A stretch of DNA of 64,000 nucleotides, taken from positions 1,628,519-1,692,518 of the forward strand of contig JAJEKV010000004.1 of NCBI GenBank assembly GCA_021234155.1, in the 5' to 3' direction. A program made the translations under genes and the position numbers. The DNA is from Isoetes taiwanensis. Its lineage: Eukaryota; Streptophyta; Lycopodiopsida; Isoetales; Isoetaceae. Of the stretch, positions 1-64,000 are shown piece by piece (position 1 is the stretch's first letter; the number at the start of each line of letters is the position of its first letter). Below the pieces are notes generated by a model. That model saw only the letters and a list, made by a program, of their open reading frames with translations. It was not told where the DNA came from and made no database searches.

Positions 1-2018
1 TGCGGAAGCGTATGGCTGGTTTCATTGGCCGGATTTTGTTGCAGAGGAACAAGCATTCGCTTTTGCATCATTGGAATCACTAAACAAAAATGCCAAAAAT
101 CTTGATTGAATCACATCTTTAACTAAAAATTCTCGCGGATTTCTCTTCCGTGAGCTTGATTAGTAATGTAGAGCCTTTATCATATGGTAGCGAACAGAAA
201 GCAACGAATCAGTGGCAACGCAATGTATAAGTGATAATCCATGTAATATTCCTTAAAACGAATATTCGAGATTATATAGATAATCCATGGAATATTCCCA
301 AAAACTAATACATTCTAGAAATTATGGATTTTAACCTCATCTTCATCCAACGATGGGCAACCTGGCCTTCTGGATCGGGCTAACGACCAAGTAGCGACCT
401 GGAGCACAGGGGCTGGGTATAATGTAAGGGAGCAAATGTAATTGATCGAGACTCCACTGTATGCCAATGACAAGAGGGTCGACCGGCAAGGTAATAGAGG
501 ATTAATTAACTTGCTTTCTACAATATGGTAATTGGGGGAGGGCAGACACATGGCAAATTATGCATCAACATAGGTGAAAGCGGAATGTTGAGCCAACTCC
601 ATTATGCACGGATTTTTGATGAACTTGTTGCTACTGTGAAGAAGCTTTGAAACATAATAATATTTGTGGTATGTGCCCCAATGTTGCAGAATCCATTAGG
701 GTGATCCCAATCACAAGAGGGGCAATCTTTATTTCAATCAACCACTTTGCCTTTCTCGTATAAACGACCGTTGTTGCTCGGACGGCCACAAGAATCTTCT
801 CCGGGCCGAAATGAAGTCGCGGAGCAAAGTGGGATGAGAAGCTTATGTCAAGATCTTTATAATTAAACCTAAACTACCTCTGCTATGGAGTCACCCCCAA
901 CTTCCACACCTCAACTTTAGAGCCAACCGAAGCAGGGACGTTGGCGCCTTATATGGCAGCTATATGGCAATTACTACCAATTTAAATAATTCACGAGGCC
1001 TTTTCTTCAAGAAATGGATTTCTTATTTTTTGCTAATGCTAGTATAAAGATATCTCTTTTGGGTCCCAATATACAGGTATATTTTGGCTTTTATATATTA
1101 TTCGTGGTAAAATAATCGGTAATCGGAAGGTTGAAACCGGCAGTCGGGAATACTTCGATCTCATATTATTTGGTCATTGGCAAGCAATCAACGCAATGAC
1201 GAGCTCTTCCGTCTCGGCGGTGCCCCTGATTTTCTTCCTATCCGCCTCCAACCTTAACAACTCCGTTGCTGCCAGCTAATGGCATGCTTATCACCACAGT
1301 GTCGAAAAATATTGCCCTTCAAAATTTCCAGCTTCGACGGAGTTCGTGGCCCATGCTTAGTACGTTGTTTCTTTTATTTTCATTCAGGTTTGTTATGTCT
1401 TCTTTGATCAGCACTAAACTCTTTGAACCGGAGTCAGGGTTGTGGGGCCTTTTATCGGGATTTCTAACTTGGTGATTCAATTTGGTATGTGATGGGCTCT
1501 CGGGCATGTCCTTAGAGAGGCAGCTAGGAAATCATCAAGAATTTGTTGTGGCATTTAGGTGAAACCCATTGAATGGATCGTTAAAACAATAGCTTCAAAT
1601 TCTCATGGAACTCCCGCTTAGATCTCTACAAGCATTCATCTATAGCATGGGACTAAGTCTCCGTTGTTCAGAAGGCTGGATTTGTAGAATGGGTACTCTT
1701 AGATGGAGACTGTAAATCTTAATGTTCTGTTGACTCGAAGAGAAATGGTTCGTTCTTCTATAAATTTAGAGACTGTTTATATGAAGCAGTTCAACAAAAA
1801 CATAGATATTATTTTTGTGCATTGTTTTTGTGTGTGAGCTTGGCGCATTGATTAAGTCTCTGGCTTCTGCACAGGCAGTAGCATAGGAGGAGCTTGATGG
1901 CCCCATTGCTAACTGTTACAGGCCATGAGAAGGCAGACTGCCTTCTCAATTTCCAGAAGGTAAGATGATAAAAGAAAAGGTTGCAGTAGGTAGCCTTTAT
2001 AAACCTCCCTCTTGGCAT
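1..2018. other. Upstream non-coding stretch
   Basis: I see no gene here. The DNA is AT-rich with many short chance ORFs. A 27-codon ORF at 1196-1279 (+) is hydrophobic and Ser-rich, but nothing supports it as a gene. The stretch would include the promoter and leader of the original ABCD1 copy that starts near 2019. No promoter motif stands out. Confidence 0.4.
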
Positions 2019-5000
2019 ATGTTGCAGACCATTAATAGTTACCATTATAATGATGCCAGGAAAGTTTTGGCTATTAAGGGAGCAGTTTTACTTGCTGGAG
2101 GAGGGATTGGCATATTGTCGATCAGGTTCTCTCGGAAGGAGTCGAACACAACTCGCTTTTGTTAATGGAATGCCATTGGGAAAATGAACAACTGCCTGAT
2201 GGAAAGAGTGCAAAGAAGGCTCTTTAGAAGAGGGAGTGCTAGAAAGCCTAGCCTAAAAATCAGTGAAACTTATTGTTGGGCATTTTGTTTGCAAAATGGG
2301 CAAGAAGGGGATGAATTATCTTTCCTTTTGGTGCTTATTGGCGTAAAGTTTTTATTTATATCTTTACCTGTGACTCTTTTTGTTTTCCTAAGAAGATACT
2401 CACTAGTCTGCCTTGGTACACAGATATATTAAGGACTACCTTGAGCAATAGACTTGCTAGAGTGCAAGGTTTTTGTTTAGAGCAGCTTTTTAAGGCGGTC
2501 CACTTTTTCTTCTTCGCCTCATATCTGAAAATCTACTGCTCTGCCTCAATCCGTTTTCATGTCAACAACAAAGTTTCTTACTGGCAGCTTGAGCTGTACT
2601 ACGGAAAATACCGGCCAAGCTGTATTCATGCAGACTATTTCCAGGTTTGATCTTCTCTAGCCAAACACTGAATTTTTGGGTGTCTATGTTTCTTTTATGC
2701 TTAAAGATTACCTTCTACTTAGCATTAAAACGAGAATAAAATGCTCTGCAGATAACTCATAGGTAAATGGTATGGTAGAACCACATATGCTGTGTGTATT
2801 CAGCTTTTAGCAAAAAATTATTTCAACTAATATGCATGGCATAAAGTGCCTGCTTTTAAATCGCACTCACGAATATGATTTTGCTTTTTCTTTATTTATT
2901 CTAATCCAGGGATGCAAATTTGCATATTTGTTCCTTTTGCCAGAAAAGTGTTCTGATGTTGAATTAACTCATATAATCTAGTACTGTCACCGTGAATTTG
3001 TCATGCTATTATTCATCTTATATAGATTCCTTTATTCTTGGGTAAACAGAATATGACATATTACAAAATGTCTCATGTGGATCGCCAAATCAGCAATGTA
3101 GAACAGAGAATAGCAAGTGATATACCTAAGTTTTGTTCAGAGCTCTGCTTAATCTATACAACAAAAATATACGCTATATTCGACGGGTTCTTTACACTCC
3201 ATGCCTCTGTTCTGTTATGCAAGCCCAAAATACGCACTTGAATTTTTTGGTACTGGCAATACATTATTGCAATTTACAATGCATTTTGACGCCCATTTTC
3301 TTTGTCATTCCCTTGTATAGCTAGGTACTATGGCTTTGTAATGACTTTATCAGCCTTTGACAGGGATACGGCCATAGGTGCAGGTGCTATCACAGGGTCG
3401 CTGTCACCCCTTTGGTAAACTCCATGTCTGCAGAACAGCAGCTAGAAGGTGATTATAGGCAACTCCATTCCCGATTAAGAACGATTCAGAGAGCATTGCA
3501 TTTTTATGGTGGCCAAGACATGGAAGCATCGATAAATACATCAGCGCTTCAGAAACCTATATAGACATTTAAGTGTTGTCCTCCACACAATGGTGGTTTG
3601 GCATGATACAAGACTTCCTACTAAAGTACCTTGGTGCTACGTTTGGTGTAGTCTTTGATAATTGAACCATTTTTTTCGGGAAACTTAAGCCTGATAATTC
3701 AGTTACGGGCGGCAATGATGCTAAGCAATATGCTACCATACCAGTGTGATAATATCCCTATTCCAGTCAATGGGCACACTGGCAACTAGTATGCGCGGTT
3801 TTCTAGGGCTAAGGTCAAAATGCTGGAGCATTTCTGGTTTTTGAAATGGCATATGTATATTGTGATTAACAGCAAAGTGACACGCGGTGTGCAGTGGTTA
3901 TGCGGATCGCGATTTCACGGCGCTAATGTCTATAGCTAGAGAACTCCGCGAAATCTGGTGGTAGCCAGCTACAGAGAAACAAGAATGGCAGCCATTTTAT
4001 AGAAGCAAAGTACATTGAGTTTGAAGGTGTAAAGGTGAGTAGAGAAATTGCTTTTTGCATAGAACTGGTGAGCTGTATAGTCGTGGTATTTAACTGTACT
4101 TGCAGGTGGTAACAACTCAACAGGCACAACACTGGTTGATGATTTAACCCTTAGAGTGGAACCCGTTCAAACCTATTAATCACAGGTAAGAGTTTCACAA
4201 TTTCACAGCATTTGAAGAGAAAAGGAGCAGTGTAGATCTGCCTATCAAGGTTTTTTAGGAGAATAAGCACAATGATAAATCCTATACATGTTTCGCCTCT
4301 AAAACTGCATCTTGCAGGGCCTAATGGGAGGGAAGAGCTCTTTAGAGTTCTTGGAGGTTTGGCCACTTGTTTCGGGTCGTATTGCAAAACCGGGACTGGG
4401 GGTCTGACTTGAGTCATGAAATCTTCTATGTCCCTAACGCCCATACATGGCTGTTGGGACCCTCCGCTATCAACTAATCTATCCTCTGACAGTGGCAGAA
4501 GAGTCCCAAGCTCCTTACTGCTGAAAGCATGCGCCAATTGTTTAAGAATGTTAGTGACAGCTAATTGGCATTTCTTTGATAAAATCCAACCAAGTGGCAT
4601 TATAGAGATATATCCCCATTATGCTAATCCTCTAAAAATTTTGCTATAACAACATGAATTAAGTCCATTTGGTTTGTCAAAGGCAGAAGATATCTGAAAG
4701 AACAGAGCATGTCTTGTGCAGGTAGATCTGGAGTATCTTCTGATCGCTATCCCCGAGCAAGAAGTTAACTGGGGTGAAGAGCTTCCCTTGGGAGAACAGC
4801 ACGACACTTGGAAATGGTCCGTTGTTCTATCATAGGCCTGCATTTGTTATTCTTGATGAATGCACGAAAGTGCTGTGACAACTGATATGGAGGAGAGGTT
4901 TTGTGCACAAGTGCTTATGGGGGACATCATGCGTTACAATTTCATAGGCCTGCACTCTGTTGCCTTCCATGATACAGTTCTTTTCCTTGGATGGTGAAGG

Positions 5001-8000
5001 TGGATGGAGGTATACTATAAAAGGTTAGTTTTAGTCATTGGGGCTGTCATTCTAGTTTGCACCAAAAGAGGATTTGAGTCACTTTAAAACTTGATACAGA
5101 GATATGGGTTCTCAGTCCCTTCTGCAGCTCTGTGATGTGGATCAGCCAAGAACAGACCGAGCAAATGATGCATTGACTGTTAAAATGAATTTTCGGGACG
5201 GTAACAAACCCTTTGATAATGTTTTTGACTTTTAAATAACTGGGTCACATATATGGTTTTTTAACCAGGGAGAGGAACCAGGAAGAAACAAAATCAGCAG
5301 ATTCATATGTATCTGCAGTTTTGCATCTTCTCCCCTGCAGTTCCTGGTATGCAGGTCCCAGTTGTCCCAAGATTATGCAGCACCCCCGCAGTACAGTTGC
5401 TAAAGAGTTTCTTCCCTCCCTCAAGATTTTGGTATTTTGATTTTGTCCCTTTGCCTTAAATGTCAGAAAATTACCAATATTGCTTGTTTCCAGATCACAT
5501 ATACTGTGCAAGTCATTTTTTATTAAAATTCTCTGTTTGTGAAGCCTGTTTTCTTCTTGCCCTCAACAAAAAAGACTTTACAGTTACTTTTTGTTGGTAC
5601 CACTGCAGGTGCCTAACATGTTCTGGACAAGCAGGGCAGTCAGCCGTTTGTTGTTGCCTTACTAGTTATTGGACTAACATGGATTTCGATCTATTGCTGA
5701 CCTGAATGGTAAGTAGTCATTTCAGGCTTCCTGTTTATTTTAAAACTAAATTTGCTAAAGTTTAGAAGAATCTTATTTATATCTAATCCAGGTACCAGTG
5801 TAAAGCACGTGATAGAGCAGGACAAGGCTGCTTTTATTCTCACTGGTGTCAGCATATTTCCAAAGTGCCGCGATCGCCAATAGTTGCACCTTCACTCAAG
5901 GTATAGCATGCTGTTTTGACTTGCATCTTCAATGGATACTCCTATGTGGCATTAAATGTGCTCATGGACCATGTGGAGACTTAAGTGCTAGTGGTATCAT
6001 GTATTTAACTATAATGACAAGTTGCCGCGTGTCCTAAGGGAGCATTTACCATAAATCTATTTTATCTAAAACAGATACCTGACATCCAAGCTGGCTCTGG
6101 GATGGAGAGTTCATTAACCGGAGCATCTCTAAGCTGTACTTTTAGAAACAATGCTTTTACAAGGTCATCATTATTCGGGTTCTTTTTGGCAGATTGCTAC
6201 AGTACTTGTTCTGCAACATGCCATTATAATGTTTTGCTCTTTGTTTCGCTTAATGCCACTTAAGTACCGCTTTGTCTCAAAGGACAGAAATTTATGTCTG
6301 TTGGTGTTTGCATTTCCCTTTAAATATCTGGAAGTGTGTTTTATTGGAGGGGTTACTGTGTGGGTGCATTGGTGGTGGTGTTTGCTCAGATTTCATTTCC
6401 ATCTGCCTTGCATTTTTGCTGTTAGTGTTGCATAATTTTTATGTTGATTTTTCTGCAACGCCCTTCTCATTTTCATCTGGATGTAGGTTGTACCCTTCTT
6501 TCTTCATGCATAGATGCTGATCAGCTTTATTACACAGGATGTAGAAAAGATCTGTGGTGATATTTCTGACTTGTTACAGGCATGGTGAAGCCTTTGTGGA
6601 CATTGTATGGTGAGGATTGCAGACGGTTATACTAGATGCTTGTCAAACAAAGCCTTATATGACATTTTTTGGTTGGTCTGTCCTTATGCTTGAATTCAAG
6701 CAACAGAGTACCTTCACTTTTTTCTTCCTTTAAGAGTTCACGGCAGCATTAAACAAGTAACAAGCCCAGTTTTCAGTTCTGTGTAAATTAATGTGTAAGC
6801 TGTTATTAGAACAAAAAATTACATTGATCTCATCAAGAGGCTGGAAGTCAGAGTAAGGCAGTTAGTAAGATGGATAGAGAGTATTGTTAGATTAACTAGA
6901 ATTCAAGGTTAGCCAAAGTATAATTGTTCACAATACCAACATTTTTGGTAGATGGAAGAGGTTCAAAGTGTCATCACACGGCATTTGAAGATTAAAAAAA
7001 ATTTGAACTTTATGATTTTTACCGGCTTCTTTGCTGTGTTCCGTGGCATTAAAGATTTGGAAAGTTTAAACTTTAGGACTATGGACTCCTATATTTGTTT
7101 CTTAGGTTTACATTGGGCGCATGAAGACTTTACTGAAAACGAGGAGTAGCCTTTTTATATGCTTACATGTTTGGGTCTAGGGTTCTTATGTGTATCACTC
7201 TCGATTTTGCTTTCTTTAACTAGCACAGAGCAGCAATTGAGGGATCATTCAGGTTGTTTGGTGCTTTGCTTATTCTTATATCATGTAGCAGCAAAACATA
7301 TGCTTGTTGTTATAAACTTTTGTAGGTATATGCATTCAAGGTCTGCACTCCATGCTGAACTGTTGTTTCTTTGAGGCGGTTCCCCAGAACAAGCTGTAAG
7401 TTCCAGTTCAGATAGAGTCTGGAAGGAATAGCCCGATGATGGCTATATCTTAATAACTTTCAGGTTGTTGATGGCAAGTTTGAGGCCCTTCTTAGGGCAT
7501 TGGTAGAAGGTTATTATCCAAGAGATGGCTCTTTTGGCATTGCAGATGAGTTTGTGACAAAGCAACTGCCTCACAATGTAACCTGGGGTCTTAGCCTGTT
7601 GTATGCTGCTGAACATGGTGGCGATAGGTCTTCACCTTCTGTACAAGGTGAGTTTAAGTTGGTAGTATCCTGTTCTTTTGTTAATTATTCTGATTCTTCT
7701 TGTTCATTATGTTCAACAACAGGAGAGCTGGCACATGATTTACGATTTCTAGCTTCAGTAGTCTCACAAAGTTTTCTTTGCATTTGGTGATATTCTGGAA
7801 TTGTATCGTAAAATTTCTTTGAACTTCTTGGTGGCATCACACGGTATCAGAGCTGGACGAAGTTGTTGATGACTGGCAAGCAGCAAAGGTAAAGACGGTA
7901 GGCAATAACCATTGCTTCCATTTGACATTCTGTTTCAAATGTATTTAATGTCAACTCATAGGATGGATAACAGATGTCGTTTATATCAAAATCCAAATTC

Positions 8001-9277
8001 AGTCGATCCTTTGGAAGTTAATAGAGAAAAAAGAAGGCAAACATTTGTCGCTTCATGGCAGAAGACACCAATGACATTGTGTTTTCTGGTGTGGATATTG
8101 TGACTCCTTTCAAGAGAAGCTCCTAGCCAGAAAGCTCACATTCAAGATTTCAGTTGGGCAAAGTATTTGTTACAGGTAATTTCTTTTGCTTATATTGTTT
8201 CCAGTGGACTTCTTACATGTCAACAGGTTCGATATTGATATTATCTAGTTTCCAGGTCCAAATGGGTGGAAAGAGCCTCTGTTCAGGTGCTTTGGTGGTT
8301 TATGGCCTATTGTCATGGTTCAGTCACAAAGCCTGGTAGAATTACCAGTGATTCAGATGGTGTTCATATTACAGGGCTGAGTCGCGGAAATCTTTTATGT
8401 ACCTCAACGCCCCTATACCGCCTTCCCTTTTGGCACGCTTTTTAGAGATCAGATAATATACCCTTTAACGCCGCCGAAGCTACAGTAAAAGTTGGAAGAG
8501 TCCGATAGAGGTTTGGAATTTGACAATCTGCTTAGTGATGGATGCTTTAAGTTATTTGCACTTACTTTGCATTTCTATGTTACCCCTGTTGCATTTCATT
8601 TGTATGTTTTGGTAGATAATGCAGATGGTATAGTGCAATCTTTTACCCTCTGAAGAGGCATCCATCTTACTAGACCGAAGCTGCTCTCTATTTTAGAAGA
8701 TGTTAGGTTAGTTTATTTTGCTTGAACGTGAAGGAGGATGGAATACTACAGCAAACTGGGGAAGATATGTTGTCACTTGGTGAACAGCAAAGACTTGGGA
8801 TGGTAAGTTTTGTTGGCTGTATGTTATGCATGCCAAATATTCTTTGGTACTAACTATTCAGTAATGCAGGCTCTTCTTCTTTCATCATCCAAAAGTTCGT
8901 ATTCTAGACTAGTGCACAAAGTAATTATTCTGCACGTGCTTGTACTTCTATATAAGGAAATGGCTCATTAATCTTACATATCATTTATTTCTGGTAGTGC
9001 CAATGAAAGCATAGACGTTGAAGAGGGTCTGTATAAGCATGCACAGTCGCTTTGGGATCACGGTTGTAACAATTTCCAGGTATGGGTACCCACTTTTTCT
9101 GCTCAGCATCAAATTCTATTGAATTCAGCATCAAATTTCTACTGGATTTGTCTGACCTCGCCTTTTGTAATATAAATAAATGACAGCGCCCTGGTCTTAT
9201 ACCTTATCACTCTAAGGAGCTACGATTAATTGATGGTGAAGGAAGTTGGGAGCTAAGATCAATTAAGTCCAGCTGAT
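2019..9277 (+). pseudogene. ABCD1: Peroxisomal full-size ABC transporter pseudogene (ABCD1/PXA1/COMATOSE type)
   Basis: In plants this protein imports acyl-CoAs and jasmonate precursors into peroxisomes for beta-oxidation. Two ABC half-transporters are fused, about 1340 residues. Nearly every part is readable in order. N-terminus 2019-2160. TMD1: 2425-2646 (SNRLARVQG), 3048-3320 (SHVDRQ..EQRIASDIPKF), 3411-3540 (EQQLEGDYRQLHSRLRT), 3581-3790 (IIEPFFSG). Linker 3895-4034 (GYADRDFTALMSIARELRE). NBD1: 4106-4186, 4317-4530, 4720-5018. TMD2: 5607-5708, 5791-5900 (VIEQDKAAF), 6073-6160, 6480-6612, 7111-7251, 7325-7395, 7464-7650 (DEFVTKQLPHNVTWGLSLLY). NBD2: 8060-9277, ending RLIDGEGSWELRSIKSS-stop. 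Introns with GT..AG ends remain, so it is a duplicated copy and not a retrocopy. It cannot make a full protein. Both Walker A motifs are frameshifted. The NBD2 Walker B reads ILD-stop-CTK near 8900, where the family has LDECT. Stops occur in most exons. Identification is very secure and loss of function nearly so. Confidence 0.93.
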
Positions 9278-10083
9278 ATAGATTATAATTTCCTTTTGTA
9301 AATGCATTTAATTTGCTACAGTGGCAATGCAAATAGCTACTGGCTGGCAAATGCAAAGGTTAAATACAGATTTATGGGAAGGTCAAATCAAAATAAATGA
9401 AGGCGGGATGTGATTGGAATGCTCATATCAAATAAAAAAGAGATCAAGAGGGAACAAGCTTAGCTATCTTTTTGGAAATTCTTCTTCATTTGACATGAAG
9501 ATGGGCACTTGGTCTCTTGAGTTCTGCAAACAAAGATTTTGAGTGACGACTATTCAATAAAGTGGACCTGCCTGTTGCCAAAGGAGCGTTTTGTGGATTA
9601 TTCAGGAATTGTGGAAGTTGTTATAGGAGGGTACACCACAGTTCCCAAGTACTAGCAGCGAGGGTTTGCTCGTCTTCAAATTTCACCATGTAAAGTATAC
9701 ATAGGTATAAGTGCTAGTGCTCACTAGGCCATTCTTTATCTAATGCTTCAAGAGCGACATCCACAAAAGCTTCTTAATATTTCTGCTATGATAATAATGT
9801 ACTATAGACTTACTGAACAATAGCCAAATCTGATCCAAATTTTTTAAATCTCCAATATGCTTTGCTGGAAATGTTGTCAGTTTAGGAGTTCTGTATAGGT
9901 CTAAAATGCGTCATCTATTATTTTATAGTGCAAAAACAAGTATGCTTTTTAATTCAAGCTCCTTTATGGCTGTCAAAATAGGAGTGTAAGTAAAATATGC
10001 ATTTGAAGAGCTGGAAATGTAGATTTGGCTTTTTTTTTTTTTTTGACTATTTGGTCGATATAGTATATCAATATTTTGTATAA
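9278..10083. other. Non-coding, downstream of ABCD1 copy
   Basis: AT-rich sequence without a supported gene. It includes a T-run at about 10030-10043. The first part may be the former 3' untranslated region of the ABCD1 copy. Confidence 0.4.
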
Positions 10084-10283
10084 TGTTAGCACATGACATG
10101 TCATGTGTCCCTATTCATAGATGTCTAGGCATGCCATCTAGGTGTTGATGACATGGCTTGTTTATAAAGCCATAGTCATGCTTTATTGTTTTATATCGAG
10201 TTCACTAATTAGACTAGCTCTATCATCCATCTCATTCTATCTGCATAGTCGTCTTTAAGCTAATCATATCTAGTCATATCTTC
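10084..10283 (+). repeat. 5' LTR of the Copia element
   Basis: The LTR starts TGTTAGCACATG and ends CATATCTTCA, directly before a primer-binding site. It is about 200 bp, a normal short Copia LTR. The right-hand partner was not found in the window, so the end coordinates rest on the TG start and the primer-binding site position. Confidence 0.6.
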
Positions 10284-10284
10284 A

Positions 10285-10296
10285 TGGTATCAGAGC
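10285..10296 (+). other. Primer-binding site for initiator Met-tRNA
   Basis: TGGTATCAGAGC is the classic plant Copia primer-binding site, complementary to the 3' end of initiator methionine tRNA. It lies one base after the LTR end. Confidence 0.8.
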
Positions 10297-10617
10297 TTGA
10301 TGCAAGGAGGAAATTGAGTAGCGAATTTTAGCATGTGGGATCATAACGAGTCTTTTTGGGTCTGATAAAGAGAAATTCGAATTGATTCAAATTCAAATTT
10401 GAATTGTTGGTTGGAATTGTTGGTTAAAATTGAATTTTGTCAATCTTTTAGGCTTGGATGTGACACATGTTAGTTGGAATATTCTTTAGCTTATCAGATT
10501 TTGCTTTTCTGGTCAAAATTGCTTGAAGAACCCTCTTGGTAATCCTTTCTCAATCAATTCGTACTTCCTTCTTGGCTCTGCTTGAATATGTTTGGACTTG
10601 TATTCTTTTCACCACAA

Positions 10618-11200
10618 ATGGCCACAGATAACAATCTTCGAAAATACTTTACACACCCTATGTTAGAAATTGACAATTATTTCACATGGCGAGATGTCAA
10701 TTTGAGAGTTATTTTTCAACCAAAATAGAACCCTACTTCATCTCATGATTTGAAAAGGATTTTTATGGCTTTGTATCATCTCAAAAGCATGTGAAGGATA
10801 TATGTATTAGATAGTGATTGTAGAGGGAGATGACATATATCCCGTATCGGCTAGCCTAATGGGTGTTGGAGCTCAAACTCCCTTTGTAATGGATAATATG
10901 CTTGTACTTGCTTCCCAAGACTATATGCAGCCTATCTATCTCAAAGCATGCCTTGAACCCTATTCAAAATTTTTTTTTTTTAAAGGCATGGTTGGTGGGA
11001 CTTGCACCCGCCCACGTCTCCCACCCGATGGTAGCCAGTGGGTTTTGAACCCTAGTGGGGATCACCCTAATCCAAGGCCTTACCACTAGACCACCAATCT
11101 GGACGCCATATTCAATTTTGAGGTTGAAACTAGAGCTAGAAGATGAATATGTCTGAATCTTATAATCCTGTGCTCTGAGAACAACAACAACCTCAAGTGA
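10618..11200 (+). pseudogene. Copia gag remnant
   Basis: Reading from the ATG at 10618 gives MATDNNLRKYF..., with the motif NYFTWR typical of the start of Copia gag. In-frame stops follow within 40 codons. The gag text (LKACLEPYS) is cut by a SINE at 10970-11108 and resumes after it (ILRLKLELEDEY). Confidence 0.6.
10970..11108 (-). mobile_element. tRNA-derived SINE inserted in Copia gag
   Basis: On the minus strand the element has a pol III A box (TGGTCTAGTGGTAAGG), a B box (GGGTTCAAAACCC) about 30 bp later, a body of about 60 bp and a poly(A) tail of about 11 bases. A direct repeat TATTCAA flanks it (10961-10967 and 11109-11115). The gag reading resumes across it. Boxes, tail and target duplication together make the SINE call strong. 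The tRNA ancestor is not determined. Confidence 0.85.
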
Positions 11201-11204
11201 TGAC

Positions 11205-11845
11205 TCACATGATACTCTTTTTGTCGGAAGTAGAATCGAAAATATACAAGCCTTCCTTATTTAAATGACCATTGGCTATAGGGACCCAAAAGTTGAAGAT
11301 CAACAAATTGCAAAGAATTTTTATGAAGAATGTGAACGCATATCCATCCGAGAATAGGTGAATAGCCCATCTTTCGGGATCAAAGTCACTTACACTAAGT
11401 AAGTTCACAAGTAAACCTAGGCACTAGAATGACGCCCTTAATTTTGAAAGAAAGACAAAGGTTTGATGATACACCCCTTTGCAGAGATTTAGCAATATTT
11501 CCATTGGCCATTTTTACCAATCGCTTTTTTTTGTCATATGAATGAAGAGTCCGGAAATCATCCGACCGGCCTCGCTAAATGCTTGTATCCCGAATCCACA
11601 AGCCAAATATGTGGTCAGATTCTCTGGTTGGCCAAAGGAAACATGTAATTTTGCCTCCTCCAAATCAACATGGGAAACATGAGCATTTACTTTACTAGAA
11701 ATAGTTGAATCAGTAGCTTTTTGTTTGGTTTTCTTGTGTTTTAGAAATTCAGCAATATCTTTTAGAAGCTTTCTACAATCACGCTTTTTAACATCTCCTT
11801 CTTTTACCACAATACCGGCAAGTGAATGGTTGCTTAGATCCAAAT
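11205..11845 (-). pseudogene. Reverse-oriented Copia gag/protease fragment
   Basis: On the minus strand a zinc-knuckle-like stretch (KEGDVKKRDCRK) at 11740-11800 is followed by a text like the Copia protease, where GLFIHMTKKSDW at about 11520-11550 resembles the GxSxHMTG region. Then comes NLLSVSD, as seen after Copia protease. Cysteines of the knuckle are partly lost. It runs against the surrounding Copia element, so it is a separate insertion or a rearranged piece. Confidence 0.55.
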
Positions 11846-12329
11846 TTGAAGCCGGGATTTAGATTCCTCAAAAGACTCATAAGAAGGGAAAGAAGAAGTG
11901 AATCCAGATGCAATAACTAAAGGATTAACAAAAGGTGAAAAAAGAATAGTTCTAGAATAGAAATTATCTTCCATTTGCTCATATCTTGTATGACCTTGTT
12001 CAACATCTATAAGTTTGAGTTGAAGTTGATTGAAAGATATAGTGATCTTATCTTGGAGCTTGTAATATTAGATACTTTGAGAACTTTCTAGGCGTAACTT
12101 TGAGAGCATTCCCTCGATAGAGTATGCTCGTTAAGCTCCTTCAATGCTTTCAATTGTTGAGATAATCTAGCATATTAGTGCAAGTTTCCAAACTGAAATT
12201 ATACATTTGGTTTTGGATACCGAGTTGATGACCTTCACTTGCCTGAATGCAATTCTTATGCAGAAACTCAAATGTTGTGGTAAAAGTGTATACCCTCGAA
12301 TATAATAATAATAATGAATTGATCTCTTG

Positions 12330-13565
12330 AAAATCTAGACATTGTCATAGTGGATGCTTTTAGTAGATATACATGGGTTTTTCTAATCAAATTCAAGTCT
12401 CAAGCTCTTGCTATCTTAGGTCTGCAAATTGAAAATGAATTATCTACTAGTATTAAAGCTCTTATATCGAATATTGCGAAGGAGTATATCTCTAATGAAT
12501 TTCAGACCTATCTTCTGTCCAAAGGAATCCATAGAGAGATGATTATGTCTTACACTCACTTTCAAAGTGGAATAGCAGAATGAAAGAAAAGAACCCTTAT
12601 GAATTTGACTCGTAGCATGCTCAAATATAAAGAGTTACCTTCAGAACTTTGGGCTGAGACAGTTCTAACTACTGCTTATTTGTGTAACAGGGCTCCCACC
12701 CATGCCATCAACTTTAGGACACTGTTTGAGGCTATAGCACTAAGCCAAATGTGTCTAATCTTGAAGTTTTTGGCTGCCTAGGGTTTGCTAATGTTCCTTG
12801 AGAATTACTGCAAAAACAAGGCAAGCTAGCTGACAGGGCCATTTAGGCTATCTTTATTGTATATCCTAGCAACATCAAACGTTGGCGATGCTTTGACTTT
12901 GGTACCAAGCGTGTATTTGCCTCCAGAAGCATGCCGGATGTAGTCTACTCTAAGGAGTTTTATCATCCTAACACCATTGATTATGCCAAAGGCATCATCA
13001 ACACCTTTGATATTGATCATGACACTCAAACCATTCAATCTGCAAGATCTTCTCATGTGGTTCATAATGGTGGCGTTTTTTGTACCTTCCATTGTTGCAA
13101 GCCCTTCCAGGTTTGCCGGTACTCCCTAATGTTGCAAGTTCTTCAAGTATTGCAGCAGATAGAGCAGATGGTGCGTGATGCTTTATGAGTATGAACAGTT
13201 GAATATCGTGAGCCCATTCCAAATGAGGATAGTGAAGGGTATGAGTCCGATTCACATTCATTTGAGCTGCCCATGCCTATTACTAAACCACGCCTAGGGA
13301 GGCAAAAGTTTCCAATCTCCCCTTGCTTAGAAGCTCATGAATTGCCGAAGTTCTGACCTATTGACTACTTTCAAGATGACTTTTTCATGTTACCGTTAAC
13401 TCATGCTCTTATGGCTAAGGTCTTATCAGCAGAAGTTGATTTTGTTAATTATGTTCAAGCCATGAAACAACCACACTAGATTGCAGCAATGGAAAAAGAA
13501 TTATCCGTGTTACATAATCAAGGTGCATGGGAGCTGGTTACTTCTCTAGTATATCCACATCTATC
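12330..13565 (+). pseudogene. Copia integrase and start of reverse transcriptase
   Basis: The integrase core is recognisable: DAFSRYTWVFLIKFKS, then KEYISNEFQTYLLSKGI, then GIAE, then SELWAETVLTTAYLCNRAPT. The C-terminal part with CFDFGTKRVFASR follows at 12890. Reverse transcriptase begins at about 13440 (AMEKELSVLHNQGAWELV). The reading is cut by stops at 12582 and 12780 and by frame changes. The Asp of the DNGGEY motif has changed (IAKEYIS), so the catalytic centre is lost. Confidence 0.85.
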
Positions 13566-14360
13566 TTGTAGCGATAGAAGTTAGAATCTACATGTGAAAA
13601 GTAGCATGTTGCCGAAGAAAAGAGGGTGTCGCCAATGGCTCTCTCGCACTTAGATCCATAGGTAATCCAGGTAGGGTCATACATTTTTTGGCAAAGAGAC
13701 TGATGGTACTAGGCTTGGTCGGTAGTAGTAGGCAACACCCCCATGTCCGAGTTTGCATGTGCATTCATTGAACAATGAGTAGTGCTGATAGCCTAGCAGG
13801 TCTGGTAGCTTGTGCCCAACATTATCGCGGCAAAAGCCCTTTAGGTTCAGGAAGATCACATGCAAGCATAATTTCTATTTGGAGTGGCAAATGGGGGCCT
13901 GTTGGACTTGGAGCTGCAGCAAGGCAGACAACATCAGGGCGCAATGCAGAAGCATGAGGAGCAGCAAAAATAGTAGCAGCATCCCGGGGGGTGTTAAACA
14001 TTAGCATCCTAAGTAGTAGTGGAAGTGGAAGTAGTGTCAGCTTCAGCTGTAGGTGTAGCAGCAACTTTGGCAGCATTGACAATAGCCTTAACAATAGCAA
14101 TCCGAGGCATTTTAGCAGCCCTATGCATGGCATCTCTGATCTCAGCATTGGGCAGCCTAAACACATACGCTTTACCTTGGATTAGTGCTGCTGCACCTCT
14201 AGTGCGGTTGATGGCCCGCACACAGGCTAGCTCCTTTCTAAGTTATTCTTGCTACCGCAGAGTCGACATACAATGAGGTGGCCTTCAGTTTCACATGCTG
14301 GCACAATATGGCATCTCTTATTATTGCATATGTAACCATAAGTTTTGGTTTCTCATGGAT
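13566..14360. other. Unassigned stretch with overlapping short ORFs
   Basis: Several overlapping ORFs of 60-114 codons occur on both strands, for example an Ala-rich frame at 14009-14221 (-). I recognise none of them. The base composition is more GC-rich than the neighbours at 13900-14220, which explains the open frames. It may be the decayed 3' part of the Copia block. Confidence 0.3.
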
Positions 14361-14363
14361 GAT

Positions 14364-14505
<142 letters not shown>

Positions 14506-14510
14506 GCGTC

Positions 14511-14586
14511 CGTGCATGCCTGATCTGTCTGCCTGCCTATCCTCTGTCCATCTGTCCATCCATCCATCCATCTGTCCATCCATAAC
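14511..14586. repeat. Compound CTGC/CCAT microsatellite
   Basis: The TATC array is followed by related degenerate tetranucleotides: CTGC, then CTGTCCAT, then CCAT units ending at 14586. It looks like the old edge of the same microsatellite. Confidence 0.85.
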
Positions 14587-16123
<1,537 letters not shown>

Positions 16124-16265
16124 TTGAAGATAACGGTGATGACTCCCAAGAGCTCTTTATCGGGAGTCGTTTTGGCACCTCGATGTCGACTCATCACATC
16201 CGGGGTTGAAGAAGGTCCCAAGGGTTGGTTGTTAACGTCCGAAGTGGTACGTGAGTTGGGTTTAG
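16124..16265 (+). pseudogene. rrn26: Mitochondrial 26S rRNA fragment (domain V)
   Basis: The sequence has the conserved peptidyl-transferase region of large-subunit rRNA: GATGACTCCCAAGAGCTC, TTGGCACCTCGATGTCGACT, GGTCCCAAGGGTT and AGTGGTACGTGAGTTGGG. CGACTCATCACATCC fits plant mitochondrial 26S better than plastid 23S, which has CGGCTCTTCGCCACC here. Small indels (for example a lost GAC after TTTATCG) show decay. It joins the atpB piece directly. Confidence 0.85.
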
Positions 16266-16690
16266 AACCGTACTCCTCCCGCGGTTCTTGAAAAACCGAA
16301 CTTTTCTCCGAGGGGATAGATGGGGCCATTCGTGTGAGATCAATTCTAATGGGGATTTGACCTTCCATTCTCACGGGATAAGGCGGTCCAGGGGGGCCAG
16401 TCATTCATGGCTCCTCTCTTCCCGAGAATCCATATATCCCTTATCAGTGTATGGATAGCTATCTCTCGAGCACAGGTTGAAGTTCAGCCAAGATGTGAAA
16501 AATGGAGCACCTAATAACGCATCTTCATGGACCAGGAACTACGAGATCACCCACGGAAGTCTTTCATTCCGGGGTGACGGAGGGATCGTATCATTCGAGC
16601 CTTTTCCTGCTTCTTCCCCTTTGTCACGGGGAAGCAATCAATATTATCTATCAGGAGGGGCCTAGGAGACCGAGGATCCAACCAAGGGCA
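16266..16690 (+). other. Chloroplast-derived DNA from upstream of rrn16
   Basis: I recognise text typical of the plastid trnV-rrn16 inverted-repeat region: CGAGAATCCATATATCCCTT, CAGTGTATGGATAGCTATCT, AACTACGAGATCACCC and GGGGTGACGGAGGGATCGTA. It contains no functional gene. It follows the mitochondrial rRNA piece without a gap, so three organelle pieces are joined in one block. Confidence 0.75.
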
Positions 16691-18400
16691 TAAATAACTC
16701 CCCGCCATACATCAACAGATCATGGTTTTGAGGGTCACCCATCATGAAAAGACCCTCTTTCAAGTGGATATGTGGAAGTACGTTATGATGATCCAGAGAA
16801 ACGTGTGGTTTCTGAACCGATTGAGACGATACCACAAAAAAATCTAGTAAGAAGATTACATTTCATTTTTAAATTCTGGCATATATGATTCTACTATATG
16901 CAAAATCCTGTAGGCGGTAATCTACAATGGCAAATTTGCTAGTTAGGCTAACTAGGGATTTCAAACACTAAAGCTGTCCTTGTTTGTTCATATATAGATG
17001 TCTCGCTTTTTCTAGCACGTGTGATGTCCTACGTATCTTTTTCCCATCCTTAGAAAGAACGAACATAAAAGATGAGATAGATTTTTTACATCCATGAGGA
17101 CCCCATCGAGCCATGGGATGGGTACAGAACAAAGGGCATAAGCCCAAATCAAACCTGGGACCGAGCTTCATCACAGAACATGAAACATGTTTAAAAAGAA
17201 AACCCAATTTAAAATTAATCCAACCAGGGGTTTTGAGGCCACTGGTCAAAAATGAGTGTTGTGCCTTCTGGGTATACTGCCTTTTTTTCCGAAAGCCTCG
17301 CCTCTCGAACCTTGCAGAGTTCCTAACATCTCCAAGTTAACTGAACTAGGAAGAGGTCCTCTTGCACCGAAAAGTGAGTGCCCTTGAAGTGACTCCCATG
17401 CTGTCACACATACAGCCTATCCCATGACGTCGAGAAATGCACCAGAAGACGGCGTGGTCAGTCTGGCCGTTGAACACACACTCTTTGTGCTGTAAAAGTT
17501 CCTAGACTATGGATATGCATTGTATTTATAAAAAAATGTGTAGCTGCCTTCATATCTGAACAAAAGCCTATTTTCTGGACCCCCACGAGTCGTAAGTTCA
17601 AGTGTTGGCCTGCTCGGGCTGATCTAAGCCTGTACTCTATATGCTATCTGAGGCTCTTGTTCCTAGCTCCTGTGTATGATCCTGAGCGCCCTCTTGCATT
17701 TGGACATCCACCGGACTATGGTATCTGCTCAGGCTTGTGGCCTGGGGTGGGGGGAGGGAGGAGGGGGCGCTAGTAGTCTGGTACTAATGTCATCGAAAGC
17801 TCCAAGATCTCTAAAGCCTGTACCCAGTGTTCTAGGGGTAGATGCATGGATGTCCTTTGTAATTAATCGAGGAACCGGATCAATGGAAACCGCGACGCTA
17901 ACTGTCTATGTAACAAAAAACTTGAGCTATATCCGGGTGGGGCTCTTGGGGAAGGGGTTTCTGAAGTATTTTTGCCCGTAATTGTACTTGATGTGTCCAG
18001 ATGGGGGAGGACACATTCATGGTCTAGTGGCATGTATGGCTTGCTCTTTTGCTGGGTCTTTCGCCATATCTTTGGCTTTACGTGTCATGGATAAGGGATC
18101 TGTGGCCTATAGATGTTTGTTAACATTGTGGTCGGGATTGGGTCTTTTGGATAGGACAAACTGATCTGATGTAGTGGGACTAATATGGGGAAGGAACCCG
18201 ATTTAGTGAGGTAGAATGAATTGGGGAGTAACAAATCATGTTTTGGAAGGGGAAGGGGGGTCAATGGGAACTAGGGGTAACAATCTGGGGGGATCAATTG
18301 CTTGGGGATCAAGTGAACTGGGTATGAAACCGATCCGGGGAAAATATAATAAAACCCCTTGGATGCATGGAATAGAAAACGGGGGCTCCAAAACGTCCTT
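16691..18400. other. Unassigned sequence after the organelle mosaic
   Basis: No gene is recognised. The base composition at 17580-18360 is richer in G than the neighbours, and short open frames occur (for example 17676-17981, +). More organelle DNA is possible but I could not match it. Confidence 0.3.
17744..17767 (+). other. G-rich tract, possible G-quadruplex
   Basis: Four or more runs of at least three G in 24 bp (GGGG, GGGGGG, GGG, GGGGG) with one- to four-base loops meet the usual G-quadruplex pattern. Confidence 0.6.
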
Positions 18401-18556
18401 CGCGCCACTTTTTGGGCAAATTAGGGCATGGCAAAAAAAGTTGCACGTTGCTCGTTTAGGGCATCTGGATTAAAAAATGCACCACTTTCTAGGCAAATTA
18501 GGGCAGGGCAGAAAAACTTCAGCATTGCTCGTTTAGGGCATCTGGATTCAAAAACA
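18401..18556. repeat. Imperfect tandem duplication, about 79 bp unit
   Basis: Two adjacent copies share GGCAAATTAGGGCA, then GCTCGTTTAGGGCATCTGGA. Units start near 18401 and 18480. No coding role is visible. Confidence 0.8.
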
Positions 18557-18890
18557 TCCCTCGTGCAACTTTGGGGCAACTGAGCAAAACCCTAGGCAAA
18601 ACTCTAATGGGCAAAACCCCTAGGAGGCTCGTCAGCTAGGAGGCGGTGGAGCTCGTAGGCGGTGGAGCAAGGGGGTGCTAGGCGATGGACGTTGGAAAGA
18701 GAAATGCTCAATTGAGAGACAATTGAATAAAACTCAAAATCATATAGATTCACATAGTGTAAGCCAGACATTGCAGGCCCAACGTACACAAGTGTCATTG
18801 ACAAAATAATTGGAATTCCAAATCATTTATTTGCTCTATAAACTATTTCTGCTATGGATGGATGTGGGAGCACTAGCTTCGCGAGCCCGA

Positions 18891-19044
18891 AGATCAAAAG
18901 CAACTTTTACAAGTTATGAAAGAGTTGCGGGGCAAGGATGTATGCTAGTTGCATACGGCCAGGTTCATTCCGAAGAGCAAGAGCAACTTTTAGAATTTTA
19001 TGAAAGAGTTTCAGGGCGAGGATGTATGCTGGCTTCGTTCATTC
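18891..19044. repeat. Imperfect tandem duplication, about 80 bp unit
   Basis: Two copies share GCAACTTTTA, TATGAAAGAGTT and AAGGATGTATGCT / CGAGGATGTATGCT, starting near 18891 and 18972. The two units form one open frame in a short ORF (18810-19055) that I do not recognise. Confidence 0.75.
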
Positions 19045-19193
19045 ACACACACTAAGCAACAAGAAATACACCACTTGTACATATACCTTTTATGGAAGCA
19101 TATGCTAAAGAGTATTTTATACATGGATTGAGATCAATATACGGGAGTTTATGGGGAAGAGTATTTACATTTATTACAGCTACAAGAAACTTA

Positions 19194-19217
19194 TCGCGGC
19201 GGCCAAGGCCGCCGCGA
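19194..19217. repeat. Very GC-rich inverted repeat
   Basis: Two perfect 11-bp arms (TCGCGGCGGCC and its complement) surround AA. A related decayed form, CACGGCAGCCAAGGCCGGCG, lies at about 19416. Such GC-rich inverted repeats are common at transposon ends, but no element could be bounded here. Confidence 0.7.
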
Positions 19218-19361
19218 ACGTTTCTCTTCCCCGTATTTTAAGCTAGAACATGCAGGATTTGAACCTGCATTTTTTCACCGTGCGTTCAGCACCTGCACGA
19301 TAGAAGGTTGCTGATCATAAGGACTATAAGATTCCCAATGCAAAGTGTTATATATATTTTT

Positions 19362-19412
19362 TTCAAACATGTCATGCAATGGCCAGTGGGGTTTGAACCT
19401 TGGCGGGGAATT
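19362..19412 (-). mobile_element. SINE fragment, possibly same family as 10970
   Basis: On the minus strand a B-box-like GGTTCAAACCCC is followed by CACTGGC and an A-rich tail, matching part of the SINE at 10970-11108. The A box is missing. The piece is short, so the call is tentative. Confidence 0.4.
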
Positions 19413-19444
19413 TATCACGGCAGCCAAGGCCGGCGCATGCGTTG

Positions 19445-22367
19445 TGTCAGTTTAGAATTCAAATATTATAATAACTCTACCTAAAGAATGAATTAAGTTA
19501 CACGAATACTTGTATTTTAAATGTCTTTGTACCACTAGCAAAGCAAGCTTGAAACATATAAGATTTGCTAAACTAACAAAGCGAGCTTGAAACATATAAG
19601 ATTTGCAAAAAATGCTATCATATTACTACATAAATATCCTTTTGTTTAAGACAGGCAAGTTCATTCAAATATAACTCCATTCTAACTCCATTCTAAGATA
19701 ACAACACCCACCTATATTATACCATGCAAAGCCCATTCATAGAGTGTTCATTTGATTTGAAGATAAAGAATTATGGAAAACAACGAGATCCAAATATCAA
19801 GGTAATAATATTGTAGCCTTGGTTCTCTAAAGGTTAGCGTTCTCTCATTAGTGACAGAAATGTGTTTCATATGCTTCGCCATGATGGAATTGAATTTGCA
19901 AATAGAGACTAATTTGCCAAAATGGAAAATGGAACTTGGATGTAATGTTAAAAAAACAGTGCTCAAAAACTATGTAATAACTCTGGCACCACCGCCCATA
20001 ACCGAGCTACTGTAAGACAATTAGCAGCAAGAATCGACATTATTTTTGAAATAGAGTTTACAGAACAATACCTTTCCTTGAGAAAGTCAGATCAGCATAG
20101 CTAGCCCGAGATATGCAAGACATTCAGCTATCCGCCACTATACTTCTGGAATTTTTGAAGCAAATGATAAAAACTTTGGCATCCATTAGGCCATCAGAAA
20201 TATTATTTTAGCTCTGCCTAACAATGTTTGTCAGGCCTAACAATGTTTGTCAGGTCTAAGCATACACGAGTAGCTCAGCCAAGTAGCCATATGTATCATA
20301 TTGCGAAAAATCGAATAGATCTCAATGTCTCATTCAATCTTAGCTATAAATCTGTGTTGTTAAAACGCCAATATGCAACCTTCTACGCATCTACAATCTG
20401 CCAATTCTAAAAGCATAGGATTAAGGTTGCCTTGATATTTCTTAAAGTGTTTTTTTTTCTGTCACGTTATGCCTTAACATAATGCGATGTAATAGTGCAT
20501 GCAAGCCTAGAAGAGTCTAGCTGCAAATGCAACAGGCTCCAAGCATGCAAATAACATTATAAATAAGGTCATGTTATGCCTTAGGATCATAATATGTAGC
20601 AATGCTTGCGAGCATAGCGAACTCCAACTGCAAGCATTACTCCACCTAGGCATATATAACAACTGACATCTCATGTAGCATTTCATGCACGGTCTACACA
20701 ACAATAATAACCTACACAATACAGCAAAACAAAAGCCACAATATAGTAGCAGAGCATCTGCCCTGCTTCACTAGCTTATGTCGCTGCAACGGGGCTTCTG
20801 CGATGGAGCTCCGGGAAGAACAAAGGATGTGAAGTATATGTTCCGGTAAGAACAGGGCTTTTGAGTTTCTTTGTCCTACTGGATGACTTGCCACCATTCC
20901 AACCTCAAATTCTCTCCTCCAAACAGCTGAATCCAGGCATTACCTAGCAAACACTGGCTATAAGCAAGCATATCTACCAGGTCTGCAAAACTTAAACCAT
21001 ACACTAGCGTATCTAGCTGGCAGCTTGCTATCTTACGCAATTTTCAAATATTATTAAATCCTTAGCTTGCTTCTAATCCATAGCATTTCAAGCTCCAGTT
21101 GAGTTGAGACACATTAGGAATTATCTCTAACACTGGACTCTAGACATGCATCAAGCTTGAATCATACTGTCAACAAAGCAATGATGAAACCATAAACATC
21201 TAATTAACTGAAAAAAAAAGATTCACCTGTGCCACATCGGTGATCATATTCTCGGTGTAATTCATGCGATGTTTATTCCTGCATAATTTGTCAACCCATT
21301 AACCATGTATCATTATCACCATAACAAAAAGAATCAACCTGACCTGATATGCTGAGTCCACACATCTGCTCATTAGAGGAATTTCTGCCATAGTGGCTCC
21401 TTGCCATGTTATCTTAGTCTCAATTCGTATTCAGCAGGTCAATATATTTGAATGTGTATTCCACAATTTCACCAATAATTCATCATGACATGTAGCAAAA
21501 GCACATTATTGTAAAGAAGAAAGGGGCTATCAAATGGCAAATGAGAGCTCACTTGTTTGGTTGGTGCAATAACAACTTGAGACTGGTTCCAGAAGGATTA
21601 ACGATGGCAAGAAGTTGATACGATCATTTCAAGCTTCAAAGCCTGCATCCAAACTTGGGATTAAGGTCATGTGTGCATCATACCTCTATTCTTTCTTAGC
21701 GAGTACATCTTCAAGCTCTTTCGCAGTTCAGCAAGCTCCGAATCTTTTCTCTGTAATAAAATGAGAGCTCCAAAGTTGTATGATATGTCCATACAGTTCC
21801 TTAACCCAGGAAAAAGTCAGAAAGGTATCATACAGTTCCCCTACAACATGTGAAATTGGGCATCATGGTCATCTAACAAATTTCTTAGCGAAGCAACTAT
21901 GTCAAAAGCACTGGTTATTTTCTCTTTAAATGAAAATTGGGTACCTGCATGCAGTGTACACGGCTTCAATTTTGATGATTCCGGTGGGAAATTCAGAATC
22001 CACAATGGGGCCAGTAAGAAAATACGTAAGGCCAGTGAAAGCCTTTGGGTTCAGCGGCTGGAAAACCCTCTGAAGAAAATGCAGCAGAGGTGGAGATTGT
22101 AGCCACAGTATGAGGTGGAGATTGTAGCCACAGTATGATGTCATTTTTTATCCCAACCACACAACCCAAATCATCTGCGCTGACCCTGGACTCCGCCATA
22201 GCCAGACTATTTCAGGCGATAAGCATCTATTATCCGAGATACATCCATAGCCAAAGTAGATTCGCAATCTAAGATATCTCAGACTACACAGGTCCTTGTT
22301 ACCTTTTGCCCTTAAAATTTGCACACACGCATTTGTGAAAGAATACAAAAGCAGGGGCTATTCTTAC
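19445..22367. other. Non-coding stretch
   Basis: I see no supported gene over almost 3 kb. It is AT-rich with only short frames. The last 400 bp (21940-22360) contain a duplicated phrase, GGTGGAGATTGTAGCCACAG, at about 22089 and 22112. They may include decayed 3' exons of the J-domain gene to the right. Confidence 0.4.
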
Positions 22368-22869
22368 CATGGTGGCCACAGACAAAGCACATGAGTAATA
22401 GATTTGCCATGCCATGTCGTGCCTGAATTTGAGCTCACAATCCCCCTCTTTGCACACATCCGGATGAAACTGAACATAATAATACAATTCACATTCTGTG
22501 AATCAAGTGCATACCGAACCCAAGAGACGATTTTGTATTGAATCCATATCTGATTCTGTAAGCGGCTTTGATGCCTTGCTTTGAAGCAGTTGGGGAAGTC
22601 TGCAATACCGTATAATCGTCCAAAGCCAGAGCAGAGGCGTCTCTGAGTGCCTCAACTTTGATGCCCCTTTTTGGATTTTTACAATTGGATTTGGCTAAAA
22701 TTCCATGCTCCAAACTGATCGAATAGGAAGATGGATATCCTTGGCTATCCAAGTTCATATGGAAAAATCCATCATCTGCTGCATCTAAGACAGACGACGA
22801 GCTTAGAGGCAGGTAGAGGCTGTAAGAAATCGTTGTTCTCCATAGCCAGCCCCAGAGTGCAGGAAGCAC
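22368..22869 (-). pseudogene. J-domain (DnaJ) protein, AtJ8-like, probably degenerate
   Basis: J-domain proteins stimulate Hsp70 ATPase through an HPD motif. The first exon, from an ATG at 22869, reads a Ser-rich N-terminus that could be a transit peptide, then LDDYTVLQTSPTASKQGIKAAYR, which is J-domain helix I and the start of helix II. The second exon (22368-22469) opens with FHPDVCKEGDCELKF, so HPD is present. It has a good acceptor (TTCAG) and donor (ATG/GTAAGAA). The order and the Cys residues after HPD resemble small plastid J8-type proteins of about 160 residues. Between AAYR and FHPD there is no clean splice donor in the right place, and RLALK of helix II is missing. Later exons were not clearly found. 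I therefore call it a probable remnant. A working gene with an unusual splice site is the alternative. Confidence 0.55.
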
Positions 22870-23212
22870 GCACCTTCTCAGCTCCGACTCTCCATAGCCA
22901 GCTCCGTTGTCCGTCCAGAACCTTTCCTAGAGATCTGCCACATGATTCCGCATATTGAGCAGGGCTGGATTGCTTGCACTGCAGGGCCGGATTGCTTGCA
23001 GGGCAAGAAAGGGACGTCACTCCTTTTTTTTTTTCTAAGACACGTGTCTCTTCTAAATTTTTTTTGCATCAAAGAAAATAGGAAAAAACAAAAAAGAACA
23101 TGCTTTAGATAGGAGTGATAGCTATATTACAGCTATAGCTATAGCGCTCGCTACTATTTACAGTCGGAACAGAACCTGGAGATTCTGGATTCCAGGCTAT
23201 ACAGACTCAGAT

Positions 23213-24492
23213 TCAGGCAATGGAATAATGCTCGATGGTAATTTCCTCCCCGTTCTTCGAGGCCCGTTGCTTGTTCTCAAACCTGTAGCGCATATACTCG
23301 CCGTACTCGAAAGGTCGGTACCTCGGGCTTTCATTAATATCTGTGGTGAACTGGGGAAGTGGAGAAACCTTGTTTTTTGGTCCAGGAACACAAGAGAATG
23401 CAAAGGAGTATCTCGTTTCGGTTTTGTTGTTGATCACTCTGTGCATCACACTCCGGTACTTATTATTGCTCCATACCTGGAAAGGAAAAGAAACAGAATA
23501 AGAATTAGGTCATGGCATTGTATAAAAGTCTTTTCTGCTGCGTTTTGGTATATATTTCAACAGGGATCATCAAAATATACCTGAAGAATGTCTCCTACAT
23601 TCACCACCAGGCCATCTTTGATGGGTTTTATTGTCACCCATTCTCCATGTCTGAGAACTTGCAGACCTTCTACTCCATTTTGAGCCACAACATTCAGCAC
23701 ATTGCCATCTTGATGCTTTGCCAATCCCAGCGTGTCTGTTTTTGGAGATGGCGGGTAGCAAAGCAGTATCAGAGCATTTAACTTATCCTGGTAGCATTCA
23801 TATAAATAATTTGCTGGTAACCCCAAGCTTCTGGAAATCAAGCTTAGAAGAAATGCTGCAGTCTTTTGAGCTTCAACTATCAGCTGGTCTTTTATGACAG
23901 CCCTGCAGAAACCAGACATACATAAATTTCTCTTCATTTTCCTTTTTAATTTTCTTTATCATGTATACAGATGTAGATGTACATAAAAAAAAAAATAAAA
24001 TCAGTTTGCCACCTAATTGCATACCTGAAATCCTCTGGTTTCTCAGGCCAGCAATTGAAGCGAGAGTAGCCATCTGCAGTGCTGCTATTAGACTGGTCGT
24101 CAGCAAAGAAAAACAAGTGTTCTTTCTTTTCAAGGACTTCAACAAGTCCACTCTCATGGCAGTAGCCTGTTGGAACAGGGGTGGTTTCAGGAGCAGGTAC
24201 CACAGTCATTTTCTCTTCAAATGGACGAGCAAAAAATTCCTTTTGCATCTCTAGAGAGCGTTCTATCAGGGCTGGATTCAGACCATGATTTATCACCTGG
24301 AAAAATCCCCATTCTTGGCACGCCTCTGAAATCTCTTTTATAAGCTGCTCTCTTTTTTCAACACCCTTCCACTGATTCATCCTCAAAGAAGGGTGCCAGG
24401 TCTATCAGCGCTATATCTTCTTGGAATGGTTGCTGTGGTTCCTTTATCTCATTCTGTTCTGCGAACAAAGGGGTTGCGTCTGTTATCACCAT
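23213..24492 (-). CDS. 2-oxoglutarate/Fe(II)-dependent dioxygenase, three exons
   Basis: Plant dioxygenases of this family hydroxylate or desaturate hormones and phenolic compounds in the cytosol. Exons are 24025-24492, 23581-23902 and 23213-23476, with clean GT..AG introns and matching phases. The N-terminal DIOX_N part has EISEACQEWGFFQVINHG. The catalytic part shows the iron ligands H-x-D (AKHQDGN) and a distal His (SVMHRV), and the 2OG-binding R-x-S (RYSF). The chain ends EHYSIA-stop. From the ATG at 24492 the frame has IDLAPFF, as the family expects, but is broken by one extra base near 24363-24368 (a GGG run). From the internal ATG at 24386 the three exons give an intact 315-residue frame that lacks about the first 35 residues. 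This may be an assembly slip, a real mutation or a shorter protein. Substrate class (flavonol synthase, DMR6-like or other) is not resolvable. TATA-like TTTATATAAA lies at 24811-24820. Confidence 0.88.
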
Positions 24493-25213
24493 AGTTGCTT
24501 AACTCTGCAGGTGTTCCAAAACACTATGCTTAGTAAAATTTGATGGCCGCAGTAGAAAAGAATGCATGTCTATCAGCCAAAAAGAAAAGTTAAAAAAGTG
24601 CAACACAGACTTGAGAGACACAATCCCAGCGAGTAACTGATTACAAAGTAAATTTGGAGTTCTTGGACCTGCATTGGGATTGTATGGATATAAGGAACCG
24701 GAAGAAGAGGCCATGAAAGAGACACATCGTGATGCATATAATTGTGTGCTGGAATTCAATACAAGGGCAGAAATATAATACTGGATATAAAAGCTCTGCC
24801 TATCCGCGCAGTTTATATAAAAAAGGCATTTAATCGTATGGCATGGCCTAAAACATGACCCTGCATGTCAAAGTGCATGAAAGAAAGAACAGAGAAAAAA
24901 AGAAGAGAAAAAAACAGAGCAAAATTGCGAGGCAGATTTGGAGCATTATCAAGCAAGAAGAAAGAGTTGAAATTGGCCAGATTCACTCACATAACAATAG
25001 TGTTGCTGAAACAAAAAACTGCGTGCTGCTTCCTTGGTTGAAAGAAGGAAAGGAAAAGAAAAAGTGTTCTTGAAGAACCGGCTCAGAAGTGTCTAAAGGT
25101 AATGACTGTTACATGAGATACTGAAATGTCCTTATATAGCAAGCCAGATCATGGGAATAGTGCAGCTCCAAGCAGCTAGGTAGTGATGTCTGTGGTTTTA
25201 AAATTAGGAGCAG
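24493..25213. other. Upstream region of the dioxygenase gene
   Basis: Non-coding and A-rich (24870-25060). It holds the TATA-like site at 24811-24820, which is about 320 bp before the 24492 ATG. No other signal is clear. Confidence 0.4.
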
Positions 25214-25602
25214 TAAAAAGGACAGCAGTAAAAAGGAACTGAGAAGGTAGGGACACCTGTCAGAGAATCTACAGCTGCACAAGGTCTTCTGATTTTATTT
25301 TACCACCCCATTTTGCAGGACTTACAGGCATTGAAGGGGGACCATATTGGACAGACCAGAACTGCAAACTAGACATCAAAGATCAGGCAAGTGATCCTTC
25401 CCTCCTGTCTACATGTTAAAGTTGATGAATAAAGGAACGTCCTGTCTTCTCGGAGATCTAGCAAATCTGTAAAGAACCATCCATCCCATATATCATGCAC
25501 AAGGGAGCAGTGAAAAAGGAACTGAGAAGGTAGGGACACAGAGAATCTACAGCTGTACAAGGTCTTCTGTTTATTTTCGGTGCATTTATTGGCACCCCAT
25601 TT
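25214..25602. repeat. Spaced direct duplication of about 80 bp
   Basis: The phrase AAAAAGGAACTGAGAAGG, then TAGGGACAC, AGAGAATCTACAGCTG and ACAAGGTCTTCTG, occurs at 25230-25296 and again at 25514-25574, with about 200 bp between. It lies upstream of the dioxygenase gene. The cause is unknown. Confidence 0.85.
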
Positions 25603-25677
25603 GGACTTGGATTCATTTGAATCGAGGCCGAAATGTGGTGCCAAAATATTTCCTTCTTCGTTTTATTTTACCATTCG

Positions 25678-26428
25678 TAATGACCAAATGCTTCAAATTT
25701 CCAAGAATAGCTTTGCAATTACCGGACGTAATGACCAAATGGTTCAAATTATGGCAATATTTGCCTAAGATTATAAGACGCAATATTTCGGAGCGGCGCC
25801 GCTTGTTTTCTCCACCGCCACTAGCCTTTGTTCCAGATCCGGCACTAGCCTTTGTTCCAGATCCGGCATTCCTGCTCGCCGCTGCAATGTTTTCGAGATT
25901 TTCCAGCATCTTCTTGCTGAATCTTCTTTCTGCATCTTCTTGCCGCATCTTTGCTTAATCCCTTGCTCGACTCTTAAATCCGGCTCGAATCTTTGCTTCA
26001 TCCCTTGCTTCTATTTCTCTCTAATGCTAGCTTTTTTCTTCTGTTTCCGGCAGCGCAGGTTTGCAGAACAACTGAGAAGGCATGGATCCACCAGCTCTGC
26101 TACCGCCGGAGCTACGGATTTGAGGAGGTTTAAACGGATTAAAGGGGTCTAGAAGGGTAGAACCAAAACATAGAGGATTAAAGCTATAGCCGCCATGCCT
26201 GGAGACGTCATTTGCTTCCTCTGCTTCCATCTAAATCCATTTGCAGGCTTCATCTATTTTTTGCAGGCTTTTTTTTCATCTATTTGTGCCGGAAGCCAGA
26301 AACAGTATGCAAGGCCTATGCCAGAAATTAGAAGTAGAAGCAATATGCAGGATTTGAAGTAAAATCTGCAGGATCTCAGGGCCGGATCAAGCAAAGCTAT
26401 TCTTGGAAATTTGAACCATTTGGTGTAA
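25678..26428. mobile_element. Inverted-repeat-bounded segment, possible DNA transposon
   Basis: A 33-bp stretch at 25684-25716 recurs in reverse complement at 26391-26423 with one mismatch (core TTCAAATTTCCAAGAATAGC). Inside, a 24-bp unit is duplicated in tandem (25819-25842, 25843-25866). Open frames exist on both strands (for example 25613-25948, -), but none is recognised as a transposase. No target duplication was found. Confidence 0.5.
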
Positions 26429-26520
26429 TTGCCCAGACTCGGCTCATTCCGCCTGTAAAGGGCTCCGGCGGCGCCGCCAGAGCCCTTTACAGGGCGGAAT
26501 GAGCCTCCTCCGAGCAATTA
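26426..26520. mobile_element. Fold-back (snap-back) element or long hairpin
   Basis: About 95 bp form an almost perfect palindrome. The arms share GGCTCATTCCGCC, TGTAAAGGGCTC and GGCGGC around a GCC centre. The outer ends are TAATTGC and GCAATTA with a small mismatch region between. It abuts the right inverted repeat of the preceding segment. It could be a fold-back MITE or a small-RNA hairpin. Confidence 0.7.
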
Positions 26521-27674
26521 CCTATATTAGTGACAAAAAAAACCCTCCTTATTGCGCTGATTTTAGTATATGTAAACTCAATTCATCTATTTTGCATTTC
26601 GCTATTATGAGCTGCTTCTTGATACTGCTTGGTGCATCGTCAATATACAAGCCAATTCTTTCTCCGTTTTCAACGTTGTCCAATACCTTCAAAAGCTAGA
26701 AGTGAGAAAAGATTTCCAATTGGTCCCTATCCTTATATCAAGAGGACAAGATTGTTGGGTGTGAGAATGAATATGTAAGGTTTATTGCCAAGTGACAATA
26801 AAACCATCGCGCGTGGGAATGATCTTTTCCTTCTTGCAGCAATGAAAATAAATGCACATGGATGTCTTCTATTGGGTGCGATTAATCATACAAGAAATTT
26901 ATTGCGGCGGGCATTTTTATCTACCAACCTTGGTTCGGGAAATACCGAGGTTTAAGCCCATGTGTCCGTTTATTTTCTAAAATTAACATGTAGGCAAAAT
27001 ATTAGCAGGAAAATTTAGTGCTACAACTAGGAGTTTTTCTTGGTTTTTCCGGCAATTTTGAAGAATAGCCTTGTAGCTTGCCGGACAGGTTCAAAACTGC
27101 AGGAAACTTGATGCTTTAGGCTAAAAAGTTTCCCGAACCAAGCTACCAACTCATTTAGTGGTTTGTTTCTTTATTCTTTTCTGTATGCTCAGCCCACATT
27201 TGTATGCACAATCGTCGTTCTTGTATGTTTCTTATTTAACACCTTGTAATCATCGATTTGGTTCAGATAATAAGCTAATCAAAACAGATTCTTAGCCATC
27301 AAGCGTCTATATTATTATCCCTGGAGGTGAACATAATAGTTTAAGGATCTATAAATCCGTAGTTATATTGTCATCGAAATATAGTTACATTATACACAAA
27401 ATCGGTCTTTGGCCTTGGCCTAGACCTTTTCTTCCACATGCAGGCATTTAAAAAAAAAACAGTTATGGCGAAAACCAGGTGTAATTCATCGTCGGGGCAT
27501 ATAGAGCAGGACCAGGTAAGATTCATTGTTGGAGCAGAATTTGGTGCTTGGCGTAATCCGATTCTATTGTGGAAGAAGAAGATGTCCACCACAAAATAAG
27601 AAAAATAATAACAAAAACAAAGAAAGGAAAGAAAAGTGTGGGCAGAAAGAGCATCCCCCCAGGATAATTGGCCT
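26521..27674. other. Non-coding stretch
   Basis: I see no gene. Frames are short and AT-rich. Confidence 0.4.
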
Positions 27675-28103
27675 TCATCTCTTTTTGCCCGTTATTGTTG
27701 CAGAAGCTTCTCCTTCCTTTTTCGGTTTCCCCGTTCCTCTTGCTAGTAGGGCTCTACACACGTACTCTAAGGGATTTTTCTCACGGCAATTGATACACAT
27801 TTTGGCACAATCACCTACCAGAAGAATATGCTGATAGCGCTCAGATCTCTGTAGATCGCCCATCCTTTGTAGCAGATCAAAGCACGTTGTAGATCTTACG
27901 AAATCTGCTTTTTTGGCCTCCCTGTTTGCATCATCCATGCACCCCATAACCTCTAGCAGTGTCATATTATATACAACTTCACTCATATCCTGTGGGTAGT
28001 GTAGACAATCACAATGCAAACAATGTACCTTCCCACATGCAACACATGAATTGATCCCTTTCTCTAAGCACTGGCATGTCCTCTCGCATCGCATAGACAC
28101 CAC
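27675..28103 (-). CDS. Hypothetical Cys-rich protein of 142 residues
   Basis: An open frame begins at the ATG at 28103. It starts with a Cys-rich block, CERTCQCLEKGINSCVACGK then VHCLHCDCLHY (residues 6-37), that could bind zinc. A second small cluster, CAKMCINCREK, lies at about residues 103-113. The end is Lys-rich. I do not recognise the family. The Cys spacing does not match RING, B-box or a CCHC knuckle. It may be a transposon-borne or degenerate exon. No neighbour supports a function. Confidence 0.35.
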   Translation of the reverse strand: MVSMRCERTCQCLEKGINSCVACGKVHCLHCDCLHYPQDMSEVVYNMTLLEVMGCMDDANREAKKADFVRSTTCFDLLQRMGDLQRSERYQHILLVGDCAKMCINCREKNPLEYVCRALLARGTGKPKKEGEASATITGKKR

Positions 28104-28599
28104 GAGTATACATCCTCAAGCGCCTTGTTGAAAGGAACCGTAAGATTGCCTGGTCTGAAAGAGTTTCTTTTCATTTTGATCGGCACCTCCTCATCGGCTC
28201 TAGTGTCATCTATGATCCACTTCCCTCTGTTGATGGTTTGCCGCTTTCGAATTGTCCAGGTTCCTTTTTGATCTGTGGGCGTCGTTTCGTGTTCTTATAT
28301 CCTCCTAAGGTTGCCTTTCCTTCGATATTCTCCGTCACGCCGACTTTAATGCGAGAAATCTGCTGTTATCCGGACTTTTATTATCCTGTTCTTATGATTA
28401 TTATTATCTTATACCTATCGTCGTTCGACACCACAACACGCCCGTCCTATATCATTACTTCTCTTTCTCCTGCGTATATTAACGAAAAGTTACTCTAATC
28501 CGTATTTACCTGACTTGCGTCTATTTGACATACTTACTCGTCTCAGCTCTTCCTCAACCTATCTCAACGGCCAGTAGAGAATCCCGCCATGTCATGAGT
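28104..28599. other. Non-coding stretch
   Basis: I see no supported gene. One 86-codon open frame (28238-28498, +) is rich in hydrophobic residues and is not recognised. Confidence 0.3.
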
Positions 28600-29705
28600 T
28601 TGTGAGTGTATCCTTTTTTGATGTCGCCCGTGGCGGTCCTACACCGTGAATAACGGATCCTTTCCTGATTCAAAATTTAGGAACTCTTGGGTATCAGGTT
28701 ACATCTGTTAGCAGCCCTGTTAGCAACATATGCTACCGTATACACAGCTTCTGCCCAACTAGGGCTTAAGTGATACAAAGCAAGCATTGCTCGCAGTAGA
28801 TCTTAAAGAGACCTGTTTTTCCTCTCGGCCACTATGAATGAGCAAAGGGGTATGATCAGTTCTCTTTTAAGGCCATGCTCATAATAATACTCATTAAATT
28901 TATACCTCCTCCATTGTCTGTCCTTATACCATTGAGTTTCATGGATTCCCTACTTACCTGATTTTTCCACAAAAGCATGGAACTCCTTGACTTGGGAGAA
29001 AGCCTGCTTCTTGGTTTTTAAGCAAAACACTTAGATATATCTTGTACAATCACCATAAAGCGTCTAGGTCTAGGACCTCCCAAAAATGGTGCGAGCATAT
29101 ACAACAAGTATCGGAGTGTACCATCCCTAATGGAAGAGAAGTCATGTTCGAGGCTTAACTTGGATAAGAATGTTGAGGACGTTTGCCCAAGCAACAAAGC
29201 CTCATATTCAAGAGAGAGAGATTCAAAGTAGGAAGAACTTTCCACCATATGAAGTCTGGATACACTCATATATGACCCCACCTTCCACTTGTCGCTACCT
29301 TGCATGCCAAGGCACACTTGAGAAAACTCTGCTGCAATCTAAGTGCCAATGGGGCGGAATATAATCAAGCATCAATAGTGTAGAGGCTTCTTGATTCATA
29401 TGCCTTGTTAGAAGAACTGGACTCGACTTCTTTGGAGTAAATTCAAATGAGATGCAAATTGGTAAGGTACATCTTCCCTTTACCAACGATAACTATCTAG
29501 CAGTCTTTGCCAAATTTAAAAACAAACAATAGGTTTGTCTGAAGACCAGATCGTTAACACATAATTGGCCACATAATTGCCAGAGGATGAATAAAAATTA
29601 ATCTCACCTTTTGCTTCATCCCGACAAGCGATACCATTTTCCATCATAAACATGATGGTATTGTCAGTGATCCAGCAGGTTTGATTGCCCATTAAGATGT
29701 TCAAT
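28600..29705 (-). mobile_element. Degenerate Copia retrotransposon fragment (protease-integrase)
   Basis: On the minus strand, at about 29150, GMVHSD marks the entry of the integrase core. It is followed after frame changes by LKTKKQAFSQVKEFHAFVEK (about 28990), then a decayed DNGGEY region, AERKNRSLQ (28835) and AVYTVAYVANRA (about 28740), all Copia integrase landmarks. The upstream part (29500-29705) resembles the protease to pre-integrase region. Several frameshifts are needed. LTRs were not identified. Confidence 0.7.
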
Positions 29706-30098
29706 AGCTTCCTGGTCCATCATACAATGGTGAAGAGACATTAGAGGCATGATTGGCCATCATCAGCTAGCAAGTTATTGCATACAATATCAAGTTCTAT
29801 CTATATTACACACCCTATAGTTTGATTGCCCACTAAGATGTTCAATAGCTTCCTGGCCCATCATACAATGGTGAAGAGACATTAGAGGCATGATTGGCCA
29901 TCATCAGCTAGCAAGTTATTCATACAATATCAAGTTCTATCTATATTACACACCCTACAGTTTGATTGCCCACTAAGATGTTCAATAGCTTTCTGGTCCA
30001 TCATACAATGGTGAAGAGACATTAGAGGCATGATTGTCCATCATCAGCTAGCAAGTTATTGCATACAATATCAAGTTCTATCTATATTACACGCCTTA
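29681..30098. repeat. Three-copy tandem repeat, 140 bp unit
   Basis: Units start at 29681, 29821 and 29961 with TTTGATTGCCCA and end near ATATTACACNCC. Only scattered differences separate them, so the duplication is fairly recent. A piece of the unit, GCATACAATATCAAGTTCTA, recurs alone at about 31662. The first unit overlaps the edge of the Copia fragment. Confidence 0.92.
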
Positions 30099-30895
30099 TT
30101 TTGCATTATCCTTATTGTTTTTTTTGGATCATTGGATCCAAGCATAGTTCCATGAATATGCTAAATGAAGGGCCGTGGAATTTACACATCAGCCCCACGT
30201 ATAAGTTTGTGCACCCCATATGCCTAAATACATATATACATACATAGTATACTTGAATCCATACACAATAAGAAATGAATATATTACCATTGCGCATTCA
30301 CAAAACACAGATAAGAACAAATGAGAGTGAAGAACAGATCAGAAGAAATGAGAGTGAAGGAGTGGCATTTATTGCAAACGTGACATAGCTCAAACAGGAC
30401 TGCATTTTTGCCAGAAGTTGAAGTCTTCTTCTGAACCTCTGGGGAACCTTTGCAGCACTCCCCCGAACCTCCCAACCACCCAATGCACAATCCGAATTAG
30501 AGCTTCAATTTGTGCTGCACACTCTTTAAGAGAGCTTCTAAAGCTTTGATGTTGCAAACTTTAAAGCCCTAGATTCACAAAGTAGGTTTACATAGAAGCC
30601 TCAAGAAGAGGCCTCAGAAAGGACCTGAGTAGGTAGATAAACAAAGCAGAAAGAAAAGAAGAAACAACAGGTACTTAAGGCATCTTTGCATGAGACGCCG
30701 TAGCGTGCACTGCATCTGGCGGCCTGGCATGGGGGCTGCTTTGGTAAGGCGAGAACTGCCACAAAGGTGTAATTACCATTGCCATTGTTTCCCCTGCTTA
30801 ATTGTTGTTGCTACCGCTGCTTCCCGCAACATGGTTGTTGATCCTCAGAGAATTTCTTCCTATAATGGCTCATATCCATCAGTTAATTTGAGTTA
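30099..30895. other. Non-coding stretch
   Basis: No supported gene. Short direct repeats (AAATGAGAGTGAAG, twice near 30320-30360) are present. Confidence 0.4.
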
Positions 30896-30904
30896 CACAA
30901 CTTA

Positions 30905-31366
30905 GAATCGCCGTATTTAGAGTTTGGGATGTGGTATTTCCGGACTTTTTTGTGGTGTTTCCGGCCACCCGTTATTAGCCATTGTGCACTTCGCAGTTTC
31001 AAGTCCAGAATCAACTGTTTTGGGTCATTTTTTGCTCGATCCGGCCTTATCTGAGCTCAAATCGCTTCCTCTCTTCATCAAACTAGTGTTAAAGAGGAAG
31101 ACAAAGCGATTGGAAGGGCTTTTGAAGCATTTTAAGCCGTCCACGGAGCTGCAAGAAGGATCCGACCAAAGATTTTGGCTCCGCCGCGCAGTTTTGCGCT
31201 TAGTTTTTGGCCAGAAATACCATATTTTTGGCCAGAAACACCACTTTTTTTGGCCAGAAACACCACTTTTTTGGCCGGAAATAACACTTGGTTGATATCG
31301 GATGGCCGGAAATACCACAAAAAATGGCCGGAAACACCACATCCCGGACTCTATATACGGGCGTCC
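30905..31366. mobile_element. Non-autonomous Mutator-like element (MULE-MITE) with 9-bp target duplication
   Basis: A 9-bp direct repeat CACAACTTA lies at 30896-30904 and 31367-31375. Inside it, inverted repeats of about 65 bp match (left 30905-30970, right 31301-31366). Both contain a GTAT-TAGAG block, GGGATGTGGT and TTTCCGG. A 9-bp duplication plus long terminal inverted repeats is the Mutator superfamily signature. The 462-bp body has no transposase. Copies of the end motif, GGCCAGAAACACCAC with T-runs, repeat about every 21 bp at 31206-31290. Confidence 0.88.
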
Positions 31367-31375
31367 CACAACTTA

Positions 31376-32979
31376 TCGGTCTGCTGGAGAAGCAGCATCA
31401 CTGAAGGCAACAAGAGTATAGGAGATCCTGGCAGGCAATACAACTCTCTCTCTCTCTCTGTGGAATCGATACAGCTATGGCAATAGCAGAACTTAAATCC
31501 TCCGCTTCCTGCGTCTTAGGCTGCCATGCTCGGACAGGGCCGCCACGAGTTTCCAACAACCAACATTAGCCAAGGTCCAAATTTTTTTTACCAAGACCCT
31601 TGCCCCTAATTTCCGCCAAACCATTAACAAAATCATAGTGAGAGATAATTTGCCAACCTTATGCATACAATATCAAGTTCTATCCATGCAAAGGCCTACA
31701 TGATGACATGGCAAAATGATGATATGGCATGATCTTGGCCAGTCATATACTATTATGTCTGATTTAGGCCAGTTAGAATGAGTTTATAAACTCTATCATC
31801 AATCTCATTAATTGCTGAGATCATGCCTTTATATAGGGTCATTTCTCTTTCCAGGATCATATCTCTTCTATTTGATGTCCTCATATTTCATAATACACTG
31901 GGCATGTGGAAATGAAGTGTCCTCAAACTCAAATTTCTCCATATGGCATAGTCGGCGAATGTTAGAATTTCAGTCTAGTTGCATGACCTGCCTCAATCTC
32001 AAACTGATTGGATGAGACTCTAAGTTGACCAATTGTATGTCAACTTAGAGTGCTAAATGATGATTCAAATACTGGATGAAGCCACCTCCATTAAATGCAA
32101 GAAAGTAATCTTTGTAGATTTCTATCTTGGTGGAAATCTCTCTTGAGGTCAACCATGTCTGTGATATATATTCCAGACCATTGGTATAAGAAGCAATGTA
32201 TATAGATGGAACAAATATACTGCTAGGAGTGAATAAGAATGCCACATGAAAGGCCTAACTCTTGCAAAAACTTGCGTTTCTTCTCAATATGTTGTAGTCA
32301 AGTTGTTTGCAGAGTTTGAAGTAATTTCTTGCTTTTAAGGGCAACTGATGTATGTGATGCTATTTTGATCTTAACAATTCGAGGTTGGAGCTTCTCTTTA
32401 TCTTCCATACACATTCTATCTATAATCTAAGATGCACAAGGTGTTTATCAAAGTCCATGGCCATGATTAGTGGATCTAGGTCTAATTAAGCCATGTTATG
32501 CTAATGCTGCAAACTTTTCAAATATGCTTCTTCTTTTTTTAAATGTTGCATTGCAAACAAATGATTTCTTTCTGTGATGACTTCACAACGTCCACTGACT
32601 TGCTTCTCTTGATGATTTTGAATCTTCTTCTCTGGCTGTTCCAATGGGTGATGGATTTTGAATCTTCTTCTCTGGCTGTTCCAATGGGTGATGATAACTC
32701 CACAATCCAGCAAAATCCATATGAAGATGTTCTATAAAGGGCATGTTTTCTATGGCTCCAATCGTAGTTGGATGGCTGCTACTAGGGCATATGTTCTTCA
32801 TGAAGTCCAGCACGTAATGGCTCAACCCTTGAAGCTGTACTTGCTTATTCTGTTAGCACCAAACTTCAAGGATAACCTATTTCAATTTATGCTTAGTCCT
32901 TTCAGCATTTCAACTCCATGCACCTGAACAACTGCATATATGGGTGACATAAGAACATAACTGGCAGAACAATAAGAAG
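31376..32979. other. Non-coding, with a 38-bp tandem duplication
   Basis: No gene is recognised. A 38-bp unit containing CTTCTTCTCTGGCTGTTCCA is duplicated in tandem at 32617-32692. Part of 31675-31830 resembles the tail of the Copia LTR at 10084 only weakly. Confidence 0.4.
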
Positions 32980-33240
32980 TCAATAAAACAATTTATTTAA
33001 AGCAAAGCCTTGCAATATCTGCATTCCCATGCATTTTTCATGCATAGAGCAATGTATCCATGTCATGCTATCTGTTAATAAATTATCCTGAAGAAAATAT
33101 TGTACCTCATTGAAGCATCCAGCACGACCGAGCAAATGAACTATGCAAGTGGATGAGAAGTAATTGACTCTATTACTAATTGACTTGAAATACCGCCAGC
33201 CTTCATCCATTAGGCGTACATGACTGAACGCAGCAAGAGT
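32980..33240 (-). pseudogene. Pentatricopeptide repeat (PPR) protein fragment
   Basis: On the minus strand the frame reads FSSTLAAFSHVRLMDEGWRYF, close to the PPR L-repeat text around SACSHAGLVDEGWRYF, then CIVHLLGRAGCFNEVQYFL, the next repeat in PLS-class PPR proteins. PPR proteins bind organelle RNA and have about 400-900 residues. Only about two repeats remain here, with no start or neighbouring exons, so it is a fragment. Confidence 0.75.
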
Positions 33241-33249
33241 ACTGCTAAA

Positions 33250-35251
33250 TATTACCTGTTGGCCCCAAAGGGAAACATACTAATTGTGGTCTATGCATTA
33301 AAGCTAGGTTAAGTCATTTTGGAAGACTAGGTCAAAGTTTGGAAGAGCTTGGTAGCCAACATTGATGTGGAGGTCAAAGGATGCTTACCTTCCAGGTCAA
33401 CAAGTGCTTAAGTTAAAAGTTCACAAGAGGAACTTTATTTGAGGTCAAATGCTTAGTCAAGAATATACTCTAGAAGACTCTGGGTTATGAAGTTTGGAAG
33501 ACATCTTTTGAAGTTTGGAAGTTAAAAGTTTGGAAGACCCCTGTATACATGGCACCAAATCCTGGTTCTTTCCTTCTCCCCCATTTCCATACTCATATCT
33601 CATTCCCATTTACCTTTGTTTAACCATTGTGCCCACTTCTTCACTATACTTGCCAAGTTTGCTTATCTCAAATATTCCTCTAGCCCATATTTTCCTTTTC
33701 TTTTCATAATACTACCATTGGATATTCTTTTTATCATTACCCTTGCACATCCCCTTGAGTTTTCATTATTCTAGCCTCTCTCACTCTATATATCTTCACC
33801 TCCATGACTATCATTTTCTTTCTTCTTACCTTCACACTCCATGGGTACCATTACCTAGGGATTTGTGCCTACCTAACATAGCTCCAAATCATCTCCAAAA
33901 TCGAAGGGTCACATGGCTACATTCTCCATGGTTCAAGACTTGCTAAATTTCCATGATACACTTATAGTACCCTCGAAAAACCATGGCCAAAATTCTTAAG
34001 GCTCTAAAATACTAGCATATTCGAGCATATACGCACAAAAATACCTGGACCATATCGCGAGTTTTTGCAAAAAATATGGCATTTAGCCCTAGAAATCAGG
34101 AACGGGCTCAAATTTCGTCGGAATTGGATTCTTAAGCTCTGAAACATGCCTGTTATTGGATTCCCGCATCTAAGCAACACATTAAGCCTAAAAATATGGT
34201 CTGAGATCCCGGAAATCTTAAAATCAAACCTATATACAGGGAAAACGTACACGGGCAATTTTTGAAGGCCCAGAAACGCTCAAATTCAACATTCACCAAT
34301 GCTGAGCATGATCTGAAAAAATTCTTGAAGTCCCTGAGCACTCCTCGATTAGATTTGCAAAGATCTGATTGATATTATTTTCTAAAAATTATTTTATGAC
34401 CTGAGATTGATATCCTCCAGTATTTGAAGTATTGAAACACTGTTATTCATTATTATTGTGATCTACTTATCTCCACATTAATGAAAATTCGTTGCCAAGT
34501 TGATGAAGTTGTCTCTGATATGATCTTTGGCAATTTTGCCTTTCAAACAAATTCTACAGTAAATTCCTCTATACTCCCAATTGCCTTTGGCCCAGTGGCC
34601 ATCGATCCTTGAGACCTCTGAGATCTATATGCTTTGAAAAAATTGAACAATACCATCCACAACTCGAGTTAGAAAATCTTGCACCCTGTTTTGACTGTTC
34701 TTGACTGTACTTTGCCAAATCCGAGTTCAAAAATACCTCTGAGCATCCAAATGAAGATTTGATTTCATGCCTCCATTCTTTACCATCATTGTGACACATT
34801 TGCTTTGAAAATTCTCAAAAAAGTGGCCAGAAGCTCCAAATCCCTTTTTCTGATCACTGTTTTTCAGTTTGACCCTTATTGACCAACTTTTAAACTCACT
34901 ATAAACTTGAATATCTCTCAGATCTATGATCTGACTTGGTCAGGAACTACACCATTGGATTCACATAACTTTTTTGTGCCAGTCTAAAGCATCTGACCCA
35001 AAAAATCAATCCGTTATCGACTACTACACCAATTTGAGCAAAGGTCCCATTTCCTAGAAATGGGAAAGGTATGAAACTTTGAGTTTTTGGATTCTTATCT
35101 AGATTTATCTTTCAAAGAATGATCACCTTAAGTGATCTGGAGGTCCTAACACCAACTTGAGTCCAAACTCAAGTTGGCTCATTGTGGTTGACCTTTGAAG
35201 CCAGGTTGAGGGTCAACATCTTGGAGGTCCCTAAGAGATCCTACTTGGATC
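33250..35251. other. Non-coding, may include the Gypsy 5' LTR
   Basis: No gene is recognised. Because the Gypsy gag starts at 35252, the 5' LTR and leader should lie here, but I found no second LTR copy to define it. Confidence 0.35.
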
Positions 35252-37530
35252 TTGAGAACTCATGGCTCCAAAACAGAAATTTCCAGTGAGCAAGAACCAC
35301 CGGGGCGATCAAGAAGCATCGGAACAACTGCGAGAGATAGGTCTCTGCCCTCAAGTTTTTCAACTGGATTACTCCAAAGCATGCCTTATCAGTTTGAATT
35401 GAATGTTCCTATTCCGTTGCCTACTTTTGACTCCAGCATGAGTGCTAATACTTTTTTGAGAACTTTTGAAGATTACTACAGGGACTATGGTTTTAAAAAG
35501 AGGTGTAAGTTTTCAGAGTTTGAGAAGTGTCTCAAGGAGGAGAGTGAAGTTGGTGCTTGGCTGACTTATGAGAAACTTATGGGAACTACCTCATGGGATG
35601 ACCTTGTCACCAAGTTCTTAGACAGGTTTGGAAAACTCGCTGCTCCCAAGGATCTTGTTAATGAATTGCAAAACTTCTCTATTTATGCAGGTGAAAGTGT
35701 TAGTCAATATAAGGAGAGGTTCATCACCTTCATGAATAGGTGCCCGAAATGCCAAGTTATCATTCCCACACTCTTTTTAGTGTCCTCTTTTATTAAAGGC
35801 CTGTCTTCTAGACCATAAATCCAAAGAAAACTTATCAAGATTCGAGCTGCTGAAGGTTTTGATTCCATTTACAAGGTTTTTGCCAAAACAACTGAGTTGA
35901 CCAAGATGCTTTCTATCCTACCAGAAAAGCACAATGGCTTTCATCATGATCCCTTCCCTGATGCCACTGATGGCCCTTATGAACCTCACCATTCTGTCCC
36001 AATCTATGTTGTGCACAAAGAAAAGAAAAAGGCCAAAGATGAAGAGGCTTACTCTCAAATTTCAGAAGTTAAAGCGATTTGACAAAGGTGGTGAAGCTTT
36101 TAGAAGTGACCAAACAACTTGTGGAGCTTAAAACAAACAGGGCAGGTAGAACTTATCCTGAATGTATCCATTGCAAAAGAACTTCACATCCAGCTGACAT
36201 CTGCTATTGACAAGTGTGCCCTAAATGCAATAGAAAAGGCCATTTTGGCAGAGAGTAGCCAATTTGTGCTTTTGCAAGGAGGTTGGTCACACTGACCTTA
36301 GGTATCCTGTTAAGGAGTATTTTGCTAAGCAAGAAAGAGAAAAGAAATCTGAAACAACTCCCCATGCTGAATCTACTAGTTCTATAAGGTTTGTGCAGGC
36401 TACAGAAATGCCAAAGATTGAAAAAATAATGGTAGTACAGACCAGAAGCATGGGAGAGGTCCATAGGCCTGCTGAACCCAGTAGACATGCTCCAGAAGAT
36501 TCAAGGAGACCAACATTACCACCAGCTCCCGTTCTGAAGTTCCTTTTCAAGAAATAGCTCCACCTCCCCAACAAAAGTATGGTAAGAAAGATCAAGACCT
36601 TGATGAATTAGATGTTTTGCTTAAAAATTCTAAAGTAAGTGTAGACTTATTTACTTTATTAAAGATTGCACCCAGATAGGAAGAAATTATTGCAACAAAC
36701 TACCTCTAGTGAGGCAGTGGCTTGTGTAAGTTTTGCAGATGCTACTAATCTCATTTTAGCTCAAAATGAGGAAGATCAGTGCATTCATGTGTTCAAACTA
36801 CTTTAGGAGGATACTCTTTTTCCAATGTGTTCTTTGGATGGTGGATCACCCCTAACTATCATGCCTTATCATGTTATGAAGAAATGTGAGCTCGAGATAG
36901 ATAAAAGATCATCTGTTTTGTTAAAATCCTTTTCTAATGCTAAAATAGCACCAGTTGGTATTGTGACCAAAGTTCCTGTCAACACTGAAGGTATTGTTGT
37001 AGCTGCCAACTTTATTATTGTTGCTTTTTGAGGATGCGGGGAAGATCTGAGATATATATGATCTCTTCTTTGGGAAGAAGATGGATGGCTACAGTTGATG
37101 CTAGGCGGTCGATCTCAAGGGAGATGTACCATTTCAAATGGTTCCTAGGTGGCTACAATCTACAACCGGGATGCTTCCCTATGGCTCCAAGGAAGAGGTA
37201 CATTTCATTAAAGAGTTGCTAATAAAGGAGCCTTTGGGATCTTATAGTTTGCTTAACCCCGGATCAAAAGAAGTGTGATTTGATTCCCTTGGTGGGGGAA
37301 TGTGCACTACCTTTTGAGAATGGTAGGAGGGATGTTTATGGTTCGATGGAGGGATTTGAAGAAAGCGAATGTAGCATCATCTGACTATATTAAAGATACT
37401 TCCCAAATAACTTCCAATGTAGCGAGTATAAAGCTTTGATTGCGAGGTCTCCAAGAAGCTAAGGCTATGGACATTTCAGTCATATACATTTATGGAGATT
37501 CTCAATTGGTTTTCGAGGAGACGGGTTAGT
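35252..37530 (+). mobile_element. Degenerate Ty3/Gypsy retrotransposon, internally deleted
   Basis: Gag starts at the ATG at 35252. It contains the retrotransposon gag domain (ANTFLRTFEDYYRDYGF, WDDLVTKFLDRFG, GESVSQYKERF) and is stopped at 35816. The frame then resumes. Zinc knuckles with C-x2-C spacing occur at 36160-36310 (CIHCKRTSHPADIC, CPKCNRKGHFG). A protease-like stretch follows at 36825-37030, where LDGGSPLTIMPYHVM replaces the usual DxGS start. RNase H text (EYKALIA then YIYGDSQLV) lies at about 37415-37520. Reverse transcriptase is missing between protease and RNase H, so a large internal deletion occurred. No LTR pair was seen. Confidence 0.8.
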
Positions 37531-40169
37531 GGTGAACATCGGGACAAAAATCTGATATGGAGTCTCTAAGAAATCAGGTAATGGGAATACTTGTTCACTT
37601 CACTTCTTAGAAAATTACTCATGTCCCAAGGGGCGAATTGGGAAGGCGATGCTTTGTCTTGAGAGACACTTTAATGTCATATCTATCTGAAGGACATATA
37701 CGGAAGAAGATCTTGATGAAGATAGCAATGGGCCTTGAGGATACTACGGTGAAGGACATGATTCTATAGATGTATGATGATGTGTGAGTATGACTTTTTA
37801 TTCATAATGTTGTGAATGTTGTATATAATGTGCAATTGAATTTCAAAATAGGTAGGTAGACTTTTCGACTTCATGAATCGAGAAAGTCGGCCCCTAAACT
37901 ATTATTGTATGGGTGTGATGTTCGCATGGTTTGGGTATTTTCGGGACAACATCTTCTTAGGGCCTATGGGGAAGTGCGTTGAATAGATTGCGCACGTATT
38001 ATGAAAAGTGGAATGACCCTCTACTGGAAGAAGTTTGGGAGCCATTAAGGGTATTGAGAGCCCTTGTGCACGTTCATGGATACTGGGGAAGAAGTGTATT
38101 CGGCCCGGACTCATACGAATGGAAACGACAACAAGGATTAGAAATTGGTTGGACCAACCAGCCTATCGCTCAAGAAGCACCTCCTCGTGCGGCCTTTCAA
38201 AAACTTCATGTTGCGCCAAAGGCCTGGTTTAAGAGGGAGTCGACACCAAACATTCAACCATTAAGGTGGTCTGTGTCCGATGAAGTTGTCACAAAGGTCG
38301 TCCGGCGGCCGCCATGGTCCTTGAGGCTACTGTAAAATAAATTTTGTACTTGAATAAAAAGTGTTTTTATATTTTTATTTCATCGCCACCTTACCTTTGG
38401 CTAGGATTGTAAATCATTTTTTTACTTGAATAAAAAGTATTTTTATTTCATCGACACCTTACCTTTCGCACTATGTTTAGACTATTTTTTAATGTAATTA
38501 TGCTATTTTGCATTGCAAACCAAACAAATCGATAGCACCAAGACAACCTAATTTTTCCTTAAGCACATTTGGTATCGGTGAATCGGTTGCACTACTTGAC
38601 CCTTAGGCATCATTTACTGGGTTAAAAAGCTGGTGTTCGGAAAAATGGGAGCGACATCGTCCCACTTTTACCAAAATCGACTTTTACTCCTCCGGGTGGC
38701 CCTCATCGGGTCACACCGCCCGTAAGGGCTTAAGTCCCTTGGACTTGGCCCTGCCTTGATGGTCTACCCGACCCGCCCGGTCGCGCTGCCGGAGACACAT
38801 GTCCCCTAATTAATTACGAGGGGTAGTGCCTCGTGGCGTCGTGCGGATTACCCGGTAACAAAAATTTTCCTAATTAAAGACAATAAAGGTTCGCCCCTTT
38901 TGTACTGTAGCACCTGCCCTGTTTTAGGTTAAATTGACTTTCCTCCTTCCTAATTTCTCCCCCTTTTATTTATTTACTACCTAATTAGATATAATGATTT
39001 TCTATTTCTATTTTCAAATCAAAGTACCCCCTTCTAATCTAAAACAACGTAGATGCTAATAAAATGCAACAACCTATTTTAACAATTTTTAAGACAATTA
39101 TCATTACAAATTAAACAATTAATTTAACTAGCTAATTTAATACAAAGGGGAAAATAACTTAATTTATCTTATAAAAATGTACAATTATGACAAAATTATC
39201 AAAAGTCTCCTCGAGCTTTGTCCTTACGGATCCTCCGGACCAAATGAAGGTCCTTTGGCATTATCGTAACCCTCTTTGCATGGATAGCACAGAGGTTGGA
39301 CTCTTCAAAGAGCTGTGTGAGCTCCGCCTCTGCTGCTTCTTGCCATACTCTCGTCATATCGGTCATGACCCTCTAGTCGGTCCGGAAGTCTTGAAGGACT
39401 TCCCGAAGAAGTCTCTCGAAGGGTGCCCTCCTAATGAGGAGGCCCACCGATTCACGGAAATGCGGTTCCCGGATCACCAGGACTATGAGGAGTGTACGGG
39501 GTGAACTTCCTCATCCTCGGCTTCTTGGGCTCCTTTGGAGGCCTTGGCACCCCCGGCCGCCGACCCCCACATACTGTTCCTCCTCTTGTATTCGGTATAG
39601 TAGGCTACGTATGCATCGTAGCCTACCATAAACATCTTCCACCTCTCCATATGGAGAGTGTAGTTGATGTCTAGCTTCGGTGAGGAGAGGTTTTCTGGGT
39701 GGCTTAACTCTTAGGCTTCCTAAGCTCGGGCCATACCGGGTAAGATACTGGCACGAGCTCGGGAACCTCTGGCTCCTCCTGGGCCTGCTCCTCAACCTAC
39801 TGCTACTCTTCAACTTGTTGCTGCTCTTCAACACATTCTTTGCTCGATGTTGGTGCCAAACCCGATCATCAAGGTCGATTTTTTTCTTCTTTCTCCCCCA
39901 CTTGCTGGTCTCTCCTAACTTTCTCTTTCCCTTCGATGGATCTTTTCTTCTTCAGGGCCTCCATTGTCTCTGCTTGAGAGATGGAACATTTAATGAGAGA
40001 TGGATTGATTGGAAAGAATCTTAAGTTGTGTTGGGTCGAAAAAAAGACTTTTAAGTTGTGTTGGGTATTGAAAGTTAATTGTGGGGATCAATGAAGGTCT
40101 AGGATGAGCGAGGCCCGGACCTTTAGAGGCACAATATAGAAACAGAATCGATTTTTTTGTCTATGGACT
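37531..40169. other. Unassigned repeats and ORFs between Gypsy and the inverted-repeat element
   Basis: Open frames at 37979-38335 (+, 118 codons) and 39187-39504 (+, 105 codons) are not recognised. They may be remnants of retroelement proteins. A duplicated block with ACTTGAATAAAAAGT and CACCTTACCTTT lies at 38344-38470. A GC-rich stretch at 38640-38840 has no visible gene. Confidence 0.35.
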
Positions 40170-40203
40170 AACAAGGTGACCTAGCAAATGCACTAATGAC
40201 CTG
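40170..40203 (+). repeat. Left terminal inverted repeat (34 bp)
   Basis: This is identical to the reverse complement of 48638-48671. It is followed by a small hairpin, GGAATCTTT-C-AAAGATTCC, at 40221-40239. Confidence 0.95.
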
Positions 40204-40712
40204 CGCTTGCACCGCAAAAAGGAATCTTTCAAAGATTCCCTAAAAAAACCTAAAAATTGCCACTTTTGGGGGGTCAATTGAAAAAACAGCCCTTAATTTT
40301 GATTTGCGACACCCCTTTTTGGTCCAAAATTAGAAAACTTTTGTTGTTTTTAAATTCTAGACACCCAAAACAAATTTTGTAAAATTGGAGTCACCTTTTA
40401 GGAAAATCTAGGAAATACAAGAAAACTAACAAAATTAAAGAACCATTAAAATCTTCACAAGAAATGAAAGCAAGATTGGCAAATCTAGGCGTATCTATTT
40501 GTTATTACTCAAGAAGAACCACAAGGTGCTATGCGCGCATAGGCAACAGAAAAACATACAAGACATAACTAACATGTCTGATAGCATTTGGCGCTTATAC
40601 AAGATATGAAAAAACATGGATAAACTTGGAAGAAGCTATGCGAGCTTGGCAAAGGCCTTCAACATGTACAAAAAACTCTAGCCAAAACTAGGAGGTAACG
40701 ATGTGCCCACAT

Positions 40713-43700
40713 TTAGATTATACAAAGTTTCTGACCTTTGAGGAGAGCGGGATTAGGAATGTCGTTATACTCGTCAACTCCTTGGACTTCGTCACCCTTG
40801 TCCTCGTTGCCACTCTCCTCATTGTCACTTGAAGTGGTCGAAGAGCTAACATTTGGAATCTTGTCCTCATCACGGGAAGCCGTGCGAACTATCTTGTGAG
40901 AAAGACTTGATAAGTTAGCTGTTGTCGCATACGTAACTGTTATCAACCTTGAGTGTAAAATCATAAGCCCGGCACTTGAGTTTCGTTCAGGTCCATATTG
41001 TCCATGTGATTCTTATTCATCGTTTTCCGGCCCTTCTTGAAAGGAATTATCATAGGATCATCTGGAGACCAACAAAAGGATATATATCCTTAGTGGCGCG
41101 TGCGGTGAACTTTTCACTACTAAAGGAGATTGTCTTTGAGTTCAATGTCTTTAACCGGCGCAATCCGGAAAGGGCGGCTCTTAGGTCATCGTCGGTCGAA
41201 GGTACAGCTATAAGCATCCCTTACTCAAACCACGCTAGTTTTTACGGAGTTTGGCCTTGGTTCTTTTCAAAGGCACGTCTACTTAGAGGTACATTACGAT
41301 CGGGTTCCTTGTTGACTTCCGCGATCTTTGTAGAACCACGGAACCCTTTGCAACAATCCGCGCCTCAACAAGGGGATGAACTTGAGTACCAGGCCAACAA
41401 AAAGCAACTTCCAGGGAGATGTTGTTGAGGGATTTAGTTACATCCTGCATTATTGAAAAGAAATTCTCTCACCAACCTTTGTCCTCCTCACTGAAGTACT
41501 TAAAATCCGACCTTATACTTTTCTCCATCTTTGGTCGGTGAGGCGAAGGGATTTTGTCCTTGTTCTTTTACGTGTAGTCTATGGCACACCCCGATTGGCT
41601 TTGAATAGCCCTTCTCATTACCTTAGTTTCAGGAACATATTTTAAATATTGTAGGCCTGCCTCAGGCTGCCAAGTTTGGGAGGTGACAAAGTACTTCCCT
41701 TGAAGTTGTGCTTTACCGTCCTTGAGAAAAAATTTTACATGATGTTGAAATGTCAAATTATTCAACCTATGGATAGCAGGACCTATATCACCATGCCATT
41801 TGGAAAACAAACTCACGAAAATCAAAAGTCTCGCTAAGCACCCGACAAGCCGGAGTTGGATTGTAAGCTTGCTCAATCACCTGCACCTGAGGAGTGTAGA
41901 CAAAATGCCTTTTCCTTCGCAACCCCGGGAAAATCATTGAACATTTGGTCTATCGATCATGGGTGTGACCCACAAGTAAGAAACCAACCTTGACCTTTCA
42001 AAAGATACCCAACTCGACCAGCATTGCGCAATAAGCAAATAAAACTTGGTTTTTGTTTTCTCTAGTAGTATTGTCTAACTGTATGTACAACACTTTGGCG
42101 CGACTTCTCCTTTGCCCAGCAAAATCTTATTTAGTATTGTCACTTAGTGAGGTTAGGATCATTGTGTATATTTGGATAGGTCAAAAATACTGCGACCTTT
42201 GTACAACACCATGAAAGATCATCGCCCCAACCAAATGAAGCCTCAAAAATCAGTTCATCTAAATCCTTTGGAACATTTACAAAATGGGAAGTGACATCTT
42301 CTTTTGATCCATGCCATCTACCACCACGGACATATATTGAGTGGCCTCCAAAGATTTCTTTCTATGTTTTGCTAGCTTCTTTCTCTCCAAGGCTTGAGCC
42401 TCTCTGTGAACTTACAACTCTTGAGTTATCGATGCGCAATTAAGGACATTAGTCGATTACCTTGAAGCAATAGTAAGGCTCCCCAGGCTGCAGCTAAGCT
42501 TTTATAGCCGTGCTATCTTGGCGCATAGGCAAAAGCTTGTCGATTACCTTGAAACAGCGATGGGCTCCACAGGCGCAAAAGCTTTTGTAGTCGTGCTATC
42601 TTGGCGTATAAAGCCGAACTTCTGGGGGGGGGAAGGGGCGAAGCTACAAGATTGAGCAGAACCTTTGTGCGAGTACTACAAGATTGAAAAGACACGCTAT
42701 GCGCACATAGACAAACTCAAGACTAAATAAGCCGTGCTATGCCCGCATAAGACAATGTCTCTAGCCGTGCTATCGAAGGGATTAGGCGAAAGGGGCGTAC
42801 TTTTTTTCTAGAATATCCTTTGCCATTGATCGTTTTTCCTTTAATATGGGCGGCTAGTACACACGCAAGAAAATCTGTGCCTCTTCGGAATCCTAACAAG
42901 ATTAAATTCTTGCTTCCACAACCTCAAGTAGGAATAGGATATGAACTTGACTTGAACTCTGGAAAAAGATCCTTGTACATCTTTGTAGACTTCCTTCTTA
43001 GTATCTTGTATGTCGGATGATATCTTTGGACTGTTTGGAAGTCGCTCCACGGTTGGAGTCAAAGAAACCTACCGCCAAGCTTTTGCTTCTAGGCAATACA
43101 TACCAAACAACTTTTTTGGGTGTGAGCAGTCATCAATGCGCGGGTTCTGTCTAACCTCTTTTGCACTCTTGACATGCGGCGACTTCCAATGGCATGTATT
43201 CTTTTAAAAAGCAAGTTGGCTGCTTGTGTTGCTTTCGAAACATAGTATGAAAAATTGTCTCCAACCGAGGCCTTGCTTTATGCCAAAGTACAACTCTTGA
43301 TCACCTTTCGACATTGACAAAACCGTTGTCTTATGTGCCTTAAAGGCGAAAATGTAAAGGCACGTAAGCATTTTTTTTCGACAACAATTCGGTCTCCTCG
43401 GCTTTCTCATGTAAAAGTAGTCCCATCAATCGCTCGCGCATAACAATTCTAAAAGCTTTTCTTTGTGGGATCCCTCTTAAATCTTTTCGCCTTCTTTGTA
43501 TGGGTTTTCAACTGCGGGACTTTTATTACGGCGATTAATGCGTGGTAGGTCTTTCGAAGTCGCGAGGCTGCGTCTTCAAACCTCGGGGTCATCAACCTTG
43601 TAAGCCCTCAGCGGAAGTCAGTGCATCGACCAAATAATGTTCTCGACTTTCTCTTGAACATGAAGGTCTTCCTCGAAGCCCTTTACATTAAAGAAGGGCC

Positions 43701-44555
43701 CGGCGACCTTGACACATGTCTCTCATGAGAATCTACAATATAGAAGGAGCGATTAGGTGTAGTTCACGGAGAGGTGAAGGAGTATCAAAAATAGAGTGAA
43801 ATGCGTTGAGTAGGGAAGAGGAGAAGATACTTCGTGATTGTGTGGGGGGAGGGTGTTTTAAAAGCGGACCGAATGTTTGAAAAGCGTGTTTTGGAGATGG
43901 AGTTTGAAAAAGAGGTAGACACCGCCAGTAGGTGTAAAGGGGAGGGAGGCGGTGTGGAGGAGGTAGCATCGGGAGAAGCGTGTCGTAGTCTTCTTCATCG
44001 TCACCTTTGGTGTGGGTGTGTTGTAACGACCGAGTCAATATTGCAACGTGCGGGGAGGAGTTGAAGTAAAAGCGTCTTAAATCGTCGCTCTCCATTCTTT
44101 TGCCGCAGGGAAGAGTGACTTGTTTCAGCCATTAAACCCTCTCCCTTCAAACCTGCAAGTCTAGCCCATGCGCGCATAGAAAAGCAGTTACAAACGTAAT
44201 ATACACTAGTTGCCCATGCGCGCATAGACAGGGAAACAATATGTCTATGTACGCATACTTCAATACGAAAAGTAGATGCCACACAACCAAGAAACATTAC
44301 AAAATATTAGACATTATCTCCCCAAGCCAATGCCTGCAACCAAAACTATATGTGCATGCAAGAATTCATAGACGAAAAGCAAAGTACGTAACACAATATA
44401 AATACGAAAACATATGGAGGCATTTGCACATACAGACGATACTCCAAGGCGCTCGACCTCCGCCTAGAATTTTGCTCTTCCGTTTCGAACTGTAGCATCT
44501 CCATAGATTTCTGCATAGCATTGCCAAAAATGTCAGGTGGAAGGTACGTAAACAT
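40713..44555 (-). CDS. Unrecognised intron-containing gene of the element (partner of the methyltransferase gene)
   Basis: Exon 1 is likely 44434-44555, from an ATG at 44555 (MFTYLPPDIFGNAMQKSM...). It has a good donor (CT/GTATGTGC). Intron 1 (44153-44433) ends CTTGCAG and holds two near-perfect palindrome copies. Further frames on this strand look protein-like but are broken: 43204-43410 (GDQELYFGIKQGLGWRQ), 42841-43062, 41568-41876 (GDIGPAIHRLNNLTFQHHV...QGKYFVTSQTWQPEAGL), 41150-41220 and 40713-40964, the last with an acidic Ser/Glu/Asp-rich tail. By position it may encode the transposase or an accessory DNA-binding protein, but I see no DDE/D, zinc-finger or SWIM motif. Exon joins beyond the first are not established, and this copy is probably non-functional. 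Confidence 0.4.
42453..42615. repeat. Two-copy tandem repeat with decayed palindrome
   Basis: Two units of about 89 and 74 bp start with CGATTACCTTGAA and share CAAGCTTTTGTAGYCGTGCTATCTTGGCG-like text. Each contains a broken half of the palindrome (GCTATCTTGGCGCATAGGC). They lie in non-coding DNA of the element. Confidence 0.75.
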
Positions 44556-44694
44556 CTCAGCCAGTATCAGTTTACATTACTTGTTTATAGGGACTTTTGC
44601 TTAGAGTCAAAGAGAATTGATTTTAAGCTTTTTGGACATCCTGTTTGCCGAATTTCTTCTTGGGCATTAGCATTTAGTGTTTTTTTCTCTCATT

Positions 44695-44916
44695 GTCTAT
44701 GCGCGCATAGGCATTCTGTCTTTTTTCTTATTATTGTCTATGCGCTCACAGGCATATTGTTTTTTCTCTTATTGTATTGTCTATGCGCGCATAGGCACCA
44801 ACATTTTTAGCAACCCTTGACTATGCGCGCATAGGCGTTTACCTTTTATCCTGCCATTGTCTATGCGCGCATAGGCAGAATGTTTTTTACTTGCTATTGT
44901 CTATGCGCGCATAGGC
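44695..44916. repeat. Regular array of six palindromes, about 40-bp period
   Basis: Six units GTCTATGCGCGCATAGGC (the second one altered) start at 44695, 44736, 44779, 44819, 44859 and 44899. The spacings are 41, 43, 40, 40 and 40 bp. The spacers of about 22-25 bp are T-rich and unlike each other. The array lies between the divergent genes (44555 minus start, about 44988 plus exon), so it probably sits in the shared promoter or first intron. The period is close to four helical turns, which would place bound proteins on one face. Confidence 0.95.
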
Positions 44917-44987
44917 CTTTCCATTGTTAGATCTGCTTGTGCTTGTACATTTTCTAGCTGTCTTTTAATATGTTTTTTGTCTTGTAG

Positions 44988-47900
44988 AATCAAGAAAAAT
45001 CACGGCGAGCTCCTCCCACAAGGCGTCCAAGAAGAGGAAGCCGACAAAGGATAAGAATCAACCAAAGGATGATGCACCTACACCTTTCATGATCGAGGGC
45101 CGGTTCCTATTTACGTAAGGACCAAAGGTGGCTACTTGTAAGAAGGAACTAGTGAGCACTAGAAGCGGCACATTTTTTGTACCTATACATTTGTGACCGT
45201 TTTGGTAAAGAACCCCAAGACTTGGACAGCTTCAAGAGATGTGGCAGGTTAACAGATACTGAGCTCTTCGGTATGTTTCATATTAACTGCACCACATCGA
45301 CTAAGGGGTCTCAACATGTTTACTCGGTGGACCCCCATTTCTTTAAGCTCAGTCTGTCGTCTCCCGAGGACATGCAGGGTTACATCCAGGCCAGAATGAA
45401 AGCAAAAATTGTAAGTATTGTCTATGCGCGCATAGCTTAAGAAACTTTAATGTTCTTCTTGCGCTAATGGAATGTTTCTTTGCAGGATCTTGTCACCATT
45501 TTGAAGGACCTGCTATTGTGCAAAGATCCTATTTTAACTTCTAGTGCCTCTGTTCCTAAATTAGGTAAAAAAAATTACTCAAAAGGCTGGCGTTAATTTA
45601 CAACCACATCACCTCAGGCTCTCAAAAGGCTGCTAGGAAGGCCTTAAAAGCAAGCTTTGGTTCGGGGACTGCACCGAAGATAGCAAGCAAAGGAGAAGGA
45701 TATGGCAAGTAAGAAGCTCAAGGAAATCGAAATCTGAGATGTCGATGATGCCCGGCATCATGCATCTCTCGGTGGTATGGTAAAGCTTGCACCTAAGGAT
45801 GAGCACGCGGTGTAAGACAACAAGCGAGGTCAGAAAAATTCTGATGGCCATAGCGCATTCAAAGAAAGAATAAGAGGCGGTCCAGAATAAAAGAATGACT
45901 CCTCATATTTGTATAGTTGATCGCCTTGATTCAATGATAAGGAGTTGTTCGTTAAGGAAGAGGCGAGAACTACAAATACTATATTTTAGGGGGCACCCAC
46001 GGTTTCAAGGCAAGAAGGCAGCTATACAAGGAAACAAAAAGCACCGATTTTCACAAATCTTTGCCTTTGTTTTACGTGGGTGTCCTTGACTTCGAAGCAA
46101 AAAATTTGCTTGCAATGAGCCACAGCGTGGACAAACGAGTATCGGATGAGTATGAGCTTCACAGATAAAATTAAATTCATGCACAAGGAATATGAACTCT
46201 TCCGTTCAGAGCACCAAGGTGAGAAAGATATTAAGGAAGACCAGGCTCTGTACCTGGCCTTAAAAGAACAGTGCGCTACTGAGTGCTGCCTAACTTACTC
46301 CACCTCAGATGCCAGAGTATTTCTTATAAAATACGATAATTATTTTCAGTTAGCTTTCCGTCATGGACGTGTAAGTACTTTCTCTCGACCTTCGCCTTTG
46401 GCTATGCCCGCATGGCTTAAATATTTTAACATGCTTGTTGTTTTCTATGTTAGGTCTGGGAGCTACAAGAAAAAAAATTTGACATGTTCTCTAAGGGTAC
46501 TTTAAAAACTAAAGGCAAGTCAACGGATTCCAAGAGGAAAAAAACGGATCCCGCAAAGCAAAAGGATATGGGCATAATGGCCTGGCGTGAAATGCAAGGC
46601 CTTAAAAATGTTGACAAAGTTTGTGAGGTCCTGCAAAAGGTTGTTGATAAACAGTTCACTCTGGAAGAGACGCAGAGAGAATTTAAGCAGTAAGCCTACA
46701 TTACACACACACATTTTTTCCAATGTTTGTTATTAACCTCTTGCAGCGTTTGCAGCCAAAAAGATTGTGCACTCTGTCAACAACAGTTAATGGTTCACCT
46801 CAATTGCGACAACTGGGAGAAGGTGCGGGAATTATACCCCACGTGGTCCTCAGACGAAAAAATAAATCAATACGCCACCAACTTTACCAACTGGGTATGT
46901 CATTTGTTTCTCCTTCCTGCTGCTTGAGTTAAGGTACTCGTTTTTGTACCTGTGCTATGCACGCATAGCATGGGAGTGAGGGAGCTGTCGTTTTGTTTCT
47001 TACAAATATTTTCGGCTTTCAGAAAAAGAAAGACCCCATGCCACCTGGATTTTTAAACATGGTCAGGCTAGCTAAGGAGGAGCGGTCGAAGCTGAAAAAG
47101 TCTCAAGAAGCTGAGCAGAGTTTGGTGCCTTCGGAGTTTGAAAGATTTGATATGTTTGGCCAAAATTGTCTATATCAGGTGTATCGTGGGAATTGTGTCA
47201 AACTTGACCACACTTTGAGACCTGGCAACTATTCCTTGTGCATAGCTGACATACCTTACGGGTTTAAGTTGCCTGACAGCCGTGGTGATGACTCCCATTT
47301 ACGTACGCCGAGTTTGATTCTTTTTTTGGGAGGTTTGTTAAGATAAACTTTGCTAAGCTCACGGAGGATTGTCGTCTTCCACTCCACTAACCGGCCGGTA
47401 TGGTGCAAGTGCTATGAAGACCCCTTTGCAAAAAATTTGGTTCTGAGGCTGCCATACTGGTAAGTGTCTAGTTGTTTTTTCTCCATGCGGGCATAGCGAA
47501 TACAAAAGTGTTTCCTTTCTTTGCGGGTTAAAGGCGAATAATAGGGGGAGGTGGTGGTGCTAGACTTGTCAGCGTATGGGGCAGATTCATATAGGCTACC
47601 ATAGGGTATCTTTGAGAGAAGCCAAATGCACTATAATACTCTTCGGCATGGATTTTTCTTAATGCTTTTCAATTTAGGTGATCTTACAAAAGCTTACGGA
47701 CCAGTTCACGAGGGGCGCATTGTCAATCCTACCGAAGCCTCGGAGACTCATTATTCGGAGATGTTCTTACAACTGGAGATTGGGTCGTTGGCCTTTTCGG
47801 GATCCGACCACGTTGGCTTGTGCACTAGGAAGGGCGCAAGCTGCGTAGCCATTGGCGTCGGGCGGATGCGTGGCATACATCAGCCCGAGTCAGTTCCTTA

Positions 47901-48178
47901 CCGCGGCTTGCGAGGGGCGAAAAACAGGAACTTGGGATCAAGGATAAGGATGGTGTTAGGCCTTCTCGATTCGAGCATGTGCCTCTCTTCACAGGGAACT
48001 GCGGCGATCAAGGCGACTATGTTGAATTGATTCCGTCGGACGATCCAATTAAGGTCATGAGAGGATAAAAGTCCGGCCGAAGTCGAGGACAAACTACAAG
48101 CTACTAATCCTAAGTCTCCCCAAGGTTCTGAATCAGATGAGGAAGTACCTGCAAAGGATGTTCCCCTAGATATTTAAA
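44988..48178 (+). CDS. Putative beta-class DNA amino-methyltransferase of the element, frameshifted
   Basis: Exons: 44988-45410; 45486-about 45590; about 46125-46370; 46454-46689; 46747-46894; 47023-47459; about 47545-48178. Junction phases fit at 45410/45486, 46370/46454, 46689/46747 and 46894/47023. The N-terminus is basic (KASKKRKPTKDK, possible nuclear signal). A Cys cluster (CSQKDCALC...HLNC) lies in the 46747 exon. The catalytic part has RGNCVKLDHTLRPGNYSLCI then ADIPYGF (47244-47264), which matches the DPPY motif IV with Ile for the first Pro. RIVVFHSTN follows, then NPTE (47720-47740), then GDWVV and FSGSDHVGL (about 47780-47810), which fits SAM-binding motif I. Motif IV before I is the beta-class order of N6-adenine or N4-cytosine methyltransferases. 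At least two frameshifts (near 47300 and 47795) and a stop in the first exon mean this copy is likely inactive. The family call is inference from motifs. Confidence 0.6.
45411..45485 (+). other. Intron with perfect palindrome
   Basis: The intron starts GTAAGTATTG and ends TTTGCAG. The coding phase continues across it (KAKI/DLVTIL). The palindrome occupies 45422-45435, just after the donor. Confidence 0.8.
46371..46453 (+). other. Intron with variant palindrome
   Basis: Donor GTAAGTACTT, acceptor TATGTTAG. The frame continues HGR/VWELQ. The variant CTATGCCCGCATGG lies at 46402-46415. Confidence 0.8.
46690..46746 (+). other. Short intron without palindrome
   Basis: The intron is 57 bp, donor GTAAGC, acceptor CTTGCAG. 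The split codon CA/C restores the frame (EFK-H-VCSQ). It is the only well-defined intron of this gene without the palindrome and also the shortest. Confidence 0.75.
46895..47022 (+). other. Intron with variant palindrome
   Basis: Donor GTATGTCATT, acceptor GCTTTCAG. The frame continues FTNW/KKKDPMPPG. TGCTATGCACGCATAGCA, itself a longer imperfect palindrome, lies at 46953-46970. Confidence 0.8.
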
Positions 48179-48257
48179 AATCTGTGCAAAAATTTAAACA
48201 TTTTATTCTATGTGCCCTATTTTAAATATAATATATTTCATTAATATTTATCATCAT

Positions 48258-48552
48258 GTCTATGCGGCGCATAGGCTTTTTCTCTTCGGTTGCATTTTGT
48301 TGGTCTAAAAAGTGTGTCTCTTACTTTGTCTAAAAACAAGAAAACACACTTTGTCTTGAAATGTGGACTTTTTTAGGCTCCTTTGCGTTTTTAAATAAAT
48401 TATATTTTAATAAGGACTGTCATGTCTATGCGCGCATAGGCTTTTCTCTTTTCAGTTGCATTTTGGTGCTCCAAAAAGTGTGTTTCTTACTTTGCCCAAA
48501 ACCAAGAAAACCACCTTGTCTTGAAATGTGGACTTTTTTAGGCTCAACTGCG

Positions 48553-48554
<2 letters not shown>
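48258..48554. repeat. Two subterminal direct repeats, 166 bp unit, each with a palindrome
   Basis: Units start at 48258 and 48424 with GTCTATGCG. They share GCATTTTG, AAAAAGTGTGT, CTTACTTTG, AACAAGAAAAC-like text and CTTGAAATGTGGACTTTTTT. They lie between the methyltransferase gene and the right inverted repeat. Subterminal repeats at this place are often transposase binding sites. Confidence 0.9.
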
Positions 48555-48585
<31 letters not shown>

Positions 48586-48637
48586 GCTAAAATGCAGAAT
48601 TTACGTGTTTTTGAAAAAGGAATCTGCAATTGCACCA

Positions 48638-48671
48638 CAGGTCATTAGTGCATTTGCTAGGTCACCTTGTT
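48638..48671 (-). repeat. Right terminal inverted repeat (34 bp)
   Basis: This is identical to the reverse complement of 40170-40203. A T-run of about 24 bases and two 166-bp subterminal repeats lie just inside it. Confidence 0.95.
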
Positions 48672-49770
48672 CTGGTGTATTTACGTGTTAACACGTGGCA
48701 TTGCGAATAATCCGGAATGGAAGTTGGGTACCCTGATTCCGGGTGACAGCTTCAGCCAGTCACTTTCATTTTTTTTAACAGGGTTCCATTACATACATCT
48801 ATCTCTTCTATCTCTTGTGAATAAATTTCATATGTATGATAATCTTTATTGAGATTTCTGTGCTAAATCGCTTGGATAATTCGCAGTTGCGCAAGTAGGG
48901 GTAGTATGTTGACATGAGGAGCCATTTATCGTGGTCACGGGAATGATGGATGCAAGGGGCCAATTCGATCCGGAATTTATTTGGATAATTTAGCGAACCT
49001 AGGACTTATTTCATGCTAGATAAGACTTACGGAGCCGCATGGATGCACATTCATCACTTCCGAAACCCTAATATGTGCTCTATTATTGCATATCATAAGA
49101 AACTATGATAAGTAAAGCGAGGTTTTTTTCCTGCTCCATCTCCGGTTCTGTTTTCATTTCTTACAAATACGGCCCCTGCCAAAGACAACAAACGAGCATT
49201 TTTTCTTTCCCTTTAACTTAAAACAAAGGAAAAAATCGGACATTTAAGCGTAGAATAGAGCAGTTAGTTAGAAGATCTTGCCCATGCTAAAGATCTCGCC
49301 CATGTAAGATCATGTAAGTGCATCGCCATAGTTCTATTCTAAAATGATAGGGTCAATGATACAGTGAAAAAATCATTTGATACGGGCATGAGCGCACGCA
49401 ACAAGAAAAAACAAAGTTATAAAAATGCTTGCATGCAAAAAAACTCACATACAGCTTGATAAATATCATTGGAATATGAACCCAATGTAAAAATATCGCC
49501 AGAATAGCTCTTTCCTAAAGCTGTAAAATAAAAAACCTAACTAAATGAGCACAATAATCAGCAAAACCTGATCTTCCTGCTCTAATTCTAGCAACGACAA
49601 AGTTAAGCAAGAAAAATCGAGAAACGGCATAGTACTGCTAAACGAATCATGAAGCGCTTTCATTTGAGAAGATAAGTTCGCCAGAAGGATGAGCTCTGCC
49701 GGCCCTTGGCGCCTTGATGAAGCCAGAGAAGAAAGGCGAAAAAAAAAAAATCTCCCATGTTTTTATATTG
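48672..49770. other. Non-coding flank of the element
   Basis: No gene is recognised. No copy of the 14-bp palindrome was seen here. Confidence 0.4.
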
Positions 49771-49774
49771 TGGA

Positions 49775-49883
49775 GGGAACGTCACTTGGTCCCCTTTCCG
49801 GTGGGCTGGTGATCCGCTCCTGGCTACCCCCGGTCATAGGACCCCACGTCCACACCAGAAAGGGGTCCCAAGTGACGTTCCCC
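49775..49883. mobile_element. Fold-back element, copy 1
   Basis: Arms of about 29 bp (49775-49803 and 49853-49882) are nearly complementary: GGGAACGTCACTTGG and CCAAGTGACGTTCCC, plus CCCCTTTCC and GGAAAGGGG-like text. The loop is about 50 bp and GC-rich. An A-run precedes the left arm and TATACAT-like text follows the right arm, as in the copy at 51786. Confidence 0.85.
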
Positions 49884-51552
49884 CATACATCATGTATATT
49901 TGTGCAGATTTCCAGCTTTTGCTAATGAAAGTGCATCTTTGAAGAAATTTTCTTTTTTCATCAAAATTTTTGGTGTTGAGACCAAACGCATCTATTTGTC
50001 TGACATGAACCAGTTCTAAAACAGTGCAAGAAGCCCATCAAGAGTGACCAAATCGTTTACAGAGTAACTTGCCTATCAGTTCTTACATTTAGGAAAAAAA
50101 AATCTCAGGAAGTTATCTGGTAAAAAACCATGGAATTGTTCATATCTTCCGGCTGAAAACTAGTTTTTGCTTTCGATGCTTCTATTTGGCTTAAATTATG
50201 CAAGAAATTTACCTTTTTATGTCTGAGTTTGTCGTTCTTTGCATGCCACACCTCCATGCTTAAGTGTTCTTTCTATTTCGACACAAAGAGGGGAGAAGCA
50301 GGGCATAGCGCAAAGGATGCTTGTGGATATCACCTTTGATAACTAGGGATTGGGCGAATAGATCAATGCTTATAATATCTTGGATGCCATTTCCTTAGAG
50401 GGCCATAACTTCTTACCCCTCTGGCTCCAATACACAAAACTTTTCCTCAGATTTCAACAAAAGGAAAGATTGTTGCTTTAAAAGCATCATTGCGATAAAA
50501 AGAACACGAGGCGAGGAGGTTGTCGATGCTCCTTTTCTGGTTGAAATAGGCACTAGAGCAAATTGTCGGACTGGAGCAAGGAAGTCCGGATCACTGCTTG
50601 AATCAGAACATTGGCGACTGGGTCAACTTTTTTTTTGCTACCATAAATGCATCATAAATGCATAAATGTGCGCAACCACACGTCTCCATCCTAGTAGCAG
50701 GTACATGTCATTATGTGCGGGCTTCAAACAAACAAAATGCACCAAAGAAGGGTGCGAACAAAAAAATAAAACCCTAAACACGTGTCAATTCTATAATTTT
50801 CCTCGGCACAGAAAAAAAAGTTCAAACAAATATTCATCTCAAAAAAAAAAAGACTGCATTGTATATGTTGTGATAATAGTTGAATAACACCGTGATTTCA
50901 TGGTTGTAACTCTTCTAGATACATCATGAAATGTTTGAGAAAAAAATATTTTGCATCCTCTCCAACATAAGTAAAAATATTTTGCATCCTCCAACATGGA
51001 AATAGGTTCGTTTTTTTGTCGGAAGATGATTTATATGCTGCCACGTGTCCTATCAGTACATCATGAAATGGAAAGGCGGAAGTACATCACGAAATGGAAA
51101 GGCGAAAGACGATATTACAGCTAATCACGGAATTTGAACCCACCAAACCAAGAAGCCAAAAAATGACTGGATCCCTTTTGCAGAGCATGCGTTTATCTAA
51201 ATCCTCACATGTTGAAATGATTCCAAGAGAGTTTCAAGCTCTAAAAAACAGAGTAAGGAGGAAAAGAAAGAAATTCATACTGTTTTGAAAACATTTATCG
51301 CTTATGAAGCGTTGGAATGCAAGAAAAAGAAGAAGAAAGTTAGATTTATAGAGGATGTGGTCTCACCAAATGGAAATAATCAAGAATACAGGCGCCATTC
51401 TAGATCACACAGAAAGATTTCTTCACAAGATTGGCCGAAAAGTTCTGTATTTCTTATGCTCCACATACCTCTACCCTGTTTCTTCCACAATGCTTTGTGG
51501 AGATTAGAAGCAAGAATGTAAAAAAAAACATAGTTTTGAAAAGGATGTTAAA
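49884..51552. other. Non-coding stretch
   Basis: No gene is recognised. Short lysine-rich open frames at 51094-51521 (+) come from A-rich DNA. Confidence 0.35.
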
Positions 51553-51720
51553 GAAAACACAGTTCTGAAGCATCGCCGCACCTCTGTATCAGCTAAAGAA
51601 AACATAATTAAAGAAACATAGTTAAAGAAAACACAGTTCTGAAGCTCGCCATTGCCGCACCTCTGCATCAGTTAAAAAAAAAAAAACACAGTTCTGAAGC
51701 AGCGCCATCGTCGCCATCGT
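51553..51720. repeat. Three-copy short tandem repeat
   Basis: The phrase AACACAGTTCTGAAGC occurs three times, the first two followed by GCCGCACCTCTG and TCAG-TAAA text, with units of about 60-85 bp. It directly precedes fold-back copy 2. Confidence 0.8.
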
Positions 51721-51785
51721 CGCATCTCCGCCTGGAAGGGGGGAAAAAATGCAGGAAAAAAAAAAAACTCTCTATTTCCATCTTG

Positions 51786-51902
51786 TAGGGGGATGCCCAT
51801 CGGTCGCACTTTCCGGTGTGGCTGATGACCCGCTCCCGGCTCCACCGGTCGCGGGGCCCCACCGGTCCACACTGGAAAGTGCTTCCGGTGGGCATCCCCC
51901 TA
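51786..51902. mobile_element. Fold-back element, copy 2
   Basis: Arms of 36 bp (51786-51821 and 51867-51902) pair with about four mismatches and share TAGGGGGATGCCCA and CACTTTCC. The loop (about 45 bp) shares TGATGACCCGCTCC and GGTCGCGGGGCCCC-like text with copy 1, so both belong to one family although their arm sequences differ. Confidence 0.87.
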
Positions 51903-53194
51903 TACATAAGTCCTTGGCCAATTATGGATTACATTAGACACACCACTAGCTGGCAAGCATGGCCCTCTATTCTCTCACCTTTGATGCGTAGGTTGGTCCT
52001 TTCCCCATGTGTTGTTGCAATGCTATGTATATTCTAAAAAGTGCGGGTGATATTTTATTGCACATCACATCTCACTTGCTCTGCTTGTTTCCTTAGTTTA
52101 TGTTCATGCAACCTGGTCATTGCTTGTGCCATAACCTTGAATATAATGGCATCTTTCTTAAAAAGTCACAGTGGCACTTAAAATGTAGGCTAGACATTCT
52201 TGTATAAAAAGCTACATGTATTCTTAAACATGACCTTAGGGACACTTTGGCTGGAAAGAATCTTGTTTTAAGTGACCCGTTCGTACATGTTAGATCCACC
52301 CCTAAGCATATTAAAGATGCTATAAATATAGGAGAATGAGGTGGTGCTTCTTGGAGTGCATAAGTGGGACAAATTCCAAAGAACTCCAACATCTTAGGGT
52401 GGAATCACACTAGTGACTGCCCAAAACTATTTTTTTTATGTCTTGGACAGGTTGCAGATGCCCAAGAAAACTGGGTATCACACATGTGCCCAAGAATGAA
52501 TTGCCACGTCAGAAATTTCTAACAGAGGATGAAGCAACAGATGAACCCTAAAATCATGTCTTGCAGTCCGATTCTGCTCTGATTCTGCTCTGAATTGCTC
52601 AGGGTCCTGAAAAACACCAGCATTACCTGTTTATCTCTAAATCAGTTCTTCAAGCAACGATTTTGGGCCTGTTCAGTGACGATTTGGGACTGCTTAGCTC
52701 GATTTTAGGTTGATCCGATTCGGATTTTTGCTGTTGATCATTATAAATTTCTTTCGCAAAGCCGGCTCCAATCCTCGTGAATCCAGTGCTAAATCGTTCT
52801 AATCTGTGCAGCTTTGAAAGCAGGAGGAACCTAATATTTGCTCTTCGATTTTTTTTTCTCCAACGTGGCTCTGAGGTGGCAGTGGCCAAGATCTTGGTCA
52901 GGGGGTAACCCCCGACCAGGAATATGCACCCCGCCCAGGAAATATTGCATCCTGGCCCCCCCAAGTGTGATAGAGGGGACGCCAAGGAATCTAAAAAACA
53001 AACATTTGATTGGTGGATTAGAATTTAGGATCATGGGCGGCCACAAGTGTGATTTCACCCTTACATAAGAATTTTTGAATGGACATTTCTTCAATAAGTT
53101 TGCCGGCTAAAAGCTGTTTGTTGGAGTTTCTTTACACTTGTTTGTTGGAGTTTCTTTACACTTTTTCGATTAATATCTACCTTTTTCGTATATA
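51903..53194. other. Non-coding, with a 24-bp tandem duplication
   Basis: No gene is recognised. GTTTGTTGGAGTTTCTTTAC is repeated in tandem at 53115-53162. A GC-rich stretch lies at 52890-52960. Confidence 0.4.
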
Positions 53195-53273
53195 AGAATC
53201 ACCCTGGGGCTTGAATACCGAGGTGTCAGCATTGCCTCCAACACACCCCAGAATTCAAGCCCCAAGGTGAGTC
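53195..53273. repeat. Hairpin-forming inverted repeat
   Basis: Arms at 53195-53216 and 53252-53273 pair with two mismatches (core CTTGGGGCTTGAAT and its complement) around a 35-base loop. It is about 0.5 kb beyond the 3' end of FTSHI1. Confidence 0.8.
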
Positions 53274-53805
53274 TTAAAACGTGAAGTTGGGTTACGAGAA
53301 ATTCAGATGAGTGAACAATATGCAGAATGATCGGTGAAAACAGCTGAATGCTTGTTGAAATTATCAAAATGTTGGTAAAAACAATAGAGCTGCCTAAAAC
53401 AGCGATGAATTTTGTCGACGCCATTCAACAATTTTACTCAACATTCCTTAAAAGAAGATTGGCCACGCTTATTAATTGTTAAGCTGTTAAGAGTTTGTCC
53501 AGCACGGACATACATCCTTTAAGACTTCTCCTTTCGGGCCTCTAAACAACTTGAGCAAGCACAATTTCCAATTTCTTTGTTTGCATGTGCAGCAGGTTCT
53601 TGGAAAACCGCCCTTATCATGTAGCATATGTGAACTTGTGCTCGATGGAATTGATACATAGTAGAAAAAACTCTTTTCATAGAGGATTAAAATACATCGG
53701 GGCTGCATTGCCAGGAAACCTCAAAAATCTTCTCGACTCTTCCCCTGTGAACAACATTACATATTCTAAGAAGAGAGAATCTATATATGTAAATCTTCCA
53801 TACTC

Positions 53806-56800
53806 TTATTTAATTATCCTCTCCATACTTTGTTCTGACTGGAGAAATCGTCTGATCCCCAGAATTACCACTGAAAGAACTTTTACTATATCTAGTTTTA
53901 ACATCATCAGGGAATTTGCCAGCGGCACGATCAAATTGTCAGTTTCCAGCTTATTATACCCATTGTTTACATCATGATCAGAAACATCTCTGTTAGAATG
54001 TAGCTCCGCTTCACTTTTGTTCAGATCCCATGCAATAGACAAGGTAGGCGAGCTTCCTTTATCTGGTAGAGCACCCTTATCTTGCTCACCATCAATAACA
54101 TTCACTGGAGTATCAGCTGGATACTTGTCAATTATAAGCTCAATTTCATCACTTGAAAGAACTTCTTTCTGCATTATAACCTGTCATAGAATCATAGTTC
54201 CATAAGCCAATGTTATAGAACAAACATTTGCCACTGAAACAAATAAAGAAAGCCCACGCGTAACTTACATGTACGGCTTTGGTGAGAGCTGCCTCATGTG
54301 ACTGAAGAAGTAAAATGGTTTGTTGATATGTCTTATTTAAAAGGTTATGCGTTCTTACTGCAATTTCGTGATCCATATTTGGATTGATTGTTTTACCAAC
54401 AAGATTATAATCTGTATAAAGCCCGGCCTCAAAGAGCATGGGAGGTCCAAAAGGTGATTCCCTTTCCCATGGCACAGAGCACCCATGCATAGTTATCTCA
54501 CCTTCAAGGTTCCATCTGTCAAAAAATGCCATTTGAACTAACTAAGTTATTCAAAAAGGTGATAAAGGCTCATAAATCCAACATCTCGCTTACATGGATA
54601 ATACTTTCAGCGCAAGCCAACTAGCATCTGCCATGTACGGAGCTGACAATGATGATGTCTCGTGTCCATACATTAATTCCTCTGCCGCACGTGCTGCCAA
54701 CATCACCTGGACAGACATTTTATGGTGCTGAGCCTTCCTATCTAGATCCTTTAATCTATTCGTAGCAACTTAACTAGAACCACACATACTTGCATACGGT
54801 GAATTATTGTGGGCCGCCTGAGAAACATATAGGAGTCTTCAGCAAACAAGTTGAAAACAGTCCGAGCGAAAGACTAGAACAGCAAAGGTCCAAACATGCA
54901 AAAGACACATTCAAAAGAGTTATAGAAACGTTTCGGAATTCGAAGGCAGCACAAAAACATAAATGCCCTGCCGAACAACAGAAGAAACCAAATTAACACC
55001 CAATATGAGAATTTTAAAGGGGCCATTAAGCCTAAGCTTATTTTTTTTAATGCTGCTTGCTCTAGACACAACATGTGATTGATGTGAATGCACAATGGCG
55101 TGGGAATGCCCATACTGCTAAGCTGCATGCATACCCGAGGAAGAGTTTGTCTGTCTGTCATGAACATTTATGGGGAATTTGATAGACCGTGCCAAGTCGT
55201 GTTCCACATCCAAAAACCTATAACTCATGACCTGATCTAACCGTGGCCAGTGTGATGTCCAATTGTAATTTCATTTTTGCTCAAAGCTCATGGCTCAGGC
55301 CAGAGTATAAGTTCGAACAGCTACCAACAAAGTTAAAAGATTCAAAAGTAACCTCTTCACGTGGAATGATCGAAACATGGTTGCAAGTTTCTATCTCCGC
55401 ACTTTCAATTCTCTGCAAAAGATGAGCTGCAAATGCCATTCCAAGTTCAACAACAGCCATCCTTCGTTGAGCCTGTGTGCGTCGCACTACCCCAACTAGC
55501 TCTGGACCTGTTGTAAGCCTAACTAGTGCAGCATCAAAATCCTCCTGCAGTACAGCCTGATGACCTTGCCTCAATGCGACTAAAGCTGCCTCTTGTACAA
55601 ACTGGGCAAGTTCGGCTCCACTCCAACCTGTCTTCATTAGAACGTACATAGACAGACAAGAATAAAAAATCTTGCTAGTTCAGATGCCAAAATACACACT
55701 CTTTAATGACCTTGTAAATTGTTTGCATATGGCAAAAGATCAACAGAACTATCCATGTTCACTTTTCTGGTATGGACTTTCAAGATGTCATGCCTTCCTT
55801 TCGCTTCTGGAGGGCTTATAGAAATCTGGCACATTATAGATGATTAGTTACCAATCATAATGACATGGATTTCTGGGGAAAGTAAAAGGCAAGAATATTG
55901 GAGCTCAAGCAAACTAGATATAAAATAACAACTTAAAGCTCAAATACCAATACGAATGGACTAAATGCAATACAATATAACGCCAAAGGTAATAATCCAT
56001 TTATCTGGCCCAAAATCTTAGTGGTTCATTAAGCATAAATCAAATTTGTACCCGGCGGTCAAATCTCCCTGGTCGCATGAGGGCTGTATCAAGCAAATCA
56101 GCCCGATTGGTCGCACCTAGGAATATAACTCCTGTTCCGTATCAAATCCATCCAACTCTATTAAAAGCTGGTTTAATGTGGTTTCCCGTTCATGTGCTCC
56201 AGCAGTGGATTCAACTTTTCCTTTTGACTTGGATAATTGTCGCCTGCAGTTTTAGAAGTGTTGTTAAACCACGTTTTATATAAAGTCAATTCTAGGTCAG
56301 CATACATTTTCAACTTTATGAAAACTAGGAGCAACATCGGTAACCGAAAAAATGTTGTATTATGCATGGACACAAAGATTGATGACATTAAGGATTAAGC
56401 AAGAGCGGAGACAATAATTTGAGAACTATATCATCTGAAGTATCCAAGGTAAGCAGTGCCACTGATCTACTAGTAGAGATCAAGTCGTGACAATCTTCAC
56501 AATTACTCCCAAGGGACCAGAATGTGGGATGGCATCATTCTTGCAGACAGCCAAAGTGCATCAAAGAGTTGCATTCTTTCAGAGCAAAAATACATCCCCA
56601 TGGATCCAGGGCTCAAGCTTACCTATGATATTGATGGGCCTGCACGTGATGGAACTTGTACACGAGTTAGGTGGGGACCTGTTACTGGGATGTTGAGCAC
56701 TCTTCATCGACTTGTACAGGAGTTAGGTGGGACCTGTTACTGGGATGCTGTCTTCAATGAAGAAAGTTGCATCAGACAGCTGCTAAGTGGGAGCTTTCTT

Positions 56801-59800
56801 TCTTGAGGGCAATGACGAATGAGCAGGCTTCATGCCTTGTTAATATGCAGGCTGATATGACACTCGGAAATCTACCACAAGGATGGCACTTAGTCTAGCT
56901 TTGTCTCTAGATGAGGGAAAGGCAACCTGGACAGAGACAAGATATAACGCCCTTTCTAGTATCACTTGTGAGCTGAGCTGAGCTGAATATGAAAATGTCG
57001 GAGGATCTCACTCTCTCTATTAGCCATACTCCCCTGATGTATAAGCTCATCCTTCATGCCCTGTCTATGCATATTGAAGTCCAAACTCACTATGTACCAG
57101 AGAAAGCTGCGAAGGTTGAATCTGAATGATTTATTATAATTGTCCAACCAATCAGCAACTGGCTGACATCTTCACCAACCAACCTTGAGGAGAGCCGATG
57201 ACCACAAGTCGTTAGCTTGGACCGACAAATGTAGGCTGATTGGACACAAATTAGCTGACTGTATACATAGGTTGAGGTGGATAAAAAGTTATCTTTGGCT
57301 GTAGCTGTCACTATGTAATGTATCTGCTTTTGGCAAATACTGACACCTATTTTCTTGCTCCAGCTCTATCACCTTTTGGGAATGGTCTCTTTTTCTTTGT
57401 GTACCTTCTCTGGCACATCGTTGCTCTGACACAAAGGTCGCCAATTAACAGCATAATAAAACATGTGCCTTCATCTTTCTCTCTGATATACTTTAAGCAT
57501 CTGGTGCAATATGATCCAACCTGCAGTTGAAAATCCTAAGAAACTTGGAATACTTGCTTGACCAATTCCAACTCCTTCCTTCATCTGGGAGAAACCATGT
57601 CAAGGAGTTGCAGTTACTGGTCAAACACTTACTGGCACGAGAAGATATTTGAGCATTGTAAATTATGTCCTTCAAGCAAGATCCCATAATATTTCAACAA
57701 TTACTAAAAGACAATCCATCATTTGGAGAAAAGACACAAGCCTACAAGAAACAATTGAATATGTACATAGACTCACACTCCTCCCAATGCATCAATCTCA
57801 TCGATAAATACAACTGCTGGACGATTCACCTGCATAGCAGAAGTACATATATTAGAGTATACAAGTGAATTATTAAGTAGCAGTGATTATGCCATGCTAT
57901 CATGCTTAATGTTACTCGTTAACAGAAAAAAATCAGTAATCTAGGCTGAAGGAGCCTACTGACTATGAGGAAACCATACAAAAAAGTCCAGTGTACAGCA
58001 ATCCAACATGGCACATGAAGCCGTCTGATATGGTTTAAGGTTAATAACTAATAATGGTGCTCGGGGGAGTGGCCTTGCATGGAACAATATTTATTGATAT
58101 GATCAAGTAAGAAAGTCATCCAGTATGTCTAAGCCTTGCTATTATCAAAGAGAGAGCTAAAAATAAACCTTGACCTTTATTTAGAGGCAAAAAGGCAAAA
58201 AAAGGTATTGTTGCCTATAAATAGAAGGACAACTTTGAGATGTGATATCTCCGCAACCACAACTCAGAAATCGGCGATCCTTACCTTATTGGAAAGCCCT
58301 TGAAGTCTAGTTTCCAGATTGGGCTTGGTTGTCCATAGATTCCTTACGGTTTGAAAGTTATGCCCAGAAAGGTGCATAGGGGTCTGAGTTGACTGCACAG
58401 CTAGATCTGCTTCTTCCTATGTTGATGATGAGCCTAGCCTTACCTTCTAGTATCTTCTCTTGTTCCTTGCTTGATCATATCATTAGAAGGAGTTAAGGAG
58501 TTCATGTAACACCAGTGGTTGGTGGCTAGAAAGAGTTTGTTCTTATACAGTCTTGCGGAGTAGCTTGACTTGGTGATATCTCTTCTAGTTGGTCCGGTTG
58601 GGTGGTAAAACGAGTACCCTGTGGTATTTTGCTTTCTAATTAGTTGATGAATTTGCAGGAAGATTAGAGCATTCGTAACACCGTCTTTACAGGCCCTGTG
58701 CCTCGCAGAATTGCCTACACAGCACTAGTCTAGTCAGCACTTTAATAGCTATAGCTATGTACAGATCTGTTTAGATGTCAGAAATGCCACTGTGTGCCAC
58801 AACATCAAACATGCTGCCATCATGTGACCATGTCTGCTGTAACTTTATACATTCTGCTAAGAATTTATACATTTTTTATACCATTAAGCCATAATAATGT
58901 CTTCAGCTTACCTTCTACTGTAGCAGTTGCTGAAAAACCAATCTTGGAATGGGTCAAATTTTGTAATCACTTTAATATGCCATCTTTTAATCTCATTTGC
59001 CAATTCCAGACCAGGAACAAAGAACCATTCATCAATACCATTCATTCCAGACCTCTAAGACACGTGATGCTAGCAAGTGATTTGTTATTTGAATGTGGAT
59101 CCTACATGGCAATGAGAAAGGCGCACATAAATGGCACATGTATTGATGTCTAAATGGCCTGCAGATGGACGTGTTGGGATATGGTACCGCAACTCAATGC
59201 TATGACTATGTTATGTCTCAAAATGAGTTGATATTGAAAGGGTCTCAGCGATTCTACATGGCATTTGATGTATCTTAGCAAGCAGCCGATGACTCGTACT
59301 AGTTAACGTGAACTTTTCTATCATTTCTCGTGGGTTCTATGGTCTAGTGACAGTGGACTTTGAATCCAATAGCTCGAGTTCAAATCTCAATCGGACCTCA
59401 TTGAATCGTAGAAAAATGAGAGCACTCGATCGCTTGTGAATAAACCATAAGCAATAACTGCTCTAACAGTGTCCATTTGGCAACAGGGGAAAGACTTCAG
59501 TATAGTCATGGATACTAATCTTGCTTTGTGTTTGGCCAAGGATCCATCTGCATTAAACTTTGTCTTGTAGACCCATTCTTTTTTTCACTGAACTCCATCC
59601 TAAAGATGTCACTCCAGTGCATATTCGGAGACTTTAAGTGAAATTCATTCTTGGATTATTTTCTCTTCTTTCTATGTATTCCCAGGTCAATGGCCTACTT
59701 CCTTGCTTTGGAGTGAAACGTGCCGGAAACCATTCACAGGTAGCTAAGTGATAGAGATAAAAAACCTCTAGTTTACATGGATCTAGCCGAACATTCAACA

Positions 59801-62800
59801 TTTCCTACGATACTTTATCTTTTCAATGGCAGGTGATGCAATCAAGCTACCTGCACTTGTTCGATTTGGCATTTTGGCGGCTCTTTTCTGATGAACGAGG
59901 ATGTGAATGGGCACATCTCCTAGGGACTGGGGATGCCTCACGGCCCAGTGGTCGACATGATAATGGTGGGTGGGCGATAGCTATACCTTCTGAGACAGCA
60001 CAGCAGACAGCGCATCCACTCTAGGTGCAGAGGTCACAAGCCCAAATCTCACCACCCCGAGTCAAGTCAACAAAATAAAGACGTGATTTATTGCCAATAA
60101 CATTGTGCTTAGCTCGTCTATTGGTCTAGGAACGACTGCCCAAGTATCTTGCTCTTCTAACATAGAATACTCTTGAGTCATAGCATCCACCCACTGTTTG
60201 TGTTTGTGCTTGACCACTTGACTAAAATGCGGAGAATTCTGATGCTCATCATATTTTTCCATGAGAGCATTGTTGACAGTGAGGCTAGGAGGTAAGCGAG
60301 CAAGTCTGAGTGACCTCCTTGGAGTAACTGGTTGAATCTCAGGTAAGAGAGGTCGAGTGGCCACTGAGATGTCACAGATTAGGGTTTCTTTTGTCAGAAA
60401 TAGTGGATAAAGATTAATCCACTTCACTTATCAAGGAAATTACAGCAAATTCATCTTCTGTTGCTGTAGTAGTAATAACCTCAGACTCATGTGAGGTGTC
60501 AGAACTAGATTTATCATGCTCAGAAGGTAAAGTAGGAGCAGTTGAAATTCAAGAATTAGCATGGTCAAAAAATTGTTTGAAGTAAAACTTTTTGAAAAGA
60601 ATATTTATCATTGTCCATTTGTAAATATTCTGAGCAGTTGAAATTCAAGAATTAGCATGGTCAAAAATTTGTTGAAGTAAAACTTTTTGAAAAGAATATT
60701 TATCGTTGTCCATTTGTAAATATTCTGCATCTTCTATGAATTGAACACTTCTGGAATATTATAAAGTCTCCAGCAAAAAAGCAGAGACCTGATCCGGAAA
60801 GCAGAGCTGCTCAAATATTTTGAAGATTGGATGAATAGAGATGAAAACAGGCTCCCAACTACAAAAGCTGCTTAAATCAAAGTAGGAACTGATGAAATAT
60901 CTCATTTCTGCTCAGAGAACACCTTATAAGCACGTCTTGTCAAGAACTATCAAAATATCCTCCAAAACTTGCCAGATTGAATCAAGAATGGGATCAGTAG
61001 AATGGTGAGACAGAGAGGACTCAGATCTGGAAAGCTTTCACTGAGATTATATTACACACACAGGATTCACAATGCGTCCTCCCTCTGCAACTTTTCTCAA
61101 CTTTCCTCTGTAGTCCAGCTCTGATACCATATTTGAATGTGGATCCCACATTGGTATCTCAGAAACGCGTACATAAATGGCACATGTATTGATGTCTAAA
61201 TGTGGTAATGACAAATCAGAAAGGCATGACATACATAGTCATGTGTGACACGTCGTAGAGAGTAAAGTGTCATATGTCTCTAACATTTGTGTTCCCCCGC
61301 AAATTCTTCTTGCCATATTTAATGGAACATAAAGCAAAGTCCAGGACTGTTGCAAACCTTTGATCAGTCAATATTGATACAAGACCCATCTCTGTTACCT
61401 ATTGTTACGAACTGCAAGTTGGATCAGGTTAAGTCCACACAAGACCTTAAGACAAGTATGGCCACAGCCAAAAGGACAGCAGAAACGGTGATTAACTCGC
61501 CACTCAACCTATGAACTCAGACCAATCCGAGCTCCCCGCCGAGCTGCCGAGCTACACAAGACGACCATGTGATCTCAGGATTCCTCCCTCCCAGATCCAT
61601 GTAACTGTCACTCTTCACCTTTCCCCAAGACCTTTCCAAAAGGTGACTTGGCATATAAGACGTACACCTTATATGGCTACTTCCCCCTTTCTAGCCTCTA
61701 TGGGCTGCGCCCAAGATGGCCTCCCCTAAGCGACTGCTACAGATTCCAAGATCCAAACTCAGAATCGTAACAGCCCACCAGGGTAAAAAGACAATTGACC
61801 TCAATTGTAGCGACCACACAAGTCCCTCGACCACACAGGTCATTGACCACACAGGTCCCTCTTTTCGACCACACAGGTCATTGACTACACAAGTCACTAT
61901 TTCGACCACACAGGGTCTTTATTTCGACCACACAGGTCTACCACGCAGGTCCACCACACAGCTCATTAACCCCACAGGTTCCACACAGACCACGTAGCTT
62001 ATTAACTACACAGATTCCAGACAGTCCACATAGCTCATTAACCACACAGGTTCACACAGACCACACAGCTCCACCACACAGGTCCCTTGATCTATCTCAG
62101 TTGTTGGGACCTCCAGCAGTGCTAGACAAACCAGCCTCAAATTTGGCCTCCCATGTTCAGCTGCTAGGTAAACTTCGCTAAGCTTTCAGAGAACTCCTCT
62201 TTTTGCCATTCAGCTTTGGTGTGGGGCACATACAACGTACTAGGGCATTATCCATCCTAATACCAATACCAAATATGCACTGCACTAGTTCAACTAATGC
62301 CTCCATTAGCCTAGCTAATGGTTGATTCATCTTGAGGGCACATGGCTCACACAAGATTTGGAGTATCCATGATAATCCCTCTGAGGCACAAAGCCCCTCC
62401 AGGAGTAACCACACTATCTATATTACGTTTCAACTCCCTCACTTGCTATCGTCGTAAACAAATAAGGACAGCAGAAACGGTGATTAACTCGCCACCCAAC
62501 CTATGAACTCAGACCAATCCGAGCTCCCCACCGAGCTGAGAGCTAGCATACACAAGACGACCATGTGATCTCCTCAGGATTCCTCCCTCCCAGATCCATG
62601 TAACTGTCACTCTTATATAGCTAAGTCTCCCTTCACCTTTCCCCAAGACCTTTCCAAAGGGTGACTTGGCATATAACCCCCTTCCCCCCTTCTAGCCTCT
62701 ATGGGCTGCGCCCAAGAAGGCCTCCCCTAAGCGACTGCTACAGAATCCAAGATCCAAACTCAGAATCGTAACACCTATAGTACAAGCCAATATTGGGTGC

Positions 62801-63284
62801 TCTTATTATTCCTCGTCTTATCTTCTCACATACTGAATAGTGGCAAAACCTCATGGATAAAGATGACAGAACCCTCCCAATATGGTAATAAACTATCATA
62901 TAAGAGACTGAACTACACCTTATAAGTTTCATTTCAAGCACATGAATAAGTATGATGAACAGGTGTAGATTAGAAAAAATCACTAGAAACCACCAACCTG
63001 TGCACGCTTGAAAAGGTCACGTATTCGTGATGCACCAACTCCAACAAGAACCTCCACAAACTCTGATCCTGCCATCTGGTAAAATGGTACTCCTGCCTCC
63101 CCAGCAATAGCTTTCGCCAGCAAAGTCTGCATGAATTCTACTTTGTCAAGCACTACAGCATGCAAAAAACTGCAACAATAAACATTACCTTCCCACAGCC
63201 AGGAGGACCCTCAAGCAGAACACCATGTGGAGGCTTTGTACTCAATGTAGTGAACTTTTCAGGCTCCTTTAAATAAGCCACCAA
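53806..63284 (-). CDS. FTSHI1: FTSHI1-type inactive FtsH AAA+ protein, chloroplast (3' part of gene)
   Basis: FTSHI1 (ARC1) is a plastid AAA+ protein related to FtsH that has lost protease activity. Exons, 5' to 3': 63189-63284 ([10 protein letters not shown], Walker A), 62998-63126 ([35 protein letters not shown]), 57777-57829 ([11 protein letters not shown], Walker B), 56052-56243 ([35 protein letters not shown]), 55711-55825, 55353-55627 ([20 protein letters not shown]), 54594-54706 ([23 protein letters not shown]), 54269-54515 and 53806-54180 with the stop. Splice sites are canonical and phases fit. Where active FtsH has HEAGH the sequence reads [10 protein letters not shown], so the zinc site is missing, as in FTSHI. 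A one-base deletion near 56131-56141 (after GFDT) breaks the frame. It could be an assembly slip or a new mutation. The 5' exons with the transit peptide lie beyond 64000. Confidence 0.92.
56244..57776. other. FTSHI1 intron with Copia relics
   Basis: Plus-strand text at about 57060-57190 resembles the end of Copia RNase H ([14 protein letters not shown], then a shifted-frame [11 protein letters not shown]). A 39-bp phrase with AGTTAGGTGG and GACCTGTTACTGGGATG is duplicated at about 56656 and 56711. LTRs were not found. The relic call is tentative. Confidence 0.45.
57830..59080. other. FTSHI1 intron, no further feature seen
   Basis: AT-rich intron sequence. I see no gene or bounded repeat in it. 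Confidence 0.4.
59086..61285 (-). mobile_element. Truncated Copia retrotransposon in FTSHI1 intron, 5-bp target duplication
   Basis: The direct repeat TTTGT lies at 59081-59085 and 61286-61290. On the minus strand the 5' LTR is 61130-61285 (starts TGTTAGAG) and is followed at 61118-61129 by the primer-binding site TGGTATCAGAGC. Reverse transcriptase text follows: at 60427-60062 ([21 protein letters not shown]) and, after a gap, at about 59575-59490 ([20 protein letters not shown]). The other LTR end at 59086-59156 matches the right LTR (GGCACATGTATTGATGTCTA) but is diverged beyond. Gag, integrase and most of the polymerase are deleted, so it is not autonomous. Confidence 0.88.
59333..59398 (+). 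pseudogene. tRNA-Gln(TTG) pseudogene
   Basis: The sequence starts GGTTCTATGGT and ends CGGACCT. It has the anticodon loop CTTTGAATC (anticodon TTG) in a GGA/TCC stem and the T arm GAGTTCAAATCTC. A plant tRNA-Gln has 72 bases. Here about six are missing from the D arm, where CTAGTGACAG replaces GTAGTGGTTAGCACT-like text, and the acceptor stem has a mismatch. It lies inside the Copia element. It is probably not a working tRNA. Confidence 0.75.
61403..62773. mobile_element. TRIM-like non-autonomous LTR element, 5-bp target duplication
   Basis: The target duplication CCTAT lies at 61398-61402 and 62774-62778. The left LTR (61403-61772, 370 bp) starts TGTTACGA and ends TCGTAACA. The right LTR ends TCGTAACA at 62773 and matches the left from GGACAGCAGAAACGG onward (62464), with small indels. 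Its first part is diverged. The internal region of about 0.65 kb has no polymerase. The size and missing genes fit TRIM elements. It sits in the FTSHI1 intron, 113 bp from the Copia element. Confidence 0.88.
61809..62090. repeat. Irregular CCACACAGGTC repeat array inside the TRIM-like element
   Basis: About twenty copies of a GACCACACAGGTC-like unit, some as CCACACAGCTCATTAAC, fill 280 bp at irregular spacing of 10-30 bp. The unit is partly palindromic (GACC...GGTC). Confidence 0.85.
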
Positions 63285-64000
63285 CTAAGGGAAACAAACT
63301 TACCATTAGAAAGCCAAAAAGCTCGGGAAGAAGGAAAAGACGAGATCCATAGGGTCTACCAAACAAAATAATACATCAATTCTTTATCATCTAGGAACAT
63401 CCAGATTCAGCAATCTGTTGACTTCATCTCCGGAGCCAACTCCAGAAGTGGAGGACAAATGGGCAGACAACCTACGTCAAACATATGGATTAATTTCTTC
63501 GTCTCGGTCATCTATTAGTTCCACGCGACGAACCTTTGAAGATACACATGAACTGTACCAGATTTGGTCACTATTATTATTATTGTTGTAATGGTAATAT
63601 AATTTGTATGGCAAATAGGAAAAACGGCTCATGCCCACCAAAAGCTATTGCGTTTCCTCATTAAAATTTCCATAAATTTGGGGCCTTGATGCGATCTTTC
63701 TCGCTCTATCTTTCAGGCCCTCCATATGAACCAGAGCTCTAGACCATTAAGAATGAAGGAGGAGCTGACTGCTACTAAAGCTTACTTCACTTTGTATAAT
63801 ATCTACCTAAATTTTACTACTGTCAGATTTGCAAATCACCTGTTACATAGTCAAAAGTTAACCTAACATGGTCTGCTTCATGGATGTACATTGCATATTC
63901 TTTGCATTGGTATTCAGGGATGGTTTCTCTTGGACTTTGATGAGATCCTCGTACAAAAATCACTTGTGTTCATAAAAGAAAAGTCAGATTCCATTGTCTC
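63285..64000. other. FTSHI1 intron to window end
   Basis: The upstream FTSHI1 exon (expected text around DVAGIDEAVEEL) was not found here, so this is probably intron. A minus-strand open stretch at 63885-63960 before a GTTAAC is not assigned. Confidence 0.4.

What the first reader, a model, noticed from the sequence alone, without database searches (positions are those of the whole stretch)
40170..48671. Undescribed 8.5-kb inverted-repeat element with divergent genes and its own repeated palindrome
A perfect 34-bp inverted repeat 8.5 kb apart bounds two divergent intron-containing genes and all 17 copies of a 14-bp palindrome that I saw in the window. The confinement of the palindrome to the interval shows that it is one unit. 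Known comparison: VANDAL elements of Arabidopsis carry short motifs in their non-coding DNA that the element's VANC protein binds to remove silencing. The same design with a methyltransferase-like gene would be new to me.
Basis: partly seen in the sequence, partly recalled or inferred. Interest (0 to 1): 0.93.

Follow-up and report, generated by a model that had tools for sequence, protein, structure and literature searches.

The report
Transposon carrying methyltransferase and private palindromes
This stretch of a plant genome is a decayed copy of a jumping gene that carries its own DNA-methylating protein and many copies of a short palindrome, and related families in the same genome each carry a different palindrome, which suggests a private address tag that the methylating protein may read.

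Summary
Confirmed and extended. 40170-48671 is one copy of a multi-copy DNA transposon. Its 34-bp ends occur 516 times genome-wide (<=3 mismatches; reversed control 0). Of 11 independent two-ended insertions examined, 9 have 4-bp target duplications; the window insertion (shared with L021) and L019 do not. The left gene encodes Pfam DUF7869, the presumed transposase. The divergent right gene ends in an N6/N4-type DNA methyltransferase (PF01555, E 5e-18 in a natural relative), behind a weakly supported ParB-like region. Both genes are broken in the window copy. The palindrome is real (18 sites, 1.1 expected) and almost wholly non-coding. New result: four subfamilies carry different multi-copy palindromes: CTATG-CGCG-CATAG, CTATG-ACGG-CATAG, CGGTATAAATTTATACCG, TATTC-NN-GAATA; two deleted elements are mixed. 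[quoted passage not shown] the subfamily-specific palindromes are the new part. Best reading: they are cognate sites of the ParB-like/methyltransferase protein, a self-recognition system analogous to VANDAL/VANC without homology to it. Binding and methylation are inferred, not shown.

The parts
40170..40203 (+). left terminal inverted repeat, 34 bp, outermost bases AACAAGG
   Evidence: 516 genome-wide matches at <=3 mismatches
48638..48671 (-). right terminal inverted repeat, perfect reverse complement of the left
40749..43496 (-). decayed presumed transposase gene; homologous stretches 43496-42724, 42429-41385 and 41495-40749, with introns
   Evidence: tblastn of relatives' exons; stops in every frame
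41797..42249 (-). DUF7869 (PF25273) match inside the transposase gene
   Evidence: E 4.3e-25 with stops read as X (coordinates worked out from residues 668-818); E 1.2e-51 for the majority sequence of copies
44961..48177 (+). decayed ParB-like/methyltransferase gene with several introns; the high end is the TAA that follows the reading
45748..46319 (+). ParB-like region (weak assignment)
   Evidence: tblastn with L009 and L060 relatives; NCBIfam ParB TIGR03764 E 0.0043 and 0.00073, both far below the curated cut-off
47002..48027 (+). N6/N4 DNA methyltransferase domain, interrupted by an intron and broken in this copy
47245..47265 (+). ADIPYGF, the (D/N/S)PP(Y/F)-like catalytic motif IV (motif name recalled)
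   Evidence: sequence; ADIPYG or ADLPYG in relatives L059 and L060
44697..44914 (.). array of six palindromes (five exact, one with two mismatches) at 40-43 bp spacing upstream of the methyltransferase gene
40529..40542 (.). palindrome, exact, left non-coding end
42697..42750 (.). two palindromes (1 and 2 mismatches) between homologous stretches of the transposase gene
44166..44258 (.). three palindromes (1, 1 and 3 mismatches) between the two genes
45422..45435 (.). palindrome, exact, in an intron-like gap of the right gene
46402..46415 (.). palindrome, 2 mismatches, in an intron-like gap
46955..46968 (.). palindrome, 1 mismatch, in an intron-like gap
47483..47496 (.). palindrome, 2 mismatches, in an intron-like gap of the methyltransferase region
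48426..48439 (.). palindrome, exact, right non-coding end

Best explanation
It is a decayed copy of an autonomous cut-and-paste-type DNA transposon. The left gene encodes a DUF7869 protein that acts on the AACAARGT ends and makes 4-bp target duplications (shown: gene, ends, duplications; inferred: that this protein is the transposase). The right gene encodes a nuclear protein with a ParB-like part and a CcrM-like N6-adenine or N4-cytosine DNA methyltransferase (methyltransferase shown by profile; ParB weak). The palindromes spread through introns, the shared promoter and the ends are the recognition sites of this second protein (inferred). Bound there, it marks or occupies the element's own non-coding DNA and keeps or regains expression against host CpG methylation (inferred). 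Each subfamily has changed its palindrome, so each protein would serve its own subfamily, as VANC proteins do in VANDAL elements. My odds for the steps: DNA transposon 0.97; right gene a DNA methyltransferase 0.95; palindromes are sites of that protein 0.55; the outcome is anti-silencing 0.35.
For: 516 end matches, control 0. 4-bp duplications at 9 of 11 independent two-ended insertions. DUF7869: E 4.3e-25 in the window copy with stops as X, E 2.5e-54 in an open relative, L026; 9902 first-look candidates, 150 scored, all over the cut-off. Methyltransferase: PF01555 E 5.3e-18 (L060) and 1.3e-15 (L059) in natural exons; CcrM structure 6pbd E 2.9e-4 along the majority sequence. Of 150 listed DUF7869 and 150 listed methyltransferase hits, 24 DUF7869 hits have a partner within 13 kb (0.35 expected at random) and 23 of the 24 pairs are divergent. 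Palindromes: the commonest 5-bp-arm palindrome occurs 6-22 times per element in 7 of 7 elements, shuffles at most 2-3; 5 of 111 sites touch conserved coding stretches that cover 36-65% of the elements; genome-wide 1551, 4415 and 113 exact sites of three of the palindromes, reversed controls 0, 0 and 2. Core goes with methyltransferase lineage: 6 of 6 loci at 89-100% identity to the B query have no CGCG-type core, 10 of 10 at 74-79% have only CGCG-type cores. CpG loss: 23 of 24 single changes in the CGCG core are CpG transitions, as expected if the host methylates these sites.
Against: No binding or methylation data. ParB-like assignment weak: no Pfam ParB hit, NCBIfam ParB far below cut-off and absent for L059, AlphaFold pLDDT 45.6, Foldseek no match at E <= 0.001, top matches SSB proteins; the best profile match in the PDB was a thymidylate synthase, E 0.004, sulfiredoxin only E 2.2. 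Transposase model failed (pLDDT 38.1). Mixed elements exist: L014 holds CGCG-type and CCGT palindromes, L019 one CGCG beside B-like sites. The window insertion and L019 lack a target duplication. 0 of 16 three-and-a-half-kb pieces around the best DUF7869 hits holds a CTATG-4-CATAG or any 5-bp-arm palindrome three times; they are short pieces of other subfamilies. The A copies are related, so sites and CpG changes are not independent events.
Confidence: 0.55

Rival explanations
1. The palindromes are binding sites of the transposase (DUF7869 protein), like the subterminal repeats of CACTA or hAT elements (recalled), and the methyltransferase gene has an unrelated task.
For: Many DNA transposons carry multi-copy subterminal transposase sites (recalled). 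Shorter elements that have lost most coding DNA keep palindromes (L010, L016).
Against: The sites are not concentrated near the ends: in the window the largest group is at 44697-44914, more than 3.7 kb from either end, and in L059 most are between the genes and in introns.
Confidence: 0.15
2. The right-gene protein binds the palindromes but as an autoregulator or timer of transposition (as Dam methylation times Tn10, recalled), not to defeat silencing.
For: The densest arrays lie in the shared divergent promoter (window 44166-44914; L059 4433-5141).
Against: Promoter sites alone would do; sites in several introns and both ends are not needed for that.
Confidence: 0.2
3. The palindromes are sites of a host factor that the element exploits for transcription or nuclear position.
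For: Nothing here identifies the binding protein.
Against: Different palindromes in related subfamilies of one genome would need several host factors; 1551 and 4415 sites against 0 for the reversed sequences suggests that they spread with the elements.
Confidence: 0.07
4. The palindromes are passive: small repeats spread by slippage, or hairpin-forming sequences without a protein partner.
For: Some lie in regular 30- or 40-bp arrays, as slippage makes.
Against: Near-absence from conserved coding stretches and presence in separate introns and both ends does not fit local slippage alone.
Confidence: 0.05

Closest known systems
Sola1-1_Ec32 of the brown alga Ectocarpus (PMC12477816, passages read)
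   Same: DNA transposon with a gene on the strand opposite the transposase that joins a ParB-like part and an N4C/N6A DNA methyltransferase; its authors suggest that such proteins bind and modify their own element
   Different: 21.5 kb against 8.5-10.8 kb here; the word palindrom- does not occur in that paper; whether DUF7869 is the Sola1 transposase could not be tested with the libraries on hand
ParB/methyltransferase proteins of green and red algal transposons (Iyer, Abhiman and Aravind 2011; Petroll et al. 2025; known only as references 50 and 51 of PMC12477816; the second was asked for and is not held)
   Same: same two-domain accessory protein according to the citing paper
   Different: not read, so details unknown; a land-plant host here (chloroplast-type polyphenol oxidase domains on contig C178)
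VANDAL elements with VANC (PMC5735166, passages read)
   Same: motifs in introns, between genes and at the ends, often in tandem; different motifs in related families
   Different: other transposase (MULE class, recalled), VANC has DUF1985 and not a methyltransferase; motif YAGTATTAY is not a palindrome
CcrM-like beta-class N6/N4 DNA methyltransferases (PF01555)
   Same: motif order IV then I and profile match (class name recalled)
   Different: D-I/L-P-Y in place of D-P-P-Y, spliceosomal introns, part of a transposon

Membership tests
DNA transposon with terminal inverted repeats | inverted ends repeated at many sites, with a fixed-length target duplication | tested here: met
   516 ends; 4 bp at 9 of 11 independent insertions, not at the window insertion or L019
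DUF7869 family (PF25273) | profile score over the curated cut-off | tested here: met
   88.9 bits with stops as X, cut-off 26; 184.3 bits in L026
N6_N4_Mtase (PF01555) | profile score over the curated cut-off | tested here: met
   66.2 bits L060, 58.4 bits L059, cut-off 26.7; 40.2 bits for the majority sequence of window-type copies; the window's own raw frames gave no hit
ParB-like accessory class of transposons | ParB-like domain ahead of the methyltransferase | tested here: inconclusive
   TIGR03764 E 0.0043 and 0.00073, below cut-off, none for L059; no usable model
ParB-like accessory class of transposons | gene opposite the transposase | tested here: met
   23 of 24 pairs divergent
Sola (Sola1) | 4-bp target duplication (recalled) | tested here: met
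   9 of 11 insertions
Sola (Sola1) | Sola1 transposase homology | not testable with these tools
   no Sola sequence or profile found in the held libraries; the founding papers asked for are not held
VANDAL (MULE) | MULE transposase | tested here: not met
   Pfam finds DUF7869 and no MULE family in L060, L026 or the majority sequence
VANDAL (MULE) | VANC with DUF1985 | tested here: not met
   no DUF1985
VANC-like mechanism | element protein binds the motifs and lowers DNA methylation | not testable with these tools
   needs protein and methylome data

The most novel reading that the evidence does not exclude
A family of plant transposons in which the methyltransferase protein and a private palindrome evolve as lock and key: a parS-like palindrome in introns and promoters recruits the element's own ParB-like/methyltransferase protein, which writes 6mA or 4mC on its own subfamily to shield it from host 5mC silencing, and subfamilies split when the palindrome changes.
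Probability: 0.35. Interest if true: 0.9.

Novelty: new variant of a known kind. Interest (0 to 1): 0.74.

Why it matters
ParB-like/methyltransferase genes in eukaryotic transposons have been proposed to bind and mark their own element, but the passages I read named no target sequence. Here the candidate targets can be read from DNA, with several natural subfamilies in one genome that carry different ones, so the idea becomes directly testable: swap palindromes between subfamilies and ask which protein binds and what it methylates. If true it would be a second, independent solution to the VANC problem and a source of bacterial-type DNA marks in a land plant.

Tried and rejected
DUF7869 fold: AlphaFold2 on 12 rows gave pLDDT 38.1, so an RNase H-like DDE fold is neither supported nor excluded; a conserved D...D...D pattern (IDGMDQ, LDNTTRENKN, GHTHDQID) is visible in 12 aligned rows but calling it catalytic is inference. 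ParB-like fold: pLDDT 45.6 and no Foldseek match at E <= 0.001.

No relatives: the DUF7869 query in viral contigs and phages, the methyltransferase alignment in viral contigs. No solved structure for the transposase by sequence.

A chance or assembly artefact was rejected: 516 ends, 9 target duplications, separate contigs. A virus-like element was considered and not pursued, as Pfam showed no viral gene in the pieces scanned.

Literature: DUF7869 occurs in 0 held papers; transposase with GQNKN 0; ParB, transposon, N6-adenine, methylase, Selaginella, N6_N4_Mtase with DNA transposon, transposon-encoded DNA methyltransferase with ParB, ParB-like with methyltransferase domain, transposon and alga, 1 paper, Sola1 with target duplication. 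My statement that subfamily palindromes are new rests on these searches of open papers only; the algal papers cited by PMC12477816 were not read.

Weak points of my counts: the ParB rows are 27 of 95, picked by eye on contigs that held other hits, so only their orientation (16 of 16 divergent to DUF7869, 14 of 14 on the methyltransferase strand) is of use, not their number. In one search L055 was dropped because it lies inside L058, and in the B core census L042 was left out because it overlaps L013/L024.
Full report
Where it is. The window is contig C1045 of a 1.66-Gb assembly in 1110 contigs. The host is a land plant: contig C178 codes for a polyphenol oxidase with both chloroplast-type plant domains. 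A clubmoss of the Diphasiastrum kind is my guess from genome size; no call shows it.

The observation. The 34-bp inverted repeat is perfect and is the longest exact one in the window. The palindrome CTATGCGCGCATAG occurs 8 times exactly and 18 times within 3 mismatches, all inside the interval; shuffles give 1.09 on average, at most 3 in 100.

It is a transposon. The 34-bp end matches 516 places at up to 3 mismatches, with 0 for the reversed sequence. I fetched a small sample of these. Eleven independent insertions with both ends were found in it. Nine have 4-bp target duplications: AGAG (L009), ACAC (L010), GTTT (L014), CATG (L016), AAGA (L018), TGCA (L024+L013), TGCA (L058), GTTA (L059), CTTA (L060). 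Two do not: L019, whose right end has a deletion, and the insertion in the window, which L021 shares with the same 25 bases on either side. The window and L021 copies are 88-90% identical over the aligned pieces, so the insertion predates the duplication of this region; why it lacks a target duplication is unexplained. L010 and L016 are short elements with the same ends. The outermost bases of all subfamilies seen are AACAARGT.

The left gene. On the minus strand the window copy matches Pfam DUF7869 with E 4.3e-25 when stops are read as X. Relatives with open frames reach E 2.5e-54 (L026). The genome has 9902 first-look candidates; 150 were scored and all exceed the cut-off, while 14 control genomes gave none. 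IDGMDQ, LDNTTRENKN and GHTHDQID are conserved in the rows that cover them. That it is the transposase is inferred from its place in the elements; the fold prediction failed.

The right gene. On the plus strand, with several introns. The last two exons form a DNA methyltransferase: PF01555 with E 5.3e-18 in L060 and 1.3e-15 in L059, natural frames without change, E 5e-10 across the domain for a majority reading of window-type copies, and the best solved relative is CcrM (6pbd, E 2.9e-4). Motif IV reads ADIPYG or ADLPYG, motif I DAFSGSGTT (L024 has HAFSGSGTT). The region before it resembles ParB only weakly (E 0.0043 and 0.00073, below cut-off, none for L059); structure did not help. I lean on the published Ectocarpus case for that label.

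The pair. Among 150 listed DUF7869 hits and 150 listed methyltransferase hits (of 9902 and 2802 first-look candidates), 24 DUF7869 hits have a methyltransferase hit within 13 kb, 0.35 expected at random, and 23 of 24 are divergent with both genes pointing outward. The exception, C1042, also has a divergent partner slightly farther off.

The palindromes, the new part. Four subfamilies were recognised. A (window, L009, L011, L018, L020, L021, L023, L058 and others): CTATG-CGCG-CATAG. B (L024+L013, L043-L047): CTATG-ACGG-CATAG or its complement, mostly in the form ATGG/CCAT. L059: CGGTATAAATTTATACCG, about 25 sites. L060: TATTC-NN-GAATA, 8 exact arm pairs, and a longer one, AGTGTA-7-TACACT, 4 copies. 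In 7 of 7 elements tested, the commonest 5-bp-arm palindrome occurs 6-22 times; 100 shuffles of each reach at most 2 or 3. Genome-wide exact counts: 1551 for A, 4415 for the L059 one, 113 for B; reversed controls 0, 0 and 2. The open form CTATG-NNNN-CATAG occurs 5144 times against 1150 for its control, so core-free matches alone are not specific.

Core and lineage. Of the 16 best methyltransferase loci, 6 at 89-100% identity to the B query carry no CGCG-type core and 10 at 74-79% carry only CGCG-type cores. L042 is the B element itself and L055 lies in L058. Against a clean split: L014 carries both types in one element and L019 one CGCG site beside B-like ones; both may be recombinants. In 16 of 16 pieces of about 3.6 kb around the best DUF7869 hits, no palindrome was repeated three times; L032 is such a piece, and the full element around it, L059, has 25 sites elsewhere.

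Place in the element. Of 111 sites in 7 elements (4 of them subfamily A), 5 touch stretches conserved as protein between subfamilies, which cover 36-65% of the elements. The sites lie between the genes, in introns and near the ends, with regular arrays (window 44697-44914 at 40-43 bp; L059 8079-8169 at 30 bp).

CpG decay. Over 17 A sequences there are 86 exact sites and 44 with one change; 24 changes are in the CGCG core and 23 of these are C-to-T or G-to-A in a CpG. This fits host methylation of the sites. Related copies share changes, so these are not independent events.

How it may work. The anatomy asks for a protein that reads the palindromes. The methyltransferase protein is the better candidate: the sites are internal and in non-coding DNA, and they change with the right-gene lineage. 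The likely outcome is protection from silencing, by a bacterial-type mark or by occupancy. VANC proteins bind motifs in introns, intergenic and terminal non-coding DNA and cause loss of methylation, with other motifs in related families (PMC5735166, passages). This is an analogy: transposase and accessory protein are different families.

What is known. [quoted passage not shown] That paper has no word beginning palindrom-. Sola elements are listed for Physcomitrella in a table of PMC9033089 (passage). So the pair is a known kind and the cognate, subfamily-specific palindromes are the addition.

Noticed in passing
window 40145-48696 and L021 (contig C918): The same insertion with identical 25-base flanks on two contigs: the region around the window is duplicated (segmental or whole-genome duplication).
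   Followed up: partly
window 16129-16287: Fragment of bacterial-type large-subunit rRNA (85.9 bits) in nuclear DNA; probably an organelle insertion (inference).
   Followed up: no
window 14366-14505: Long ATCT microsatellite.
   Followed up: no
window 29693-30092: Tandem copies of about 141 bp with runs of 30-60 identical bases.
   Followed up: no
window 61472-61770 and 62464-62773: Direct repeat of several hundred bases about 1 kb apart, in identical blocks of 24-42 bases.
   Followed up: no
window 42515-42618, L021 and L011: Odd variants of the palindrome (CTATCTTGGCGCATAG and CTATGCGCCAAGATAG) and clustered indels at CpG-rich places in aligned copies; they may be read errors at modified DNA rather than mutations.
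   Followed up: no
L014 3982-9677: Element that carries both the A-type and the B-type palindromes, perhaps a recombinant between subfamilies.
   Followed up: no
window 48277-48345 and 48443-48511: 69-bp direct repeat (86% alike) that includes the right-end palindrome region; three such units are seen in L011.
   Followed up: no
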